From: Actinoallomurus soli
GTDB lineage: Bacteria > Actinomycetota > Actinomycetes > Streptosporangiales > Streptosporangiaceae
Assembly: GCF_024055715.1 (NCBI RefSeq)
Contig: NZ_JAMXMV010000007.1
Span: 248,001-312,000 of the forward strand
DNA: 64,000 bases
Direction: 5' to 3'
Below, in pieces: positions 1 through 64,000 of this stretch; within the stretch, counting starts at the first letter, position 1, and every line of letters starts with the position of its first letter. The translations under genes and the position numbers were made by a program. Under the pieces are notes generated by a model. The model did not search any database and was not told the DNA's origin. It was given only the letters and a program-made list of their open reading frames with translations.

Positions 1-24
1 ACTCGTCACCGAAGGGAGCCGGGC

Positions 25-837
25 GTGACCGCCTCCACCGTCACCGCACCCCGAACACTGACCCGGCGCGTCAGCCCCACCGCGACCCTGCGGCACACCG
101 CGACGCTGGCCTGGCGCAGCCTGGTCCAGATCAAGCACAACCCGATGGAGCTGATCGACCTCAGCATCCAGCCGATCATGTTCGTGCTGCTGTTCACGTA
201 CGTCTTCGGCGGCCAGATGGCCGGTGGCCATCCGGTGCAGTACCTGCAGTTCGCGCTGCCCGGCATCATCGCGCAGAACGCCATGTTCGCCACCATGAAC
301 ACCGGCTTCCTGCTGAACACCGACCTGACCAAGGGGGTGTTCGACCGGCTGCGCAGCCTGCCCATCGGGCGCATGTCTCCGCTGGCCGGCCGGATCGTCG
401 CCGACACCGTCAAGCAGGCGTGGTCCATGGCGATCCTGATCGCCGTCGGCATGATCATCGGCTTCCGCGTGAAGACCGACGTCGTCCACCTGGGCCTGGC
501 CTTCCTGCTGCTCCTGGTCTTCGCGCTGGCGTTCTCCTGGATCGCCGTACTGATCGGCGTCCTGGTGAGCGAGCCGGACAAGGTGATGATCTTCGGCTTC
601 ACGACGGTCTTCCCGCTCAGCTTCACGAGCAGCGCGTTCGCGCGCGTCGACACGATGCCGGGCTGGCTGCAGGCCTGGGTGAAGGTCAACCCCGTGACGC
701 ACCTCGCCGACGCCACCCGCGGTCTCATCAACGGCGGCGCCGTCGCCTCCCCGGTCCTGTGGTCCCTGGCGTGGGCCGCGGCCATCGCGGTCGTCTTCGC
801 CCCCCCCGCGGTACGCGCCCTGCGCCGCCGGGTGTGA
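25..837 (+). CDS. ABC-2 type transporter permease (DrrB-like)
   Basis: This 270-residue integral membrane protein is the permease half of an ABC-2 exporter, of the kind represented by daunorubicin-resistance DrrB. After a cytoplasmic N-terminus of about 35 residues the sequence runs into the typical ABC-2 opening (WRSLVQIKHNPMELIDLSIQP), followed by about six hydrophobic segments and a basic tail (RALRRRV). The GTG start at 25 has a GAAGGGA ribosome site just upstream. The ATPase partner is expected immediately upstream, outside the window. The exported substrate cannot be told from sequence. The gene ends convergently with the serine hydrolase and a strong hairpin separates the two. Confidence 0.9.
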   Translation: MTASTVTAPRTLTRRVSPTATLRHTATLAWRSLVQIKHNPMELIDLSIQPIMFVLLFTYVFGGQMAGGHPVQYLQFALPGIIAQNAMFATMNTGFLLNTDLTKGVFDRLRSLPIGRMSPLAGRIVADTVKQAWSMAILIAVGMIIGFRVKTDVVHLGLAFLLLLVFALAFSWIAVLIGVLVSEPDKVMIFGFTTVFPLSFTSSAFARVDTMPGWLQAWVKVNPVTHLADATRGLINGGAVASPVLWSLAWAAAIAVVFAPPAVRALRRRV

Positions 838-850
838 GGGCCGCACCCAC

Positions 851-886
851 CGCGTACGGGCCCGCCTCCCTGCGGGCCCGTACGCG
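851..886. terminator. Bidirectional hairpin between convergent genes
   Basis: A perfect 15-base-pair stem (left arm 851-865, right arm 872-886) encloses a 6-base loop between the convergent permease and serine hydrolase genes. There is no T-tract, which is usual for actinomycete terminators. It would serve both strands. Confidence 0.75.
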
Positions 887-922
887 CGCCCGTACGGGCG
901 AACGGGTACGAGAGCGAGAAGG

Positions 923-2026
923 TCAGGTCGTGCAGAATTCGGCGTTGAGTGCTTGGCGGAGACCGGCGTCGACGGCCTGGTCGTTCGTTGCGTGCAGGGC
1001 GTTCGCGGTGACGGTGAGGTGGCGTTGCCGAGTGTGGAAGCTGTAGGTGACGTATCCGGGGATGTGTCCCATGTGACCCCAGACGGCCCCGCAGGGAAGC
1101 GTGAGCTTGACGAGTCCGAGACCGTAGTCCAGGCCCGGTCCGGGCACGGTGCGCTGCATCTGGTTCAGCAGTGAGACGGGGAAGAGCCGGCCTTGCAGGA
1201 GCAGGGTGAAGAACCGGTTGAGGTCGGCCGCGGTGGAGACGATGGCGCCGGCCGCCCAGGCGTTGGAGGGGTTGAAGCGGGTGATGTCCTCGGGGTGGCC
1301 GCGTTCGTCGGTGGTGTAGCCGCGTGGGTGGGTGCCGCCGATGGCCGGGTTGGTGATGGGGAGCCAGGTGTCGGACAGGCGGTGAGGGATGGAGATGCGT
1401 CGCCGGAGGGCGTACCCGAGGGGTTGTCCGGTGATTTTCTCGGCGAGCAGGCCCAGGGCGATGTAGCCGGTGTTGGAGTAGTGCCAGGGACCGCCTGGCC
1501 GTGAGGTGGGGGGCATGCTCGTGCCGAGGTCGATGAGTTGCCGCGGAGTGTAGGTGGTGCGGGCCAGGCGCCGGAATCCTTCGGGGGTGTCGTCGAAGGA
1601 GGCGCTGTAGTCGGCCAGGCCGCTGGTGTGGTCGAGGAGCATCCGTACGGTGATCTGTCCGCCGCGGGGCAGTAGGCCCGGAAGGTAGCGGTCGATCGGC
1701 TCATCAAGGCCGAGCTTTCTTTCGCCGATCAGTTGCAGGATGAGCGTCGCGGTGAAGGTCTTGGTGACGCTGCCGATGCGCCAGCGCCCCGTGGCCGGCA
1801 TCGGTGTGCGGGTCCGCAGGTCGCCGACGCCACTGGCGCCCGCCCAGCGGCCGTCCTCATCACTGGCCTCGGCGAGCGCGCCGGGGGCGCCGGCGGCGAC
1901 GATCTGGTTCAGTGCCGCCTGGATGGCGGTCCTGCGGGTGGCCGGGGTGGCCTGGACAGGTGTGGGTGCCGATACCGGTAGCAGTGCCGCGAAGAGGACG
2001 AGCGGCGCGAACACGAGCCGTTTCAT
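923..2026 (-). CDS. Secreted serine hydrolase (beta-lactamase / D-Ala-D-Ala carboxypeptidase family)
   Basis: The product (367 residues) belongs to the class C beta-lactamase-like serine hydrolases, which include D-alanyl-D-alanine carboxypeptidases and esterases. A Sec signal peptide (MKRLVFAPLVLFAALLPVSA, cleavage near residue 26) points to export. The catalytic set is visible: SxxK at S86-V-T-K89, YSN at Y183-N185, and HMG at 318-320 in place of KTG, as in the carboxypeptidase and esterase branch. Length fits a single-domain enzyme. The substrate, cell-wall peptide or small ester, is not decided by sequence. The gene follows the Ig-like protein on the same strand, but a strong hairpin lies between them, so the two are probably transcribed separately. 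Confidence 0.88.
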   Translation of the reverse strand: MKRLVFAPLVLFAALLPVSAPTPVQATPATRRTAIQAALNQIVAAGAPGALAEASDEDGRWAGASGVGDLRTRTPMPATGRWRIGSVTKTFTATLILQLIGERKLGLDEPIDRYLPGLLPRGGQITVRMLLDHTSGLADYSASFDDTPEGFRRLARTTYTPRQLIDLGTSMPPTSRPGGPWHYSNTGYIALGLLAEKITGQPLGYALRRRISIPHRLSDTWLPITNPAIGGTHPRGYTTDERGHPEDITRFNPSNAWAAGAIVSTAADLNRFFTLLLQGRLFPVSLLNQMQRTVPGPGLDYGLGLVKLTLPCGAVWGHMGHIPGYVTYSFHTRQRHLTVTANALHATNDQAVDAGLRQALNAEFCTT

Positions 2027-2068
2027 GGCGGTTACTCCTCAAAGGGGAATCCGGCGGGGCTGTGGCTC

Positions 2069-2124
2069 GGCGGCCTCCGTCTCGCCCCGTGACTGCGTAC
2101 CGCGCGGGGGAGACGGAGGCCGCC
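2069..2124 (-). terminator. Long hairpin after the Ig-like protein gene
   Basis: A perfect 15-base inverted repeat (2069-2083 and 2110-2124) with a 26-base loop that can pair further. It lies 29 bases past the stop codon of the gene ending at 2153 and before the start of the serine hydrolase, so it probably terminates the former. Confidence 0.65.
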
Positions 2125-2152
2125 TTACCGTGACGCTCCCATCGCCCGGCGA

Positions 2153-3586
2153 TCAGCTCGCCTTCGCGGGCGTCGTCGCGGGTGGGCAGCGTGGCGTCTC
2201 GAAGGTCACGCCGTCGATGAGGTTGCCGAACGCCGGGTTACCGCCCGCGGCCGACACCGACTCGAAGGAGAAACGGGTGACGGTCTGCCCCGGCGGGACG
2301 ACGTACACCCCGGTGTAGTGGCGCCAGGCGGTGTTGCCGTCGGAGATGTCCGGGGAGGAGGCCCCGGTCGGGGTCTGCGCCACGGTCGAGCCGGGTGCCC
2401 CGATGAGCACCCGCATCACGTCGGTGCCCAGACGGCCGCGGTGGTACAGCGACCAGGTCAGCCGTGTTCCCGGCACGGTGGGCAGGTCCTGGTAGAGCGT
2501 GGAGACCTGGGTGGCGTTGAGCTCGGCGAACTGCCCGCCGTCGGCCGATGGAACCCCGCTGAAGCCGGTACGCCAGAACTCCAGCTGGTGATCGGTGGCG
2601 GTGGTGCGCCAGCCGACGGCCGGATTGGTCGAGGCGTCGGGAAGCAGCTGGTACCCGGTCACGGGTGGCGCTTCGAAACTGCCGTTGACCAGGGTGACGG
2701 GCGTGTCGGTGCACGGGACGGTGACGGTGACCTTGGCGGTGCCGGTCCCGCACGCGGTGGTGATGGTGTAGGTGAAGGTGTCGGTGCCGACGAAGCCCGG
2801 AGCGGGCGTGTAGACGATGTTGCCGCCGGAGATCGTCGCGGTCCCGGCCCCGGGCCGGCTGACGCTGCTGATCGTCGGTGCGCTCGCGGTGTCGTTGGCC
2901 AGGACCGGCACGCTGACGGGCTTGCCCTGGCTGGTCGCGGTGTCGTCGGCGGCCTTGGTCGGCGAGATCGACTGCCCGCTCACGATCTGGATCGGTGGAG
3001 CGGGCGTGTTGCTGCCGAGCTGCCCCGGAGCGGAGTTGTTGCTCCAGATCCCGACCGGCCGGATGGTCATGCTGCGCCCGATGGTGCCCTGCCTGACCCG
3101 GAACGTGATGACCTGCGGCGGCGCGTCGGCCTTGCCGCCCGGCGACGGAATCGTCAGGGTGGTACCGCTGATGGAGCCGGCCCCCGTCCGACCGACGATG
3201 TCGGCGCTGGCCAGCAGGGACGACAGGTCCCACGTGGTGCGGTACTGAGACACCACCCACGGCCACTGAGCCGTGTGGTGCCGCAGCGTGACCGTGAAGG
3301 TGCCGCCCGGCGCGATCTGCCCGCCCCACAGGGACGGAGAGGTCGTGACCGACACCGATCCCCTACCCAGCCGCATCCCGATGAGGTTCTTCCAGTAGTA
3401 GTCGACGGGATAGGCCGCCCGCCCCGGCCGCACACACGGCGCGTAGACGGCCCGCGTGACCGCGTGCCGCACCCCGGCGGCGGCGTGGGCGTCGGTACCG
3501 GCCGCCACCAGCGCCCCACCCGCCGCCACCAGCGCGGACACGGCACAGGCCGACGCGGTCAGCGCGGATCTGGATCGTTGTGACAT
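2153..3586 (-). CDS. Secreted Ig-like domain protein with C-terminal jelly-roll-like region
   Basis: A 477-residue exported protein of unknown function. Residues 1 to about 36 form a signal peptide. Residues about 50-200 are a secreted actinobacterial region rich in beta structure. Residues about 205-290 form a cadherin/Big_9-type Ig repeat, recognisable from VLANDTAS and GFVGTDTFTYTIT. The C-terminal part (about 295-465) opens with NGSFEAP and contains WYHRGR-like and YTGVY stretches typical of carbohydrate-binding or adhesion modules with a jelly-roll fold. No catalytic motif was seen. It probably works on the cell surface or in the medium. The start is ATG, with an AT-rich promoter region upstream (about 3630-3665). 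Confidence 0.72.
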   Translation of the reverse strand: MSQRSRSALTASACAVSALVAAGGALVAAGTDAHAAAGVRHAVTRAVYAPCVRPGRAAYPVDYYWKNLIGMRLGRGSVSVTTSPSLWGGQIAPGGTFTVTLRHHTAQWPWVVSQYRTTWDLSSLLASADIVGRTGAGSISGTTLTIPSPGGKADAPPQVITFRVRQGTIGRSMTIRPVGIWSNNSAPGQLGSNTPAPPIQIVSGQSISPTKAADDTATSQGKPVSVPVLANDTASAPTISSVSRPGAGTATISGGNIVYTPAPGFVGTDTFTYTITTACGTGTAKVTVTVPCTDTPVTLVNGSFEAPPVTGYQLLPDASTNPAVGWRTTATDHQLEFWRTGFSGVPSADGGQFAELNATQVSTLYQDLPTVPGTRLTWSLYHRGRLGTDVMRVLIGAPGSTVAQTPTGASSPDISDGNTAWRHYTGVYVVPPGQTVTRFSFESVSAAGGNPAFGNLIDGVTFETPRCPPATTPAKAS

Positions 3587-3815
3587 CAGCGTGAATCTCC
3601 GATCTGTCGTGGGACATGCAAGATCGAATCCACCACGATGTTACGTTGAGTGATCACATAATCGCTGTCAGCTTCCGTCGCGGGTCGCACCGCGGATGCC
3701 TCTGCCACTGATCATCTGGCGCCGACCATCGCGGCCGGACAGGTCGCGGACTCCGCCGGCGTCTCCCCCTGTTGCCCGGGCTGGACGATGAAGACGGCGC
3801 CGATCACCCGCACGG

Positions 3816-6800
3816 TCAAGCGGGCGGGGTCGCGGCTCCCGGACGGCTCACCGGCCGGTCGGTGATCGGATCGATCCCCAGGCGCTCCGCGACGTCCTCG
3901 GCCCGCAGGGCGTGCCCGCGCGCGTACGCCTCCGCGTACCGCTCGTCGCCGATCGCCTCGCGTACGGCGCGCTCGATCCGCGGCGGATCTGCGAGCGACC
4001 GGTCCTCGGCCCCGCGGATGCCGACGGAGGCTCCGAGGAGCAGGGCCGCGCCGCCGGGGTCGCCGCTGCGGAGCGCGTGGTCCGCCAGGCCGACGACGGC
4101 CTGCCCGATGATCGGGGCGTCGTGCGCCAGCCAGGCGTACCGGAACGCCTGGACGTGCCGGGCCAGCGCCGCGTCGAGATCGCCCTCAAGTCCGAGGATC
4201 ATGCCGAGCTGGGTGTTGATCATCGAGGCGAACTGCGGCGGCCCGCCCACCCACTCGCCCAGGGTGAGGTCCTCGAGCGCGGCCCGCGCCACGTCGAGGT
4301 CGCCGCGGCGTCGTGCCACGTCGGCCGTGTTGAAGCGGACGACGGCGATGTCCATGGGCGAGCCGCGGCGCTCGGCGCCGCGAAGGGCGGCGTCGAGTTC
4401 GGCGCGGGCCCTCTCGTCTTCGCCGAGCGCGGCGAAGGCATGGGCGAGGCGGACGCGCAGGTGGCTGGAGTCGTCGAAGCTCCCCAGGTCAAGCGAGTAG
4501 CGCAGGGCCTCCTCGATGTAGTCCTTGGCGGACAGCGGATCGCCCCGCCACAGGGTGAGTTCGGCGAGCCCGGTGAGCGTCAGCGACATGCCCCAGCGTT
4601 CGCCGAGGGCGCGGAACCGGTCGAGCGCGGCCGTGAAGCTCTCGTCGATCTCCCCTACCCGGCCGAGATTGATCAGCGCGTGCCCGCGCATCGTCTCCGC
4701 GGCGGCCCGGAGCCACGGGTCGCGTGCCTCCCGCAGGGCGTCCAGCGCCGTGAGCGCCTCCTCGATGCGGCCGTCGAACATCATGAGGCCCAGCGGAGCG
4801 ACGCGGAGCATCGGGTGCAGATCGTCCGGCGGGATGGCGGCGCAGGCCGCCATCGCGGAGTCGATCCTGCGCCACACGTCGTCGTCGCGCAGCGTCGGAT
4901 CGGCGTCGAGCTTTCCCATCAGCCAGTAGATGGTCGCCGCCGCGTACGCGCCGATCGGCCCCCTGCCGGGCACCGCCAGAGCCTCCCCGGCGAGCTGCTG
5001 TCCTTCGAGGCGCATCCCGCGCAGCAACCAGAACCAGCCCAGGGCCGCGACGTACCGGAGGGCGAGCGCGGCGTCCTGGATCTCGATCGCCCAGCGCAGC
5101 GCCGAGTGGAGGTTGTCGTACTCGGCGGTGAGGCGGTCCAGCCACCGCAGCTGGTCACGGGTGCGCAGCCTGGGCTCGGCCGTCTCGGCCAGCCCGAGGA
5201 AGTGGTGCGCGTGCGCGCGGCGGATCCGCTGGGCCTCGCCGGCCTCGGAGAGCCGCTCGGCGCCGTACGCCCGGATCGTCTCCAGGACGCGGTACCGCCC
5301 GGTCGCGTCGATCTCGACGAGCGACTTCTCGACCAGGCCGGTGAGCGCGTCGAGCACGTCGCCGCCGCAGACGTCCTCGATGCTCTCCAGGGTCGCGCCG
5401 CCCGCGAAGACCGACAGGCGCCGCAGCAGCGTGCGTTCGGGCTCGTCGAGCAGGTCCCAGCTCCAGTCGACGACGGCGCGCAGCGTCTGGTGCCGGGGCA
5501 GGGCCGTACGGCTGCCGCCCGTCAGCAGGCGGAACCGGTCGTCGAGGCGGTCCGCGAGCTGCGCGGCGGTCATCGTACGCAGACGGGCGGCGGCCAGTTC
5601 GATGGCGAGGGGCATGCCGTCGAGCCGGCGGCAGATGGCCTGGACCGCCGGCAGGTCGGCTGCGGCGTCGAAGCCGGGCCGCACCGCGGTGCCGCGTTCG
5701 ACGAACAGGCGGACGGCGGGGTAGCCCAGCGTCTCCCGCAATGAGGAGGCCCGGCCGGGTTCGGCGGGAGGCCGGCGCGTCTCCACGGGGTCCTCGGGCG
5801 GGAAGGCGAGCGGCGGCACCGGCCACAGGCTCTCACCGATGATGCCCAGCGACTCCCGGCTCGTCGCGAGGACGCGTACGCCGGGGCAGTCGGCGAGCAC
5901 CCGGTCCACGAGCCGGGCGCACGAGTCGATCAGATGCTCGCAGTTGTCGAGCAGGATCAGCAGCCGCTCGTCCGCCAGCGCGGCGACGAGCCGCTCGACC
6001 GGCTCGACGCTGGTCGGCGCCGAGCCGCGCACCCCGGCGGTCAGCGCGGCCTCACGGAGCCCGAGCGTGTGCAGCAGCGCCTGCGGGACCTCCCCCGGGT
6101 CCCCGACCCCGGCGAGCTCGATCAGCCAGACGCCGCCCGGCATCCGCTCGGTCAGGCCGGCGGCCGCCTCCACGGCCAACCGGGTCTTGCCCGCTCCCCC
6201 GGGCCCGGTGAGGGTGACGAGGCGGTTCTCCTCCAGGAGCTTGCCGACGCGTTCGATCTCCTCCTCGCGGCCGATGAAGCTCGTCAGCCGGGCGGGCAGG
6301 TTGTGACGGCCCCGTGACCGGGCCGGGGCCTGCTCGCCGCGCAGCACGGCGAGATGGACGGCGCGCAGGTCCGGCGACGGGTCGACGCCGAGCTCCTCGG
6401 CGAGGGTCCGGCGGGCGTCCTCGAAAGTGGCGAGTGCGTCGGCCTGGCGGCCGGCGGCGCACAGGGCCCGCATGTACTGCCCGCGCAGGCGCTCGCGAAG
6501 GGGATGCGCGGCGACCAGCGCCTCCAGCTCGGCGGGGTCGGCCCGGCCGAGTGCCAGCAGCGCCTCGGCGTGGTCCTCGACGGCGGCGAGGCGCTGTTCG
6601 GCGAGGCGGGAGACGTGGCCACGGGCGAAGTCGGTGTCGGCGACGTCGGCGAGCGGGGTGCCACGCCACAGGCTCAGGGCCTCGGCCAGGGCGTCCGCCG
6701 CGCGCGCCGGATCGTCGTGCAGCAGGCGCCGTCCGTGGGCGACGAGCCGGTCGAAGCATCGGATGTCGACCACGTCGTCCTCGACGACCAGCCGGTATCC

Positions 6801-7052
6801 GGCGGGGCGCGAGTCGATCATCGCGCCGGGCAGGGTTCTGCGCAGCCGGGAGATCAGCGACTGCAGGGCGTTCGGGGCTCCGGCCGGCGGGTCGCCGTCC
6901 CACACGCCGGCGACGAGCCGGTCGGCGGTCAAGACCCGGGGAGCCTCCAGGGCCAGCAGGATGAGGAGCGCGCGCAGGCGGGCGCCGCCCACCTCGACCG
7001 GGCGTCCGGCGTCATCGGTGACCTCGAGAGGGCCGAGCAGCGAGATCCGCAC
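3816..7052 (-). CDS. AfsR/SARP-type regulator with BTAD and NB-ARC ATPase domains
   Basis: This large transcription regulator (1078 residues from this start) has an OmpR-like winged helix at 1-90 (VRISLLGPLEVTDDAG onward), a bacterial transcriptional activator domain at about 95-245 and an NB-ARC/STAND ATPase after it. The Walker A motif GPGGAGKT is at about residues 283-290. Walker B/sensor LLILLDNCEHL follows, and the C-terminal third is TPR-like. SARP proteins bind direct repeats and activate secondary-metabolite genes, with the ATPase as the switch. No biosynthetic cluster is nearby, so the target is unknown. I chose GTG at 7052 because AGGAGAGG lies eight bases upstream and family members begin at VRI. 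An in-frame ATG at 7103 would add 17 residues that look unlike the family. Confidence 0.9.
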   Translation of the reverse strand: MRISLLGPLEVTDDAGRPVEVGGARLRALLILLALEAPRVLTADRLVAGVWDGDPPAGAPNALQSLISRLRRTLPGAMIDSRPAGYRLVVEDDVVDIRCFDRLVAHGRRLLHDDPARAADALAEALSLWRGTPLADVADTDFARGHVSRLAEQRLAAVEDHAEALLALGRADPAELEALVAAHPLRERLRGQYMRALCAAGRQADALATFEDARRTLAEELGVDPSPDLRAVHLAVLRGEQAPARSRGRHNLPARLTSFIGREEEIERVGKLLEENRLVTLTGPGGAGKTRLAVEAAAGLTERMPGGVWLIELAGVGDPGEVPQALLHTLGLREAALTAGVRGSAPTSVEPVERLVAALADERLLILLDNCEHLIDSCARLVDRVLADCPGVRVLATSRESLGIIGESLWPVPPLAFPPEDPVETRRPPAEPGRASSLRETLGYPAVRLFVERGTAVRPGFDAAADLPAVQAICRRLDGMPLAIELAAARLRTMTAAQLADRLDDRFRLLTGGSRTALPRHQTLRAVVDWSWDLLDEPERTLLRRLSVFAGGATLESIEDVCGGDVLDALTGLVEKSLVEIDATGRYRVLETIRAYGAERLSEAGEAQRIRRAHAHHFLGLAETAEPRLRTRDQLRWLDRLTAEYDNLHSALRWAIEIQDAALALRYVAALGWFWLLRGMRLEGQQLAGEALAVPGRGPIGAYAAATIYWLMGKLDADPTLRDDDVWRRIDSAMAACAAIPPDDLHPMLRVAPLGLMMFDGRIEEALTALDALREARDPWLRAAAETMRGHALINLGRVGEIDESFTAALDRFRALGERWGMSLTLTGLAELTLWRGDPLSAKDYIEEALRYSLDLGSFDDSSHLRVRLAHAFAALGEDERARAELDAALRGAERRGSPMDIAVVRFNTADVARRRGDLDVARAALEDLTLGEWVGGPPQFASMINTQLGMILGLEGDLDAALARHVQAFRYAWLAHDAPIIGQAVVGLADHALRSGDPGGAALLLGASVGIRGAEDRSLADPPRIERAVREAIGDERYAEAYARGHALRAEDVAERLGIDPITDRPVSRPGAATPPA

Positions 7053-7105
7053 GGGTCGATCCTCTCCTGTCCGCCCGGGTGAGCGCCGCCACTTTTCCGT
7101 CATCG

Positions 7106-7119
7106 CGAGATATATCTCG
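7106..7119. promoter_or_regulatory. 14-bp perfect palindrome upstream of the SARP gene
   Basis: CGAGATATATCTCG is a perfect AT-centred palindrome 54 bases upstream of the chosen GTG start at 7052. On the minus strand TATATC could serve as a -10 hexamer. It is a candidate operator or core promoter; no known regulator consensus was recognised. Confidence 0.4.
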
Positions 7120-7132
7120 ATGAGTCTCGCAT

Positions 7133-7166
7133 AAAAACGGCGGGTCGGCTCCCTGCCGACCCGCCG
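7133..7166 (-). terminator. Intrinsic terminator of ndh
   Basis: A 12-base-pair perfect stem (7138-7149 and 7155-7166, 5-base loop) is followed on the minus strand by five T residues (AAAAA at 7133-7137 on the plus strand). This is a textbook intrinsic terminator in the direction of the NADH dehydrogenase gene that ends at 7293. Confidence 0.85.
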
Positions 7167-7292
7167 TCGATGCGGAAAGGCGGCCCCCGGCGCCGTGGCC
7201 GGCCCGCGGGCACGAATCGGACCGCGGGCCCCGCGGACACGGACCGTACCTGCGGCGCCGTGACCGCGGCCGGCCGAGGGCGGAGGCCCGGA

Positions 7293-8627
7293 TCAGGCGG
7301 CGCGGTCCTGCCCGCTGGCCAGCTCGAACTCCGCGCGCGGCCGCTCGATCCCGCCCAGGGACACCGTCTCGCGGCGGAAGAAGAGCGCGAGCGTCCAGTC
7401 GGCCACCACGCGCACCTTGCGGTTGACGGTGGGCACCCGCGACAGGTGGTACGTCCGGTGCATGAACCAGGCGGCGAACCCGCGCAGCTTCACGCCGTAC
7501 ACGTGGGCCACGCCCCGGTACAGGCCGAGGCTGGCGACCGACCCGGCGTAGGAGTGGCGGTACGGCTTGCGCTCCTTGCCGCGGAGGGTCGCCACGATGT
7601 TGTCGGCGAGCCGCCTGGCCTGGCGTACGGCGTGCTGGGCGTTGGGCGCGCAGTACTCACCGGGCCGGGTCAGATCCGGGACGGCGCCGCAGTCGCCGGC
7701 CACGAAGGCGTCGTCGGCGCCCTCGACGGTGAGGTACTCGGTGGCGACGATGCGGCCCTGGCGGTCCAGGGGCAGGTCGGTGGAGCGGTTCAGCGGGTTC
7801 GGCTTGACGCCGGCGGTCCACACGAGCGTGCCCGCCTCGAACTCCGTGCCGTCGTCCAGCACGATGTGGCGGTCGACGGCCGACGTGAGACGCGTGTTCA
7901 GCCGTACGTCGACGCCCCTGCGGCGCAGCTCCTCGACCGTGTAGCGGCCCATCCGGTCGCCGACCTCCGGCAGGATCCGGTCGCTGGCCTCGACGAGCAC
8001 CCAGCGCATGTCGTCCGGACGGAGGTCGGGGTGGTACTTCAGCGCGCCGCGCGCCATGTCCTCCAGCTCGGCCAGGGCCTCGACGCCGGCGAAGCCGCCG
8101 CCGACGAAGACGAAGGTCAGGGCGCGGCGGCGCACCGCCTCGTCGTCGGTGGAGCCGGCGGCGTCGAGCTGCGCGAGCACGTGGTTGCGCAGGTGGATGG
8201 CCTCGGCGACGTTCTTGAACCCGATGCCGTGCTCGGCCAGGCCGGGGATCGGAAGCGTGCGGGAGATCGATCCCGGTGCCATCACCAGGAAGTCGTAGGA
8301 GATCTCGGTCGCCGGCCCGGACGCCGGGCGCACCGTCGCCACGTGGTTCGCGTGGTCGACGGAGACGACCCGTCCGTTCAGGACGCGCGCCTTCGGCAGG
8401 ATCCGCCGCAGCGGGACGACGACGTGGCGGGCCTCGATGTGGCCGGCCGCCACCTCGGGGAGGAACGGCTGGTAGGTCATGAAGGACTGCGGGTCCACGA
8501 TCGTGATCGTCGCCTCGTCCGACCGCAGTCGCCGCTGCAGGCGCAGCGCGGTGTACATGCCGACGTAGCCGCCGCCGACGATGAGGATGTGGGGAGTGGT
8601 CCGGCTCGGGTTCGGGCTCGTGGCCAC
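7293..8627 (-). CDS. ndh: Type II NADH dehydrogenase (NDH-2), FAD-dependent
   Basis: This is a single-subunit, non-proton-pumping NADH:quinone oxidoreductase of 444 residues that passes electrons from NADH to menaquinone at the membrane. The FAD-binding Rossmann motif GGGYVG is at 18-23. A second dinucleotide-binding motif (VFVGGGFAGVEALAEL) is near 155-170, and C-terminal amphipathic segments (GFAAWFMHRTYHL; VVADWTLALFF) fit membrane anchoring. I placed the start at GTG 8627, with GAGGAGAGC upstream. The longer GTG at 8663 lies inside the Rex operator and is rejected. A perfect Rex box upstream implies induction when NADH/NAD rises; Rex control of ndh is established in Streptomyces. An intrinsic terminator follows. 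Confidence 0.93.
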   Translation of the reverse strand: MATSPNPSRTTPHILIVGGGYVGMYTALRLQRRLRSDEATITIVDPQSFMTYQPFLPEVAAGHIEARHVVVPLRRILPKARVLNGRVVSVDHANHVATVRPASGPATEISYDFLVMAPGSISRTLPIPGLAEHGIGFKNVAEAIHLRNHVLAQLDAAGSTDDEAVRRRALTFVFVGGGFAGVEALAELEDMARGALKYHPDLRPDDMRWVLVEASDRILPEVGDRMGRYTVEELRRRGVDVRLNTRLTSAVDRHIVLDDGTEFEAGTLVWTAGVKPNPLNRSTDLPLDRQGRIVATEYLTVEGADDAFVAGDCGAVPDLTRPGEYCAPNAQHAVRQARRLADNIVATLRGKERKPYRHSYAGSVASLGLYRGVAHVYGVKLRGFAAWFMHRTYHLSRVPTVNRKVRVVADWTLALFFRRETVSLGGIERPRAEFELASGQDRAA

Positions 8628-8647
8628 GGGTTGCTCTCCTCGCTCGA

Positions 8648-8665
8648 TTGTGAATACATTCACAA
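8648..8665. promoter_or_regulatory. Rex operator (redox-sensing repressor box)
   Basis: TTGTGAATACATTCACAA is a perfect inverted repeat matching the Rex box TTGTGAA-N4-TTCACAA at every fixed position. It sits 21 bases upstream of the ndh start. Rex releases this site when the NADH/NAD ratio is high. The rex gene itself is not in the window. Confidence 0.9.
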
Positions 8666-8986
8666 GCTACCGCATCCGGCCGGGAATGCCAGCGATTAAT
8701 CGTGTTAAGAAACGCGAAAGTTCGTGTTGCGCCAAACGAACGCGCTGGTTCCGCCGTGAAAACCGCCATGTCTTCCGGTCCGGCCGACCCACGAGGACCC
8801 TTCCGGGCCCGATCCCCTGCCGGCTGCTGGCCGGTCGAGACGGCATCGCCCTCCGGACCGCTCTAGTGTGAGCCGCAGCCCGGCGTCGGTCCGGCGCCGC
8901 ATCGGGGAGCCGCGGCCCCTGATGCGCCGAATGCGCGGACATCCGCCGGGCGCGGCGTACGATCGTCCCCCGGGAGCTGTGTATCG
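8666..8986. other. Divergent intergenic region between ndh and the PEBP lipoprotein gene
   Basis: A 321-base stretch with no convincing gene. It begins at the Rex box, contains a relatively AT-rich segment (8694-8745) and a loose inverted repeat GTTCGT (8720-8725) / ACGAAC (8736-8741). It must hold the lipoprotein promoter, which I could not place with confidence. Confidence 0.5.
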
Positions 8987-9565
8987 ATGATGACCACGTT
9001 GTGGCGGCCGGTGTGCCTGGCCGTCGTCGGGCTGCTGTCCCTCACGGGCTGCAGTCTCTTCGGGCAGAACAAACTCGTGCGCGGCAGCGTGCCGGACTCG
9101 ATCACGGTGACCAGTCCGGCGTTCCGCGACGGCGCGCCGATGCCCGTCCGTTTCGCCTGCCCACAGTACGGCGGCCGGTCCAAGACGCCGCCGCTGCGCT
9201 GGTCGGTCGCACAGAACGGCGTCGGCTCCCTCGCGCTCGTCATCGACGACCCGGACTCCCCCAGCGGCGCGTACGTCCACTGGGTGCTGTACAACATCGA
9301 CGCCACGGCGGCCGAACTCCTGGAGAACACCGTCCCACCGCACGCCGAACAGGCCGTGAACACCGACCAGAAGGTCGGGTACTCCCCGCCCTGCCCACCG
9401 AAGGGAGAGGTGCACCGGTACCGCTTCACGCTCTACGCGCTGAAGTCGAAGGTGCCCCTGAAGAACGGCGCCGATCTCGGTGACGCGCTGGCGGCGATCG
9501 CCTCCCGTACGATCGCCCGTGGCCGCATGTACGCGATCTTCCGGGGAGCGGTGGTGAAGTCCTGA
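8987..9565 (+). CDS. PEBP / YbhB-YbcL family lipoprotein
   Basis: A 192-residue protein of the phosphatidylethanolamine-binding (Raf kinase inhibitor-like) family, exported and lipid-anchored. The lipobox LTGC places the modified cysteine at residue 22. The mature part carries the family signatures: LALVIDDPDSPSGAYVHWVLYN around residues 85-105 and the GYSPPCPPKGEVHRYRFTLYAL stretch near 130-150, which build the anion-binding pocket. The bacterial role is unknown; binding of a small phosphorylated ligand at the membrane surface is inferred. GGGAG precedes the start; a second ATG three bases downstream (8990) is equally possible. Confidence 0.9.
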   Translation: MMTTLWRPVCLAVVGLLSLTGCSLFGQNKLVRGSVPDSITVTSPAFRDGAPMPVRFACPQYGGRSKTPPLRWSVAQNGVGSLALVIDDPDSPSGAYVHWVLYNIDATAAELLENTVPPHAEQAVNTDQKVGYSPPCPPKGEVHRYRFTLYALKSKVPLKNGADLGDALAAIASRTIARGRMYAIFRGAVVKS

Positions 9566-9671
9566 GGGACGGGCGCCGCTGGTGAGGGCGCTGCGGCGGG
9601 AAGGCCCGCATGGGTTGATGGCACCGGCGGGCCCCAGGGCAAGTACTGTGAATGTAGATCTGTGCGAACCG

Positions 9672-9687
9672 TATGACAAGGGTCATA
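9672..9687. promoter_or_regulatory. Inverted repeat upstream of the Tyr/Ser/Gly-rich protein gene
   Basis: TATGAC-AAGG-GTCATA forms a six-base inverted repeat about 110 bases before the start at 9797, in the most AT-rich part of this intergenic region. It is a candidate operator; no known consensus was recognised. Confidence 0.35.
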
Positions 9688-9796
9688 GCGGTCGGCGACA
9701 ATCGGTCTAGCTCCTTGGGGGGCCCGGTGCCGGTGATCATGGGAAAAGGTCTCCGCGTCGGCGTCGACCGCTAGACCATGGCGTTGGGTGGTAGCT

Positions 9797-11704
9797 ATGT
9801 GGGGTCTGATCGTTGTCCTCGGCTTGGTCGCGGTCGTCATCCTCGTCGGGGTGCTCGTCGCCCTCGGCATGAGGGCGAGCCGCGCCGGAGACGAAGACGA
9901 CTGGATGTCCGACGAGGAGCAGCCTCGGGGCCGCCGCGCCGGCAGATCCCGAGGCCGCCACGGCGACGGTGACGACGCGGTGGAGGAGTCCTACGGCGGC
10001 GGGGACATGCGCGTGGCCGGGGCTCCGATCGGCCAGCAGCACCAGCTGCCCGCCGCGCCGATCGCCGGTCCCGGCGCCGGTCCGGCCCAGCTGCCGGCTC
10101 CGGTCCCCGCGACGCCTCAGGGCAGCCGGAACAGCGACGAGATGGACGACGACGAGTACTGGTCGACCATCACCTTCGACAAGCCCAAGTTCCCCTGGCG
10201 GCAGGACGCCGGGCAGCCGTCCGAGGCGCGGGGGCAGGACCCCCTGGCCCACCAGGAGGGGGCGCGCCCCGAGCCGACGCCGCTCGCGGGCCCGCAGCCG
10301 CAGGGCATGCCCCTCGCCGGCCAGTCCCCGCACGGCGGATCCATCGACTCCCCCGCGCCGCCGACCAGGCCGCAGCCGGCCGTCCCGGCCCTCGACACGC
10401 CGTCGACGCCGCCCGGCCCCCTCGACGTCCCGTCGCTCCCGTCCTCGCTGGACATCCCGTCCTCCGACCGGGTCGCCGAGACCGTGGCGGGCGACGAGAT
10501 CCCCGCCTACGGCTCGACCGACCAGAGCGGCGGCTTCGGCGCACCCGGCTACTCGAGCGAGCCGTCCTACGGCTCGGAGACGCCGTCCTACTCCTCCGAG
10601 TCGCCCTCCTACCTGTCCGAGCCGCCCTCCTACCTGTCCGAGTCGCCGACCTACTCCTCCGAGGCGCCGTCGTACGGCTCCGAGTCCCCTTCGTACGGCT
10701 CGGAGGCGCCCTCCTACGGTTCAGAGGCGCCGTCCTACGGCTCGGAGGCGACGTCCTACTCCTCCGAGACGCCCTACTCGTCCGAGTCGCCCTCCTACGG
10801 CGGCGACCGCCCGTACGGCGACGACCCGCTGAACACCGGCGAGCGCCCGTCGTACGGCTCCGGCTCCCCCGCCGCGCCGACCCCGCCCCCCGCGGCGCCG
10901 GCCCCCTCGCCCCTGGGCTCGTCCTCACCGCTCGGCACCCCTTCGATCAGCGGCAGTGACGACGGCCCCGCCGTCCCGTCGGTCGACGAGCTGCTGGCCA
11001 AGATCCAGCGCCAGCGCGCCGGAGACGGCGACACGGGGTCGGGAGGCTCCGCGCCGGCCGCGCCGGGCTCCGGATCGCCCGGCTTCGACCCGCTCACCGA
11101 CCCGCTGGACACCGGGGAGCGCTCCTACCGCTCGACGCCGGGCGGCTCGTCCACCAGCGGAGGCTGGCCTACCGGCTCCTACGGCTCGTCCGACTCCTAC
11201 AGCGGCGGCGGCTCCGGAGACTCCTACAGCGGCGGCTCCGGAGACTCCTACGGCTCCTCGACGAGCGGCTCGTACGGGTCCGACCCGCTGTCGGGCGGCT
11301 ACAGCTCCACCGGTGGCTACACCGCGCCCTCCTACGACAGCGGTTACGGCTCCTCCTCGGGCTACGGCGACTCCTCACCGTCCTCGGGCTCGTCGTCGTA
11401 CGGCTCGGGCTCGACCGGCCAGGACGACCCGCTGGGCGGCGGGTACACCGGCTCGTCGCCGTCGGACTCGTACGGTTCCTACGGCGGTACGTCCACCGGC
11501 GGCTACACGGGAACCGGCGGCTACCCGGCGGCCGGCTCCTCCTCCTACGGAGGTCCGGCCCACCCCGGGTCCGGTCAGCCGTCCGACGACGCCAACACGA
11601 CGCAGGCATATCCGAGCAGCCCGTACGGCACCTCGTACGGCGACCGGAAGACCGACGACAAGCGCCCCGAAGACTGGAACTACGGCGACCATCGCGGAAG
11701 CTGA
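9797..11704 (+). CDS. Membrane-anchored Tyr/Ser/Gly-rich low-complexity repeat protein
   Basis: The protein (635 residues from ATG 9797) has one N-terminal membrane helix (MWGLIVVLGLVAVVILVGVL) followed by an acidic, then Pro-rich, cytoplasmic-looking tail. Residues about 245-340 repeat a seven-residue unit (consensus SEAPSYG) around twelve times. After a conserved-looking helix (SVDELLAKIQRQRAGD, about 393-408) the sequence turns into Gly-Ser-Tyr dipeptides and tripeptides to about residue 590. The motif DPL(D/N)TGER occurs twice. No enzymatic domain was seen. The composition recalls eukaryotic FUS-like prion-like domains and suggests self-association at the membrane; that is inference. GTG 9788 would add only three residues. 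A 44-base perfect palindrome terminates it. Confidence 0.75.
   Translation: MWGLIVVLGLVAVVILVGVLVALGMRASRAGDEDDWMSDEEQPRGRRAGRSRGRHGDGDDAVEESYGGGDMRVAGAPIGQQHQLPAAPIAGPGAGPAQLPAPVPATPQGSRNSDEMDDDEYWSTITFDKPKFPWRQDAGQPSEARGQDPLAHQEGARPEPTPLAGPQPQGMPLAGQSPHGGSIDSPAPPTRPQPAVPALDTPSTPPGPLDVPSLPSSLDIPSSDRVAETVAGDEIPAYGSTDQSGGFGAPGYSSEPSYGSETPSYSSESPSYLSEPPSYLSESPTYSSEAPSYGSESPSYGSEAPSYGSEAPSYGSEATSYSSETPYSSESPSYGGDRPYGDDPLNTGERPSYGSGSPAAPTPPPAAPAPSPLGSSSPLGTPSISGSDDGPAVPSVDELLAKIQRQRAGDGDTGSGGSAPAAPGSGSPGFDPLTDPLDTGERSYRSTPGGSSTSGGWPTGSYGSSDSYSGGGSGDSYSGGSGDSYGSSTSGSYGSDPLSGGYSSTGGYTAPSYDSGYGSSSGYGDSSPSSGSSSYGSGSTGQDDPLGGGYTGSSPSDSYGSYGGTSTGGYTGTGGYPAAGSSSYGGPAHPGSGQPSDDANTTQAYPSSPYGTSYGDRKTDDKRPEDWNYGDHRGS
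10540..10815 (+). repeat. In-frame heptapeptide repeat array (SEAPSYG)
   Basis: About twelve 21-base units encode variants of SE-x-PSY(G/S/L). The third codon positions vary between units, so the repeat is conserved more at protein than at DNA level. Confidence 0.85.
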
Positions 11705-11723
11705 GGCTCGCCGCCCGGGATAA

Positions 11724-11767
11724 GGAAACGGGCTCCGTGGTTCGTACGAACCACGGAGCCCGTTTCC
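11724..11767. terminator. 44-base perfect palindrome, bidirectional terminator
   Basis: From 11724 to 11767 the sequence equals its own reverse complement (centre GTAC at 11744-11747). It starts 20 bases after the stop codon of the low-complexity protein and its right arm ends in CGTTTCC. As RNA it would form a roughly 20-base-pair stem with a four-base loop. Confidence 0.9.
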
Positions 11768-11956
11768 GTTCGAGGAGGGGTTTCATCCTCCTGGCGGGCG
11801 CAACGGGAGAAACGTCCACCGCGGGATATAAGGATCTCTCTCGGATCGCCCGCGAACGCTCGTTCGATTGCAGGGCAACCGTTTGACCGTTCATATCACG
11901 CTGCGTGAATCTCTCCTACGCGATCCGTACACGCTCAGCGACACAGGAGGTCAACC

Positions 11957-12199
11957 ATGTCCCTCAGATTCGTCGGAATCGACCCGTTCACCAACGGGGA
12001 TAACTGCCCCACCGTGTGGGTGGACGAGAAGACCAGCGAGATCGTCATTCAAGGTTGGACCGCGGACCCCGATACTCGGAGGGAATGCCTGGCGACCGGC
12101 CCGATACCCGACCACGAGACGGTGCTGCGGCTACCGGCGCGGATGGCACCGATCCTGAAGGAGGCGTGCGATGTCGCCGGAGGTCCCATCGTTCAATGA
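11957..12199 (+). CDS. Small hypothetical protein, first gene of a DUF6879/HTH unit
   Basis: An 80-residue soluble acidic protein beginning MSLRFVGIDPFTNGDNCPTV. I recognise no domain with a known activity. The ribosome site AGGAGG (11946-11951) is strong. Its 3' end overlaps the start of the DUF6879 gene by 29 bases, so the two are co-translated. Similar small proteins often precede DUF6879 and Scr1-type HTH genes in actinomycetes, which suggests a shared unit. A TTGACC at about 11883 could be a -35 element. Confidence 0.75.
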   Translation: MSLRFVGIDPFTNGDNCPTVWVDEKTSEIVIQGWTADPDTRRECLATGPIPDHETVLRLPARMAPILKEACDVAGGPIVQ

Positions 12200-12686
12200 C
12201 CTGCTGGCCGAGTGCGACGAGTCGGCCGTCCACCTGGAGATGCGGGACGGCTACACGCCCGGTGATCCCGTCTACCTCGACTGGAGGGCGGGGCTCCGGA
12301 TCGACGGGCCGGAGCGCTATCCCGAATGGTTCGCGCTCGTGCGGACCACCATCGCCCGCGGTGTCCGGATCCGGCGCGTCCGCATCGTGTCGGAACCCCT
12401 GGCGGACTTCATCCGTTTCGAGTACGACGTAACGGGAGGACTTAACGTCGCGGCCGGCGAGCAGGTACGGTGGCTGCCTCGCCGGCAGGCCTCGGACCTG
12501 GCGCTGCCGGGCAACGACTTCTGGGTGTTCGACGGCCGGATCGTACGATTCGGCCACTTCGCCGGAGACGGGCACTTCGTCGGCCACGACGTCTGGGAGG
12601 ATCCTGACGTGGTGAAGCTATGCACCTCCGCCTTCGAGGCGGCGTGGGAACGCGGAGTCGATCACGATGACTATCGCCCCGCCTGA
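12171..12686 (+). CDS. DUF6879 family protein
   Basis: A 171-residue protein that matches the DUF6879 pattern: FNDLLAECDESAVHLEMRDGY at the N-terminus, a central RIRRVRIVSEPLADFIRFEYD strand-helix segment, and WLPRRQASDLALPGNDFWVFDG. Its biochemical function is unknown. Proteins of this family are nearly always encoded next to a DUF5753 HTH regulator, as here, and the pair has been likened to a toxin-antitoxin module, with this protein the candidate toxin or partner. GGAGG lies seven bases before the ATG. The end overlaps the HTH gene by 20 bases. Confidence 0.85.
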   Translation: MSPEVPSFNDLLAECDESAVHLEMRDGYTPGDPVYLDWRAGLRIDGPERYPEWFALVRTTIARGVRIRRVRIVSEPLADFIRFEYDVTGGLNVAAGEQVRWLPRRQASDLALPGNDFWVFDGRIVRFGHFAGDGHFVGHDVWEDPDVVKLCTSAFEAAWERGVDHDDYRPA

Positions 12687-13569
12687 GCGCCCCCGGCCAT
12701 CACGGGGGACCGCCGCGTCCACGACATCACCGTCCTCGTCCGTCCAGGCGGCCCGCCAGGCCATCGCCGACCGGCTGCGGGAGATCAGGGTCGACGCCGG
12801 ACTGACCGCCAAGGCACTCGCCGCCGCCGCCGCGTGGGACCGCACCAAGGTCTCCAAGATCGAGCACGCCTCCCGGCCGCCCTCCGCCGACGACATCCGC
12901 CGCTGGTGCGCCGTCTGCCAGGCCGAGGACCAGGTTCCCGACCTCGTGGCCTCACTGCGGACCGTCGAGGGCGCCTACGTCGAGTGGCGGCGGCTGCAGC
13001 GCACCGGCCTGCGCCGGCTCCAGGAGTCACGCGTTCCGCTGTACGAGCGGACCCGCAGCTTCCGCGTCTACTGCTCCCAGGTCGTGCCGGGGCTGTTCCA
13101 GACGCCCGCGTACGCCGGAGCGCTCCTGTCGGCCATCACGACCTTCCACGGCACCCCGAACGACGTCGAGGAGGCGGTGGCCGCCCGGATGTCCCGCTCC
13201 CACGTCGTACGGGACGGCGCCCACCGGTTCGCCGTGCTCGTCGAGGAGTCGGTGCTCCGCTACCAGGTCGGCGGCCCCGACACCATGGCCGGGCAGTTGC
13301 ACCACCTCCTGGACGTCATGGCGCTGCCGTCCGTGTCTCTCGGCGTCATCCCCTTCGACCACGGCGGCCGCCGGATGTGGACGCTGGAGGGCTTCAACGT
13401 CTTCGACTCCGTCCAGGTCTCGGTGGAGCTGCTGTCGGCCGCGGTGACGGTCACCACGCCGGGCGAGGTGGACCTGTACGTCAAGGCCTTCACCGAGCTG
13501 TCCGCCATGGCGGTCTTCGGCACGGCGGCACGAACGCTCATCACCGCCGCGATCGACGCCCTCGACTGA
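12667..13569 (+). CDS. XRE-type HTH regulator with DUF5753 (Scr1-like)
   Basis: The 300-residue product has an XRE helix-turn-helix at about 27-85 (LREIRVDAGLTAKALAAAAAWDRTKVSKIEHA) and a C-terminal DUF5753 domain (about 105-290), recognisable from YERTRSFRVYCSQVVPGLFQTPAYAGALL and the VSLGVIPF block. Scr1-type proteins pair with small partner proteins as antitoxin-like regulators, and bald-phenotype regulators of Streptomyces belong to the same group. It overlaps and follows the DUF6879 gene, so the two are expressed together. Autoregulation is likely but no operator was found. Confidence 0.9.
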   Translation: MTIAPPERPRPSRGTAASTTSPSSSVQAARQAIADRLREIRVDAGLTAKALAAAAAWDRTKVSKIEHASRPPSADDIRRWCAVCQAEDQVPDLVASLRTVEGAYVEWRRLQRTGLRRLQESRVPLYERTRSFRVYCSQVVPGLFQTPAYAGALLSAITTFHGTPNDVEEAVAARMSRSHVVRDGAHRFAVLVEESVLRYQVGGPDTMAGQLHHLLDVMALPSVSLGVIPFDHGGRRMWTLEGFNVFDSVQVSVELLSAAVTVTTPGEVDLYVKAFTELSAMAVFGTAARTLITAAIDALD

Positions 13570-13746
13570 TGTCGACCTGAGCTCGGCACGGCGCGTACCG
13601 GGCCGCGGTCCCGTGCAGCACGCGCGACGGCGGACCGGTACGCCCTGAGCGTGTGCCACACTCGGGCACACTTCTCGCACGCGACTGGTCGGCGGCTCTA
13701 ACGTCGCGGCAGGCGGCCGTACATCCCGCGCGATGAGGAGACGTAC

Positions 13747-14058
13747 ATGGGCGAGGAGACCGTCACCGCGTTAGTCGTCCGGCACTTGCGAGAGCTGCGC
13801 GGTGCGCTCGATCAGGCCGGTTTCGAGACCACTCTCGACCATCCCCACGGCTCGTCGCCGTACCTCCGGGCGACCAACCGGCACGCGCCTGTCATGTCGG
13901 AGACGATCCGGTGCGAACACCACATCGTCGACGGTGACGCGTACTGGTTCTTCTATTCCTGGGGCCAGCCCATCTGCCCCGCCGTCGACAAGCTCTTGGC
14001 GGCCCGGGAGATCAGCCGTGTCATCGGAAACCGAGCCCCCGGACGGCCCCATGAGTGA
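13747..14058 (+). CDS. Hypothetical protein
   Basis: A 103-residue soluble protein that I do not recognise. Visible features are a helical N-terminus (VVRHLRELRGALDQAGFETTL), a beta-rich middle (EHHIVDGDAYWFFYSWGQPI) and a final helix. In actinomycetes such small proteins commonly follow DUF6879/HTH units. The start has GAGGAG upstream. The stop codon is part of a TGAGTGAGCG sequence that also ends the next gene. Confidence 0.6.
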   Translation: MGEETVTALVVRHLRELRGALDQAGFETTLDHPHGSSPYLRATNRHAPVMSETIRCEHHIVDGDAYWFFYSWGQPICPAVDKLLAAREISRVIGNRAPGRPHE

Positions 14059-14061
14059 GCG
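14052..14061 (+). repeat. TGAGTGAGCG gene-end repeat, first of two copies
   Basis: The same ten bases occur at 14293-14302. In each case they provide the stop codon of a small gene (TGA at 14056-14058 and 14293-14295). The first copy continues as GCGAAGCGAGCGAATCA, which from memory is a dispersed actinomycete repeat; a count across the genome would confirm that. Confidence 0.5.
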
Positions 14062-14118
14062 AAGCGAGCGAATCACGAGCACAGCACCTCTGGGCACTCC
14101 TCCGACGAAGGAGGACGC

Positions 14119-14295
14119 ATGAGCTATGACCAGGAGCTGTCGGAGTTCCGGCAGATCCTCGACGAGATGCCCGTGGTCGGGCATCTCCGTCGAGACGCCG
14201 AGCTCGCCGAGTTGCACCGGCTGATCGGACGTTATCCCGCGGAGGCGCGGGAGATCTGCGCGAAGTACGACGGCGCGTTCGACAAGCCCGCGTGA
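14119..14295 (+). CDS. Small hypothetical protein (58 residues)
   Basis: A short gene with a clear ribosome site (AAGGAGGA, three bases before ATG). The product starts MSYDQELSEFRQILDEMP and is helical and acidic, with no recognised domain. It lies 60 bases after the previous small gene and probably shares its transcript. A perfect seven-base-pair hairpin follows directly. Confidence 0.65.
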   Translation: MSYDQELSEFRQILDEMPVVGHLRRDAELAELHRLIGRYPAEAREICAKYDGAFDKPA

Positions 14296-14316
14296 GTGAG
14301 CGTTCCGGCCGCTCAC
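14296..14316 (+). terminator. Hairpin after the 58-residue gene
   Basis: GTGAGCG (14296-14302) pairs with CGCTCAC (14310-14316) across a seven-base loop, beginning at the base after the stop codon. Probable terminator of the small-gene transcript. Confidence 0.55.
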
Positions 14317-14401
14317 GCGCACGAACCGGGCCGCGGTGGCGGTGACCACGCCCCCGTCACCGCGGCTCGACCCACGTTCGGGACCGGACCCTCGAACGCC
14401 G

Positions 14402-14430
14402 TGAAAGTTTCATCGGTAAAGTTCGGTAAA
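14402..14430 (+). promoter_or_regulatory. Candidate operator region of the LPMO gene
   Basis: TGAAAGTTTCA (14402-14412) is a perfect inverted repeat. It is followed by two CGGTAAA copies exactly ten bases apart (14414-14420, 14424-14430). A possible -10 TAGGAT lies at 14445-14450. GAAA-N-TTTC repeats occur before Streptomyces xylanase genes, where a sugar-responsive repressor binds, so control by plant-polymer breakdown products is a reasonable inference. Confidence 0.5.
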
Positions 14431-14507
14431 TCGATCTGTCAGGCTAGGATCCGTCGCTAGGTGCGCTCCCACCGTCCGTTCTGTCCCCGCGAGACGGAGA
14501 AACGCGC

Positions 14508-15173
14508 ATGCACCACCGAGGTTTCCTCTCCCGCCGGGCGCTCCGCGCCCTGACCCTGCTGTCGGCGGCGGTGTTGTTCCTGGTCCCCTGGGCCGACGCC
14601 GCCTTCGCCCACGGTTCGGTCGTCGACCCCGCCTCCCGCAACTACGGCTGCTGGCAGCGCTGGGGAAGCGACTTCCAGGACCCCGCGATGCAGCAGCAGG
14701 ACCCGATGTGCTGGCAGGCATGGCAGGACAACCCCAACGCCATGTGGAACTGGAACGGTCTCTACCGCAACGGCCTCGGCGGCAACTTCCAGGCGGGCCT
14801 GCCGGACGGTCAGCTCTGCAGCGGCGGCCTGACCGAAAGCGGCCGGTACCGCTCCCTGGACGTCCCCGGCGCGTGGAAGATGACCAACATCCACAACACC
14901 TTCTCGGTCCACCTGATGGACCAGGCCAGGCACGGCGCCGACTACCTTCTCGTCTACGTCACCCGCCAGGGGTACGACGCCCTCACCCAGCCCCTGCGCT
15001 GGAGCGACCTGGAGCTGATCCGCAAGACCGGCAAGTACGCGCCCGGCAGTGACTACATCGTCGACAACCTCAGCGCCCCCGGCCGTACGGGCCGCCACGT
15101 CGTCTTCACGATCTGGCAGGCCTCGCACATGGACCAGGCGTTCTTCTTCTGCAGCGACGTGAACTTCAGCTGA
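14508..15173 (+). CDS. AA10 lytic polysaccharide monooxygenase, secreted
   Basis: A copper enzyme of 221 residues that cleaves cellulose or chitin oxidatively outside the cell. The signal peptide ends AFA before H35, which becomes the amino-terminal histidine of the copper brace (HGSVVDPASR). The second brace histidine is H142 in QARHGADYLLVYVT. The axial position before the CSDVNF ending is phenylalanine (F212), as in most bacterial AA10 enzymes. The mature length is that of a catalytic domain alone, with no binding module. WQASHMDQ near the end is a common AA10 signature. Substrate is undecided; cellulose or chitin are both possible. The upstream inverted repeat suggests sugar-dependent control. 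A strong hairpin follows. Confidence 0.95.
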   Translation: MHHRGFLSRRALRALTLLSAAVLFLVPWADAAFAHGSVVDPASRNYGCWQRWGSDFQDPAMQQQDPMCWQAWQDNPNAMWNWNGLYRNGLGGNFQAGLPDGQLCSGGLTESGRYRSLDVPGAWKMTNIHNTFSVHLMDQARHGADYLLVYVTRQGYDALTQPLRWSDLELIRKTGKYAPGSDYIVDNLSAPGRTGRHVVFTIWQASHMDQAFFFCSDVNFS

Positions 15174-15181
15174 TCTCCGTT

Positions 15182-15227
15182 CCCCGGCCGGCGGGCCGGC
15201 GCCTCCCGCACCGGCCCGCGGCCGGGG
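15182..15227 (+). terminator. GC-rich hairpin after the LPMO gene
   Basis: Arms 15182-15197 and 15213-15227 pair with a single bulge around a 15-base loop, starting eight bases after the stop codon. Confidence 0.65.
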
Positions 15228-15296
15228 CCCCGGTCCCCGGCCGGCCTGGACCCCGGTCCCCGGCCGGCCTGGACCCCGGTCCCCGGCCGACCTGGA
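15228..15296. repeat. Three tandem copies of a 23-bp repeat
   Basis: Units at 15228-15250, 15251-15273 and 15274-15296. The first two are identical and the third differs by one base. They lie directly after the LPMO hairpin and about 90 bases before the next start. Confidence 0.95.
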
Positions 15297-15385
15297 CCCG
15301 TCCGCGGCCGGCCAGGGTCCGATCCGCGGGCGGCGCCTCCGAAGAGGGGGTCCGTTCCGGCGAGATCCGCCGTAGCATCGCGGAT

Positions 15386-16231
15386 GTGATCCGCACGCCG
15401 GGAGATGACGCGAAGCTCCTCGCCCTCAGCGACCTTCATGTCTCCTACTCGGAGAACCGCACGCTCGTCGAGGGCCTGCGCCCGGGTTCCGACGACGACT
15501 GGCTGCTCATCGCCGGCGACGTCGGCGAGAAGCTCGACGACATCACCTGGGCGCTCGACACGCTGCGACGGCGGTTCGCGACGGTCGTGTGGGCGCCCGG
15601 CAACCACGAGCTGTGGACACGCCGGGACGACCCGTCCGAGTTGCGCGGCGAGGCCAAGTACCTGCGGATCGTCGAGCTGTGCCGGGAGATGGGCGTGCTG
15701 ACACCGGAGGATCCGTACCCGGTCTGGCGTGGCCCCGGCGGCCCGGCCGTCGTCGCGCCGCTCTTCCTGCTCTACGACTACACGTTCCGCCCCGACGGCG
15801 TCACCACCCAGGAGGCCGCGCTCGCGCAGGCGTACAAGGAGGGCGTCGTCTGCACCGACGAGGTGCTCCTGCACCCGGACCCGTACCCCACTCGTGAGGC
15901 ATGGTGCCGGGCCCGGCTGGCGGTGACCGAAGAGCGCCTGGCGTCGCTGGATCCCGACCTGCCGACCGTCCTGGTGAACCACTATCCCCTCGTCCGGGAA
16001 CCCACCCGCATCCTCCGATATCCGGTGTTCGCCCAGTGGTGCGGCACCGAGCACACGGCCGACTGGCACCTGCGCTTCCGCGCGGCCGTGGCCGTCTACG
16101 GCCACCTGCACATCCCGCGGACCACCTACCACGACGGCGTGCGATTCGAGGAGGTCTCGGTCGGCTACCCCCGGGAGTGGCAGAAACGCCCGGCGCCGCC
16201 GGCCCTGCGGCAGATCCTCCCGACGCCGTGA
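15386..16231 (+). CDS. Metallophosphoesterase (calcineurin-like)
   Basis: A 281-residue metal-dependent phosphoesterase. The metal-binding motifs appear in order: D16-L-H18, G44-D45-V, G72-N-H-E75 and, near the C-terminus, the GHLH motif in VYGHLHIPRT. Its substrate is unknown. The start is GTG at 15386 with a weak ribosome site. The stop overlaps the GTG start of the phosphopantetheinyl transferase (GTGA at 16228-16231), so the two proteins are translationally coupled. The same pairing occurs in many actinomycetes and suggests a role linked to carrier-protein metabolism, for example phosphopantetheine turnover; that is inference. Confidence 0.88.
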   Translation: MIRTPGDDAKLLALSDLHVSYSENRTLVEGLRPGSDDDWLLIAGDVGEKLDDITWALDTLRRRFATVVWAPGNHELWTRRDDPSELRGEAKYLRIVELCREMGVLTPEDPYPVWRGPGGPAVVAPLFLLYDYTFRPDGVTTQEAALAQAYKEGVVCTDEVLLHPDPYPTREAWCRARLAVTEERLASLDPDLPTVLVNHYPLVREPTRILRYPVFAQWCGTEHTADWHLRFRAAVAVYGHLHIPRTTYHDGVRFEEVSVGYPREWQKRPAPPALRQILPTP

Positions 16232-16893
16232 TCGAGGAGCTGTTGCCGCCGGAGGCGGTGGGTGAGGAGGCGTTCGAGGACGCGCCCGCCACCACGCTGT
16301 TCCCCGAAGAGGCGGCGCTGCTCGGCCGCGCCGTCGACAAACGCCGCAGGGAGTTCACCACCGTACGGGCGTGCGCCCGGGCGGCCTTCGCCCGGCTCGG
16401 CGTCGCCCCCGCGCCCCTTCTCCCGGGCGAACGCGGTGCCCCGACCTGGCCCGACGGGATCGTGGGCAGCATGACCCACTGCGACGGCTACCGGGCGTCC
16501 GCGGTGGCCCGGGCCCGTGACATCCAGACCATCGGCATCGACGCGGAGCCCAACGGCCCGCTGCCCGACGGCGTCCTGGAACACGTCTCCCGTCCCGAGG
16601 AGCGCGCCTGGCTGGCCGACCTGCGCGCCGCCGAACCCGGCGTGCACTGGGACCGCCTGCTGTTCAGCGCGAAGGAGTCGGTCTACAAGGCGTGGTTCCC
16701 GCTGACCCGCAGCTGGCTGGACTTCGAGGGCGCGAGCATCACCGTGGACCCCGAGGCCGGCACCTTCACGGCCGCGCTGACCGTCCCTCCCCCGCAGGTC
16801 GACGGCCGCCCTTTGAGAGGCTTCACCGGCCGCTGGCTCGTCCGCAAGGGCCTGATCCTCACCGCCATCTCCGTCCCCCACTCCCCCTCCTGA
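16228..16893 (+). CDS. 4'-phosphopantetheinyl transferase (Sfp/EntD type)
   Basis: The enzyme (221 residues) moves 4'-phosphopantetheine from CoA to carrier proteins of polyketide, peptide or fatty acid synthases. Motifs are all present: RRREFTTVR at 39-47, SMTH at 81-84, the metal-binding GIDAE at 103-107, and FSAKESVYKAW at 146-156, whose E150 and K154 are catalytic. The pattern is closest to the EntD-like branch. I chose GTG 16228, which overlaps the metallophosphoesterase stop and gives the usual family length. An upstream ATG at 15901 would run through that gene and is rejected. It may activate synthases encoded elsewhere in the genome. Confidence 0.93.
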   Translation: MIEELLPPEAVGEEAFEDAPATTLFPEEAALLGRAVDKRRREFTTVRACARAAFARLGVAPAPLLPGERGAPTWPDGIVGSMTHCDGYRASAVARARDIQTIGIDAEPNGPLPDGVLEHVSRPEERAWLADLRAAEPGVHWDRLLFSAKESVYKAWFPLTRSWLDFEGASITVDPEAGTFTAALTVPPPQVDGRPLRGFTGRWLVRKGLILTAISVPHSPS

Positions 16894-16997
16894 CCGGCGG
16901 CCGCCTCCTGATCGACCGGCTCGCGTGAGAAACCGTCCGGCTCGACGCCATGTCGCACACCGCCCCGGATGCTCCTGCAACCGCGTAGCGTCGAGCC

Positions 16998-17207
16998 ATG
17001 GCGCTACGTCTCCGCGAGAGGCTCGATCCCCAGCCTCGAGACTGGTACAACGACGCGAACGGCACCGCCGCGAACGGCGGATGCAGTGCTCATGGCACTC
17101 CGCCGTGCCATGAGCCCATCGTCGCGAGCCTCATCCTGGAGGACTCGGCGAGCGACGACATCCGTTGGGCGGTGTGCCGGCGAGGACTTGAGCCTTTCCT
17201 CGACTGA
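16998..17207 (+). CDS. Possible small protein of 69 residues (uncertain)
   Basis: This is the only reading frame with plausible coding character in the 427 bases between the transferase (ends 16893) and the VOC gene (ends 17321). G or C fills about three quarters of third positions, below its neighbours. It has no clear ribosome site and no recognised domain. A perfect ten-base-pair hairpin lies in the middle of it, which argues for a non-coding role instead. The rest of the gap shows nothing beyond the GGCTCGACGCC sequence repeated at about 16939 and 17213. Confidence 0.3.
   Translation: MALRLRERLDPQPRDWYNDANGTAANGGCSAHGTPPCHEPIVASLILEDSASDDIRWAVCRRGLEPFLD
17088..17115. other. Perfect 10-bp stem hairpin
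   Basis: GCTCATGGCA (17088-17097) pairs exactly with TGCCATGAGC (17106-17115) across an eight-base loop. It is not followed by T residues and is 194 bases past the nearest upstream stop codon, so it is not an obvious terminator. Confidence 0.6.
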
Positions 17208-17320
17208 CTTCCGGCTCGACGCCGAGGTCGACGTGAAGCGTTGCGCTAATCATTCGTAGGCGTACGGGGAGACGAGCACGCGGGCACCTTACCGGCGGGC
17301 CGTGCGTCCGTCGGCGGTCG

Positions 17321-17713
17321 TCATGCCGGGCCGAGCAGGTCCCAGCGGTTCCCCGCGATGTCGAGGAACACGGCGACCCGCCCGTAGGGCCCCGTACGCG
17401 GGGCGGTCACGAACTCGACACCGGCGGCGACCATCCGTTCGTAGGCGGCGGCGAAGTCGTCGACCCGGAGGAAGAAACCGACGCGGCCGGCGACCTGGTC
17501 CCCAATGACCGAGGTCTGCCGCTCACCGTCCGCACGAGCGAGCAGGATGCCCGTTTCGGCCCCCGGCGGCCGTACGACCACCCACCGCTTCGGACGGCCG
17601 TCATTGGTCAGCGACGGGGAATCCTCGACCAACTCGAAGCCCAGCACGCCGACGAAGAACCCGATCGCCGCGTCGTAATCCTCCACGACCAGCGTCACAA
17701 GATCGACTCGCAC
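17321..17713 (-). CDS. VOC family protein (glyoxalase/bleomycin-resistance fold)
   Basis: A 130-residue protein made of two beta-alpha-beta-beta-beta units, typical of the vicinal oxygen chelate superfamily. The first unit begins MRVDLVTLVVEDYDAAIGFFVGVLGFEL, and the second begins at about residue 76 (GRVGFFLRVDDFAAAYERM) and ends with a possible metal ligand region (VFLDIAGNRWDLLGPA). Members include glyoxalases, dioxygenases and antibiotic-binding proteins, and the specific role is not clear. The GTG start overlaps its GGGAGG ribosome site closely. Confidence 0.88.
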   Translation of the reverse strand: MRVDLVTLVVEDYDAAIGFFVGVLGFELVEDSPSLTNDGRPKRWVVVRPPGAETGILLARADGERQTSVIGDQVAGRVGFFLRVDDFAAAYERMVAAGVEFVTAPRTGPYGRVAVFLDIAGNRWDLLGPA

Positions 17714-17837
17714 CTCCCGAGCATACGGACCCGCCCAGGACGCGCGGTGACGGACGAGGCGGCCTCTGGCCGGGTCCTCAGGACGCCGTACGGCCGAATG
17801 TGCCCGTACGGGCGACCCGTTGTCCGCGGAGCACGGA

Positions 17838-18425
17838 TCAGCGGGCGTTCTCCGGCTTACGCCGCCTGCGAATCCTTCGAGTCAACCGCCATCCGATCAG
17901 GACGAACACGACCAGGAACAGGATGACGAGCGCCGGGACCAGGACCGCGACGAAACTCATCACCAGTGACATCGCGTCTTCCGCCGCGCTCACGAAGGGC
18001 GTTCCGACGCCGACCGTGCCGACGTTGATCACGGGACGCACGCCGGCCTTGGTGACGTGAACGCACAGCGCGACGAGGATGCCCAGCGCCCAGCCCACCC
18101 AGGGATGATCGACCATCCACCCGGAGTGGTCGATCCGCGCGGCCGCGTCCGAGGCGGCGAAGACGGCACCGCCGGCCGCGGGCCGTACGAAGGTCTGGAT
18201 CGCGTCGTTGACATGGTCGACGATGGCGACCTTGTCGAGGACGACCTCCGCGGCGAGCAGGACCGCCACGGCCGCGAGCGCCCATCCGTTGCCCATCCAC
18301 GCGAACTGGTGCGGCAGGGCGATCACGTCGGTGAAGCGGGCGAGCAGGCCGACCACCAGGATCGGGATATAGGCGTTCAGACCGGCCGATGCGGACAGGC
18401 CGAGCCCGGTCAACGTCGCGAACAT
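17838..18425 (-). CDS. DUF4126 family membrane protein
   Basis: A 195-residue integral membrane protein with five or so hydrophobic segments. The N-terminal GLGLSASAGLNAYIPILVVGLLARF and the later PxxNVGTVGVGTPFVSAAEDAMSLVMSF are typical of DUF4126. The tail is strongly basic (RRIRRRRKPENAR). Function is unknown; the family is widespread in bacteria. It is alone on its transcript as far as can be seen, with a hairpin between it and the upstream flavoenzyme gene. Confidence 0.85.
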   Translation of the reverse strand: MFATLTGLGLSASAGLNAYIPILVVGLLARFTDVIALPHQFAWMGNGWALAAVAVLLAAEVVLDKVAIVDHVNDAIQTFVRPAAGGAVFAASDAAARIDHSGWMVDHPWVGWALGILVALCVHVTKAGVRPVINVGTVGVGTPFVSAAEDAMSLVMSFVAVLVPALVILFLVVFVLIGWRLTRRIRRRRKPENAR

Positions 18426-18446
18426 GCCAGATAAGACGTCATCGTT

Positions 18447-18477
18447 GCGGCGGAAGGTTCCTCCGGGAACCGCCGCC
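18447..18477 (-). terminator. Hairpin after the flavoenzyme gene
   Basis: An inner six-base-pair stem (18456-18461 with 18466-18471) and an outer five-base-pair stem separated by a small internal loop, between the stop at 18528 and the DUF4126 start. Probable terminator for the minus-strand flavoenzyme gene. Confidence 0.5.
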
Positions 18478-18527
18478 TGTCACGTCACGCCGCCGCCCAC
18501 GCCACCGCCGCCGGCTGAAGACCCAGG

Positions 18528-19598
18528 TCAGCCCTCGGCGGCGAGAGCCCGGCCGTGGTTCTCCGCCGCGATGTAGGTCCGCAGGTGCGGGTGACGGCCG
18601 CCGACCGCGATGTCCCGCCAGTATCGCTGCAACGCGTTGTTCGTGGCGAAGCCGCTCGGTCCGTGCAGGTCCAGCATCAGCTCCACGGCGGCCCGGCAGT
18701 CGCGGGCGGCGTACGACAGGTCTATCTCCAGCCGCGCGCGTTCGGCCGCCGAGACGTCACCCGCGTCGACGGCCTGCGCGGCGGCGAGCACGGTGCGTTC
18801 GGCACGGTCGACGAGCAGCGTCGCTTCGGCCAGCCAGTGCCGCGCCGCCGGGGAGTCGCCCATCCGCGCGTACGCCGTCATGAACGGCTTGCGATCCGAG
18901 GCGAACAGCGCGTGCACGACGTCGAGCGCGCCGCGTGCCGCGCCGACCACCGGGGCGAGGACCGTGATCCCGTAGAACACCAGGGTGGCGGAAGCCGGCG
19001 GCCCGGCCGGGCTCACCCATTCCGCCGGCACCGGCAGATCATGGGCGACGACGGTGTTACTGCCGGTGCCGCGCATGCCGGCGGAGTGCCAGGTCCGTTC
19101 GACGGTCAGGTCGGCCATGGGGATCAGCGCGAACGAGTACACGCCGTCGACGATCAACCCGAGTCCGGCCCAGGCCGCGTCCTCGCAGCCGGAGACGTAG
19201 GGCCAGCGGCCGTTGATCCGGATGCCGCCCGGCTCGGGCTCTCCGGTGCCGTCCGGCCGGCCCGATCCACAGGCGAGCGCGTCCGGGTCCGCGTGGAAGT
19301 CGGCCGGTACCGCGCCGCGGAAGGCGCCGTCGGCGAAGGTCTTGCCGGTCGCGCAGGTACCGGCGATCCAGGCGGTGGACGGGCAGTACCGGCCCACGTC
19401 CGCCAGGTGGCGGGCGACGGTGCCGGCGTCGGCCCAGGCCCCGCCGAACCGTTCAGGCGTCCTGAGCGCGAAGCCGCCGTGACGGCGTACCACGCCGAGG
19501 CTGTCGGCGGTCGGGCGATCCTGCTGCTCGGTCTTCTCGGCGTTCTCGAGAAGGATGCGGGCCTGGTCGTGAGGAGTGGCGTCGGTTGTCACGTCCAT
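18528..19598 (-). CDS. Acyl-CoA dehydrogenase-like flavoenzyme / flavin-dependent monooxygenase
   Basis: A 356-residue protein with the acyl-CoA dehydrogenase fold, closer to the HsaA/DszC-type hydroxylases than to true dehydrogenases. Visible landmarks are HGGFALRTPERFGGAW at the N-terminal helical domain, the central beta domain with RINGRWPYVSGCEDAAW, and the C-terminal four-helix bundle ending in LMLDLHGPSGFATNNALQRYWRDI, which holds the flavin-contacting histidine-rich tail (GGRHPHLRTYIAAENHG). The usual acyl-CoA base glutamate is not apparent, which fits a monooxygenase using reduced flavin from a partner. I set the start at ATG 19598. It diverges from the AraC regulator, the likely controller. 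Confidence 0.82.
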   Translation of the reverse strand: MDVTTDATPHDQARILLENAEKTEQQDRPTADSLGVVRRHGGFALRTPERFGGAWADAGTVARHLADVGRYCPSTAWIAGTCATGKTFADGAFRGAVPADFHADPDALACGSGRPDGTGEPEPGGIRINGRWPYVSGCEDAAWAGLGLIVDGVYSFALIPMADLTVERTWHSAGMRGTGSNTVVAHDLPVPAEWVSPAGPPASATLVFYGITVLAPVVGAARGALDVVHALFASDRKPFMTAYARMGDSPAARHWLAEATLLVDRAERTVLAAAQAVDAGDVSAAERARLEIDLSYAARDCRAAVELMLDLHGPSGFATNNALQRYWRDIAVGGRHPHLRTYIAAENHGRALAAEG

Positions 19599-19697
19599 CG
19601 ACCCAACCAGTCGCGGCCGCCGACGACCATGTCCGATCGGCCCAGACGCATACTCGTACGACCCGTTCCGGGGTGGCGTGCGGCCTACGATCTGTAC

Positions 19698-20609
19698 GTG
19701 GACATGATCAGCGAGGTGATCGGTACGGTCCGTGCCGGCAACGCCTACGCTCGCCGGATCGCGGAGTCCGGACCGTGGGGCGCCCGCTACCCCTCTTTCG
19801 GGGGCGTCGGGTTCCACCTCGTGCTGAGTGGCACCGGCTGGCTGATCCGGAGGGGCGGCGAGTCGATCCCGTTGCGGCCGGGTGACGTCGTGCTCGTCCC
19901 GTACGGCACCGAGCACGGGCTCAGCCACGCGCCGTGCGCACTCGGCACGCTGCCGGTGGCGAGCATGGGCCCCGAGCCTCCGCGCCCCGGCCCGTCCGAC
20001 TTCGAGTTCCTCTGCGGGTGCTACCGCCTGGACAACAGCAAGATCCATCAGTTCCTCCGTGACCTGCCGGACGTCATCGCGATCTCGCCGGACTACGAAC
20101 GCCACCCGCAGCTTCGGTCGCTGACGGCCCTGCTCGGCGACGACGTGTCCGAGGCCCGGCCGGGCAACGACGCGACCCGGTCCGCGCTGGTCGACCTCAC
20201 GCTCGTCCACGCGCTGCGGCACTGGCAGGAGCAGTCCGGCGACGAGCCATGGCCGGGGATCACCGACCCGGGAATCGCCGCGGCGCTGCGCGCGATCCAC
20301 GACGCGCCGGACGGCCAGTGGACGGTGCAGCGGCTGAGCGAGATCGCGGACATGTCCCGTACGACCTTCGTCCGGCGGTTCACCGACCTGGCCGGCAAAC
20401 CGCCGGCGACATACCTGACCGACTGGCGCCTCAGCCTCGGCGCCCGCCTGCTGGGCGAGACCTCGGCGACGTTGGCGTCGATCGCCCGGCAGATCGGCTA
20501 CTCGACCGAGTTCGCGTTCGCGAACGCCTTCCGGCGGGAGTACGGCGTCTCACCGGGCCGATTCCGGCAGAACATGCGGATCGCCCGCTCGATGAAAGAT
20601 CGGAACTAG
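19698..20609 (+). CDS. AraC family regulator with N-terminal cupin
   Basis: The predicted protein has 303 residues: an N-terminal cupin sensing domain (about 20-150, with GVGFHLVLSGTGWLIRRGGESIPLRPGDVVLVPYG) and a C-terminal pair of helix-turn-helices (about 205-300, with LSEIADMSRTTFVRRFTDLAGKPPATYL and SIARQIGYSTEFAFANAFRREYG). I preferred GTG 19698, since relatives begin near MDxxSxV. TACGAT seven bases upstream could be a -10 element of a leaderless transcript. ATG 19629 would add 23 residues. It is divergent from the flavoenzyme gene 99 bases away and probably controls it. Confidence 0.85.
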   Translation: MDMISEVIGTVRAGNAYARRIAESGPWGARYPSFGGVGFHLVLSGTGWLIRRGGESIPLRPGDVVLVPYGTEHGLSHAPCALGTLPVASMGPEPPRPGPSDFEFLCGCYRLDNSKIHQFLRDLPDVIAISPDYERHPQLRSLTALLGDDVSEARPGNDATRSALVDLTLVHALRHWQEQSGDEPWPGITDPGIAAALRAIHDAPDGQWTVQRLSEIADMSRTTFVRRFTDLAGKPPATYLTDWRLSLGARLLGETSATLASIARQIGYSTEFAFANAFRREYGVSPGRFRQNMRIARSMKDRN

Positions 20610-20618
20610 GATGGCGCG

Positions 20619-21107
20619 GTGAACGACGCGCGGATGTACCTGGTGTGCGGGCTGCCCGGAGCCGGAAAGACGACCCGCGCGCGGCAGATCGTCGAGGCCG
20701 CGAAGGCCGTGCATCTGAGTCCGGACGAATGGATCGTCGGGCTCGGCATCAGCCTCGTGGATTACGAGTTCCGCTTCAAGCTTCAAGACTGCATGCTCGT
20801 GCACGCGGGCGCCATCCTGCGCTGCGGCGCGAGCATCGTCGTCGAGTTCGGCTCCTGGTCGCGCGACGAACGCGAGACCATCCGGCAGGTCGCGGTACGC
20901 GAGGGAGCCGTGACGGAGCTCCACTTCGTCGATGCTCCTCTCGACGAGCTCGTGCGGCGAGTGCGAGCGAGGGGCGGCCCGGAGGCCGAAGCGCTCGCCT
21001 CTCAGGTGCTGCTCGGCACCTCCGACCGATTCGAGCGCCCGGGCCCGGAGGAGATCGCACGGTTCGATCGATACGTCGGGCCCGACGACCCATGGTCGCC
21101 GCACTAG
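20619..21107 (+). CDS. P-loop kinase-like protein (zeta-toxin/AAA_33 type)
   Basis: A 162-residue nucleotide-binding protein. Walker A GLPGAGKTT is at about residues 10-18. HLSPDEWIVGLG resembles the substrate loop of AAA_33/zeta-type small-molecule kinases, and VEFGSWSRDERE supplies a Walker B-like strand with acidic residues. It probably phosphorylates a small molecule, but which one is unknown. GTG 20619 lies ten bases after the AraC stop with AGGA upstream, so the two may be co-transcribed. Base composition from here to about 22370 is a little less GC-rich than around it. Confidence 0.8.
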   Translation: MNDARMYLVCGLPGAGKTTRARQIVEAAKAVHLSPDEWIVGLGISLVDYEFRFKLQDCMLVHAGAILRCGASIVVEFGSWSRDERETIRQVAVREGAVTELHFVDAPLDELVRRVRARGGPEAEALASQVLLGTSDRFERPGPEEIARFDRYVGPDDPWSPH

Positions 21108-21218
21108 CCGGAGCAGGCCGTCGTCGTCTTCGGTAAGCGCCCAAGAGTGAGGGGCAGCCCGCACACACCCCTGCTGAGTCAACCGTTGATCATCGGGCCT
21201 ACTGGCACGGGAGAAGAA

Positions 21219-21425
21219 ATGACCGTAAAGGTTAAACTGAGGGTGGCGTTCCTGGCTTTCGCGGCACTGTGGGCGTTGTTCGTCATGAGCGCCGATCTGA
21301 TATTCGGTAACTGGGCGGGAGCGGCGATACTCGGCCTGGTAGCGGTGATCATCGGCCTGATCACGTGGACGATTATCCGAGATCACACCCGCACGCCGAA
21401 GGGCGAATATCCGTCTTCGGAGTGA
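21219..21425 (+). CDS. Small two-helix membrane protein
   Basis: This 68-residue protein has two hydrophobic segments (RVAFLAFAALWALFVMSADL and GAAILGLVAVIIGLITWTII) joined by a short turn, with a charged C-terminus. No function is recognised. GGGAGAAG precedes the ATG closely. Codon use includes more A and T than its neighbours. Confidence 0.65.
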   Translation: MTVKVKLRVAFLAFAALWALFVMSADLIFGNWAGAAILGLVAVIIGLITWTIIRDHTRTPKGEYPSSE

Positions 21426-21517
21426 CGATCCGAGGTCGTTGCATTGACTTGGTAGCGCGCGCGTTGCACCGCTTGGAGAGTTACGGCCGCGTTCGAGGGA
21501 GAAGGGGCAAGGCGACG

Positions 21518-22369
21518 GTGCAGGCCTCAGAGATTCCGCGTGCGGTGGCCGCGGCCATGTCCGCCGCCTCATCACTTGGCCTGACAGCCGACGACGCGAT
21601 CATTCTTCAGGACTCGAACAAGCTGACTCTGCGTCTGCTGCCTTGTGACGTCCTGGCCCGGGTGGCACCTGTGGCGCATCAGGTCGCACGGTTCGAACTC
21701 GAGCTTGCTCAGCGGCTCGCCCAGTCCGGGTGCCCGGTGGCCGCTCTCGAGCCTCGAGCGGAGCCACGCGCCTATGAGCGTGATGGCTTCGTGGTCACGC
21801 TGTGGACCTACTACGAACCCGTGACACCCCGGGAGGTCTCACCGACCGACTACGCCAATGCGCTCCGGCGACTGCACGCCGGCATGCGCGAGCTCGACGT
21901 CCCGACGCCGCACTTCACTACTCGAGTCGAACAGGCTCAACAACTCGTGGCGGACCGCGACCGTACTCCGGCGCTCGCCAGAGCGGACCGGGAGCTGCTC
22001 GGCGACACGTTGCGAAGCCTCAGGCGGGTGATCGGCGAGCGCGGCGGCAGTGAGCAGCTGCTGCACGGCGAGCCGCACCCGGGCAACGTGCTCACCACGA
22101 AGAACGGCCTGCTGTTCATAGACCTTGAGACGTGTTGCCGGGGGCCGGTCGAATTCGACCTCGCCCATGCGCCCGAAGAAGTCGGCGAGCACTATCCCGG
22201 TATCGATCAAGACGTGCTGCGCGAGTGCCGGCTCCTCGTGCTGGCGATGATCACAACGTGGCGCTGGGATCGAGATGATCGACTCCCGAACGGGCGCCGG
22301 CTCGGCGCAGAGTGGCTCGGCCAGATCCGAGCAGCGCTCGATCGCAACGGGCCGGATACCCATAACTGA
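21518..22369 (+). CDS. Aminoglycoside phosphotransferase-like kinase
   Basis: A 283-residue protein of the APH/choline kinase superfamily. The catalytic (Brenner) loop reads HGEPHPGN at about residues 185-192, with glutamate in place of the usual aspartate. The metal-binding IDLET follows about ten residues later. The N-terminal lobe carries the short LTLRLLPCDVLARVAP in place of a canonical nucleotide lysine strand. Substrates in this family range from antibiotics to sugars and homoserine, and the sequence does not decide. I chose GTG 21518 with AAGGGG and AAGG upstream; in-frame codons upstream would overlap the preceding gene. Confidence 0.78.
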   Translation: MQASEIPRAVAAAMSAASSLGLTADDAIILQDSNKLTLRLLPCDVLARVAPVAHQVARFELELAQRLAQSGCPVAALEPRAEPRAYERDGFVVTLWTYYEPVTPREVSPTDYANALRRLHAGMRELDVPTPHFTTRVEQAQQLVADRDRTPALARADRELLGDTLRSLRRVIGERGGSEQLLHGEPHPGNVLTTKNGLLFIDLETCCRGPVEFDLAHAPEEVGEHYPGIDQDVLRECRLLVLAMITTWRWDRDDRLPNGRRLGAEWLGQIRAALDRNGPDTHN

Positions 22370-22399
22370 CGCGCTGCGCTCCAGGTCAGCGGCGTGGAT

Positions 22400-22791
22400 G
22401 ACGGACGAGTCGGCCTGTAGGCCGGGTTCTGTGCCTCCGCTCGCGCGGAGCGACGGTCATCCATCTAGGGCCGCCGTTGCCGGCGGCCTCGAGCGGTCTA
22501 CCCGCAGGCTCGGGCGGGCCGCCCTCGAACGCCTGCGCGGACCCGCGTGGCGGGTCCTTCTTGACCTTGCTCCGGGTGGGGTTTGCCGAGCCGCCCCAGT
22601 CACCTGGGGCGCTGGTGGTCTCTTACACCACCGTTTCACCCTTACCTCCGCATGCGGAGGCGGTCTGCTTTCTGTGGCACTTTCCCGCGGGTCGCCCCGG
22701 GTCGGCGTTACCGACCACCCTGCCCGGTGGAGCCCGGACCTTCCTCGTCGGAGCGGAACTCCGACGCGACCGTCCGGCCGACTCGTCCGTC
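22400..22791 (-). ncRNA. rnpB: RNase P RNA, bacterial class A
   Basis: The catalytic RNA of ribonuclease P, which matures tRNA 5' ends. On the minus strand the ends form a perfect 16-base-pair P1 helix: GACGGACGAGTCGGCC at the 5' end (22776-22791) pairs with GGCCGACTCGTCCGTC at the 3' end (22400-22415). The conserved core is visible: GAGGAAGGTCCGGGCTCC near the 5' end, the GGGAAAGTGCCACAGAAA segment, and the closing AGAACCCGGCCTACAGGCC. The length of about 392 nucleotides fits an actinobacterial class A molecule. Exact ends are not certain to within a few bases. Protein-coding frames over this stretch are artefacts. Confidence 0.96.
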
Positions 22792-22802
22792 GTTCACCGA
22801 CT

Positions 22803-23927
22803 TTACCAAAGGCCCGGTTCGGCACCCTGGCGGAGATGGTGAGTGTCGTTGAGGGACCGTACGACGGCGGGGCCGTCGGCGTACCAGTCGACGACCGACA
22901 GGGATGCGACGTCCAGGTGCATCCGGTAGAGCGCGGAGGGCGGGGCGTCCAGTGCCAGGCGCAGGAGCGTCTTGATCGGCGTGACGTGCGACACGACGAG
23001 GATCTTCTGCTTCCGGAAGCGGACGAGCAGCTTGTCGCGGGCGGTCTGGACGCGCTTGAGGGTGGCCGCGAAGCTCTCGCCGTAGGGAGGCGCGACGGAG
23101 GGGTCGGCGAGCCAGGCGTCCAGCTCGGCGGGCCAGCGCTCGCGCACCTCGGCGAAGGTGTAGCCCTCCCAGTCGCCGAAGTCGGTCTCGCGCAGGTCGT
23201 CCTCCACGCGGACCGGGACGTCGAGGACCTGGGCGACCTCCTGGGCGGTCTGCCGCGTCCGCTTGAGCGGCGAGGTGACGATCGCGTCGATGCCGCGGCC
23301 GGCGAACGCCTCCCCGGCGGCACGGGCCTGGGCCAGGCCCGTGTCGGTCAGGGGGATGTCGCCGACGCCGGCGAACCGCCGCTCCCCGGAGTACGGGGTC
23401 TCGCCGTGCCGGAGCAGCAGCGTCGTCGTCGGATCCGTGGTCGGCGGCCCCCAGCCCGTGGTCGCCGTGGGCGGGTCCGGCTCGTCCTCCTCGACGGCGG
23501 ACGGCGCCCAGGTACGGCCCTCGGCCGCGGCGTCCATGGCCTCGTTGGCGAGCCGGTCGGCGTGCTTGTTGCGCTCCCGGGGGATCCACGTGTAGCGGAC
23601 CGAACCGAAGCGGGAGGCCAGCCGCTGCGCCTGGAGGGCGAGCGGCTTCATGTCCGGATGCTTGATCTTCCATCGGCCGGACATCTGCTCGACGACGAGC
23701 TTGGAGTCCATCCGGACCTCGAGGTCGGCGTCCGGGGCGAGCTCGGACGCGGCCTCCAGACCCGCGATCAGACCGCGGTACTCGGCGACGTTGTTGGTGA
23801 CCACGCCGAGGGACTCGGCCCGCTCGGCCAGGACCTGGCCCGTGACGGCGTCGCGGACGACGGAGCCGTACCCGGCGGGGCCGGGGTTGCCGCGGGACCC
23901 GCCGTCGGCCTCGATGATCAGCTTCAC
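22803..23927 (-). CDS. Bifunctional RNase HI / acid phosphatase
   Basis: A two-domain protein of 374 residues known from actinobacteria (Rv2228c in Mycobacterium tuberculosis). The N-terminal RNase HI domain (1 to about 135) removes RNA from RNA-DNA hybrids; its acidic catalytic residues appear in EADGGSRGNPGPAGYG, NVAEYRGLIAGLEAA, MDSKLVVEQM and the NKHADRLANEAMD segment. The C-terminal histidine phosphatase domain begins LLLRHGETPYSGERRFAGVGD, with a second catalytic histidine in VVSHVTPIK. In mycobacteria the latter acts as an alpha-ribazole phosphatase-like enzyme in cobalamin synthesis. The GTG start overlaps the stop of the zinc-ribbon gene (GTGA). Confidence 0.95.
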   Translation of the reverse strand: MKLIIEADGGSRGNPGPAGYGSVVRDAVTGQVLAERAESLGVVTNNVAEYRGLIAGLEAASELAPDADLEVRMDSKLVVEQMSGRWKIKHPDMKPLALQAQRLASRFGSVRYTWIPRERNKHADRLANEAMDAAAEGRTWAPSAVEEDEPDPPTATTGWGPPTTDPTTTLLLRHGETPYSGERRFAGVGDIPLTDTGLAQARAAGEAFAGRGIDAIVTSPLKRTRQTAQEVAQVLDVPVRVEDDLRETDFGDWEGYTFAEVRERWPAELDAWLADPSVAPPYGESFAATLKRVQTARDKLLVRFRKQKILVVSHVTPIKTLLRLALDAPPSALYRMHLDVASLSVVDWYADGPAVVRSLNDTHHLRQGAEPGLW

Positions 23928-24667
23928 AGGCCGGATTCCGGGGTGCGGACGAGGATCCGGCGGCACTCCTCGCATCGGATGACGTCGTCCTTGGCGGCCG
24001 CGCGGATGGCGTTCAGCTCCACGGTGTTGAGCTGCAGGTGGCAGCCCTGGCACTGGCCGCGCAGCAGCGGCGCGGCGGCGACGCCCCGCTGCTGCTCGCG
24101 CAGCTTCTCGTACAGCTTGAGCAGATCGCCGGGGATGTCACCGGCGACTCCGGCCCGCGCGGTGCGGACCAGCTCGGCCTCGCCGTCGATCTCCCGGTTG
24201 GCGGCGTCGCGGCGCTCGGTGAGCTCGGCCAGGTCCTTCTCGGCCGTCTCCTTGTCCGCCTCGACGGCGCGCAGGCGGTTCTCGGCCTCCTCGCGGCGCT
24301 CCATCACCTCCAGGACGATGTCCTCGAGGTCGGCCTGCCGCTTCTGCAGGGACACGATCTCGGACTGGAGGTTCTCCAGGTCGCGGGCCGAGGACACCTG
24401 CCCGGAGTCGAGCCGTTTCTGGTCCCGCTCGGCGCGGGCGCGTACCTGGTCGACGTCCTGCTCGGCCTTCTTCTGCTCCCGGTCGATGTCGCTGATCTCG
24501 GTCTGCGCGGCGACGAGCGCGTCGCCGACCCCGCCGAGGCGCTCCTCGACCTTCGTGATCTCGGCGAGCTCCGGCAGGGTGCGCCTGCGGTGGGCCAGCC
24601 GGTCCAGCCGGGTGTCCAGCTCCTGCAGGTCGAGGAGGCGCATCTGGGCTTCAGGTGCTGCTTTCAC
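23924..24667 (-). CDS. Coiled-coil protein with C4 zinc ribbon (DUF164/CdsZ family)
   Basis: A 247-residue protein whose first 180 residues form a long antiparallel coiled coil (heptads such as LDRLAHRRRTLPELAEITKVEERL and RREEAENRLRAVEADKETAE). It ends in a zinc ribbon (CQGCHL at about 203-208 and CEECRR at about 231-236). Homologues include Rv2229c, HP0958 and chlamydial CdsZ; roles in RNA or protein handling have been proposed, but none is settled for actinobacteria. GAAGGA precedes the GTG start. It overlaps both neighbours by four bases (GTGA), so the three-gene operon is tightly coupled. Confidence 0.93.
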   Translation of the reverse strand: MKAAPEAQMRLLDLQELDTRLDRLAHRRRTLPELAEITKVEERLGGVGDALVAAQTEISDIDREQKKAEQDVDQVRARAERDQKRLDSGQVSSARDLENLQSEIVSLQKRQADLEDIVLEVMERREEAENRLRAVEADKETAEKDLAELTERRDAANREIDGEAELVRTARAGVAGDIPGDLLKLYEKLREQQRGVAAAPLLRGQCQGCHLQLNTVELNAIRAAAKDDVIRCEECRRILVRTPESGL

Positions 24668-25479
24668 GTACTTCCTTCAAGGGATCGAAAGGTCCACGCG
24701 TCGGTCACGACGGTGGAGATCCGGGTCTCCACGCCAGTCTGTCGCACCAGGGCCGCCGCGTCGCCGAGCCACGGCCATTCCGTCGCCCAGTGCGCGGCGT
24801 CGACGAGTGCGGTACTCCCATCCTCCCGGAACTCCGACGCCGGATGGTGGCGGAGGTCGGCGGTGAGGTAGACGTCGGCTCCCACGGCGCGGGCCGCGCC
24901 GAGCAGGGAGTCGCCGGCACCGCCGCAGACCGCCACCGTACGGACCGGCGCCTCCGGGTCGCCGGCGACCCGGAGGCCCGCGGCGGTGGCGGGCAGGCTC
25001 TTGGCCGCGGCGTCCGCGAACTCCCGCAGCGTCACGGGTGCGGGCAGCTCACCGACGCGGCCGAGGCCCCGGCGCGGATCGTCGGCGGACGGGCTCAGCG
25101 GCCGCAGGGCCCCGGTGAGCCCGACGGCGCGGGCGAGCGCGTCGGAGACGCCGGGGTCGGCGACGTCGGCGTTGGTGTGCGCGGTGTACAGGGCGGCGCC
25201 GGCGGTGATCAACCGGTGCACGGCGCGGCCCTTCGGGGTGGTGGCGGGTACCCCGTGTACGGGCCGCAGCAGTAGCGGGTGGTGCGTGACGATCAGGTCG
25301 GCGCGCCAGTCCAGGGCCTCGTCGACCACGTCGCCCACCGGGTCCACGGCGAACAGGACACGACGGACTTCGGCGTCCGGGTCGCCGCAGACCAGGCCGA
25401 CGGCGTCCCAGGACTCCGCCCAGGCGGGATCGTAGCGATCTTCCAGGATCGTGATGATGTCGGCCAGTGTGGTGGGCAC
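24664..25479 (-). CDS. Nif3-like dinuclear metal-centre protein
   Basis: This 271-residue protein belongs to the NIF3/YbgI/YqfO family, hexameric proteins with a two-metal site. The metal-binding histidines are in VTHHPLLLRPVHG (about 69-81) and in DAAHWATEWPWL near the C-terminus; further ligands are in YTAHTNADVAD. Activity in cells is unsettled, with hydrolase roles proposed. It is the promoter-proximal gene of the operon. GTG 25479 fits the family start (PTTLADIITILE); its ribosome site GGAGG is directly adjacent, and a TACCCT seven bases upstream hints at leaderless transcription. Synteny with Rv2230c is conserved. Confidence 0.92.
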   Translation of the reverse strand: MPTTLADIITILEDRYDPAWAESWDAVGLVCGDPDAEVRRVLFAVDPVGDVVDEALDWRADLIVTHHPLLLRPVHGVPATTPKGRAVHRLITAGAALYTAHTNADVADPGVSDALARAVGLTGALRPLSPSADDPRRGLGRVGELPAPVTLREFADAAAKSLPATAAGLRVAGDPEAPVRTVAVCGGAGDSLLGAARAVGADVYLTADLRHHPASEFREDGSTALVDAAHWATEWPWLGDAAALVRQTGVETRISTVVTDAWTFRSLEGST

Positions 25480-25599
25480 CCTCCGCAGGGTACCGCTCAA
25501 GGTCGCGGTGACCACGCATTCAAGATCCCGGAAATCGCGCATAACATCGGCGGGGCGCCGGTGCGGAATCATGGCACTCGGCCGATCGTTGGAGGTTGC

Positions 25600-25953
25600 G
25601 TGAAATCACCGTTTCGACGGCGCCGTAGGCGTCCGCGTAAGCGCCCCGCCGCTGCTCCGGAGCCAGAGGTCATCGACTGGCCGAAGGACGGCAACGGTGG
25701 TGGTGGCGGCGGCCTGATGTCGGCCATCCGGGGCGACTCCTCGTCCGGAGCCGGGTTCGGGCCCGGGATGTTCGCGGACCTGCAGGCGGCTTTCGGTGGC
25801 GCGGGAAAACAGATCCAGCTCGAGGAGCAGGAGAAGGAGAAGACCCGCCGCCACGAGCTGCACACCAACAGCGCCGGCGGGCGTGACGACCTCGACTCCG
25901 GCATGATCAGGATCACTAAGCGCCGTGATCCGGAGGAAGAGGAGAAGGAGTAG
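25600..25953 (+). CDS. Small highly charged protein (DUF6191-like)
   Basis: A 117-residue protein with a strongly basic N-terminus (FRRRRRRPRKR), a glycine run, and a C-terminal half KQIQLEEQEKEKTRRHELHT...DLDSGMIRITKRR. The last part resembles the DUF6191 pattern, in which a helix rich in E and R precedes a short LDSGxxxI strand; I hold that match with moderate confidence. Function is unknown. GGAGG lies four bases before the GTG start. The gene diverges from the Nif3 operon and its end overlaps the next gene by 29 bases. Confidence 0.65.
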   Translation: MKSPFRRRRRRPRKRPAAAPEPEVIDWPKDGNGGGGGGLMSAIRGDSSSGAGFGPGMFADLQAAFGGAGKQIQLEEQEKEKTRRHELHTNSAGGRDDLDSGMIRITKRRDPEEEEKE

Positions 25954-26353
25954 GCCGAAGCGGTGGTTCTCCCTTCCTGACGACGTGACCGCGAACGTGC
26001 CGCCCGGCTGGCCTTCGGGAGTGCATCCGCCGGGCACCGAGAGATTCGAGGACACGGCGGTGGCCTGGCTCTTCGACCTGGTGCCGGCCGAATACCGCCG
26101 GTACGGCGTGCTCCGGCGCTATCCGACCGTGCTGTCGCGCATGGCCCGTCTTCACGTCGCAGCCGATCTGGAGGCGGCGAGGGAGGGCTTCCGCACCGCC
26201 CGCGCGGAGCTGGCGGACACGGTCCCCGCCCACGCTGTCGAGGCGGTGCTGGAGATCTACCGCCGGGAGGGCACTCGCCTGGCGTCCGTCGCCCGGGCCG
26301 TCGGACTCGTCGACGCCGGCCTGCGCGGCGGCTCGTTCACCCCCGGGCTCTGA
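25925..26353 (+). CDS. Conserved hypothetical actinobacterial protein
   Basis: The product is 142 residues from GTG 25925, or 122 from the in-frame GTG at 25985, which would remove a basic leader (RRKRRRSRPKR) and the overlap with the previous gene. After WPSGVHPPGTERFEDTAVAWLFDLVP the protein is all helical, to LEIYRREGTRLASVARAVGLV. I do not know a function for it. Similar short proteins with the GWP...PPG...FE opening occur in other actinomycetes. The two genes are probably co-translated. A degenerate tandem repeat begins at its stop codon. Confidence 0.65.
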   Translation: MIRRKRRRSRPKRWFSLPDDVTANVPPGWPSGVHPPGTERFEDTAVAWLFDLVPAEYRRYGVLRRYPTVLSRMARLHVAADLEAAREGFRTARAELADTVPAHAVEAVLEIYRREGTRLASVARAVGLVDAGLRGGSFTPGL

Positions 26354-26463
26354 CCGGCGCCCCGGTCCTGAGCGGCGCTTCCGGGGTCTGGCCGGCGCAT
26401 CAGGCCCTAGCGGCGCTCCCGGGATCTGGCTGGCGCATCAGGCCCTGAGCGGCGCTCCCGGCC
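26351..26463. repeat. Three degenerate tandem copies of a 36-39 bp repeat
   Basis: Units at 26351-26386, 26387-26424 and 26425-26463. The last two share TCTGG(C/T)-GGCGCATCAGGCCCT and GCGGCGCTCCCGG; the first is more diverged. They fill the convergent gap between the small protein and the LuxR-type regulator. Confidence 0.8.
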
Positions 26464-26489
26464 CTGCTCGCAGTCCCAGGCCGCCGGGT

Positions 26490-29360
26490 TCAGTTGGACG
26501 CGCGGAAGAGGTGGGCGGCGGCACCCCGGTTCGGCACCCCGAGCTTGTGCAGGATGCGGGAGACGTGGACGCCGACGGTCCGTTCGCTGATGAACAGCGT
26601 CTCGGCGATCTGCCGGTTGGTCCGCCCGCTGCTCAGCAGCGCGAGCACCTCGGTCTCCCGCGCGGTGAGCCCGGGGACCGGCTCCTCCACGGGTGCGGGC
26701 TCCTCGGCGGCCGGGACGAGATCGAGCCGGGCACGCCGGGCCAGGTTCTCGATCTCCGGCCGCAGCGCGTCGGCGCCGAGGGCGTCGGCGGTGGCCCACG
26801 CCGCGCGCAGCGCCTCCACCGCGTCCTCGCGCGGGCCGCGGACGGCCAGGATCGCCTCGGCCTCGCGGGTCCGGCAGTACGCCGCGCGGTAGGTCTCGCC
26901 GAGCTCCTCCCAGAGCGCGGTGACGGAACGCCAGAGGGCCGGGTCCGGGTCCGCCGTCCGGGTCGCCTCCGCCTCGGCCTGGAGACCGTACGCCTCCGGT
27001 TCCGGCATCTTGGGCATCGCCGCGAGCATCGCGCGGCTCTCCTCCAGGAGCGGCGCCGCGTCGCCGTGCAGCCCCGCCTCCGCCCGGATCCCCGCCGCGC
27101 ACAGTTCGGGCCCGATCCGGATGAACTCGCTGCCGCGGATGACGTCGAGCCCCGCCCGTACGTGGCCGCGCGCGGCCGTCAGGTCGTGTTCGAGGATCGC
27201 CAGGCGGGCCCGGCAGGCGTGGTAGGAGCTGGCCAGGTCGAGGTCGTCGGTCCGGCCGGTGATCTCGGCGAGGGTGGCGAGGTGGCGCCGGGCGCCGTCG
27301 GAGTCGCCCCGGCGCAGCTGCAGCTCGGCCATGGCGAGCGTCACGCCCCAGCGCTGCCACGGCGGCGCCTCGATGTCCATGACGTCGTCGACGAGCCGGT
27401 CCGCGTCGGACCAGCGCCCGAGGCGGATCAGCGCGGCGAGCGTGTTGCCGGCGGCGCACATGCAGGTCGTCCGGCCGTATCCGAGACGCCGGCAGATGCC
27501 CACGCCCTCCATGCCCAGCTCCGCGGCCTTGGCCCAGTCCCCGGCCCACAGCAGCGCCTCGGTGTAGTTGACGTACGCGCGGCCGACCTCCCAGGCGTCC
27601 TCGCGCTCCTTGGCGCTGCGCAGTGCCTCGGCCAGTTCGGCGAGACCGTTGGTCATCTCGCCGAGCATGGCGAGGCTGACGCCCATGGTGTTGCGGGCGT
27701 GCCCCTCGATGTCGCGGGCGCCGACGGCCGCGGCCGCCTCGACGGCCTCCCGGCAGGACGCGACGGACTCGCGGAAGCGGCACTGGATCATCAGCGCGTG
27801 CCCCTGCAGCCCGCGGACGCGGGCGCGTTCGCGGGCCGACGCCTCGGCGGGCAGCAGCGCGATCGCCTTGTCGTACGCCGCGCACGCGGCGGCCAGGTCC
27901 CCGGTCACCCAGCGGATCCGGCCGACCAGGGTCCACAGGCCCGCCGCGCGCGTCGGCTCGGCCACCGGATCGACCTCGCCCATCGCCTCCTCGGCGAGCC
28001 GGGCGGCGCGATCGACCTCCCCCGCCGCGGTGGCGACCTCGGCGGCGCGGCCCAGGAGTTCGGCGTACGGCATCCCGGTGCGGGCGGCGGCGTCGGGAAC
28101 CTCCGGCCACAGGCGGAGGGCACGCTCGTAGTGCGCCAGCGCGACGGCCCAGGCGTAGCTGGCCTGTGCGGCGGCGGCCGCGGCCACGAAGCCGCTGAGC
28201 GCCCGGTCCGCGTCGCCGGCGGCGTGCCAGTGGCGGGCGAGCTCGGCGGACGGGCCGTATTTCTCCAGCGCCGTGGCGACGGCGCGGTGCAGCCGGCTGC
28301 GTTCGCCCGGCAGCAGTTCGGTGTGCAGGGCGTCACGCAGGAGCGCGTGCCGTACGTCGTATCCGTCGTCCGTGACGACGAGCAGCCGGTGGGCGACCGC
28401 CTCGTGCAGGGCGTCGTCCAGCGACTCGGGCGGCAGCCCGGTCACCGCGGCGATCAGCTCCTCATCACCGACCCGGCCGATCGCGGCGACGGCGCGCAGC
28501 ACCCGCCGGGTTTCGGGGGCGAGGCGTTCGACGCGGGTCAGCAGCACCTCGCGGAGGCTGGCGGGCACCTCGTTCGGGGTGGGTCCGGCCGCGACCAGTT
28601 CCTCGACGAAGAACGGGTTCCCCTCCGTCCGGGCGAACAGCGCGCCGACCTGGCGGACGGCGGGGCGGATGCCGAGGATGCCGGCCACCTGGGCGGCCAC
28701 CTCGTCCCGGGAGAGGCCGGACAGCTCGATGCGCTCGGCGCGTCCCGAGCGCTCCAGCTCCAGCACCGTGCCGTGCAGCGGGTGGCCGCGCACCACCTCG
28801 TCGCTGCGGTACGTCCCGATGACGAGCAGGCCGGCGCGGCGCAGGTTCGCGCCGAGCAGGGCCAGCAGGTCGGCGGAGGCGGGGTCGATCCAGTGCAGGT
28901 CCTCCAGGACCAGGACGGCCGGACGCAGCGCGGCCATCCGCTGGAACAGCCCGAGGGCGAGTTCGTACAGCCGGCCGCGTTCGGCGCCGTCCCGCCGTGC
29001 CGGCGGCCGCCCGCACAGCTCGGGCAGCAGGGCGCCGAGCTCGCGCGGCGCCTCGCCGAGGACGTGCCCCAGCTCCTCGGCCGTGAGCTCGTAGGCCAGC
29101 GGCCGGAGCGCGGCGACGAACGGCGCGTACGGCGCGGCGCCCTCGGCCAGGTCGAGGCAGCCGCCGGTGAAGACGAGGGCGTCACGGCGCCGTGCGTGCT
29201 CGGTGAAGGTCGTGACCAGCCGAGACTTGCCTATCCCGGCGTCGCCTGAGACGAAGAGCAGGACGGACGAACCGTTCTGCGCCTGGGTCAGGGCGGCGTC
29301 GAGTCGTTCGAGCTCGGCCGAGCGACCGATGAGCGTGGGACACGAAACCCGCCTTGTCAC
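26490..29360 (-). CDS. LuxR-family regulator with AAA ATPase domain (LAL type)
   Basis: A large ATP-binding LuxR-type (LAL) activator, 956 residues from this start. Walker A SGDAGIGKS is at about residues 38-46, and Walker B LVLEDLHWID at about 140-149, where the family has L-x-DLHWAD. A TPR-like helical middle (about 350-880) probably binds a ligand or partner. The C-terminal LuxR helix-turn-helix (GLTARETEVLALLSSGRTNRQIAETLFISERTVGVHVSRIL) binds DNA. MalT of enteric bacteria is the model for ATP- and inducer-dependent switching. GTG 29360 is preferred because relatives start near VSCPTLIGRSAEL. The longer frame to 29486 would translate a CATCGG hexanucleotide repeat. Confidence 0.9.
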   Translation of the reverse strand: MTRRVSCPTLIGRSAELERLDAALTQAQNGSSVLLFVSGDAGIGKSRLVTTFTEHARRRDALVFTGGCLDLAEGAAPYAPFVAALRPLAYELTAEELGHVLGEAPRELGALLPELCGRPPARRDGAERGRLYELALGLFQRMAALRPAVLVLEDLHWIDPASADLLALLGANLRRAGLLVIGTYRSDEVVRGHPLHGTVLELERSGRAERIELSGLSRDEVAAQVAGILGIRPAVRQVGALFARTEGNPFFVEELVAAGPTPNEVPASLREVLLTRVERLAPETRRVLRAVAAIGRVGDEELIAAVTGLPPESLDDALHEAVAHRLLVVTDDGYDVRHALLRDALHTELLPGERSRLHRAVATALEKYGPSAELARHWHAAGDADRALSGFVAAAAAAQASYAWAVALAHYERALRLWPEVPDAAARTGMPYAELLGRAAEVATAAGEVDRAARLAEEAMGEVDPVAEPTRAAGLWTLVGRIRWVTGDLAAACAAYDKAIALLPAEASARERARVRGLQGHALMIQCRFRESVASCREAVEAAAAVGARDIEGHARNTMGVSLAMLGEMTNGLAELAEALRSAKEREDAWEVGRAYVNYTEALLWAGDWAKAAELGMEGVGICRRLGYGRTTCMCAAGNTLAALIRLGRWSDADRLVDDVMDIEAPPWQRWGVTLAMAELQLRRGDSDGARRHLATLAEITGRTDDLDLASSYHACRARLAILEHDLTAARGHVRAGLDVIRGSEFIRIGPELCAAGIRAEAGLHGDAAPLLEESRAMLAAMPKMPEPEAYGLQAEAEATRTADPDPALWRSVTALWEELGETYRAAYCRTREAEAILAVRGPREDAVEALRAAWATADALGADALRPEIENLARRARLDLVPAAEEPAPVEEPVPGLTARETEVLALLSSGRTNRQIAETLFISERTVGVHVSRILHKLGVPNRGAAAHLFRASN

Positions 29361-29452
29361 ATGGCGAGTATGTAGTACATAAGCCCTACAGGTGGTTGAA
29401 AAGTAAGCAATTATGCTGATGCGCCCGATCGGCCGGGTAATGATCATGAAGC

Positions 29453-29476
29453 CATCGGCATCGGCATCGGCATCGG
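29453..29476. repeat. Hexanucleotide repeat (CATCGG)4
   Basis: Four exact copies of CATCGG lie in the divergent promoter region between the LAL regulator and the methyltransferase, 24 bases before the latter's start codon. Slipped-strand length change here could alter spacing between promoter elements. Confidence 0.85.
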
Positions 29477-29499
29477 CAGTCGACACGGAGGACGCGACG

Positions 29500-30270
29500 A
29501 TGGGGACCGCACAGGTCCGTCAGCACCGCGGCACCACCCCCTACACGCGCCTGCGTGAGGAGCAGGTCCGCCCTCTCTACGCCGCGACGCTCGCGGCGCT
29601 GGGGCCACAGCCCGGCACCCGCCTGCTGCACGTCGGCTGCGGAACCGGCACGGCCCTGGCCCTCGCCGCCTTCACCGGCGCGGACGTCGCCGGGCTGGAC
29701 CCCTCCCCGGACCTGCTGACGCACGCGCGCGACCGGCTGCCGGACGTGGACCTGCGCGCCGCCGAGATCACCGAGCTGCCCTACGACCGGGGCTGCTTCG
29801 ACCAGGTCATGGCGTTCGACGCGATCCAGCACGCGGCCGCGCCCGCGGTGGCCATCGCGGAACTGGCCCGTGTCACCCGGCCGGGCGGCGTCGTCGCCAT
29901 CGGCCTGTGGCACAACTGGTCGGGCCGCGAGGCGAGCGCCTTCCTCAGCGCCGTACGGGGCCGGGTGCCCACGCCGCCCACGGACGGACCCCCCGTGCAC
30001 GACCTGTACCGGCTGCGGGAGGTCATGGTGGAGGCGGGGCTCGACGTCTTCGCCAGCGCGGAGGTCACCCACCGGCACGACTTCGCCTCCCTCGACACCG
30101 CGTGGGAGTCGATGATGGCCTCGCCGAACATCGCCCGCGCGATCGACGTCATGGGCGTGGAGGCCGCACACGAGATCTTCGTCGCCAACTTCGCGACGAT
30201 GCAGCGGTCCGACGGCTCCATCCAGCAGGAGCACCTGTACCAGTACGCCCTCGGCCGCGCCACGAGCTGA
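29500..30270 (+). CDS. Class I SAM-dependent methyltransferase
   Basis: A 256-residue methyltransferase with a Rossmann-like fold. Motif I is LLHVGCGTGTALALA (about 44-58), the acidic SAM-ribose residue follows in VAGLDPSPDLL, and motif II is FDQVMAFDAIQHA. Composition and length fit small-molecule methyltransferases of the UbiE/type 11 group; the substrate is unknown. ATG 29500 has GGAGGA eight bases upstream. An ATG at 29413 in the same frame would translate the CATCGG repeat and is less likely. It is divergent from the LAL regulator, which may control it. Confidence 0.85.
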   Translation: MGTAQVRQHRGTTPYTRLREEQVRPLYAATLAALGPQPGTRLLHVGCGTGTALALAAFTGADVAGLDPSPDLLTHARDRLPDVDLRAAEITELPYDRGCFDQVMAFDAIQHAAAPAVAIAELARVTRPGGVVAIGLWHNWSGREASAFLSAVRGRVPTPPTDGPPVHDLYRLREVMVEAGLDVFASAEVTHRHDFASLDTAWESMMASPNIARAIDVMGVEAAHEIFVANFATMQRSDGSIQQEHLYQYALGRATS

Positions 30271-30369
30271 GCCGCTCCGGTGCCCGCGCCCCATCGGCAT
30301 GTCGGCCGGTGCGACCGGCGCTATGGTTACCTCTCGCGTGACCGACGGTAAGAGCGGGAGGACGACCAG

Positions 30370-32094
30370 ATGCCCGAGGGTCATCCGCTGCGACCGGGCG
30401 ATCCCACGCGACTCGGGGCGTACCGGCTCGTGGGACGCCTCGGCGAGGGCACGCAGGGCGTCGTCTACCTCGGCCGCGACGACGCCGGCACGCACGTGGC
30501 GATCAAGCTCCTGCACGCCCGCATGGCGGCCCACCCGCACGCGCGCGACCGCTTCGTCCGGGAGCTGGACGCCGCCAAGAAGGTCGCGCGGTTCTGCACC
30601 GCGCAGGTCATCGACGCCGACCTCGCCGGCGACCAGCCGTACATCGTCAGCGAGTATGTCGAGGGCCGGTCGCTGCGATCCCAGATCCTCACCGAGGGCC
30701 CCCGGTCGGGCGGCGCGCTGGAGCGGCTGGCGATCAGCACGCTGACCGCCCTCGCCGCGATCCACAAGGCCGGGATCGTGCACCGGGATTTCAACCCGCA
30801 GAACGTCCTGCTCGGCGAGGACGGCCCGCGGGTCATCGACTTCGGCATCGCCCGCGCCCTCGGGACCACCCGCAGGAACGAGAGCAACACCCTCGGCACG
30901 CCCGCGTACATGGCGCCGGAGCAGATCGCGGGCGGCGACATCGGCGCGCCGGTCGACATGTTCGCCTGGGGCTCCACGATCCTGTTCGCCGCGACCGGGC
31001 GCCCGCCGTTCGGCAACGACTCGGTGCCCAGGGTGATGGAGCGCATCGTGCGCGGGGACGCGGACCTCGACCCGCTGCCGGAGCCGCTGCGCTCCGTCGT
31101 CGCCGCCTGCCTGGCCAAGGATCCGGCGCGCCGCCCCACCGCCCAGGAGGCGCAGGCCGCGCTGCTCGGGCAGGAGCCCGTCGACGCGCCGCCGGCCCCC
31201 TCGGCGTTCGAATCCCCGCGCCCGGGCGCTTTCGCCCCCCCGCCTCCGAATCAGACGACTTTCGACCCTCCGCGGCCGGGCCCGTCGACGTCCGAGCCCC
31301 TACGACCAGGACCGACGGCGTACGAGCCTCCGCGACCGGGCCCGTCGGCCTTCGGACCGGCGGGACCGAATCAGGATGGTGAGTGGTCCGGCGCGGCCTC
31401 CGCCGTGCCGGACGGGGCGGACGCCGGGTCCCGCGTGGGCGCGCCGGCCGGGTCCCGGCGCTCGGCGGCGCGCTGGGCGGTCGGCGCCGGTGCCGCGACG
31501 GCCCTGGTGGCGCTCCTGCTCGCCCTGCTGCTCTGGCCCGACGGCGGCGGCGCCGAGGATTCCGGGAAGACCATGGCCGTCGCCACGACGCCGTCGTCAC
31601 GCCCGTCGTCCCCCGCTTCGGGCACGCCCACGGACGACAGCCTGCGCGGGGGCCGGACCCCGACTCCGACCCCGACCCCCGGCAGGACCAAGAAGAAGAG
31701 CTCCGCCCGCCCGAAGGCGCAGGGCTGTCGCGACTACTCCCGCGCGTACGGGCTGCCCGGCGGCGCCGGAACGGTGATCTTCAAGGGCACCGTCTGCCGG
31801 ACGGCGTACTCCGGGACGTTCGTCCTGGCCGACACGAAGCCGAAGGACGGCTTCGAGGTCTGCGCGCAGCTGCGCGGCCACCTGAAGGGGTCGCCGGGCG
31901 GCTTCATCAGCACCCCGCTGATCTCCTCCAAGGGCCATGGCGTGCAGTCGGTCGACAACGGGCCGACGGTGCGGTTCGGGGCCACGACCAAGCGGACCGA
32001 GGACTGGGTCCAGTTGAACGCCGGCCGCTGCCGCCGCTCGGGCTCGACCCTCACGTCGTCCTGGCAGACCCACGAGCGGCTCGCCACCGGCTGA
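30370..32094 (+). CDS. Serine/threonine protein kinase, membrane-anchored, altered catalytic loop
   Basis: A Hanks-type kinase of 574 residues. The kinase domain (about 14-270) has the glycine loop GEGTQGVVYLG, K46 in VAIK, E65, H138-R-D140, D157-F-G and MAPEQ. The lysine expected two residues after the catalytic aspartate is Asn142 (HRDFNPQN), which may lower activity. A Pro-rich linker (about 275-355), one membrane helix (AVGAGAATALVALLLALLLW) and an extracytoplasmic domain (about 445-565) with cysteines C456, C475 and C503 follow. Surface sensing that drives cytoplasmic phosphorylation is inferred. CGGGAGG-like sequence lies upstream of the ATG. Ends convergently with the reductase gene, 21 bases apart. 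Confidence 0.88.
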   Translation: MPEGHPLRPGDPTRLGAYRLVGRLGEGTQGVVYLGRDDAGTHVAIKLLHARMAAHPHARDRFVRELDAAKKVARFCTAQVIDADLAGDQPYIVSEYVEGRSLRSQILTEGPRSGGALERLAISTLTALAAIHKAGIVHRDFNPQNVLLGEDGPRVIDFGIARALGTTRRNESNTLGTPAYMAPEQIAGGDIGAPVDMFAWGSTILFAATGRPPFGNDSVPRVMERIVRGDADLDPLPEPLRSVVAACLAKDPARRPTAQEAQAALLGQEPVDAPPAPSAFESPRPGAFAPPPPNQTTFDPPRPGPSTSEPLRPGPTAYEPPRPGPSAFGPAGPNQDGEWSGAASAVPDGADAGSRVGAPAGSRRSAARWAVGAGAATALVALLLALLLWPDGGGAEDSGKTMAVATTPSSRPSSPASGTPTDDSLRGGRTPTPTPTPGRTKKKSSARPKAQGCRDYSRAYGLPGGAGTVIFKGTVCRTAYSGTFVLADTKPKDGFEVCAQLRGHLKGSPGGFISTPLISSKGHGVQSVDNGPTVRFGATTKRTEDWVQLNAGRCRRSGSTLTSSWQTHERLATG

Positions 32095-32115
32095 CTCCGC
32101 GCCGCCGGCCGCCGC

Positions 32116-33003
32116 TCAGCGCTGGTTCATGAGCTCGATGATCCTCATGAATCCGTCCGTGCCGTGCCCCTGGTCGATCACCCGGCGCGTCAGGTCCTGG
32201 ACCGTCCGCATCACGCCGGCCTCGATGCCGTGGGCCTCGGACGTGTGCACGATGTGGGCGATGGACGACGCCGCCGAGGTGATCGGATTGATCTCGCCGG
32301 AGAAGCTCCCGCCGTCGACGTCCTGCGCGAACTGCTCGAAGATCGACGGGAGGAAGGCGCTGATCCCCGTGGCGAACGGCGCCAGCTCCCCCGCGCTGAC
32401 GCCCTCCGCCCGCGCCACCGCCAGCGCGTGCGCGTAGCCCGCCATCGTGGTCCAGAAGATGTCGAGCAGCGCGATGTCGTACGCGGCCGCCCGGCCGATC
32501 TCCTCGCCGAGATGGGTGTGGGTGCCGCCCAGGGCCTCCAGCGTCGGTCCGTGCTGCCGGTAGAGCTCCTCCGGACCGCTGTGGATGAACGCCGCGGCCG
32601 GTGTTCCGACGGTGGTGGCCGGAGTCATGATCGCGCCGTCGAGGTAGCCGATGCCGTGCTCGGCCGCCCAGGCGGCGGTGTCCCGGGCGCGATCGGGGGT
32701 GTCCGCGGTCAGGTTGACGATCGTGCGTCCCTTCAGCGCGGCGGTCACCGCGTCCTGCCGCAGCACGGCGTCCGCCGCGTCGTAGTTCACCACGCAGATC
32801 ACGGTCAGCCCGCTCGCGGCGACCGCGGCCTCGGGCGATGGGGCCCCGACCGCGCCGCGTCCGGTCAGCTCCCGGTCCCTGCCCGCCGTCCGGTTCCACA
32901 CCGTCGTGCGCAGGCCGGCGTCGAGGAAGGCGCCGGCCAGTGCCCGGCCCATCGGCCCGAGGCCGAGTACGGTGACGGCAGAATCCGGGGTGTAAGAGGT
33001 CAT
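32116..33003 (-). CDS. NAD(P)-dependent beta-hydroxyacid dehydrogenase / imine reductase family protein
   Basis: A 295-residue oxidoreductase with an N-terminal Rossmann domain (VTVLGLGPMGRALAGAFLDAG at 10-30) and a C-terminal helical domain (from about 160), as in 6-phosphogluconate dehydrogenase relatives. The NADP preference is suggested by WNRT after strand two. The catalytic lysine of beta-hydroxyacid dehydrogenases is not evident in the DIALLDIFWTTMAGYAHAL helix, which fits the imine reductase branch. CAGGAG lies six bases before ATG 33003. It diverges from an HxlR regulator only 27 bases away, and is its likely target. Confidence 0.87.
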   Translation of the reverse strand: MTSYTPDSAVTVLGLGPMGRALAGAFLDAGLRTTVWNRTAGRDRELTGRGAVGAPSPEAAVAASGLTVICVVNYDAADAVLRQDAVTAALKGRTIVNLTADTPDRARDTAAWAAEHGIGYLDGAIMTPATTVGTPAAAFIHSGPEELYRQHGPTLEALGGTHTHLGEEIGRAAAYDIALLDIFWTTMAGYAHALAVARAEGVSAGELAPFATGISAFLPSIFEQFAQDVDGGSFSGEINPITSAASSIAHIVHTSEAHGIEAGVMRTVQDLTRRVIDQGHGTDGFMRIIELMNQR

Positions 33004-33030
33004 GATCGACTCCTGGGTCGTATAGGTGGG

Positions 33031-33387
33031 ATGACGATGACGCGCAGCCGTGCTCGGGACACGAATGTCTGCGGAGTGACCGCGGCGATCGCGGTGATCG
33101 ACGGCAAATGGAAGACGATCCTGCTCTGGCTGCTGGAATCGCGTCCGTACCGTCCCGGTGAACTGCGCCGGCGGCTGCCCGGCCTGACCGAAAAGGTGCT
33201 GACTCAGACGCTCCGGGAGATGGAGGCCGACGGTCTCGTCCATCGCGAGGTGCACGATGAGCGGCCGTTGAAGACCGTGTACTCCCTGACGCCTTTCGGC
33301 CGTGACCTGTCCGAAGCACTGGCGCCGCTGTCCGACTGGGGCCACCGGCGTCTGGAGAGACTCGCCGGAAGCGAGCCGGTTTCCTGA
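33031..33387 (+). CDS. HxlR family winged-helix regulator
   Basis: This 118-residue DNA-binding protein has the HxlR pattern: NVCGVTAAIAVIDGKWKTILLWLLES, then RPGELRRRLPGLTEKVLTQTLREMEADGLVHREVH, and LTPFGRDLSEAL at the end. The cysteine at about residue 14 matches the redox or aldehyde-sensing cysteine of this family (HypR, YodB). It probably represses the divergent reductase and responds to electrophiles. Two in-frame ATGs (33031, 33037) follow a weak AGGTGGG site; TATAGG at 33021-33026 may be a -10 element. With 27 bases between the starts, each promoter must run into the neighbour's coding sequence. Confidence 0.87.
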   Translation: MTMTRSRARDTNVCGVTAAIAVIDGKWKTILLWLLESRPYRPGELRRRLPGLTEKVLTQTLREMEADGLVHREVHDERPLKTVYSLTPFGRDLSEALAPLSDWGHRRLERLAGSEPVS

Positions 33388-33512
33388 TACACCGCCGTCC
33401 CTCCGTGTTCTCTTCTCGGGCCGTCACGCCGGAGAAGAAGACGATCGCCGCCCGGCGTGACGGCACGGAATTTCCACGACCAAGCTTCGGGCCCCCGAAT
33501 CCCGCCGACAAG

Positions 33513-33532
33513 TACCCACAAAAAGGTGGGTA
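33513..33532. promoter_or_regulatory. Inverted repeat TACCCAC/GTGGGTA upstream of phoD
   Basis: A perfect seven-base inverted repeat with the spacer AAAAAG, 111 bases before the phoD start. It may be an operator, or a terminator of the HxlR gene 125 bases upstream. Confidence 0.4.
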
Positions 33533-33560
33533 TCCGCAGCGCCGTTCCGGACGAGGCGCG

Positions 33561-33615
33561 GGTCACGTGGCGTCAACCGGATGTTGACCGGCCGGTCAAC
33601 GGCAGGTCTCACCGC
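33561..33615 (+). promoter_or_regulatory. Five phased 11-bp PHO-box-like repeats
   Basis: Five consecutive 11-base units begin at 33561, 33572, 33583, 33594 and 33605, most of them opening with GGTCA or GTTGACC. PhoP of Streptomyces binds direct repeats of this length with consensus GKTCAYYYRSG; by my count the units match at 9, 6, 8, 8 and 7 of 11 positions. GTTGACCGGCCGGTCAAC (33583-33600) is also a perfect palindrome. Control of the following phosphatase by phosphate starvation is a fair inference. Confidence 0.55.
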
Positions 33616-33643
33616 CCTCAGCGGCGCGATCTGAACTGAGGGA

Positions 33644-35221
33644 GTGGATCTAACACGCAGGAGCCTCCTGATCGGCGCGGCCGGGCTGCCGCTGGCCTCC
33701 CGGAGAACGGGCGACCCCTTCACGCTGGGCGTGGCATCGGGCGACCCCACGGCCGACGGCATCGTCCTGTGGACCCGCCTGGCGCCCCGGCCGCTCGCCG
33801 ACGGCGGGCACGGGGGCATGCCGGACCGGGACGTGGACGTCGAGTGGCAACTCGCCGAGGACGAGCGGTTCACCCGCGTCGTACGGTCCGGCACCGCGAC
33901 CGCGCGGCCGTCGTGGGCGCACAGCGTGCACGTCGAGCCCGCCGGGCTGCAGCCGGGCCGGGAGTACTTCTACCGGTTCCGCACCGGCGGCCACCTCTCA
34001 CCGACGGGCCGGACGCGGACCGCCCCCGCCCCGGGCACGGCGCCGGACCTGGCGTTCGGCGTGGTGTCGTGCTCCAACTACGAGCAGGGCTACTTCACCG
34101 CCTACCGGCGTCTCGCCGAGCAGCAGCCCGACCTCGTGCTGCACCTCGGCGACTACATCTACGAGTACGCGCCGGGCGGCTACCGGAACTCGACCGGGAC
34201 GATCGTCCGCTCCCACACCGCGCACCACTGCCAGACGCTCGCGCAGTACCGGCTCCGGCACGCGCAGTACAAGACCGACCCGGACCTGCGCGCGCTGCAC
34301 GCCCTCGCGCCGTGGATCGCCGTCAACGACGACCACGAGGTGGAGAACGACTGGGCGGGCGTCCACCCGGGTACGTCGGGCCGGCCGGGCTTCGCGCAGC
34401 GCAAGACGGCGGGCTACCGCGCCTACTACGAGCACATGCCGCTGCGCCGCTCGGCGCTGCCCCGCGGGTCCGTGATACGGCTCTACCGGCGGCTGGCCTG
34501 GGGCGACCTGACGACGTTCCACGTTCTGGACACCCGCCAGTACCGGGACGACCAGGCGTGCGACGACGGCCTGCGCGCCGACTGCGCCGCGCGCCTGGCC
34601 ACCGGTCGGACACTGGTCGGATCCGCCCAGCGGGCCTGGCTCGCCGCCGGGCTCCGCGCCTCCCGGACCCGCTGGAACCTGCTGGCCCAGCAGATCTTCA
34701 TGGCCCAGCACGACTACCACCTCGGGCCGGGCAGGGAGGTCGTCGTCGACACCTGGGACGGTTACACCGCCGACCGGGACCGGATCCTGGGCGACGTCGT
34801 CGCCTCGGGCGCGCGGAACCCGGTCGTCCTGACCGGCGACATCCACTGTCACTACGCGAGCGACCTGCTCGTCGACTTCGACGACCCGGACTCGCGGCGG
34901 GTCGGCGTCGAGCTGGTGACCACCTCGGTGACGAGCGACGGCGACGGCTACGACACACCGGCGGCCCGCGCGATCGAACTGGCCGAAAACCCGCACATCG
35001 CCTACGCCGACCAGCGCCGCGGCTTCATCGCCGCCCGGCTGACGGCCACCGAGCTGCGGGCCGACTTCCACACGCTCCCGTACGTGACGAGACGGCACGC
35101 CCCCAGCACCGTCACGGCGAGCTTCACCGTCGCCGACGGCGCCCTCCGCCTCTCCCGGGCCGCCGCGCCGGCGCGACGCGCTGCCCCGGCCGCCGCGGCC
35201 GAAGCACCCCACCGCCCCTGA
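33644..35221 (+). CDS. phoD: Alkaline phosphatase D / phosphodiesterase, Tat-exported
   Basis: A 525-residue secreted metalloenzyme of the PhoD family, which releases phosphate from phosphodiesters and monoesters using iron and calcium. A short Tat signal (TRRSLLIGAAGLPLASR) opens the protein. The PhoD N-terminal domain (PFTLGVASGDPTADGIVLWTRL) precedes the catalytic domain with VVSCSNYEQGYFTAYRRL, LHLGDYIYEY, VNDDHEVENDW and VLTGDIHCHYASDL, which supply the metal ligands. GTG 33644 follows an in-frame stop only four codons upstream and GAGGG is very close to it. The PHO-box-like repeats upstream suggest phosphate control. Its 3' end runs into a tandem repeat. Confidence 0.93.
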   Translation: MDLTRRSLLIGAAGLPLASRRTGDPFTLGVASGDPTADGIVLWTRLAPRPLADGGHGGMPDRDVDVEWQLAEDERFTRVVRSGTATARPSWAHSVHVEPAGLQPGREYFYRFRTGGHLSPTGRTRTAPAPGTAPDLAFGVVSCSNYEQGYFTAYRRLAEQQPDLVLHLGDYIYEYAPGGYRNSTGTIVRSHTAHHCQTLAQYRLRHAQYKTDPDLRALHALAPWIAVNDDHEVENDWAGVHPGTSGRPGFAQRKTAGYRAYYEHMPLRRSALPRGSVIRLYRRLAWGDLTTFHVLDTRQYRDDQACDDGLRADCAARLATGRTLVGSAQRAWLAAGLRASRTRWNLLAQQIFMAQHDYHLGPGREVVVDTWDGYTADRDRILGDVVASGARNPVVLTGDIHCHYASDLLVDFDDPDSRRVGVELVTTSVTSDGDGYDTPAARAIELAENPHIAYADQRRGFIAARLTATELRADFHTLPYVTRRHAPSTVTASFTVADGALRLSRAAAPARRAAPAAAAEAPHRP

Positions 35222-35356
35222 TCACCTTGGCCGAAGCGCCGCCGCCCCTGAGCGTCGCGACCGAAGCACCCTGCCGTCCTGATCACCGCGCTCGAAGCGC
35301 CGCCGTCCCCCTGAGCACCGCGACCGAAGCGCCGCGCCGCTCCCTGATCATCGCGG
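35197..35356. repeat. Five imperfect tandem copies of a 30-35 bp repeat
   Basis: Units start at 35197, 35229, 35259, 35290 and 35322, each containing CGAAGC(G/A)CC and CCTGA(T/G)C. The first unit covers the last eight codons of phoD, so the repeat supplies the protein's C-terminus. The rest fills the convergent gap before the FG-GAP gene's end. Confidence 0.88.
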
Positions 35357-35369
35357 CGCCCGGGAGCGC

Positions 35370-36743
35370 TCAGGAGACGGCGTAGCCGAGGAGCTCGCCC
35401 GCCGTGCCCGCCTGCACGGCGGTCGTCCGGGAGCCTCGCGCTAGGAACGCGGCGCCGCCGAAGCCGCCGGCGCCCGGCGCGCCGATCAGCAGGTCCCGGC
35501 CCCGGACCGCCAGGGACCACCCGAACTGGGCGGTCCCCCCGGCCGGGGAGGTGACGACGGTGCCGCGTCTCAGGCCCCGCCGGCGGCGGCCGTCGAGGAT
35601 CTGCACGACGCCACCGCCCGGAGCGCCGGCCGCGAGGTCGGCCATGCCGTCACCGGTCAGGTCACCGGCCGCCAGCGCGGATCCCAGCCGGTCCTCGGGG
35701 CCGGTCCGGCGGAGCGTCCACACGTCCTCTCCCCCGGAGCCGTACAGGACGTGCACCGCGCCCTGCGCGACGTTGTCCGGCATCGCCGTGTCGTCCTCGC
35801 CCGGCACCCCGATGGCGAGATCGTCGGTGCCGTCGTGGTCGAAATCGCCGGCGGCCAGCGCCGCGCCGAACTCGTCGTAGCGTTCGGGAACGCCCCGCAC
35901 TCCGGGGCTGTCCTCGGTGATCAGCCGGGACCGGTGCGCGGCCGGATCGATGACGGTCACCGCGCCCGACGCCTCGATGCCGTCGCCGGGCGCGCCGACG
36001 GCGATCTGCATCCGCCGGCCCCGGCCGAAGGCGCCGAACGCGCCGACCGCCAGGGCCGTGCCGAAGCCGTCGGTCGGGCCCGAGGGCTGCCGCACCCAGG
36101 AGGTGTGCTGGGTGATCAGGCGGGCGGTGCGCAGACCGCGGGTGAACAGGCCGACCCCGCCGCCGCCCGCGAGGCCGGGGACGCCGACCAGGAGGTCATC
36201 CCGGCCGTCGTGGTCCAGGTCCGCCGCCGCAAGGGCGGCACCGAAGCGATCACCTGCCGGCGTACGGCCGAGGCTCCGCACGCTCAGGGTCATGCGCGGG
36301 CGCAGGCCGCCGGGTGAGCCGAAGTACACCGCCACGACGCCCGTACCGTCGGCCCCGGGACGCGCCCGCCCCTGGTCGGAGGCCGCCACTGCCAGGTCGT
36401 CGCAGTGGTCGCCGTCGAAGTCGCCGACGGCGACCGTGCCGCCGAACCCCGCGCCGGCCTGCGCGGGACTCGGCCGGAGCCAGGCGGGGCGGCCTCCGTA
36501 GCGGACGGCGACCGCTCCGGCCCGGCGGCGGCCCTCGCTCGTCGCGTACGGCGCGCCGACGGCCAGGTCACGGACGCCATCCCCGTCGAAGTCCGGGGCG
36601 GCCCCGGCGTGGCAGCGTCGGGCCGGTTCGAAGGCCGCGCGGACGACCCGGGCGCCCGGATGCCGGGCGGGGACCGGCACCGTGGCCGCGGCGCAGGTGG
36701 GGAGCAGGACGACGGCGATCAGGCTCAGGCGGGCGATGCTCAC
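35370..36743 (-). CDS. Secreted FG-GAP / integrin-like beta-propeller protein
   Basis: A 457-residue exported protein. The signal peptide is residues 1 to about 20 (MSIARLSLIAVVLLPTCAAA). About seven FG-GAP blades follow, each with a calcium-binding loop: DFDGDGVRDLAVG, DFDGDHCDDLAV, DLDHDGRDDLLVG, DFDHDGTDDLAIG and DLTGDGMADLAAG are the clearest. No enzyme domain is fused, so binding or adhesion outside the cell is inferred. It ends convergently with phoD. A seven-base inverted repeat lies 41 bases upstream of its start. Confidence 0.88.
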   Translation of the reverse strand: MSIARLSLIAVVLLPTCAAATVPVPARHPGARVVRAAFEPARRCHAGAAPDFDGDGVRDLAVGAPYATSEGRRRAGAVAVRYGGRPAWLRPSPAQAGAGFGGTVAVGDFDGDHCDDLAVAASDQGRARPGADGTGVVAVYFGSPGGLRPRMTLSVRSLGRTPAGDRFGAALAAADLDHDGRDDLLVGVPGLAGGGGVGLFTRGLRTARLITQHTSWVRQPSGPTDGFGTALAVGAFGAFGRGRRMQIAVGAPGDGIEASGAVTVIDPAAHRSRLITEDSPGVRGVPERYDEFGAALAAGDFDHDGTDDLAIGVPGEDDTAMPDNVAQGAVHVLYGSGGEDVWTLRRTGPEDRLGSALAAGDLTGDGMADLAAGAPGGGVVQILDGRRRRGLRRGTVVTSPAGGTAQFGWSLAVRGRDLLIGAPGAGGFGGAAFLARGSRTTAVQAGTAGELLGYAVS

Positions 36744-36783
36744 TCAGGAACGGTGCCCATAGGGTGGAACGACCGGCTTCCGG

Positions 36784-36799
36784 GCGGATGACCATCCGC
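36784..36799. promoter_or_regulatory. Inverted repeat GCGGATG/CATCCGC
   Basis: A perfect seven-base inverted repeat with a two-base spacer between the end of the L,D-transpeptidase gene and the start of the FG-GAP gene. It could be an operator for the latter or part of a terminator for the former. Confidence 0.4.
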
Positions 36800-36823
36800 T
36801 GACTTCTGCCCGTCGGTCCGGCG

Positions 36824-38029
36824 TCAGCGGTGGAGGGCGCTGCCCTTGAGCCACTTCCGCCACGGCATCTGGTAGAACGACCAGCCGTTGTCCGGCTCGA
36901 CCTGCCGGTCCGTTCCCGTGGCGATCACCGGGTCGCCGGGCTGGGAGTGCTTGTAATACCAGATGGCGTCCTCGCGGGACTGGCGGATGCAGCCGTGGCT
37001 GCAGTTGCGGTTGCCGAGGCAGCCCTCGTCGCCTGGGGTCTGGTGGAGGTACTCACCGGCGTTGGAGACGCGGACGGCGTAGTGGATCAGTTCGCTGTAG
37101 TAGCCGGGGTCGCCGGGCCCGCGGCCCGGGGAGGTCATCGTGACGTCCTCGTCCTTCTCCATGTTGAGGTGGATTCCGCTGGTCGTGGTGTACTCGCGGG
37201 TCTCCCCGTTGCCCGCGCTGATCGGGATGGTCCGCACCGGCTTGCCGTCCCAGTCGACGCGCATGTGGTGGCCCGCGATGTCGAGGTGGGAGATCTGCGC
37301 CCGCCCGATCCGGTACGTCCGGGTGAAGTCCTTGGTGCCGTAGGTGTCGTTCCCGAACGGAACGCCGGTGAGGTGGGCGACGAGCCGCACCGTCTGGTGG
37401 GCCGGCCAGAAGAACTTGGGCCGGTAGACGACCTGTTTGCCCTCGTCGAACCAGTGCCACGCTCCCTCGATCGGCTTGTCGGCGATCACCTGGAGCGCCT
37501 TCTCGACCGCCGCCCGATCCTTGATCGTCTTGTCGAAGTTCAAGATGATCGGGAGCCCGACGCCGTAGGTCTCCTTCCGCCGGTCCTCCAGGACGGGGTC
37601 CTGGGACACCGTCACCGTGCTGGGCGTCCCCGTCGTGCGGAAGCTGCTCACCGCTGTGGACGTCCGTCCGTCGGCGTTCCGTGCGACGGCGTGGACGCTG
37701 ACGTTCGCCGCCGGTTCGAGCCCCCATCGGGATCGCCACTCCGTACGGTCCCTGCTGAACTCGCCGGAGACCCTCCGTCCGCCGCTGTCGAGCACGACGT
37801 CGGCCAGCCGGCCGCTCGTCGCCCGGACCACGACGGGCTTGTCGGGCCGCACGGCCGAGGTGCCGTTGCCCGGTGCGATCATCACGCGGGCCGCCGCGGC
37901 GTCCGCCTTGACCTTCTCGGCGCTCTCTCCGGCGGCCCGGTTACCGCCATTGCAACCCGCGGTCATGACCAGGGCGGTCCCCGTGACCGCGCTGAGCGCC
38001 AATTGCGTCCGAATGGCATCGACGTGCAT
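36824..38029 (-). CDS. L,D-transpeptidase with N-terminal Ig-like domains, lipoprotein-like
   Basis: A cell-wall cross-linking enzyme of 401 residues that makes 3-3 peptide bonds. The N-terminal segment ends in VMTAGC, an imperfect lipobox with threonine where leucine is usual. Ig-like domains (about 50-230) precede the YkuD catalytic domain, whose motif SHGCIRQS puts the nucleophile at C347 and the histidine at H345. This layout is that of mycobacterial LdtMt2-type enzymes. ATG 38029 has AAGGG six bases upstream and gives the expected signal sequence; an in-frame start at 38125 would precede the hydrophobic stretch with 32 unlikely residues. Confidence 0.92.
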   Translation of the reverse strand: MHVDAIRTQLALSAVTGTALVMTAGCNGGNRAAGESAEKVKADAAAARVMIAPGNGTSAVRPDKPVVVRATSGRLADVVLDSGGRRVSGEFSRDRTEWRSRWGLEPAANVSVHAVARNADGRTSTAVSSFRTTGTPSTVTVSQDPVLEDRRKETYGVGLPIILNFDKTIKDRAAVEKALQVIADKPIEGAWHWFDEGKQVVYRPKFFWPAHQTVRLVAHLTGVPFGNDTYGTKDFTRTYRIGRAQISHLDIAGHHMRVDWDGKPVRTIPISAGNGETREYTTTSGIHLNMEKDEDVTMTSPGRGPGDPGYYSELIHYAVRVSNAGEYLHQTPGDEGCLGNRNCSHGCIRQSREDAIWYYKHSQPGDPVIATGTDRQVEPDNGWSFYQMPWRKWLKGSALHR

Positions 38030-38220
38030 GTCCAGCCCTTCCAACGGCCCAGCCGACGGCAAAAATTGATCCCCTACGAGATACCCATCGAGGATCGGGA
38101 GAATGCAGCCCACTTCGGCCGTCACCGCTGCGTCAGGGAGGAAAATGGCACGTCGCTGCCCGTTCTGAGCAGTACGCTACGCTGAAGCTTAATGCCGTTT
38201 TACCCTCTTGAGGACCTACA

Positions 38221-39003
38221 TTACGTGATATTCACCGGAAATGCCCGATTTTCGTAACTGGCGTCGAAGGCCCTCCGGAACAACTCCAGCGACCGGCGCA
38301 CCGCCGACTCGACCTTCGCGTGCTCGGCTCCGTCCCGGACGGTCAGCTTGATCAGCTCGAACGCCTCCCGGGGATGCGCGTCGTCGTACTCCGCGTGCTC
38401 GGTCAGCCAGCGGAGGGCGGCCGCGTCGTCGCCGTACCTGTCCCGGAACGCGGGCAGGACGAGGCGCGTCCACTCCCCCGTGACCCCCTCGATCGCGTAG
38501 TTCACCGCGCCGAACGCCTCGGCCAGACCGCCCCGGTAGCAGACCGACCACAGGTACTCGTACAGCGCGCCGACCTCCGGGCAGGGCCGGTGCGAGACCA
38601 GCTCGTCGAAGCCGATGCCGAGCGCGGCCGCCCAGTCGGCGTACCACTGGGCATGGAGGGCCTCGGTCCGGATGTTCCCGATCAGCCAGTCGCGGGCGAG
38701 GTGATCCCCCGGAACCTGGCCGAAGGTGGTCTTGGCCAGATAGACGCCCATGTACTTCGGGAACGCCTCGACCACGCAGAAGAAATCAAGCAGAATCCGC
38801 CGCCACGCCTCCTCTGGGAACGGCCCATGGACCGTCTCGGTGAAGATCTTCGCCTCGAGCACCGCGGTCCAGTCCGGCCGGAGCGAATCGACCATCGACC
38901 GAGCCCAGGCGGGATGCGGTGTCTCGGTCAGTTCGTTCTTCACCATGCGGTGATGGCGGGTCCGGGAGGGAACCTGTGAATGGCCGCCGGCAGTGGTCGC
39001 CAT
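38221..39003 (-). CDS. Heme-oxygenase-like diiron protein (TenA/PqqC/CADD superfamily)
   Basis: A 260-residue all-helical protein. The spacing of candidate iron ligands matches the Chlamydia protein CADD and related heme-oxygenase-like diiron oxidases: H117, E172, then H203-x3-D207-x2-H210. The first glutamate is shifted: E114 is three residues before H117, and the position seven before is Asn110. The tyrosine and lysine used by CADD as self-substrate were not found. Known relatives make N-oxides, alkenes or p-aminobenzoate by oxygen activation, so an oxygenase role is inferred. GAGGAG precedes ATG 39003. It diverges from an FAD monooxygenase, a possible pathway partner. Confidence 0.75.
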   Translation of the reverse strand: MATTAGGHSQVPSRTRHHRMVKNELTETPHPAWARSMVDSLRPDWTAVLEAKIFTETVHGPFPEEAWRRILLDFFCVVEAFPKYMGVYLAKTTFGQVPGDHLARDWLIGNIRTEALHAQWYADWAAALGIGFDELVSHRPCPEVGALYEYLWSVCYRGGLAEAFGAVNYAIEGVTGEWTRLVLPAFRDRYGDDAAALRWLTEHAEYDDAHPREAFELIKLTVRDGAEHAKVESAVRRSLELFRRAFDASYENRAFPVNIT

Positions 39004-39113
39004 GATCCGACTCCTCGCTCGTCCATACGAGTATCGGCGCGTCCTTCACATAGGGTCAATATCTGCGTTCTCATATGATTTCTGAGCGCACTCCCCGCGA
39101 CCGGAGACCTCGA

Positions 39114-40463
39114 GTGAAACGCGAACACGCCATCGTCATCGGCGGAAGCATGGCCGGCCTGCTCACCGCCCGCGTCCTGACCGCCCACTTCGAACGGGTC
39201 ACCCTCATCGACCGCGACCGGTTCCCCGCCGATCCGGTGTTCCGGCCCGGCGTGCCGCAGTCCCGGCACCTGCACGTCCTCTGGACGCGCGGCCTGGAGA
39301 TCGCCGAGGCGCTGTTCCCCGGTCTGGAGGCCACGTTACGCGCGGCCGGCGCCGAAGAGGTCCGTGTGCCCGCCGACGTCCTCTGGCTCACCTCGGCGGG
39401 CTGGCGCGAACGCTTCGACGCGACGCGGCTGCTGACGTTCAGCCGCCCACTGCTCGACCATGCCGTACGGGACCGGCTCACCGGCCCCCCGGACGGCGGG
39501 CGCAAACCCGTCGACGTCCTCGACGGGCACCGGGTGACCGGCCTCCTCCCCCGCGGCGGGGACGTCGCCGGGGTGATCCTCGGCGACGACGGCGAACTCC
39601 ACGCCGACCTGGTCGTCGACGCCACCGGCCGCGGGTCGCGGGCGCCGGAATGGCTCGCCGCACTCGGCCACCCGACGCCGCCGGAGACCCGGGTCGATCC
39701 GCTCCTGGGGTACGCCAGCCGCTACTACGCCATACCGCCCGGGTTCGATCCCGGCTGGAAGGCGCTGTACATCCAGGCCGACCCGCCCGCGACCCGGCGC
39801 ACCGGCGGGCTGTTCCCCCAGGAGGGCGGCCGCTGGATCTGCAGCCTCTCCGGCGCGGGACGCGACTACGGCCCGTCCGAGGAGACCGCGTTCCTGGAGT
39901 TCGCCAAGGGGCTGCGCAGCCCCGTCCTGTACAACGCCATCCGCGACGCCGAGCCGCTGACCCCCATCGTCGCCTACCGCCGCACGGCCAACCACCGCCG
40001 GCACTACGAGCGGCTGCCGTCCTGGCCGCGGGGCTTCGTCGTCACCGGCGACGCCGCGTGCGCCTTCAACCCCATCTACGGCCAGGGCATGAGCGTCGCC
40101 GCCGTCGCGGCCCTGGTCCTCGACCGCTGCCTGCGCGACCCCCGTCCCGGTTTCGAACGGCGCTTCCAGCGCGGCGCCGCCCGCAGCGCCGCCGGTGCAT
40201 GGCTCGTCGCCACCGGTGAGGACCTGCGTTACCGGGAGACCGAGGCCGCGCCCGTACGGCTGCGGACCCGCGTCATCAACGCGTACGTCGACGAGGTCGT
40301 GGCCACCGCCAACGTCGACCGGCGGGTGTGCGAACGCCTGGTCCACGTGCTGGCGCTGATGGCCGCACCGACGTCGCTGTTCGCCCCGGCCGTGCTCGCG
40401 CGGGTCGCCGCCCACCGCGTCCGCCGGCCCGCCCCGGTCGCCATGCCCATCCGCCCGACCTGA
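39114..40463 (+). CDS. FAD-dependent monooxygenase (polyether-epoxidase-like)
   Basis: A 449-residue flavoprotein of the aromatic hydroxylase/geranylgeranyl reductase clan. The FAD fingerprint IVIGGSMAGLLTARVL is at about 6-21, the second motif DLVVDATGRGSRAPEWL near 165-182, and the GD motif VTGDAACAFNPIYGQGMSVAA near 315-335. The GGSMAGLL form and the length resemble epoxidases such as MonCI and Lsd18 of polyether pathways and other alkene or aromatic oxidases. The substrate is not known. I chose GTG 39114 with GGAG eight bases upstream over ATG 39075, which has no ribosome site. Divergent from the diiron protein gene by 110 bases. Confidence 0.88.
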   Translation: MKREHAIVIGGSMAGLLTARVLTAHFERVTLIDRDRFPADPVFRPGVPQSRHLHVLWTRGLEIAEALFPGLEATLRAAGAEEVRVPADVLWLTSAGWRERFDATRLLTFSRPLLDHAVRDRLTGPPDGGRKPVDVLDGHRVTGLLPRGGDVAGVILGDDGELHADLVVDATGRGSRAPEWLAALGHPTPPETRVDPLLGYASRYYAIPPGFDPGWKALYIQADPPATRRTGGLFPQEGGRWICSLSGAGRDYGPSEETAFLEFAKGLRSPVLYNAIRDAEPLTPIVAYRRTANHRRHYERLPSWPRGFVVTGDAACAFNPIYGQGMSVAAVAALVLDRCLRDPRPGFERRFQRGAARSAAGAWLVATGEDLRYRETEAAPVRLRTRVINAYVDEVVATANVDRRVCERLVHVLALMAAPTSLFAPAVLARVAAHRVRRPAPVAMPIRPT

Positions 40464-40600
40464 CCCACCGGTCCGGGGGCCAACCGGTCCCGATCCGCCG
40501 GCTCCGGCCCCCGCTCGGATCCCGGCTACTCGTGCCCCGGACCTGTTCGGGTCCGGGCCCTGATCCGGTGTCCTTGGCATCGTGCCGGCCCGACGCCGGG

Positions 40601-43600
40601 CTACCTGTCGGACGGCGGCGGGAAACGGCGGCGGAAACGGTCGAACCGGCCGGGCGCTCCACCGATGTCACGCTCGGGCGGCGCGGGCGGGGACTGCGTA
40701 CGCGCGGGATCGTTCGCCGGGTCGTCGACGGAGGGATCGGTCTCCGGCCCCGGCGCGGCCCCCTGTGACGCACCCGGCACGCCCGCGCCGCCGGGTGCCC
40801 CGGGGGGATTCGCCCCGCCGGAGGTGTACGAGGTGCCGGGGGCACCCGGCGGGCCGGGTAGGCCTGGTCCGCCGGGGAGACCCGGCGACGGGTACGTCGC
40901 TCCCGTGTCCGGCGCGGCACCGGCCGGACCGGGCGTGTGGAACGGCGTCCCGCCGTACGCCGATGAGGAGGGCGGGGCTCCCCCCGGAAGGGGCGAGGAG
41001 GCACCGGGAGCCGGCCCCGTGCCCGGAAATGTCGGCGGAGCAGGAGGCACCGGCCGCTGACCCGGCGGCGAGGGAAACGGCGCCGGGCCGAGAGGATCGG
41101 CCGCCGCCCGGCCGGGGACGCGCGGGTCGTCCGGCGCCTGCGGAGAAAAGCGCGGGTCGGCGGGCAGGCCGCCCGTCGCAAGCGGGTCGGCGGTCGGCCC
41201 ACCCGTCGCGAGCGGGTCGCTCAGCGGATCCCTCAACCGCCGCCGACCGGTCAACGGATCGCTCGTCCCCCGCCGATCGGCCAACGGGTCACTCGGCGTC
41301 TGTGGAGCGGCCGCCGGGGTACCTGGACTGCGCGGATCGGTCAACGGCCCACCCGGGGTCCACCCATCCGCCAACGGATCATTCGGCACCTGCGGACCGG
41401 CCGGAGGACCGCCCGGACGGCGAGAATCGGCCGACGGGGCGCCCAGACCACGCGGATCGGTCAACGGCCCACCCGGAATCCGCCCATCGGCCGGCGAGCC
41501 ACTCGGCACCTGCGGAGCGGCCGACGGGGCCCCCAGACCGAGGGGATCGGTCAACGGCCCGCCCGGGATCCGCCCATCGGCCGCCGGATCGCCGGGTGCC
41601 GGGGAGGCGGCGGGCAGATCGCTCGATCTCCGCGGGTCGGCCGATGAGCCGGTCGGCGGCTCGACCACATTGTGCGGCCCGGTCTGTGGCTGGGCCGGAG
41701 CGTGCGGACCGGTCTGCGACTCGGCCAGGGCATGCGGACCGGTCTGCGAACCGGCCAAGGGCTGCGGACCGGTCTGCGAACCGGCCGGAGCCTGCGGATC
41801 CGCGGCATGCCGCGCGTGCCGCGCCGAGGTCGTGGGTCTCAGGTGGCTTTTCGCGAACTGCTCCACCTGTGCCTTGGCCTCGTCGGCCTCCGCCCGCGCG
41901 GCGTCGCGTTCGGCGATCATCGTGGCCAGCGCGGCGCGAAGCTGGCTCAGCATGCTGGACCGTTCCTTGGCCTGCAGCTGGTACTGCGCCAGCTTGGTCC
42001 GCGCCTCCTCCAGCTCACGGCGAGCGGACTCGATCTCCTCGGTGAGCCGTGCGGCCTCCTCCACGCGGGGCCGTGCCGTTTCGAGTTCCCCGCGCGAGGT
42101 CTCCAGGTCGGCCCGGACCGTCTCCAACTCGCTCCGAGCGCCGTCCAGCTCGGCACGGGCACGGTCCAAATCGGCACGGGCGCTCTCCGCGTCGCCCCGA
42201 GCGGTCTCCAACTCGGCGCCAGTGCTCTCCAGATCCCCGCGAGCGCTCTCCAGCTCGGTGCGAGTGCCCTCCAAGTCGCCGCGGACGCTCTCCAGCTCGG
42301 TGCGGGCCTCCTCCCGCTCGGCACGGGTGCGTTCGAGCTCGCCGCGGAGCTCCTCGGCCTCGGCCATCGCCGTATCCCGCTGGCCGCTCACCTCGTCGGC
42401 GTGCGCGCGTGCCTCCAGGGCCTGCCGGTCGGCTGCGGCCCGTGCCTGTTCGGCGGCCGCACGAGCGCTCTGCGCGAGTTCGGCCGTGGTGCGCATCTTG
42501 TTCAGCTCAGACTCGGCGGCTCGGAGCTGCGAGCGCATCTCCTCCACCGCCGCGGCCCGTTTCTGCAGCTCTTTGGCCTCGGCGAGCTCCGCCCGATGGC
42601 GCGCGTTCTCGTCGCGGGCCAGGTCCAGTGCCGAGGTCAGTTCGGCGATCCGGTGGGTGAGACGGTCGCGCTCCTCGCGTACGGCCGTGATCGCCTCGGT
42701 CGCCGCCTCCGCCGTCCGGGTCGCCTGGTCCCCGATGTCGCGCGCGGCGTCCCGTTCGGTGCGGGCGGCCTCCAATCGCGAGGTCAGCTCGGCGACGGCG
42801 GTCTCGGCCCGCTCGGCCCGGCGCCGTACGTCCCCGAGCTGGGCGAGTACCTGTTCGGCGTCCAGCCGGGCCGCCTCGCGGTCCCGCTGCGCCTCGGCGA
42901 CGGCGGCGGCCGCCTCCGCCCTCGCCTCGGCGATCCGCCGCTCGACTCCCGCGACGCTGAGATCCGCCGTCAGGGACATCGCCAGCAGCTCGGCGACGTC
43001 CTCCAGCCGTTCGACCATGTCCCAGGTCCGCGCGACCTGCCCGGCGAGACCCGGGGAGTCCTGGTCGCGGCGGCGCCGCTCGGCCGCCGTCTGGGCGCAG
43101 GCGCCGTCGTTGTCGAGGCAGTACCGCACGACGGGTCCCGCCTCGCCCGGCTGCGGGATCGGACGCCCGCAGTAGGCGCAGGGGCGCGTCACGGCGTCAC
43201 TCCCGTCCGGGGACGGGAAGGGTCGCGTCACGGCGGCGTCGCTCCCGTCCGGGGACGGGAGCGGTCGCATCCCGTCTTGGGAGGGGGGCGGGTCCTTCTG
43301 TCTCGCCGAGGCGTCGTCGGCCGGGTGGGCGTCCGGCCCCGGCGCGCCTTGTTCGGCGAGCCGGTCGCTCTCGCCTTCACCTTCGTCCACCGATCCGGAG
43401 CCCGTCTCAGGGGTTTCCTCGTCCGCTCGGGAGGTCTCGTCCCGTACGGCGTCCTCCTGCGCGGGAACGGTGTTCCGGGAGTCCTCCGCCGCCGGGGCGG
43501 TATCGGCCGAAGCCGGAGCGGCGTCCGTGTCGGCCGCGGAGCGGTCCGTACCGGGCGGGCCGGCAGGGCCCGGGGCGTCGTCGCCGGAGGTCACGGCGGC

Positions 43601-43645
43601 ATCGGGCTCGGGCACGTTGTCGTCCGTCGGGCCGGACACGCTCAT
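40601..43645 (-). CDS. Giant zinc-finger / coiled-coil / collagen-like repeat protein
   Basis: A 1014-residue protein without recognised enzyme domains. In order: an acidic disordered head (1 to about 155), a cysteine cluster CAYCGRPI...YCLDNDGAC (about 157-187) that may bind zinc, a coiled coil of more than 400 residues (about 200-620) whose middle repeats the heptad ELE(S/T)ARGD at least eleven times, a decapeptide array (SQTGPHALAE), longer Pro-rich repeats (RIPGGPLTDPRGLGAPSA), and a collagen-like Gly-Pro tail ending RFDRFRRRFPPP. No signal peptide or membrane helix was seen, so a cytoplasmic scaffold or filament is inferred. ATG 43645 follows AAGGGGG; GTG 43639 is also possible. Confidence 0.78.
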   Translation of the reverse strand: MSVSGPTDDNVPEPDAAVTSGDDAPGPAGPPGTDRSAADTDAAPASADTAPAAEDSRNTVPAQEDAVRDETSRADEETPETGSGSVDEGEGESDRLAEQGAPGPDAHPADDASARQKDPPPSQDGMRPLPSPDGSDAAVTRPFPSPDGSDAVTRPCAYCGRPIPQPGEAGPVVRYCLDNDGACAQTAAERRRRDQDSPGLAGQVARTWDMVERLEDVAELLAMSLTADLSVAGVERRIAEARAEAAAAVAEAQRDREAARLDAEQVLAQLGDVRRRAERAETAVAELTSRLEAARTERDAARDIGDQATRTAEAATEAITAVREERDRLTHRIAELTSALDLARDENARHRAELAEAKELQKRAAAVEEMRSQLRAAESELNKMRTTAELAQSARAAAEQARAAADRQALEARAHADEVSGQRDTAMAEAEELRGELERTRAEREEARTELESVRGDLEGTRTELESARGDLESTGAELETARGDAESARADLDRARAELDGARSELETVRADLETSRGELETARPRVEEAARLTEEIESARRELEEARTKLAQYQLQAKERSSMLSQLRAALATMIAERDAARAEADEAKAQVEQFAKSHLRPTTSARHARHAADPQAPAGSQTGPQPLAGSQTGPHALAESQTGPHAPAQPQTGPHNVVEPPTGSSADPRRSSDLPAASPAPGDPAADGRIPGGPLTDPLGLGAPSAAPQVPSGSPADGRIPGGPLTDPRGLGAPSADSRRPGGPPAGPQVPNDPLADGWTPGGPLTDPRSPGTPAAAPQTPSDPLADRRGTSDPLTGRRRLRDPLSDPLATGGPTADPLATGGLPADPRFSPQAPDDPRVPGRAAADPLGPAPFPSPPGQRPVPPAPPTFPGTGPAPGASSPLPGGAPPSSSAYGGTPFHTPGPAGAAPDTGATYPSPGLPGGPGLPGPPGAPGTSYTSGGANPPGAPGGAGVPGASQGAAPGPETDPSVDDPANDPARTQSPPAPPERDIGGAPGRFDRFRRRFPPPSDR

Positions 43646-43847
43646 CCCCCTTGCGATCCGTGATCGGGATGATCTCAATTGTCAGCCCGAAGACCGTATC
43701 TCCCTTCGTCCCCTCCGGGGAACGCAACGGCGAGGTTCGGTGCCCGGAGATGCCGCGACCGGCGCCGTGAAGAAGATTTCGGCCGGCGACTGAGTACGGG
43801 TGACCGCCGAACGCCTCGGAAAGGCCGGACATGACAAGGAGCCACGG

Positions 43848-44453
43848 ATGACCGCCGCACACGGCGTCGTCGCCTCACAGGACGAGGACGCCGCGGTGAT
43901 CGGACGGTCGTGGCACGAGCCTGATCAGTTCAAAGTGATCTACGACAGGTACTTCCCGCAGATCTACCGGTACGTGGCCGGGCGGCTCGGCCGTGACGTC
44001 GCCGACGACGTCGCGGCGGAGACCTTCCTCACCGCGTTCCGCAAGCGCGACCGGTTCGACCCGGAGCGCGGCGCCGTACGCCCCTGGCTGTTCGGCATCG
44101 CCACCAACCTGGTCGGGCAGTACCGGCGCGACGAGAGCAGGCGCTACGCCGCACTGGCCCGCCTGGGCGGTGACACGGCGGGCGGCGAGCACGAGGAGCG
44201 GGTCGCCGCACGGGTCACCGCGGAGGGCGTGCGGCCACGGCTCGCGCAGGCTCTCGCGGCGCTGCCGGAGGGGGACCGCGACGTGCTGCTGCTCGTCGCG
44301 CTGGGCGGCCTCGGCTACGAGGAGGCCGCCCAGGCGCTGGAGATTCCCGGGGGCACCGTCGGATCGCGGTTGAGCAGGGCTCGGAAGAAGCTGCGGGAGG
44401 CTCTGGGCGGGACCGACCCCACGTCTACGGAGGAGCAGAAGTCCCATGGATGA
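43848..44453 (+). CDS. ECF-type RNA polymerase sigma factor
   Basis: A 201-residue sigma-70 family member with region 2 (FKVIYDRYFPQIYRYVAGRLGRDVADDVAAETFLTAF and RPWLFGIATNLV) and region 4 (LPEGDRDVLLLVALGGLGYEEAAQALEIPGGTVGSRLSRARKKLRE). It directs RNA polymerase to a small set of promoters. ATG 43848 has AAGGAG at good spacing. It overlaps the CU044_5270 protein gene by eight bases, the usual partner for this group, which is presumed to hold the sigma factor at the membrane. Confidence 0.93.
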   Translation: MTAAHGVVASQDEDAAVIGRSWHEPDQFKVIYDRYFPQIYRYVAGRLGRDVADDVAAETFLTAFRKRDRFDPERGAVRPWLFGIATNLVGQYRRDESRRYAALARLGGDTAGGEHEERVAARVTAEGVRPRLAQALAALPEGDRDVLLLVALGGLGYEEAAQALEIPGGTVGSRLSRARKKLREALGGTDPTSTEEQKSHG

Positions 44454-45405
44454 CATCCGCGAGGTCACCGAACTGCTGGAGGAGGGCGACCCGTCGGCGG
44501 CGGTGATGGCGATGGGCCGGCGGCGGCTGGACGAGCTGATCCGTCAGGAGCCGGCGAGGGCTCCGCGCGAGGTGCCCGCCGACCGGAGGCGACAGGGGCG
44601 CCGCCGGCTCCGCTGGGCCCTGCCCGGGCTCGGGCTGGTCGCCGCCGGAACCGCCGCCGCCGTCGTCCTCACGGGCACGTCGGCTCCGTCGCACGGCCCC
44701 CGGCCCGTACCGGCGAAGAGCGAGCAGCGGCTGTCCGGCCGGGAGGTCCTGCTGGCCGCCGCGGTGAGCGCCGGGAAGACGCCGCCGACGACCGGGAGGT
44801 ACTGGCACATCCGGCGAATCGACATGATCACGATCTCGGGCCGGCGACCCACGGGGAACGTGCTGGAGACCTGGGCCGCCAAGGACGGCTGGTGGTACAT
44901 GGGCACGGCCGGCCTGGAGAACGGCGGGGGCGCGCTGGACAAGAAGAAGTACAAGGGCGGCAGGTCCTTCGAGCTGGACGACCACATGCTGTCCTTCGAC
45001 CGGCTCCGGGGGCTGCCGGCCGACCCACAGCGGCTGACGGCCTGGGCGCGCGCGTTCTCCCGCGGGCTCAACTCGGAGTGGCGGCCGAAGGACGTGGAGG
45101 ATGCGACCACCGGCACACTGGGCGCGCTGCTGTACGCGGTCCCCGTCTCTCCGAGCGTACGCGCGGCCGCCTTCCGGGCACTCGCGCGGCGGCCCGGCGT
45201 GACGGCCGGCGGCCGGGTCAAGGACTCCCGGGGACGCGTGGGACAGGCCGTGAAGATCGGGCCGTACGACCTGATCGTCGACCCGAAGACCGCGTTCGTC
45301 CTGGAGGAGACGTCGGGGCCGATGGACAAGTTCAAACGGGCGTCGACGGTCTACCTCGAGGTCGGCTGGACCGACGAGAAGCCCCACGTGCCGGCCGCCT
45401 CCTGA
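44446..45405 (+). CDS. CU044_5270 family membrane protein (putative anti-sigma)
   Basis: The 319-residue product has a cytoplasmic N-terminal part (about 1-55; DDIREVTELLEEGDPS), one membrane helix (WALPGLGLVAAGTAAAVVLTG, about 57-77) and an extracytoplasmic domain with RYWHIRRIDM and GWWYMGTAGLENG. Family members are always encoded with ECF sigma factors. An anti-sigma role is inferred from that and from topology; no zinc-binding anti-sigma motif (HxxxCxxC) is present, so the mode of binding differs from classical RsrA-type proteins. It is co-translated with the sigma gene. A bidirectional terminator follows. Confidence 0.87.
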   Translation: MDDIREVTELLEEGDPSAAVMAMGRRRLDELIRQEPARAPREVPADRRRQGRRRLRWALPGLGLVAAGTAAAVVLTGTSAPSHGPRPVPAKSEQRLSGREVLLAAAVSAGKTPPTTGRYWHIRRIDMITISGRRPTGNVLETWAAKDGWWYMGTAGLENGGGALDKKKYKGGRSFELDDHMLSFDRLRGLPADPQRLTAWARAFSRGLNSEWRPKDVEDATTGTLGALLYAVPVSPSVRAAAFRALARRPGVTAGGRVKDSRGRVGQAVKIGPYDLIVDPKTAFVLEETSGPMDKFKRASTVYLEVGWTDEKPHVPAAS

Positions 45406-45429
45406 CCGGCGGCGAAGAGTCCCGGTACG

Positions 45430-45475
45430 CGACGACGGCCGGAGCGGCCCGTGAGAGCCGCTCCGGCCGTCGTCG
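45430..45475. terminator. Perfect 19-bp stem, bidirectional terminator
   Basis: Arms 45430-45448 and 45457-45475 pair without a mismatch around an eight-base loop, followed by TTTCCCTC. It separates the convergent CU044_5270 and aceE genes. Confidence 0.93.
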
Positions 45476-45484
45476 TTTCCCTCG

Positions 45485-48271
45485 TCAGCCGACGCTCATG
45501 CCGCCCGTCTCGCTCTCCGGCGGGGTGCTGCCGGCGCCGACGACCACCTCGGCGCCCTCGCCGAGCTGGTAGCGGTCGATGGCCTTCTGCAGGATCTCCT
45601 GCTTGATCTCACCGCGCCGGGCCAGCCGGGTCAGCACGGCGAGGGTGATGGACGCCGCGTCCACGTGGAAGAAGCGGCGGGCCGCGGCCCGGGTGTCGGA
45701 GAACCCGAATCCGTCGGTGCCCAGCGAGGACCAGTCGCCCGGAACCCACGGCGCGATCTGGTCCGGGACGGCGCGCATGAAGTCGCTGACCGCGACGACC
45801 GGGCCGGGCTGCCCGTCGAGCGTGCGGGTGACGTACGGGACGCGCTGCTCGCCGTCGGGGTTCAGGAGGTTCCACTCGTCGCAGGCGACGGCCTCGCGGC
45901 GCAGCTCGGTCCACGACGTGGCCGACCACACGTCGGCGGCCACGCCCCAGTCCTCGGCGAGCATCCGCTGGGCCTCCAGGGCCCACCGGACCCCGACGCC
46001 GGAGGCGAGGATCTGCGCGCCCGGCGCCTCGCCCTCGACCTGTGGCGCCTCGGCGTAGCGGTACAGGCCCTTGAGCAGGCCGCCGACGTCGAGGTCGGCC
46101 GGCTCGGCGGGCTGCTGGTACGGCTCGTTGTAGACGGTGAGGTAGTAGAAGACGTCCTCGCCGTTCGGGTGCTCCTCACTGGAGCCGTACATCCGCCGCA
46201 GCGCGTCCTTGATGATGTGGGCGAGCTCGAACGCCCAGGCCGGGTCGTAGTAGACGCAGGCCGGGTTGGTCGCGGCGAGGAGCGGCGAGTGACCGTCGTT
46301 GTGCTGCAGGCCCTCGCCGGTGAGGGTGGTGCGGCCGGCGGTCGCGCCGAGCAGGAAGCCACGGCTCATCTGGTCGCCCATCGCCCAGATGCTGTCGCCG
46401 GTCCGCTGGAACCCGAACATCGAGTAGAAGATGTAGACGGGGATCATGTGCACGCCGTGCGTGGCGTACGCCGTGCCGGCCGCGATGGCGGAGCCGACGG
46501 CGCCCGCCTCGCTGATGCCCTCGTGCAGCATCTGGCCCTGCTCGGACTCCTTGTAGGACAGCAGCAGCTTGCGGTCGACCGCCTCGTACGTCTGCCCGTG
46601 CGGCGAGTAGATCTTGGCCGACGGGAAGAGCGAGTCCATGCCGAACGTGCGGTACTCGTCCGGGGCGATCGGCACGAAGCGGGCGCCGATGTTCTCGTCC
46701 TTGATGAGGTCCTTGAGCAGCCGGACGAACGCCATCGTCGTGGCGACGTTCTGCCTGCCGGAGCCCTTCTTCAGCTCGGCGTACACCGGGTCGCCGGGGA
46801 GCTTCAGCGCCTTGGCCCGGTTGAGCCGCTTGGGCAGGTAGCCGCCGAGGGCCATACGGCGCTCCCGCATGTACTGCACCTCGTCGGAGTCCTCGCCCGG
46901 GTGGTAGTACGGCGGCAGCTCCGCCTCCAGGGCCGAGTCGGGGATGTCGAGGTACAGCCGGTCGCGGAACTCCTTCAGCTCGGCCTTGGTGAGCTTCTTC
47001 ATCTGGTGCGTGGCGTTGCGCGCCTCGAAGTCCGGCCCGAGCGTCCAGCCCTTGATCGTGTGGGTGAGGATCACCGTCGGCTGGCCGACGTGCTCACGGG
47101 CCGCCTTGAACGCGGCGTACAGCTTGCGGTAGTCGTGCCCGCCGCGCGACAGCTTGCGGATGTCGTCGTCGGACATGTGCTCGACCATCTTGCGCAGCCG
47201 CGGGTCGTCGCCGAAGAAGTGCTCGCGGATGTACTCGCCGGTCTCGACGGTGTAGGTCTGGAACTGGCCGTCGGGCGTGGTGTTCATCTTGTTGACGAGC
47301 GCGCCGTCGACGTCCTGGGCGAGCAGCGGGTCCCAGTCGCGGCCCCAGATGACCTTGATGACGTTCCATCCGGCGCCACGGAAGAACGACTCCAGCTCCT
47401 GGATGATCTTGCCGTTGCCGCGGACCGGCCCGTCCAGCTGCTGCAGGTTGCAGTTGATCACGAAGGTGAGGTTGTCGAGCTCCTCACGGGCGGCGAGGCC
47501 GATCGCGCCGAGCGACTCGGGCTCGCCCATCTCGCCGTCGCCGAGGAACGCCCACACGTGCGACCGGGAGGTGTCCTTGATCTTCCGGTTGTAGAGGTAG
47601 CGGTTGAACCGGGCCTGGTAGATCGAGTTGATGGCGGTGAGGCCCATGGACACCGTGGGGAACTCCCAGAAGTCCGGCATCAGCCGCGGGTGCGGGTAGG
47701 ACGACAGCCCGCCGCCCGGGTGGGAGATCTCCTGACGGAACCCGTCGAGCTTGTCCTCGGGCAGCCGGCCCTCGAGGAACGCGCGGGCGTAGATGCCCGG
47801 CGCGGCGTGGCCCTGGATGAACACCTGGTCGCCGGACTCGCCGTGGTCCTTGCCACGGAAGAAGTGGTTGAACCCGACCTCGTACAGGGATGCGGCGGAG
47901 GCGTAGGTCGCGATGTGGCCGCCGACCGACAGCTCGGGGCGGTTCGCCCGCGACACCATGATCGCGGCGTTCCATCGGATGTAGGCGCGGATACGGCGTT
48001 CGACGTACTCGTCACCGGGGAACCAGGGCTCGCGCTCCGGCGGGATCGTGTTGATGTAGTCCGTGCTGCGCAGGCCGGGCACGCCGACCTGCTGCTCGCG
48101 GGCCCGCTCCAGCAGCCGCAGCATGAGGTAGCGGGCGCGCGAACGGCCCTCGGTCTTGATGACCGTGTCGAGCGACTCCAGCCACTCCCGGGTCTCATCG
48201 GGGTCGATGTCCGGAAGCTGACTGGGGAGGCCGTCGCTGATGATCGAAAAGCGCTGGCGTCCGGAAGCCAC
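45485..48271 (-). CDS. aceE: Pyruvate dehydrogenase E1 component, homodimeric
   Basis: A 928-residue thiamine-diphosphate enzyme that decarboxylates pyruvate and passes the acetyl group to E2 lipoyl domains, feeding the citric acid cycle. It is the single-chain AceE form, not the alpha-beta form. The ThDP-binding segment [14 protein letters not shown] with the downstream NCN is in the N-terminal third; HGEIA-type and [20 protein letters not shown] segments lie in the pyrimidine-binding and C-terminal domains. Full family length. GTG 48271 has AAGGGG at good spacing. The neighbourhood with DUF3052 and ahpE is conserved with Mycobacterium (Rv2238c-Rv2241). Confidence 0.97.
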
Positions 48272-48470
48272 GGGTTCCCCTTCGCTTCGTGCCCACCCAG
48301 GTCAGGTGATGGATCGTTGTTGTCCCGACCATCGTCGTACGTCAGAACCGTTAACGCATCTCTACCGCCCGGTAACCGGCCGGTACGGCTTCCCATCGGC
48401 CTCGGAGCGTACGAGGCTGTGTGGAGAGCCACCGCTCAGGGGATACCCGCGGTCGGGAGGTGAAACGAGG

Positions 48471-48656
48471 ATGGAAGCGGTCGTTGGCGACCGGTTGCAC
48501 GTCCACGGGAACACCGTCGGGCAGGCCGACCGGACCGGCAAGATCATCGAGGTGCGCGGCTCCTCCGGGGGACCGCCCTATGTGGTCCGCTTCGACGACG
48601 GGCACACGGGCCTGGTATATCCGGGGCCGGATGCCGTGATCGAGCCGGAAGAGTAG
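48471..48656 (+). CDS. DUF1918 domain protein
   Basis: A 61-residue protein with a single SH3-like DUF1918 domain: VGDRLHVHGNTVGQADRTGKIIEVRGSSGGPPYVVRFDDGHTGLVYPG. Function is unknown; the domain is common in actinobacteria as a stand-alone small protein. ATG 48471 follows GGGAGG and GAGG. Ten bases separate it from the yjbQ gene, so the two are probably one transcript. Confidence 0.88.
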   Translation: MEAVVGDRLHVHGNTVGQADRTGKIIEVRGSSGGPPYVVRFDDGHTGLVYPGPDAVIEPEE

Positions 48657-48666
48657 ACATGTACTC

Positions 48667-49080
48667 ATGATGAGCAAAGTGATTAGCGTGGCCACTGGGA
48701 GCAAGGAGGCCGTGCACGACATCACCGGCGAATGCCTCAGATTCCTACGGGACATCGGGGCGTCCGACGGATTGCTCAACCTCTTCGTTCCGCACGCGAC
48801 CGCCGGGGTCGCGCTCATAGAGCTCGGCTCCGGCAGTGATCAAGACCTCTTGTCCGCGTTGGGCGAATTGCTCCCGGCCGACGACCGGTGGGAACACGCA
48901 CACGGATCCCGCGGTCACGGCCGTTCCCACGTCATGCCGGCGTTCATCGCGCCGTACGCCACGATCCCCGTGATCGATGGAAAACCGGCGCTGGGCACCT
49001 GGCAATCGGTGGCTGTGGTCGACCTCAACGTGGACAATGTCGTGCGCAAGGTGCGACTCAGCTTCATCAGCGGGAGTTGA
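48667..49080 (+). CDS. YjbQ / UPF0047 family protein
   Basis: A 137-residue protein with the YjbQ fold. The signatures LNLFVPHATAGVALIE and HGRSHVMPAFIAPYATIPVIDGKPALGTWQS carry the conserved histidines of the putative metal site. Escherichia coli YjbQ has been reported to have thiamine phosphate synthase side activity; the true role is unsettled. No clear ribosome site precedes the ATG; a TAGACA seven bases upstream would fit a leaderless transcript, although co-transcription with the DUF1918 gene is also possible. Confidence 0.9.
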   Translation: MMSKVISVATGSKEAVHDITGECLRFLRDIGASDGLLNLFVPHATAGVALIELGSGSDQDLLSALGELLPADDRWEHAHGSRGHGRSHVMPAFIAPYATIPVIDGKPALGTWQSVAVVDLNVDNVVRKVRLSFISGS

Positions 49081-49235
49081 GAGAAGTGGCCGGGTTCGCT
49101 CACTTGCGGGTCAGACACTTGCGCACGGGGTGGTCCGCCGTGTGAACTGTCCGGCAATGCCGCACCCGGAGGGGCGGGCGGTGAACAACATGGGCATGGT
49201 TGACAATCGCGGCCCACAACACAGGGAGGACGTTC

Positions 49236-49658
49236 GTGAGCGCGACCGCGGGTCAGGCGCAGAGCAGCCTGGCCGAACGGCTCGGCATCAAGCCGAACCA
49301 GGTGGTGCAGGAGATCGGCTACGACGCCGACACCGACGAGGAGCTGCGCAGCTCCATCGAGTCGGTCTCGGGTAACGAGCTGGTCGACGAGGATTACGAC
49401 GAGGTCGTCGACGTCGTGCTGCTGTGGTGGCGCGAGGACGACGGCGATCTGTTCGACGCCTTGTCCGACGCACTCACCACACTGGCGGACGGCGGCCACA
49501 TCTGGCTGCTCACGCCGAAGGCGGGGCGCGAAGGCCACGTCGAGCCGAGCGACATCCTGGAGGCCGCCCAGACGGCCGGGCTGTCGCAGACCAGCAGCAT
49601 CAGCGCGGCCCGTGAGTGGTCGGGCACGCGCCTGGTGACGCCCAAGGCACGGCGTTGA
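49236..49658 (+). CDS. DUF3052 family protein
   Basis: A 140-residue acidic protein related to Rv2239c. Conserved blocks are SSLAERLGIKPNQVVQEIGYDADTDEELR, VLLWWREDDGDLFDALSDAL, HIWLLTPKAGREGHVEPSDILEAAQTAGL and REWSGTRLVTPKARR. The fold looks like a small alpha-beta sandwich; function is unknown. It lies between aceE and ahpE in many actinobacteria, as here. GTG 49236 has GGGAGGA five bases upstream. ATG-like codons upstream at 49200 would add 12 residues outside the conserved start. Confidence 0.9.
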   Translation: MSATAGQAQSSLAERLGIKPNQVVQEIGYDADTDEELRSSIESVSGNELVDEDYDEVVDVVLLWWREDDGDLFDALSDALTTLADGGHIWLLTPKAGREGHVEPSDILEAAQTAGLSQTSSISAAREWSGTRLVTPKARR

Positions 49659-49806
49659 CCTTCTCCGCCGAGGAGCGGACCGTGCGAGGAGAGGGCTGAG
49701 CGGCGTGCGTGTGAGGCGTGCCGGCCCCGGGGGCTCCCTCGATCCGTCGGGACGACGGGTGACAGACTGACGTACGGCCATACTCGGCGAGGAAGGGTGC
49801 TATCAC

Positions 49807-50268
49807 ATGACGGTTGAGGTCGGCGATGCCGCGCCGGACTTCGAGCTGAAGGACCAGCACGGCGCTCCCGTGCGCCTGTCGGACTTCCAGGGGAAGAAGA
49901 CCGTGGTCCTGGTCTTCTATCCGCTGGCGTTCAGCGGCGTGTGCACGGGCGAGCTGTGCGCGATCCGCGACGAGCTCCCCACGCTGGGCGGAGACGACGT
50001 GCAGGTCCTGGCGATCTCGGTCGACTCGATGTTCTCGCACCGGGCGTGGGCCGAGCAGGAGAATTACGAGTTCCCGCTGCTGTCGGACTTCTGGCCGCAC
50101 GGCGCGGTGGCGAAGTCCTACGGGATCTTCGACGAGGAGCGGGGCGTCGCGACGCGCGGCACCTACATCATCGACAAGACCGGCGTCGTGCGGTGGAAGG
50201 TGGAGAACGCCATCCCCGACGCCCGTGACCTCGACGAGTACCGCAAGGCGCTCGCCGACATCTCCTAG
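49807..50268 (+). CDS. ahpE: Peroxiredoxin AhpE
   Basis: The enzyme (153 residues) is a thiol peroxidase that reduces hydrogen peroxide, organic hydroperoxides and peroxynitrite. The active-site motif reads PLAFSGVC, with peroxidatic Cys46 and serine in the usual threonine position. A second cysteine at 51 (GELC) could act in resolution. AFSGVCTGELCAIRDE is the AhpE signature, and Rv2238c is the nearest well-studied relative. Its place next to the DUF3052 and aceE genes is conserved. A perfect 24-base palindrome follows. Confidence 0.95.
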   Translation: MTVEVGDAAPDFELKDQHGAPVRLSDFQGKKTVVLVFYPLAFSGVCTGELCAIRDELPTLGGDDVQVLAISVDSMFSHRAWAEQENYEFPLLSDFWPHGAVAKSYGIFDEERGVATRGTYIIDKTGVVRWKVENAIPDARDLDEYRKALADIS

Positions 50269-50276
50269 TCTCCTGC

Positions 50277-50300
50277 GACCGGGCCCGCGCGGGCCCGGTC
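50277..50300. terminator. 24-base perfect palindrome after ahpE
   Basis: The sequence from 50277 to 50300 equals its reverse complement and starts nine bases after the ahpE stop codon. As RNA it forms a GC-rich stem, probably ending the ahpE transcript, although the next gene starts only 22 bases later and read-through is possible. Confidence 0.65.
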
Positions 50301-50321
50301 CTGGATCACCCCGGAGGCGCC

Positions 50322-50648
50322 ATGCCCTGCTACCGCTGCGGGGCCCGGCAGACGGACCCGGACCACGGCCCCAGTCCCTGGCGACGCGGCGTCCGTTCGG
50401 ACCGGCAGGTGCTGATCTGCCCCGACTGCCAGCACGGCCGGGACTGGGCCGCGGAGCTCGATCACTGCGCGGCCTGCGGGGCCACCGCGTTGGTCTGCCG
50501 TCTCGGCGAGGTCGAGTGCCGTACGTGCGGGCGCGTACGGGCCGTCGAGCGCGCGCCCGAGACACCGGCGTCCTCCGACAGCCCGGGGCTGTCCGAAGAG
50601 GTCGCCGCCGCGCTCAGCCGCCTGCTGGGCAACGACCCCGCCACCTGA
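50322..50648 (+). CDS. Small zinc-ribbon protein
   Basis: A 108-residue protein with four CxxC pairs: CYRC (3-6), CPDC (33-36), CAAC (49-52) and CRTC (66-69). This spacing suggests two zinc ribbons. The C-terminal 30 residues form one helix (LSEEVAAALSRLLG). Function is unknown; nucleic-acid or protein binding is inferred. GGAGGC lies just before the ATG. Confidence 0.75.
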   Translation: MPCYRCGARQTDPDHGPSPWRRGVRSDRQVLICPDCQHGRDWAAELDHCAACGATALVCRLGEVECRTCGRVRAVERAPETPASSDSPGLSEEVAAALSRLLGNDPAT

Positions 50649-50833
50649 TCCCGGGGAAACCAGGTCCCGCCTCCTGATCCGGGGAGATCACATCCGGCCA
50701 CCCGACCTCGGGTCAATTCCGGCAATGTGATCAAAACCCTAATGATCGCTTAATTAACGAAATGTCAACCCTCGGTGTGGCATGATCCTTCCGCTCCTGC
50801 GACGGGCGCTCGCAGGGCTGAAGGGGAACGAGC

Positions 50834-52927
50834 GTGGCGGGACGCCCTGCGCGTGCGATCGCGGGTCTGGCGGCCGCGGCGACCTGTGCCGGCATTCTGG
50901 GGATGACCGGCCCAGCGCGGGCCGCCGGGCAGCGGACGCCCCCGGTCCAGGCCGGATTCGTCCAGGTCGTCGCCCACCCCGATGACGATCTGCTGTTCAT
51001 GTCGCCGGACCTGGCGAACGACATCCGGCGCGGGGAAGGCGTCACGACGGTCGTGCTGAGCGCGGGCGAGGGCCACGCCGGAATCGGCGACGCCCACGAC
51101 CCCCTCACCTACGTCGCGCAACGCCGCCAGGGACTGCACTCCGCGTACGCCGCCATGGCCGGGGTCCCCGACGGCTGGCGGGTCGAGACGGTGCGTTCCG
51201 GTCGGGTGAACATCGAGGTGCACACGCTGACCGCGCGCCCGAACGTCCACCTGGCGTTCCTCAGCCTCCCCGACGGCCGCGACCCGCGCGTCCGCGTCGG
51301 CAGGCGGGCGATCGCGCAGCTGGAGGCGGACCGCGGCTCGGCCAAGTGCTCGCCGACCGTGACGCCGCCGCTGTCGCCGTACGCCCACTGCTACACCCAT
51401 GCCGACGTCGTCCACGCCCTGGTGACCCTGTTCACGCTGTACCGTCCCACGGTCGTGCGGACGCAGGACCCCGCACCGGACCGGCGTTACACCGCCGACC
51501 ACACCGACCACAAGGCGACGGCGAAGTTCGCGACCGAGGCGGTCGCCGCGTACGGCCGACCGGTGGCCCAGGTCGACTACCGCGACTACAACCTCGGCGA
51601 CACGCCGGTGAACCTCGGCAGGGCCGTGTCGGCCGCCAAGCAGCGCTACTTCGCCGACTACCGGGCGAACGACTACCGGATCAACCCCGAGGCCAGGAAC
51701 TTCGCCTCCTGGCAGCTTCGGATGCGCTACCGCTGGCCCCGGGGAGCCTCCTGGACGACCCGCGCGGCGGGCGGGCGGCTCCAGGCCTTCGCCGTCCTGT
51801 CCGGCCGCCTCTACACGTGGTGGCAGACGCCCACCGGCTGGTCCGGGCCGGCGTCCCTCGGCGGCAGCGGCCTCGCCCCCTCCCTCACCACCGCCGGCGG
51901 CCAGGTCTTCGCCCGCCGCGGCGGCGAACTCGTCGCCGCACGCCCCCGCTACGCCGGCGGCAGATGGACGGCGACCTGGACCGATCTCGGCGCCGCGACG
52001 GGAACGCCGATCGCCGTGCCCGGCCGTACGGGTCGGCCCGCCGTGTTCGTCCGCGACGCCAAGGGCGGCGTCAGCGTGAGATGCCAGGCCACGGACGGAT
52101 CGTGGACCTCGTGGCAGGAGCTGCGCGGCCCCGCCGCCGGGACCGCCCGCAGGCGTGCCCCGAAGCGCTCCTCCCCCAGGCCACGGCCGACCGGTTCGCC
52201 GTCGGCGTCCACCACCCCTACCCCGACGCCGAGCGCCTCGCCGTCGCGACGGCCTCCCGTCCTGCCCTCCCTGCCGCTGCCCGGCACGAAGACCACCCCG
52301 ACCCCGAGCGCCACGCCGACGACCCCGCGGACGACGCCGCGCGGCTCGGCCTCCCCCCGGCGGACCGCCACCACCCCGTCTCCCGGGAAGAAGGCCACCA
52401 CGGCGCCCGCCCGCAAGCGCCCCCACGTGATCCCGCCGACCCGGGACGTTCAGGACGGCATGGACGCCGTGGGCGGCGGCGCCGGGATCGAGCTGTTCGC
52501 GCCGACCCGCACCCAGGTGCTGCAGTGGCGGCAGAGCACGGGCTGCTCATTCGTGTACGCGGGCGCGGTCCCCGGCGTACGGCCGAACGGCCCCATCACC
52601 GCCACCCGCGACGCCGGCGGCAACCCGACCCTCGTGTACGAGGAGGCCGGTTCGACGGCGATCCGCCAGGCCAAGGAGACCGGCCGGACCTGGAGCGGCC
52701 CCGCGACGCCGCTGCGGGCGGTGTTCCACGAGACCGGCGAGGCCCCGGTGCCGACCGGCAGCCGCGTCCCGCCGCCCGCCCTGCCCCTCCCGGCGGTCGG
52801 CGTCCCCATGGTCGCCACCGACGGAACGGGGCAGGTGTACGCCGTGGCGCTGGCCGAGGACGGCCGCCTGTACGTCTCGTCCCGCGGCCCCGCCGGCATC
52901 TACGGCCCCTGGCGTCCCGTGGCCTGA
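50834..52927 (+). CDS. Secreted PIG-L family deacetylase with beta-propeller-like C-terminal part
   Basis: A 697-residue exported protein. After the signal peptide (about 1-31) comes a PIG-L domain (about 40-290) with the zinc-binding AHPDDDLLFMSP motif and a later TADHTDHKATAKF holding the third ligand. Relatives remove acetyl groups from N-acetylglucosamine derivatives. From about 300 onward the protein has W- and G-rich repeats (WWQTPTGWSGPASLGG; GLYTWWQ-like), interrupted by a Pro/Thr-rich linker (about 440-530), in the manner of PLL-like lectin propellers. It probably acts on polysaccharide outside the cell. GTG 50834 is preceded by GGGGAACGAG. The AT-rich stretch at 50730-50770 probably carries the promoter. 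Confidence 0.87.
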   Translation: MAGRPARAIAGLAAAATCAGILGMTGPARAAGQRTPPVQAGFVQVVAHPDDDLLFMSPDLANDIRRGEGVTTVVLSAGEGHAGIGDAHDPLTYVAQRRQGLHSAYAAMAGVPDGWRVETVRSGRVNIEVHTLTARPNVHLAFLSLPDGRDPRVRVGRRAIAQLEADRGSAKCSPTVTPPLSPYAHCYTHADVVHALVTLFTLYRPTVVRTQDPAPDRRYTADHTDHKATAKFATEAVAAYGRPVAQVDYRDYNLGDTPVNLGRAVSAAKQRYFADYRANDYRINPEARNFASWQLRMRYRWPRGASWTTRAAGGRLQAFAVLSGRLYTWWQTPTGWSGPASLGGSGLAPSLTTAGGQVFARRGGELVAARPRYAGGRWTATWTDLGAATGTPIAVPGRTGRPAVFVRDAKGGVSVRCQATDGSWTSWQELRGPAAGTARRRAPKRSSPRPRPTGSPSASTTPTPTPSASPSRRPPVLPSLPLPGTKTTPTPSATPTTPRTTPRGSASPRRTATTPSPGKKATTAPARKRPHVIPPTRDVQDGMDAVGGGAGIELFAPTRTQVLQWRQSTGCSFVYAGAVPGVRPNGPITATRDAGGNPTLVYEEAGSTAIRQAKETGRTWSGPATPLRAVFHETGEAPVPTGSRVPPPALPLPAVGVPMVATDGTGQVYAVALAEDGRLYVSSRGPAGIYGPWRPVA

Positions 52928-52993
52928 TTCCATTTCGCGAGCAGGGGGATGATCCCGGTAGGCTGTGGCGCGCCAGGGTCGTTTCCCGGCAGC

Positions 52994-53066
52994 GGGCGCA
53001 TAGCTCAGTGGTTAGAGCACTGGTCTTACAAACCAGGAGTCGCTGGTTCGAATCCAGCTGTGCCCA
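52994..53066 (+). tRNA. tRNA-Val (anticodon UAC)
   Basis: A complete cloverleaf: acceptor GGGCGCA (52994-53000) pairs with TGTGCCC (53059-53065) with one G-U, the D arm is GCTC...GAGC, the anticodon stem CTGGT/ACCAG encloses CTTACAA with anticodon TAC at 53027-53029, and the T arm is GCTGG-TTCGAAT-CCAGC. The discriminator is A53066. CCA is not encoded. Confidence 0.97.
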
Positions 53067-53079
53067 CCTCTCGGCGATC

Positions 53080-53130
53080 ATGCGAAAACGGCGTCTGACC
53101 TGCGATGACAGGGTCAGGCGCCGTTCGCAT
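53080..53130 (+). terminator. Hairpin after tRNA-Val
   Basis: Left arm 53080-53100 and right arm 53112-53130 pair over roughly 18 positions with small interruptions (CTGACC with GGTCAG; AACGGCG with CGCCGTT; ATGCG with CGCAT). Probable tRNA terminator, ending 29 bases before the glycosyltransferase start. Confidence 0.65.
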
Positions 53131-53159
53131 GACGTCCGACCGTTGGAGCCGTGGAAGCG

Positions 53160-53918
53160 ATGACGCGCATCATCACCGTGATCACTCCGGTGCATCCGCC
53201 GAATGCGCCATTCCTGCGTGAGGCGTACGAATCGCTACGAATCCAGGCGCTTCCGGCCGGCTGGGATTGGCAATGGGTCGTCCAGGAGGACGGCGAGAGC
53301 GGTCTGGTCGAGTCGGCGCTTCCCGAGGACCCGCGCATCAGCTTCGGCACCACCCGGGCCAGTGGGCCGGCGGTGACCCGTACGACCGCGTTGGCCCGCG
53401 CCACCGGAGAGCTCATCCGCAACCTCGACTCCGACGACCGCCTGCTTCCCGGCGCGCTCTTCCGGGACATCGAGCTGCTGGCGGGCCGACCGGAGATCGG
53501 CTGGACCGCGTCCCGGGCCCTCGACCTTCTCCCCGACGGATCGACGAAGAGCTGGGAGGCGAACGATCTTCCGGAGGGTGTCGTCGAGCGCGGGACGGTC
53601 CTGCGCACCTGGGAAGAGCAGGGGTGGATCCTCCCGTTGGTGCCGGGAACCCTCTGTATGCGGCGTGGCCTCCTGCTGGCGCTCGGCGGGTGGATGGCGC
53701 TCGACACCTCCGAGGACACAGGGCTGGTGATCGCGGCGAACGCGGTGGTCGACGGCTACTTCATCGGGGAGCCGAGCATGCTCTACCGCCGGCACCCGCA
53801 CCAGACCACCGCCCAGGACTTCCACACCGACCCGCGGAGAAGGCAGCGGAAACGCCGGCTCATCATCGAGCGAGCCCAGGCGCTCGCCTCGCTCGGCAAC
53901 GTCCTTCGCCGCCCGTAG
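53160..53918 (+). CDS. Family 2-type glycosyltransferase
   Basis: A 252-residue GT-A fold enzyme that probably transfers a sugar from a nucleotide donor in the cytoplasm. It begins with RIITVITPVHPPNAPFLREAYESL, and the metal-binding DSDD (LIRNLDSDDRLLPGALF) is at about 90. The later PLVPGTLCMRRGLLLALGGW is the acceptor region typical of family 2, and EDTGLVIAANAV holds a candidate base. No membrane helix was found. I set ATG 53160 with GGAAG upstream; GTG 53151 has its ribosome site too close. Acceptor unknown. Confidence 0.82.
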   Translation: MTRIITVITPVHPPNAPFLREAYESLRIQALPAGWDWQWVVQEDGESGLVESALPEDPRISFGTTRASGPAVTRTTALARATGELIRNLDSDDRLLPGALFRDIELLAGRPEIGWTASRALDLLPDGSTKSWEANDLPEGVVERGTVLRTWEEQGWILPLVPGTLCMRRGLLLALGGWMALDTSEDTGLVIAANAVVDGYFIGEPSMLYRRHPHQTTAQDFHTDPRRRQRKRRLIIERAQALASLGNVLRRP

Positions 53919-53937
53919 CCGACGCGAAGAAGCGGTG

Positions 53938-54018
53938 ACCTCTCCCGGTCCGTGTCCGATACGCCGCGACGCCTTCGAGCCGTCCCGCCGGCGCATCGCA
54001 CACCTCTCCCGGTCCGTG
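53938..54018. repeat. 17-bp direct repeat in a convergent gap
   Basis: ACCTCTCCCGGTCCGTG occurs at 53938-53954 and again at 54002-54018, 64 bases apart, between the glycosyltransferase and the TIM-barrel gene. No hairpin dominates the gap. Confidence 0.85.
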
Positions 54019-54039
54019 ACCTCCGGCGCGCGCCGCCGC

Positions 54040-55077
54040 TCAGCGCGAGATCTCTCTCCCGGCCGTCCTGCTCCCGTAGTGGGCGGCGAGCGTGGAGAAC
54101 GCCGCCTTCGGCTCCCAGGGCACGCCCGGGAAGGTCCGGTCGCCGCCGTCCTCGACGACCTTCACGATGCCGTACGACGCCAGGTCCAGGTCCTTCCGGG
54201 GGTCGCCGCTCCGGTGCGGCAGGTGGTACTGCGCGAAGGTGTGGACGAAGGTGCCGTCCACGCCCTCGGCCTCGAAGATCTCCAGCAGCTCGCGCAGGTG
54301 AGCCGCCTGCGCGGCCTCGTCGCGTACGTGGTCGCCGTTCAGACGGCGCGGCATGGCGCCCTCCCACTCGATGACGTCCCAGGCGGCCGAGGACCGGTCG
54401 GCCGCGCCGTGATAGGCGGGACAGCCGAACTCGGTGATCACCACGGGCTTGCCCGCCTCGACGAGCGCGCGAACGCTCCCGGCGAACCCGGCCGCGATCT
54501 CCTTGGTCCGGTAGAAGTCGATCGAGACGAGGTCGAAGGGCGTCCAGTCCACGCCCTCGAAGTGGACGGACGCGTACGTGACCCTCCCTCCGAAGCGGCG
54601 GCGGACCACGTCCACCGCCTTGACGAGGAAGTCGTTCATGCGGCCGGGGAGCGCCGCCAGGGCCGCCCGGTCGGGCCGGGTGAGCAGGGCGTCGATGCGG
54701 TCGGTGCAGACGTCGCCCGGCAGGAAGCCCTTCGTGAACAGGCTGAGCTCCGCGCCGGTCACGAGCACGATCTCGGTGCCGTTCCGGCGCAGCCGCTCGG
54801 CCCGCTCGGCGCAGTCGGCCAGGACGTCCAGCAACCGGTCGGTCGTCAGGTCACAGGTGAACGGCGAGAACCACACCTCCAGTCCCGCCTCCGCGGCGAG
54901 GGTGGCGGCGATCTCCAGCCGCTCCGGGTCACCCCCGGTGACGCGCACGGCGTCGCAGTGCAGGTCCTCCCGGATGACGCGCATCTCCCGGCGGACCACC
55001 TCCAGGTCGAACACCTCACGCGTGCTCACTCCGAGGTTGACGAACCCCGTGTCGTAGCCGATGCCGTACCGACGCAT
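54040..55077 (-). CDS. TIM-barrel glycoside-hydrolase-like protein
   Basis: A 345-residue protein whose strand pattern fits a beta/alpha barrel related to family 5-type hydrolases. Candidate catalytic glutamates lie at the ends of strands: VLVTGAELSLF (about 120) and VVITEFGCPAYHG (about 225). It has no signal peptide, so it probably acts inside the cell. Databases often label such proteins abortive-infection-like; I see no basis here for that role. ATG 55077 with AAGGG upstream is preferred over an in-frame start at 55116. Divergent from a TetR regulator with paired operator-like boxes between, so repression by that regulator is likely. Confidence 0.68.
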   Translation of the reverse strand: MRRYGIGYDTGFVNLGVSTREVFDLEVVRREMRVIREDLHCDAVRVTGGDPERLEIAATLAAEAGLEVWFSPFTCDLTTDRLLDVLADCAERAERLRRNGTEIVLVTGAELSLFTKGFLPGDVCTDRIDALLTRPDRAALAALPGRMNDFLVKAVDVVRRRFGGRVTYASVHFEGVDWTPFDLVSIDFYRTKEIAAGFAGSVRALVEAGKPVVITEFGCPAYHGAADRSSAAWDVIEWEGAMPRRLNGDHVRDEAAQAAHLRELLEIFEAEGVDGTFVHTFAQYHLPHRSGDPRKDLDLASYGIVKVVEDGGDRTFPGVPWEPKAAFSTLAAHYGSRTAGREISR

Positions 55078-55126
55078 TGCCCAGCGCCCTTCTCTCCTCG
55101 CGACCTGCGGCCGCACTTTGACTTAG

Positions 55127-55197
55127 GGTACGAACCGTACCTTATCGCGCTCAATGTAACAGAGGATGGCGGCGCGCGGTAAGGTACGAGCGGTATC
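55127..55197. promoter_or_regulatory. Two operator-like boxes between the TIM-barrel and TetR genes
   Basis: Box 1, GGTACGAACCGTACC (55127-55141), is an inverted repeat with six-base arms and a three-base spacer. Box 2, GGTACGAGCGGTATC (55183-55197), shares AAGGTACG with the reverse complement of box 1 and lies 19 bases before the TetR start. Both are typical of a TetR regulator acting on itself and a divergent gene. Confidence 0.65.
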
Positions 55198-55215
55198 GAT
55201 CCTGCCGAGGAGAGC

Positions 55216-55833
55216 ATGAGCGGCGAGCGGACGGAGCCGGGTACCACCGGGCCATCGAGGCGGCGTGGGGCCGTCCTGGAGGAGGCGATCCTGCGCGCCG
55301 CGGCCGACGAGCTCCTCGAGTCGGGCTATCCGGGGCTGACGATGGACCGGGTCGCCAAACGGGCGGGCACCAACAAGAACGCCATCTACCGCCGGTGGCC
55401 GAACCGCGCGGCGCTCGGAGTCGCCGCCTACCGCCGGCTGGTCAAGGCGCAGACACAGCCGCCCGACACCGGCACGCTGCGCGGCGACGCGCTGGCGCTG
55501 CTGCGCCAGATCAACTGCGACCGGTCATCGCCCACGGGCGAGATCCTCCGGAGCCTGCTGTCCAGCATCGGCGACGAACCCGAACTGCTCGCGGAGCTCC
55601 AGAGCCAGGTCGGTGACGGCGGATCCGCCGCCTGGCTGACCATTCTCGGCCGCGCGGTCGCCCGCGGCGAGGCGCCGCCCGAGGCGCTGCACCCGAGGGT
55701 CGCCACGGTGGCGCTGACCCTCCTGCGGAACGAGTACGTCACCCAGGGGATCGACAGAATCCCCGACGCGGTCATCACCGAGATCGTCGACGAGGTCTAC
55801 CTGCCCCTGATCCACGGCCGAGCGACCGGCTGA
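55216..55833 (+). CDS. TetR/AcrR family regulator
   Basis: This 205-residue repressor has the N-terminal TetR helix-turn-helix (LEEAILRAAADELLESGYPGLTMDRVAKRAGTNKNAIYRRWPNRAALGVAAYRRLV, about 16-71) and a helical C-terminal ligand domain (to about 200) of the TetR_C_16-like type (VATVALTLLRNEYVTQGIDRIPDAVITEIVDEVYLPLI). GAGGAG lies four bases before ATG. It probably binds the two boxes upstream and represses both itself and the divergent TIM-barrel gene. Ligand unknown. Confidence 0.92.
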   Translation: MSGERTEPGTTGPSRRRGAVLEEAILRAAADELLESGYPGLTMDRVAKRAGTNKNAIYRRWPNRAALGVAAYRRLVKAQTQPPDTGTLRGDALALLRQINCDRSSPTGEILRSLLSSIGDEPELLAELQSQVGDGGSAAWLTILGRAVARGEAPPEALHPRVATVALTLLRNEYVTQGIDRIPDAVITEIVDEVYLPLIHGRATG

Positions 55834-56012
55834 CCCTGGGCCGCGTCCGGCCTCACGCGGTGGCTTCGCCACCGCTGTGGTCAGCTTGCCGTCGCCGTTG
55901 ACGGATCGACGACCGATTCGCCGGTTTCAGCACGTCAATGGCGACGCCAAGGCGCTTGGACGGGAACGTTCCAGGGGCCGTCTGATGACCTTCCGTAGAT
56001 CTCCCGTGTTCG

Positions 56013-56235
56013 CTGGAGCCCGCCGAGGGCGGGTCTACGTCGTGCTGCCGGCACGACGGACATGCCGAGATCGCGGCGTGGTGTCTGGAGACTCAGGCAT
56101 GGCAGGCGTGGACGGACGGCCACTACCGGGAGGCCGTGACGCTGGCTCAAGGCGCCCAGACCGTCGCACCCGGCGGAAGCTCCGCTCCATCCAAGCGTCC
56201 GCGCAGGAGGGACGCGCCTGGCCCCGGCCGGGAGC
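56013..56235 (+). pseudogene. Remnant of an XRE/TPR-type transcriptional regulator, frameshifted
   Basis: In one frame 56061-56172 encodes HAEIAAWCLETQAWQAWTDG and continues HYREAVTLAQGAQTVAPGGSSA. Two bases out of frame at about 56190 the likeness resumes as IQASAQEGRAW. From memory, this order (GHTEIAAWCLET, APRGSSA, IQATAQEGRAW) is the C-terminal part of a common actinomycete HTH regulator family. No start codon, HTH or other domain is present. The rest of the 516-base gap (55834-56349) shows no gene; longer frames on either strand lack codon bias and ribosome sites. It is a decayed gene end. Confidence 0.6.
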
Positions 56236-56349
56236 GGGAGGTGTGTCATCCGGCGCGATGGAGTCCACGGAACACCTGACTCGAAGTCAAAACTGTCCTG
56301 AAGTGGACACGGTGTGATCTTTTCGCGGTCGCGGAGCGTCGTAGTGGTC

Positions 56350-57066
56350 GTGAAGAAGCTATTCGCCGCCACGGCGGTGTCCGTGGCGGTCGCCGCCGTG
56401 CCCGCCGTCGCGTACGCACGGGACGGTGGGAAGCTGCCGACCTGCACGGCCACGTTCGTGGACCACCCCGAGAACGCTCCGTCCGCGTGGGCGCTCGACG
56501 ACTTCACGCGGACGACGACGTTCGCACCCGGGGACACCGACGGGACGTGGAAGGTCCACATCCACGATGAGGGACATTTCACGACGGTCCCCGGGACCAC
56601 GTCCGACAGCGGTGACCCGATCAAGCTGAAGGTGACGGGGTCGCTCGACGGCGACGGTGACTACACGGTGACGAGCACGGCCGGGCCGAAGTGCGCCGAC
56701 GCGGAGGATTACAAGGGCACGGACGGTCCCACGACCGCGCAGTGGCCGCTGCACTACTTCGCGGCGGACACGACCGCCAAGACGAGCGACATCGACCCGT
56801 GGCGGTGGGTGTACCAGACGTACTGCGAGAAGATGATCGAGGACAGCCGGTACGCCAAGGTGGACGGCCACCTCACCGGCAAGGACTGTCCGACCCCCAC
56901 GCCGACGCCCACGCCGACGGACACCACTCCGGAGCCGGATCCGTCCTCGGCGGAGCCGGAGCCTTCGGCGAGTGAGACGACGCCGAGCGATGAGACCACG
57001 GCGTCGCCGGCGACCGAGGCCCCTGCGGCGTCGCCGGTGAAGAAACAGCCGCACTTCACCGGCTGA
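56350..57066 (+). CDS. Secreted hypothetical protein with Pro/Thr/Ser-rich tail
   Basis: A 238-residue exported protein from GTG 56350. The signal peptide is KKLFAATAVSVAVAAVPAVAYA. The mature part (about 24-165) has four cysteines (in LPTCTATF, GPKCADAE, TYCEKMIE and KDCPTP) likely to form disulfides, and no family was recognised. The tail (from about 165) is TPTPTPTPTD followed by Ser/Glu/Thr-rich sequence, of a kind often O-glycosylated. An upstream GTG at 56314 would add a run before the signal peptide. No firm ribosome site was seen. Confidence 0.65.
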   Translation: MKKLFAATAVSVAVAAVPAVAYARDGGKLPTCTATFVDHPENAPSAWALDDFTRTTTFAPGDTDGTWKVHIHDEGHFTTVPGTTSDSGDPIKLKVTGSLDGDGDYTVTSTAGPKCADAEDYKGTDGPTTAQWPLHYFAADTTAKTSDIDPWRWVYQTYCEKMIEDSRYAKVDGHLTGKDCPTPTPTPTPTDTTPEPDPSSAEPEPSASETTPSDETTASPATEAPAASPVKKQPHFTG

Positions 57067-57100
57067 GCCCGCGTGGCCGGCGGGTGATCCGTGGCTCCGG

Positions 57101-57802
57101 TCAGTCGACGCGGAGGGCGGCGGCGAGGAGATCGGTGACGTGCGGGGTCGCGCGGGAGTAGTCGCGAGGCGATGCGATCTCCTCCAGCAGTGACGCGTCG
57201 CGGATGCGGTCGATCCGGAAGATCCGGGGTGCGTCGCGGAGCCGGCACCAGCCGATGAGGTGCCAGTCGCGGACGCCGGCGACGAACGCGACCGGTTCGA
57301 CCTCGCGTTCGGTCCTCGTGCCGTCGCGACCCGCGTAGGCGAACCGTACGACCTTGCGGGTGGCGACCGCCTCCTCGACGACCGCCGCGGCGGGAACGTC
57401 CGGGGCGCCGTCGGCGAGAATGAGCGCGCGGATCCGCTCGGCGAGCCGCCGGTCCTCCGGGCTCTCCGCCATGGACATGGCGGAGAGGATCTTGAGCAGG
57501 GCGGCGCGGCCGGAGTGGGCGAAGGGCGACGCGCCGTCGCGGCCGACGGCGGTGGCCAGGGCCACGGCCTCGGCCGGGGAGAGGACGACCGGCGGCAGGG
57601 TTCCGACGGTGTCGAGGAACCAGCCGGTTCCGGCGGTGTCGGCCTTGATGGGGACGCCGGCCTCCCGCAGGTCCTCGACGTCCCGCTCGACGACCCGCTC
57701 ATCGACCTTGAGGCGCCGGGCGAGCGACCTGGTGCTGTAGGACCCGGGGGCGCCCGCACGAAGCTCCTCCACCAGGGCGAGCAAGCGGTCGGTACGGGTC
57801 AC
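57101..57802 (-). CDS. YafY-type WYL-domain transcriptional regulator
   Basis: This 233-residue regulator has an N-terminal winged helix (TDRLLALVEELRAGAPGSYSTRSLARRLKVDERVVERDVEDLREAGVPI, about 4-52), a helical linker, and a C-terminal WYL domain (from about 145) with VRDWHLIGWCRLRDAPRIFRIDRIRDASL, in which WHL replaces the WYL residues. WYL domains bind nucleic acid or small ligands, and several regulate DNA-damage or defence genes. No target is evident nearby. It ends convergently with the secreted protein gene. Confidence 0.9.
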   Translation of the reverse strand: MTRTDRLLALVEELRAGAPGSYSTRSLARRLKVDERVVERDVEDLREAGVPIKADTAGTGWFLDTVGTLPPVVLSPAEAVALATAVGRDGASPFAHSGRAALLKILSAMSMAESPEDRRLAERIRALILADGAPDVPAAAVVEEAVATRKVVRFAYAGRDGTRTEREVEPVAFVAGVRDWHLIGWCRLRDAPRIFRIDRIRDASLLEEIASPRDYSRATPHVTDLLAAALRVD

Positions 57803-57991
57803 GAAACCGACCGTAGATCATCGATCGCCCGATTCAAGGTGACGCGCCGGTTGGGTCACGGTATCGGCAAAGTCGCCCAGGCCGGCACCACGGGATCGCA
57901 ATGACGGCCCCGGTGCGGGCCCGGCCGGACGCACCGGAATGATCTGAACCGTTCCCCGAGAGAGAGGCGAAGGACGTTGCTCGCGGTATCG

Positions 57992-58369
57992 ATGGACACG
58001 GTGCGGGTGTTCCTGCACGTTCTGGCGGCGACCGTCTGGGTCGGCGGCCAGCTGACCCTGGGCGCGCTCGTTCCCGCCCTGCGCGGCTATGAGGGGGTGA
58101 CCAAGGTCGCGGCGCGCCGGTTCAACGCGGTGGCGTGGCCCGCGTTCGCGGTGCTCGTCCTCACCGGCGTGTGGAACATCGTCGCTCTGGACCACCCGAG
58201 CGACGCCTACCGGATGACGCTGAACGTCAAGATGGTCTTCGTGGTGCTGTCCGGGGTGGCGGCGTTCCTGCACATGCGGTCCACGTCGAAGCGGGGGCTG
58301 GCGATCTGGGGCGCCCTCGGTGCGCTGGGCGCGCTGGTCGCGCTGTTCTTCGGCGTCCAGCTCGGCTGA
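57992..58369 (+). CDS. CopD-like / DUF2269 membrane protein
   Basis: A 125-residue integral membrane protein with four helices. RVFLHVLAATVWVGGQLTLGALVPAL carries the histidine and WVGG pattern of CopD-like and DUF2269 proteins, and a second histidine is in FLHMRSTSKRG. Copper or heme handling is known for parts of this family, but not shown here. ATG 57992 gives the conserved start; an in-frame TTG at 57977 with GAAGGA directly upstream is a real alternative adding five residues. Confidence 0.8.
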   Translation: MDTVRVFLHVLAATVWVGGQLTLGALVPALRGYEGVTKVAARRFNAVAWPAFAVLVLTGVWNIVALDHPSDAYRMTLNVKMVFVVLSGVAAFLHMRSTSKRGLAIWGALGALGALVALFFGVQLG

Positions 58370-58388
58370 ACCCTCCCGAGGCCGGGGG

Positions 58389-59390
58389 TTATCGTTCGCC
58401 CGCCGCCCAGTGGTACGGCGGGCGGCCGTACCGTTCGATGACGCGCCGGCGCAGGCCGGGGTCGTCTCGCGGCACCGGCTCCAGGAAGACCTCGTAGATC
58501 TCGGAGTGGCTCACGCGGAGCTCCTCGCCGAGGCGTACGCACGCGCGTTCGACGTCGGCGGCGCCCAGGTCGTCGCGGAAGTCCAGCCGGGCGCAGACGA
58601 GCACCTCGCCGGTGCCGACGGTCATGGTCATCAGGTCGACCAGCGCCTCGATCTCCGGCGCGGCCGTGAGGAGGCGTTTCACGCCCTCCAGGATTCGCGG
58701 CCGGGCCTGCCGCCCGATGAGCAGGTCGAGGTTGGTCCGCCCGAGGAAGAAGGCCGCCACCGTCAGCACGACGCCGATGAGCAGCGAGGCGACGCCGTCC
58801 CACACCCCGGAGCCGGTCACCTGGTGCAGGCCGAGACCGGCGGCGGCGAGGACGAGGCCGATCAGCGCGGCCGAGTCCTCGAACAGCACCGACTTGGTGG
58901 TCGGATCGTCGGTGCTGCGCAGGAACGCCAGGAGCGACTGCCCGTCGGCGCGTGCCTCCCGGCGGGTCTGCCGGAACGCCTGCCGCCACGAGATCGACTC
59001 CAGCACCGCCGACACGGCCAGCACCAGATAGCCGACGAACGCGTTCTTGTGCTCGGTCTCCCCGCCCAGGATCGCATGCGCGCCCTGGACGAAGGCGAAC
59101 AGCGCGCCCATGCCGAAGATGCACACGGCCACCAGCAGCGACCAGATGTAGCGCTCGGTGCCGTGCCCGAACGGGTGCCGCCGGTCGGCGGGGCGCTTGC
59201 TGCGGCGCAGGGCGGTGAGCAGCAGGATCTCGTTGGTGGTGTCGGCGAATGAGTGCCCCGCCTCCGAGGCCATCGACGCCGATCCGGTGAGCACCGCGGC
59301 GACCGTCTTGGCGAGCGCGATGCCGAGGTTGGCGGCGAGCGCGAGGACGACGGTGAGGCGGCTTTCCTGCTGTTGCTGTTCCCCGACCAC
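58389..59390 (-). CDS. Cation diffusion facilitator transporter
   Basis: A 333-residue antiporter that moves divalent metal out of the cytoplasm against protons. Six membrane helices are visible. The metal site in helix two is HSFAD (HxxxD, about 45-50), while helix five reads FEDSAALIG with glutamate-aspartate instead of the second HxxxD, as in the SLC30A9-like branch. The C-terminal cytoplasmic domain (about 225-315) is the usual ferredoxin-like metal sensor (LMTMTVGTGEVLVCARLDF). Metal specificity cannot be assigned. Confidence 0.88.
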   Translation of the reverse strand: MVGEQQQQESRLTVVLALAANLGIALAKTVAAVLTGSASMASEAGHSFADTTNEILLLTALRRSKRPADRRHPFGHGTERYIWSLLVAVCIFGMGALFAFVQGAHAILGGETEHKNAFVGYLVLAVSAVLESISWRQAFRQTRREARADGQSLLAFLRSTDDPTTKSVLFEDSAALIGLVLAAAGLGLHQVTGSGVWDGVASLLIGVVLTVAAFFLGRTNLDLLIGRQARPRILEGVKRLLTAAPEIEALVDLMTMTVGTGEVLVCARLDFRDDLGAADVERACVRLGEELRVSHSEIYEVFLEPVPRDDPGLRRRVIERYGRPPYHWAAGER

Positions 59391-59438
59391 CCGTTCAGGG
59401 TTTCATGGCGCGACTCGCGTTCCGGAACCGGCCGTCCG

Positions 59439-60062
59439 TCACACCGAGGTCCCGACGCCGAGGACCGCCTCGGCGGCGGTGGCCAGCTGGATGAGCCGTT
59501 CGAGCTCGGTCCGGTGGAACGGCGGGGCGGCCACGCGCGCGAGCAGCAGCGTCTGCCGGGACCGGCCGACCGGGACGGACGCGTAGCGGATCCCGTCCTC
59601 GCCGGTGAACGCGCGGGCGCCGGACGCGGGGATGACGGGGAGCGTGAGCGGGTCGGGGGCCTGCCAGCTCGCGTGGACGACGATCCCGTCGCGGCCCAGC
59701 ATCGCGGCCCAGTCGCCTCCGAAGATCTTGGGGACGGCCTCGACGAGCGCGACGACCCCGTTCGGCGGGTTGGCGGCGATCTGGCCGACCACTTCGACGT
59801 CGGAGAAGACGCCGGGCGCCTCATGGGTCCGCCAGACGCCGTCGACCTCGACCCCTCGGACCGAGACCAGGGCGTCGCAGAGGACGTCGAGGGACACGCC
59901 CTGGGACCACGAGACGGTGATGTCGTCGACCGCCCGGCCTCCGGAACGCTCCAAAACGACGACCTGCACGATGTCGGCACCCGCGGCGCCCAGTGTCCGA
60001 GCGACCGTGCCGAGCGAACCAGGACGGTCCGGCAGCCTGAGTCGTATCCGCAAAAGCGGCAT
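59439..60062 (-). CDS. ACT-domain protein
   Basis: A 207-residue protein with an N-terminal ACT domain (PLLRIRLRLPDRPGSLGTVARTLGAAGADIVQVVVLE, about 1-75) and a second, GAF-like half (about 80-205; NPPNGVVALVEAVPKIFGGDWAAMLGRDGIVVHA). ACT domains bind amino acids and steer metabolic enzymes. No catalytic domain is fused, so a sensor or regulator is likely. ATG 60062 has GGAGG at eight bases; the GTG at 60071 has it too close. Confidence 0.83.
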   Translation of the reverse strand: MPLLRIRLRLPDRPGSLGTVARTLGAAGADIVQVVVLERSGGRAVDDITVSWSQGVSLDVLCDALVSVRGVEVDGVWRTHEAPGVFSDVEVVGQIAANPPNGVVALVEAVPKIFGGDWAAMLGRDGIVVHASWQAPDPLTLPVIPASGARAFTGEDGIRYASVPVGRSRQTLLLARVAAPPFHRTELERLIQLATAAEAVLGVGTSV

Positions 60063-60145
60063 ACCGCTCACCTCCTGGACGAACAGGCTGCCATAGTCAC
60101 GTTTCAGACGTGTTGCGGGACGATGTCGGCCCTCATCTCCGGGCG

Positions 60146-60195
60146 GGCGGGACGCCCGGGTTCGCCGGCCGGCGGGACGCCCGGGTTCGCCGGCG
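60146..60195. repeat. Two tandem copies of a 25-bp repeat
   Basis: Units 60146-60170 and 60171-60195 differ only at the final base. They end six bases before the stop codon end of the PHP gene at 60202, in the gap between it and the ACT gene. Confidence 0.95.
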
Positions 60196-60201
60196 CGGAC
60201 G

Positions 60202-61224
60202 TCACCCGCCGGTCCAGGCGAGCAGGTCGTCCGCGGTCATCGTGTTCACGATCCGCGCCGGGTCGACACCGCAGCGGGCGGCCCGCTCGCACCCGTACGG
60301 CTGCCAGTCGAGCTGACCCGGGGCGTGCGCGTCGGAGTCGATCGAGAACCGGCAGCCCGCCTCGACGGCCAGCCGCAGCAGGCGCTTCGGCGGGTCGAGG
60401 CGCTCCGGCCTGCTGTTGATCTCCACCGCGGTGTCGTTCGCGGCGCACGCGGCGAACACGCGCTCGGCGTCGAACTCCGACTCCGGCCGCTTGTTCCCGC
60501 GCCGTCCGCCGCCCTGGACGATCCGCCCGGTGCAGTGCCCGAGCACGTTGACCCGGGGATTCGCGACGGCGGCGAGCATCCGGCGGGTCATGTCGGGGCC
60601 CGGCATCCGCAGCTTGGAATGGACGCTGGCCACGACGACGTCCAGCTCGGCCAGCAGCGCCGGGTCCTGGTCGAGCGACCCGTCGTCGAGGATGTCGACC
60701 TCGATGCCGGTGAGGACGCGGAACGGCGCGAGCCGTTCGTTCAGCGCGGCCACGATCTTCAGCTGCTCGCGCAGGCGGTCCGGGGACAGGCCGTTCGCGA
60801 CCTTCAGACGCGGTGAGTGGTCGGTGAGCGCGATGTAGTCGTGGCCGATCCCGATCGCCGCCTCGGCCATCTCCTCGATCGGCGAGCCGCCGTCGGACCA
60901 GTCCGAATGGGTGTGCAGGTCGCCGCGGAGCGCCGCGCGCAGGGCGGCGGCCGCCTCGTCGATCGGGGTCCCCTCGGTGGCCTCGAGCCGGCGCAGGTAC
61001 GTGGGCGTCTCCCCGCGCAGCGCCTCCTCGACGACCAGCGCCGTCACCTTGCCGACGCCGGGCAGCGCGTCGAGGGTGCCGGCCTGCGCCCGGGCGGCCA
61101 GCTCGTCGGCGGAGGTCCGCTCCACCGTCTCCGCGGCCCGCCGGAACGCCCGCACCCGGTACGTCGCCTCATGCGACCGTTCCAGCAGGAACGCGATGCG
61201 CTTCAACGCCTCGATCGGCTCCAT
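60202..61224 (-). CDS. PHP-domain metal-dependent phosphoesterase with PolX-like N-terminus
   Basis: A 340-residue protein. Residues about 1-90 match the N-terminal 8-kDa-like and helix-hairpin-helix part of family X polymerases (ALKRIAFLLERSHEATYRVRAFRRAAETVE; DALPGVGKVTALVVEEAL). Residues about 98-335 form a PHP domain with the metal ligands in GDLHTHSDWSDGG, ALTDHSP, GIEVDILDDG, ASVHSKLR and SDAHAPGQ. The polymerase palm of bacterial PolX is absent. A DNA-repair nuclease or phosphatase role is inferred. Divergent from the two-component operon. Confidence 0.9.
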   Translation of the reverse strand: MEPIEALKRIAFLLERSHEATYRVRAFRRAAETVERTSADELAARAQAGTLDALPGVGKVTALVVEEALRGETPTYLRRLEATEGTPIDEAAAALRAALRGDLHTHSDWSDGGSPIEEMAEAAIGIGHDYIALTDHSPRLKVANGLSPDRLREQLKIVAALNERLAPFRVLTGIEVDILDDGSLDQDPALLAELDVVVASVHSKLRMPGPDMTRRMLAAVANPRVNVLGHCTGRIVQGGGRRGNKRPESEFDAERVFAACAANDTAVEINSRPERLDPPKRLLRLAVEAGCRFSIDSDAHAPGQLDWQPYGCERAARCGVDPARIVNTMTADDLLAWTGG

Positions 61225-61251
61225 GCCCGACTCCTACCCGCTCCACGGCGA

Positions 61252-61270
61252 CCACCCCCTACCTGGGTAG
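61252..61270. promoter_or_regulatory. Candidate operator of the two-component system (copy 1)
   Basis: CCACCCCCTACC (61252-61263) is followed by TGGGTAG, making the inverted repeat CTACC-TG-GGTAG (61259-61270). The same twelve bases recur at 63353-63364 before the alpha/beta hydrolase gene. It lies 62 bases upstream of the histidine kinase start. Confidence 0.55.
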
Positions 61271-61331
61271 CATCCGCGAATCGCTCCGAAGGGGTACGAG
61301 CCGGGCCCGGACCCGGCCGTACGCTCTGCCC

Positions 61332-62585
61332 ATGGCCGGTGGACGACGCAGAGCGCTCTACGAGTTCCTGCGCCCGGTGCCGGCCGTCCTCATCGGAGGC
61401 CGTACCGACCCGCCGGGACCCGGACCTCGCCGGCTGAGGATCGGCTCGGTGCGGGTCCCGCTCGCGCTGGAACCGCCGCTGGCGCTGATCCTGGCTCTCA
61501 GCGGATACGCCCAGTTGCAGTCGCCCCACCCCCACTCCGGCGGCCCGACCTCCCCGCTCATCCTGGCGCTGGTGGCCTTCGGCGGCGTGGTCCCGCTCCT
61601 GCTGCGCCGCAGCCGCCCGCTGGCCGCCTGGCGGCTGTCCTTCCTGATGATGCTGGTCGCGGCCGTCGTCATCCGTCCGCGCGTGACGCACGGCGCGCCG
61701 TACCTGCCGACGCTCGGCGTCGTCTACCTGCTGTGCCTGTACGCGCTGGCGGTGCGCTGCGAGCGCAGGGTGACCGTCCGCGCCATGATCGTCTCGACCC
61801 TCGCCTGCACGGTCCTCGATCCGCCGACCAAGGCGTTCGCGCTGCTGTGCGCCGTGCCGCTCCTGCTCGGGTACGCCGTCCGGCTCCGCCGCACCACCAA
61901 GCGGGAACTGGCCGAGCAGGAGGCCCGGCACGAGGCGGAGACGGCCGTGCTGCAGGAGCGGCAGCGGATCGCGCGGGAGCTGCACGACGTCGTCGCCCAC
62001 CACATGTCGGTGATCGCCATTCAGGCGGAGGCCGCGCCGTACAAGGTCGCCGACCCGCCGCCGGAGCTGGCCGAGAGCTTCGCCGACATCCGGTCCAGCG
62101 CGCTGGAGGGGCTCACCGAGCTGCGCCGGATCCTCGGCGTGCTGCGCACCGATCCGGCCGCGCAGACCGCGCCGCAGCCGGGTCTGGAACGCCTGGAGGA
62201 GGTCATCGCCTCGGCGCGCGCCGGCGGGCTCAGCGTCGAGACGTCCGTGACCGGGGAGCCGCCGATCCTGCCCGGCGGCGTCGGGCTGTCGGCCTACCGG
62301 ATCCTGCAGGAGTCGCTGAGCAACGCGATGCGGCACGCGCCGGGCGCGTCGGTGCGCGTGGAGATCGCCTACGAGCCGGACCTGCTGCGGCTGCTGGTGC
62401 GCAACGGGCCGGGGAGCCGGCCGGACGGTGACGTACGGGCGGGCGGCGGTCACGGCCTGGTCGGCATGCGCGAACGGGCCGCGATGCTCGGCGGCGAGCT
62501 CAGCGCGGGTCCCACCCCCGACGGTGGCTTCCTCGTCACCGTGGCCCTCCCGCTGAGTCCGGTGTCCGTGCCATCGACCGACTGA
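61332..62585 (+). CDS. NarL-type sensor histidine kinase
   Basis: A 417-residue kinase of the HisKA_3 group. The N-terminal half has about five or six membrane helices (45-185) with short loops, so it probably senses the membrane or a ligand within it. The phosphorylated histidine is H218 in ERQRIARELHDVVAHHMSVI. The ATP-binding domain includes LQESLSNAMRHAPGA (N box) and GHGLVGMRERAAMLGG (G box). It forms an operon with the response regulator, 38 bases downstream. The sequence does not show the signal. Confidence 0.92.
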   Translation: MAGGRRRALYEFLRPVPAVLIGGRTDPPGPGPRRLRIGSVRVPLALEPPLALILALSGYAQLQSPHPHSGGPTSPLILALVAFGGVVPLLLRRSRPLAAWRLSFLMMLVAAVVIRPRVTHGAPYLPTLGVVYLLCLYALAVRCERRVTVRAMIVSTLACTVLDPPTKAFALLCAVPLLLGYAVRLRRTTKRELAEQEARHEAETAVLQERQRIARELHDVVAHHMSVIAIQAEAAPYKVADPPPELAESFADIRSSALEGLTELRRILGVLRTDPAAQTAPQPGLERLEEVIASARAGGLSVETSVTGEPPILPGGVGLSAYRILQESLSNAMRHAPGASVRVEIAYEPDLLRLLVRNGPGSRPDGDVRAGGGHGLVGMRERAAMLGGELSAGPTPDGGFLVTVALPLSPVSVPSTD

Positions 62586-62623
62586 GCATGCCCCCTGAGC
62601 GGAACCCCCGGAGAAAGGGACCC

Positions 62624-63283
62624 ATGAGCATCCGCGTACTCATCGCCGACGACCAGGGAATGGTGCGGTCCGGCTTCTCGATCCTGCTGAACGCCCAGCC
62701 GGACATCGAGGTGGTCGGCGAGGCCGTCAACGGGGAGGAGGCCGTGCGCAAGACCGCCGACCTGCGGCCCGACGTGGTGCTGATGGACGTCCGGATGCCG
62801 GTCCTCGACGGCCTCGCGGCCACCCGCCGGATCACCGGGTGGCCGGACCATCCCGGCGTCCTGGTGCTGACGACGTTCGACCTGGACGACTACGTGTACG
62901 AGGCCCTGCGTGCCGGGGCCAGCGGCTTCCTCCTCAAGGACGCCTCGGCTCAGGAACTGTCGGACGCGGTCCGCGTGGTCGCGGCGGGCGAGGCGCTGCT
63001 GGCGCCGACCGTGACCCGGCGGCTGATCGCGGAGTTCGCGCGGCTGGGCGCGCCGAAGGCGCCGGACCGCAAGCGGCTGGAGGGCCTGACGGACCGGGAG
63101 ACCGAGGTGCTCGGCCTGGTCGCGCGCGGTCTGTCCAACGCCGAGATCGCCGAACGCCTCGTCGTCGCCGAGCAGACGGTCAAGACGCACGTCGGCCGCA
63201 TCCTCATGAAACTGGGACTGCGCGACCGCACCCAGGCCGTGGTCTACGCGTACGAGACCGGACTGGTGCGCCCCGGCGAGTGA
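62624..63283 (+). CDS. NarL/LuxR-type response regulator
   Basis: A 219-residue regulator with a receiver domain (1 to about 120; acidic pocket D9-D10, phospho-acceptor D55 in VVLMDVRMP, and K at about 105 in FLLKDAS) and a LuxR helix-turn-helix (about 150-210; LTDRETEVLGLVARGLSNAEIAERLVVAEQTVKTHVGRILMKLGL). AAAGGG lies close before ATG 62624. It is expected to bind the CCACCCCCTACC boxes before its own operon and before the downstream hydrolase gene; that is inference. Confidence 0.94.
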   Translation: MSIRVLIADDQGMVRSGFSILLNAQPDIEVVGEAVNGEEAVRKTADLRPDVVLMDVRMPVLDGLAATRRITGWPDHPGVLVLTTFDLDDYVYEALRAGASGFLLKDASAQELSDAVRVVAAGEALLAPTVTRRLIAEFARLGAPKAPDRKRLEGLTDRETEVLGLVARGLSNAEIAERLVVAEQTVKTHVGRILMKLGLRDRTQAVVYAYETGLVRPGE

Positions 63284-63352
63284 CCGGCCCGGCCCGGCAG
63301 GCCGCCTCCACCCGGCGCGCGACCGGCCCGGCCGACCGGAAAGACAGGTCAT

Positions 63353-63371
63353 CCACCCCCTACCGGGGATG
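63353..63371 (+). promoter_or_regulatory. Candidate operator before the alpha/beta hydrolase (copy 2)
   Basis: CCACCCCCTACC (63353-63364) is identical to the box at 61252-61263 and is followed by GGGGATG, similar to TGGGTAG there. It lies 98 bases upstream of the hydrolase start. Confidence 0.5.
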
Positions 63372-63425
63372 TACGCGGCAAGTGCGGTCTCCGGGGGGAC
63401 GCGGGCGACAACGGACGATCCGTAG

Positions 63426-63452
63426 CTTCCTGATCATTCGCTGATCAGGAAG
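63426..63452 (+). promoter_or_regulatory. Perfect 11-bp inverted repeat covering the hydrolase ribosome site
   Basis: CTTCCTGATCA (63426-63436) pairs with TGATCAGGAAG (63442-63452) across five bases. The right arm includes AGGAAG, the core of the probable ribosome site for the GTG at 63462. As RNA the stem would hide that site; as DNA it could be an operator. Confidence 0.6.
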
Positions 63453-63461
63453 GACGGGCCC

Positions 63462-64000
63462 GTGAACAAGCGCCGGGCAGCACTCGTCACCCTCGTCGCC
63501 GGCGGCGTCATGCTCACGACCGGGGCCGCCGGCGGCCACGCCTCCGTGCCGCCACCGCCCGTACAGCCGCTGCCCGCGCCGACCGAGGGCGCGCTCGCCG
63601 CGCGGTACGCCGCGGAGCGGCAGGCGATCGAGACCGCCGCCCGGCGCGATCCACGGCTGGCGCCGCTGGCCTCGCCGGGCCGGACGTTCGTCGCGTTCGA
63701 CCCACGCGGCCGTGCCGTCGAGGTCGTCGGCGACCTGGCCACGGCGCGGCGCGTGGCGATCCTGGTCCCCGGCTCGGACACCACGCTGCACAGCTTCGAC
63801 TCCCGGGGCACCGCCTCCCCCGGCGGCGGGGCGCGGGCGGTGCTGGCCGAGGCCCGGCAGATCGACCCGCACGCCCGGCTGGCCGTCATCGCCTGGCTCG
63901 GCTACAGCGCCCCGCGCACCATCAGCCTGGACGTCGCGACCACCACCCGCGCCGACCAGGGCGCCCGCGCCCTGCGGCCGCTCGTCGACACCCTGAACGC
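63462..64000 (+). CDS. Secreted alpha/beta hydrolase, DUF1023 type (partial)
   Basis: The first 179 codons of an exported protein, cut off by the window end. A signal peptide (KRRAALVTLVAGGVMLTTGA) is followed by a Pro-rich linker and the opening of the DUF1023 alpha/beta hydrolase fold: RRVAILVPGSDTTLHSFDSRGTASPGGGARAVLAEARQ and ARLAVIAWLGYSAPRTISLDVATTTRADQGARALRPLVDTLN. The catalytic serine (usually GHSYG) lies beyond the window. Substrate unknown. It follows the two-component genes and shares an upstream box with them, so it is a likely target. Confidence 0.85.
   Translation, partial: MNKRRAALVTLVAGGVMLTTGAAGGHASVPPPPVQPLPAPTEGALAARYAAERQAIETAARRDPRLAPLASPGRTFVAFDPRGRAVEVVGDLATARRVAILVPGSDTTLHSFDSRGTASPGGGARAVLAEARQIDPHARLAVIAWLGYSAPRTISLDVATTTRADQGARALRPLVDTLN

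Follow-up and report, generated by a model that had tools for sequence, protein, structure and literature searches.

A membrane-anchored protein with an aromatic-rich, predicted disordered tail in Actinoallomurus soli and related soil bacteria

The locus and the encoded protein

We analysed a 64,000-nucleotide stretch (hereafter, the window) of the 9.4 Mb genome of Actinoallomurus soli (contig NZ_JAMXMV010000007.1, positions 248,001 to 312,000). An open frame on its forward strand begins at a GTG (9788) or an ATG (9797) and ends at 11704. The ATG, which gives a protein of 635 amino acids, is the point from which six homologues (L002-L007) align. We confirmed the presence of this frame and, within it, of a membrane helix, a block of heptad repeats, a short internal helix and a Gly/Ser/Tyr-rich stretch (Table 1).

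Table 1. Features of the locus (positions in the window; aa, residues of the 635-aa protein)
Feature	Position	Strand	Basis
PEBP/YbhB-like lipoprotein gene, upstream	8987..9565	+	Pfam PF01161, 1.2e-27; LTGC lipobox read from sequence
Candidate promoter-like block, dyad TATGAC-AAGG-GTCATA (9672-9687), -10-like GACAAT	9671..9702	+	putative role
CDS of membrane-anchored disordered protein, 635 aa	9797..11704	+	open reading frame and homologues
Single membrane helix, aa 1-27	9797..9877	+	AlphaFold2 helix 2-27; flanking charges counted in 76 proteins
Conserved motif SDEMDDDEYWSTITFDKPKFPWRQ, aa 113-136	10133..10204	+	almost unchanged within subfamily A
Tract of SExPSYG heptads, about 12 units with Tyr, aa 253-336, specific to the lineage	10553..10804	+	TRF and alignment
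DDPLNTGER box	10820..10846	+	conservation in alignment
Short helix SVDELLAKIQRQRA (VDELLAKIQ), aa 395-408	10979..11020	+	AlphaFold2 helix 396-407; 40/41 subfamily A proteins
Gly/Ser/Tyr-rich tail, aa 430-600	11084..11596	+	composition
DPLDTGER, second such box	11099..11122	+	conservation in alignment
Conserved C-terminal stretch TQAYPSSPYG...DKRPEDWN	11600..11701	+	alignment

AlphaFold2 assigned a pLDDT below 50 to 526 of the 635 residues (mean 42) and, apart from the two helices in Table 1 and one of three residues, predicted no other helix. Confidence was high for the membrane helix (block means of 88 and 91 for residues 1-20) and modest for the internal one (69 and 65). No Pfam or NCBIfam model matched the protein at E ≤ 0.01, and a search for solved relatives of the VDELL stretch, made with homologue L049, gave only a designed helix bundle, which matched weakly (E 0.063). 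An earlier, sequence-only reading of this DNA had described one membrane helix carrying a long tail with about twelve SEAPSYG heptads and a later GSY-rich stretch, and this description holds. The strict pattern [SGL]SE.[PT][ST]Y fits 10 units (about 12 when applied loosely), with Glu and Tyr present in 10 of 10, and TRF reports a 21-bp unit in 11.6 copies (10561-10801, score 209). Heptad positions 1 and 4 vary the most. The same reading took third-position variation between units as a sign that selection keeps the protein pattern. This is only partly true, since 74 of the 156 pairwise codon differences among heptads are synonymous and 82 are not, with 0.26, 0.10 and 0.34 differences per codon at codon positions 1, 2 and 3.

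The tail had also been called FUS-like. The prion-like domains of the eukaryotic FUS/FET proteins are rich in Gln, Ser, Tyr and Gly, are nearly uncharged and accompany an RNA-binding domain (RRM, zinc finger). The 635-aa protein resembles them in its 24 [GS]Y[GS] sites and in two long stretches with Tyr about every 7-10 residues; of its 40 tyrosines, 38 lie beyond residue 235. It differs in having a membrane helix, little Gln or Asn (together 1.0% of the heptad block and 1.6% of residues 413-600) and a strongly acidic character (net charge -14 and -13, respectively), and the Pfam and NCBIfam searches (E ≤ 0.01) returned no RNA-binding domain. The term therefore fits only loosely and covers the Tyr/Gly/Ser stretches.

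Upstream of the gene, a TGAC-N4-GTCA dyad followed by a -10-like AAT is common to two of the three subfamilies described below (A and B); in the window it lies 95-125 bp before the start codon. The dyad takes the form TGTGACAA(C/G)GGTCAT in the window (9671-9796) and in the leaders of L052-L060, L115-L127 and L161-L164. A pattern for the whole block matches 34 of 43 leaders in subfamily A, 8 of 33 in B and 0 of 6 in C, where mononucleotide shuffles predict 0.005 matches per set; as the leaders are related, this count is not an independent test. The leader of subfamily B, about 110 nt long, shows 88% mean column identity (24 of 33 leaders), and that of subfamily A 53% (29 of 43). Given the conservation in subfamily B, we considered a structured RNA leader, but neither Rfam, pair changes nor folding energy gave any sign of one. 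Rfam returned no match for the window and L054 leaders other than one chance match at E 0.65, two-sided changes occurred in 1 of 44 predicted pairs in B and 0 of 13 in A, and the folding energies of four leaders lay within those of shuffles (z +0.2 to -1.6). We treat the conservation as that of a probable promoter and leader sequence.

Family, conserved parts and topology

The 635-aa protein is the Actinoallomurus member of a protein family of soil bacteria that has no Pfam or NCBIfam name, and a literature search recognised no description of the disordered-tail protein or of its pairing with a PEBP gene. Its nearest named relatives by protein identity are those of Actinoallomurus spadix (L002, 87%) and A. 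purpureus (L003, 76%), which NCBI places in the order Streptosporangiales, family Thermomonosporaceae. Identity to the six homologues ranges from 59 to 87%. Almost the whole membrane helix is invariant among them, as are WM, EQPRGRR, DMRVAG, EMDDDEYWSTITFDKP, PSVD-LLAKIQ, the DPL boxes and some of the C-terminus. A search with the N-terminal 142 residues matched 90 of 250 family-group genomes (E ≤ 0.001); a profile built from 21 rows of subfamilies A and B found 183 of the 250, in 47 of 68 genus groups (E ≤ 1e-4). Among 296 genomes sampled across the class, 24 matched the profile and seven family-group genomes were among those that did not. Twenty-one of the matches belong to the family group, and the three from elsewhere are weak (E 2e-5 to 7e-4).

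Three subfamilies can be told apart by their motifs. Subfamily A is marked by DDDYWATITFDKPKFPW and PTVDELLQRIQ, subfamily B by DDYDDDYWSRVRADDG and a WPSYDELY-type motif (23 of 29 proteins), and subfamily C by DNDFWSSL and repeats such as YDTGSHSRP. An acidic-aromatic-Trp motif is present in 73 of 76 proteins, and D118, Y121 and W122 of the SDEMDDDEYWSTITFDKPKFPWRQ motif are invariant in subfamily B too. The VDELLAKIQ helix, which the sequence-only reading thought conserved, is predicted by AlphaFold2 and recurs by pattern in 40 of 41 subfamily A proteins (the one lacking it has a truncated frame), whereas the pattern search found it in none of 29 B and 5 C proteins; its conservation is confined to subfamily A. 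One sequence (L062) was dropped as a chance match and another (L122), which contains a run of N, was excluded from the composition and later analyses.

The charges that flank the membrane helix are uniform. In all 76 proteins, the checked stretch of up to 8 residues before the helix contains no Lys or Arg, and the first charge past the helix is Arg in 75 and Lys in one; in the 635-aa protein, nothing basic precedes the helix and R26 stands at its end. By the positive-inside rule, this pattern suggests that the tail faces the cytoplasm. A C-terminal sortase signal comprises LPxTG, a helix and a basic end; an LPxTG-like string occurs in 1 of the 76 proteins, LAxTG in none, and a second hydrophobic stretch in two. 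The protein is thus predicted to combine one membrane helix with a long disordered tail that is cytoplasmic by its charge pattern, and it has no enzymatic domain that we recognised. Membrane-attached RNase E and RNase Y likewise join a membrane anchor to a disordered region, but they carry a catalytic domain, and Pfam and NCBIfam recognise none in the 635-aa protein.

Tail composition and repeat turnover

Aromatic residues make up a nearly constant share of the tail: 7.98% in subfamily A (n = 40), 7.92% in B (n = 29) and 8.34% in C (n = 5), with one truncated frame (L087) excluded from the counts. Phe stands in for part of the Tyr in subfamily B, which includes a few low-aromatic members (L116, L120, L126 and L127; 4.6-6.1%). 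Under one segment rule, the family has 7.8% aromatics (121 segments, sd 2.1) and the 259 neighbouring ORFs 5.1% (40 disordered-like segments, sd 4.2, maximum 20%), so the enrichment is only modest, given the wide scatter of the background segments. We had predicted that the aromatics would be evenly spaced, and this prediction failed. Over whole tails they cluster instead (subfamily means of z from +2.5 to +3.4), where simple sticker theory might suggest even spacing.

The repeats themselves turn over quickly. Counts of the heptad pattern fall from 8 in the window to 5 in L002, 3 in L003 and 0 in L004-L007. Among the 76 homologues examined, 59 had a scorable tandem tract, and in 21 of these the tract was well above shuffles. 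The units vary by species, even inside one genus group; examples are SEAPSYG, QYADQ, YETPS, SYGDSLSGSSG, PYAEQ, APYGGEQ and FDASPATGS. In 17 of the 21 tracts at least 80% of the units contain an aromatic residue; for random windows the corresponding share is 52% (P = 0.005 by a binomial test, uncorrected for kinship). The 21 tracts represent 10 genus groups and are not independent, as six come from one genus group and three each from two others; in 8 of the 10 groups all tracts follow the aromatic rule, or two of three do (Actinoallomurus). The four tracts that do not fit are those of L003, L048, L081 and L121. L048 and L081, which belong to one genus group, share a large tail repeat, APDPLGMGPQQPTH, without aromatic residues.

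When the tail of the 635-aa protein is aligned with four of its six relatives, Tyr is retained at 73 of 83 sites, compared with 126 of 172 for Ser and 125 of 170 for Gly (P = 0.009 for each comparison when pooled; one of eight single comparisons falls under 0.05). Values of dN/dS for residues 430-600 range from 0.31 to 0.66; those of the short motif segments are erratic (0 to 1.49), so this ratio cannot tell motifs from tail. Taken at the level of sequence, the tail looks like one that evolves under a constraint on composition. The comparison of relatives proposed with the sequence-only reading thus divides: the membrane helix and a Tyr-rich tail with about 8% aromatics are kept, and the heptads are lineage-specific. 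The earlier interpretation as a whole is partly supported.

Gene neighbourhood and possible function

A gene for a PEBP lipoprotein lies directly upstream on the same strand, 144-482 bp away, in all 43 loci whose upstream sequence reached far enough (40 others had too little). These loci are not a random sample, because 10 were chosen for a SulP-carbonic anhydrase gene and 7 (L161-L167) mainly for losses, and the 8 that are Actinoallomurus-type may repeat a species. A search that started from PEBP recovered the same two genes in G078 and G110, genomes that the profile had not matched. Outside the family group, no such protein was found downstream on the same strand in 8 PEBP loci (from 18 matching genomes), two of which (L168 and L173) have less than 2 kb of contig remaining.

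Downstream, many relatives encode a SulP transporter fused to a beta-carbonic anhydrase (PF00916, PF00484; SulP-CA), which is present whole or in part in 28 of the 43 loci. Among the matches listed for the two genes (149 and 143 genomes), 102 genomes have both, and in 88 of these they are adjacent on the same strand. Twelve of the other 14 have a truncated frame of the disordered protein (130-320 aa), as occurs at contig ends; of the remaining two, G016 has the adjacency through a second copy, and the last is G099. Approached from the SulP-CA side, 11 of 14 loci in the family group (including L128, already known to have it) encode the disordered protein upstream, and the PEBP gene is present in exactly those 11. 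The three without it are L117, L118 and L125, with frames judged by eye. Twenty SulP-CA loci were examined in five other families, in which 35 genomes matched; neither the protein nor PEBP was found within about 4.5 kb of any of them, after unrelated ORFs that had passed the filter at L130 and L141 were excluded by eye.

The pair is nevertheless retained without an adjacent SulP or carbonic anhydrase piece in 15 of the 43 loci, from seven genus groups that include Actinoallomurus. In G062, G019 and G057 the order is PEBP, disordered protein and an epimerase-like gene, with no SulP-CA between; in other loci this third gene comes after SulP-CA. In eight Actinoallomurus genomes the fused SulP-CA was not matched, only separate SulP and carbonic anhydrase regions. 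The fusion also appears in reduced form: after the gene, the query matches through its carbonic anhydrase part alone in L043, L076-L079, L089 and L091-L093, and in G106 (L164) the SulP part follows without the carbonic anhydrase part. A BTAD regulator cluster is nearby in 16 of 27 loci; as the wider gene order is partly conserved, some of the linkage may reflect common descent. The steadiest neighbour among those compared is the PEBP lipoprotein, and carbonic anhydrase is frequent but dispensable.

Nearly constant aromatic content in the face of changing repeats makes aromatic clustering the most economical reading of the tail. We favour, at a probability of about one half, a membrane-tethered, cytoplasm-facing, intrinsically disordered scaffold whose copies would be clustered by weak aromatic contacts. 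The clustered spacing of the aromatics, their modest enrichment, the four low-aromatic B members and the four tracts that break the aromatic rule weigh against it. The N-terminal helix would tether the protein to the membrane, while short motifs would dock partner proteins: D-[DE]-Y-W..FDKPKF and the VDELLxxIQ helix, the latter in subfamily A. Many weak Tyr/Phe contacts could then gather copies into a patch on the membrane surface, in which docked partners would be concentrated. That partner could be SulP-CA in many relatives; in Actinoallomurus, which yielded no fused SulP-CA, a different partner would be required. Because the PEBP lipoprotein is the steadiest partner gene, a role at the membrane, for example in lipid or envelope organisation, appears more likely than a purely carbonate-related one. 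A fuller version of this scaffold has a low probability: two-dimensional condensates under the membrane, in which an aromatic "sticker" scaffold would organise the lipid-binding lipoprotein and often the bicarbonate transporter-carbonic anhydrase, its units repeatedly reinvented and its aromatics held nearly fixed.

The neighbouring genes suggest two other roles. The protein might be a dedicated scaffold for handling inorganic carbon, its tail gathering the SulP bicarbonate transporter, together with the fused carbonic anhydrase, at the membrane in the manner of the disordered linkers of CO2-fixing compartments. CsoS2 and EPYC1 are disordered, repeat-bearing scaffolds of CO2-fixing compartments, and the family resembles them in its repeats, its disorder and the carbonic anhydrase gene that adjoins it in many relatives; it differs, as far as a comparison by description goes, in being anchored in the membrane and in being kept where no carbonic anhydrase is adjacent. 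The adjacency in the genomes that have both genes, with most exceptions being truncated frames, and the loci with a carbonic anhydrase part alone (e.g., L043 and L076-L079) favour such a scaffold. Persistence of the protein and PEBP in the 15 loci, the separate genes of Actinoallomurus, the carbonic anhydrase-less SulP of G106 and the SulP-CA loci of other families, which have no such neighbour, make it unlikely. A scaffold for carbonic anhydrase only, which was our first idea, was weakened by the loci and genomes without adjacent SulP-CA. The invariable upstream gene, and its presence in exactly those SulP-CA loci that have the protein, would fit a protein that partners or regulates the PEBP lipoprotein. 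The two products would act as a pair across the membrane in sensing lipids or envelope stress, and the tail would relay the signal without assembly. However, gene position is what links the two products, and the distance between the genes, together with the conserved promoter-like block before the second (subfamilies A and B), means that co-transcription is not implied; we regard this pair, too, as improbable.

The remaining explanations concern the tail itself. It could be a spacer that matters solely for its length and solubility, and the fast repeat turnover, the absence of the heptads from close relatives and dN/dS values of up to 0.66 are what such a spacer would show. Set against this are aromatics near 8% in three diverged subfamilies, the better retention of Tyr than of Ser and Gly when pooled, and internal and C-terminal motifs that are conserved across genus groups, and we consider a mere spacer distinctly unlikely. 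The tail could also lie outside the membrane and span or strengthen the cell wall, as do other surface proteins of filamentous actinomycetes. SspA of Actinoplanes missouriensis is reported to be a predicted disordered protein that is exported and anchored to the wall by sortase (PMC13293333). Both proteins are predicted to be disordered and come from filamentous actinomycetes, but the 635-aa protein shows no sorting signal, its family has a cytoplasm-facing charge pattern throughout, and LPxTG-like strings (1 of 76) and second hydrophobic stretches (2 of 76) are both rare; a wall location is very unlikely.

The scaffold clustered by aromatic contacts would be of interest for several reasons. 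To our knowledge, bacterial condensate candidates that are tethered to the membrane, have no folded domain and turn over their repeats at nearly constant aromatic content have rarely been described. More than 180 genomes provide a natural experiment, in which the repeats carry Tyr in many species and Phe in others and the neighbouring enzyme has been lost in some, and the locus is a new context for SulP-carbonic anhydrase fusions. PEBP/YbhB genes, according to a review, rarely stand in conserved positional associations (PMC8793217), and the present pair gives a bacterial PEBP protein a steady gene partner in a family said mostly to lack them.

Other features of the window lie downstream of the gene. 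A DUF6879 gene and then a helix-turn-helix/DUF5753 regulator occupy 12171-13569, and L002 and L003 have comparable ORFs after the gene. A lytic polysaccharide mono-oxygenase gene (PF03067 LPMO_10, 5.2e-47) is located at 14508-15173, and TRF reports several overlapping tandem repeat arrays, with periods of 21 to 120, at 41152-42322.
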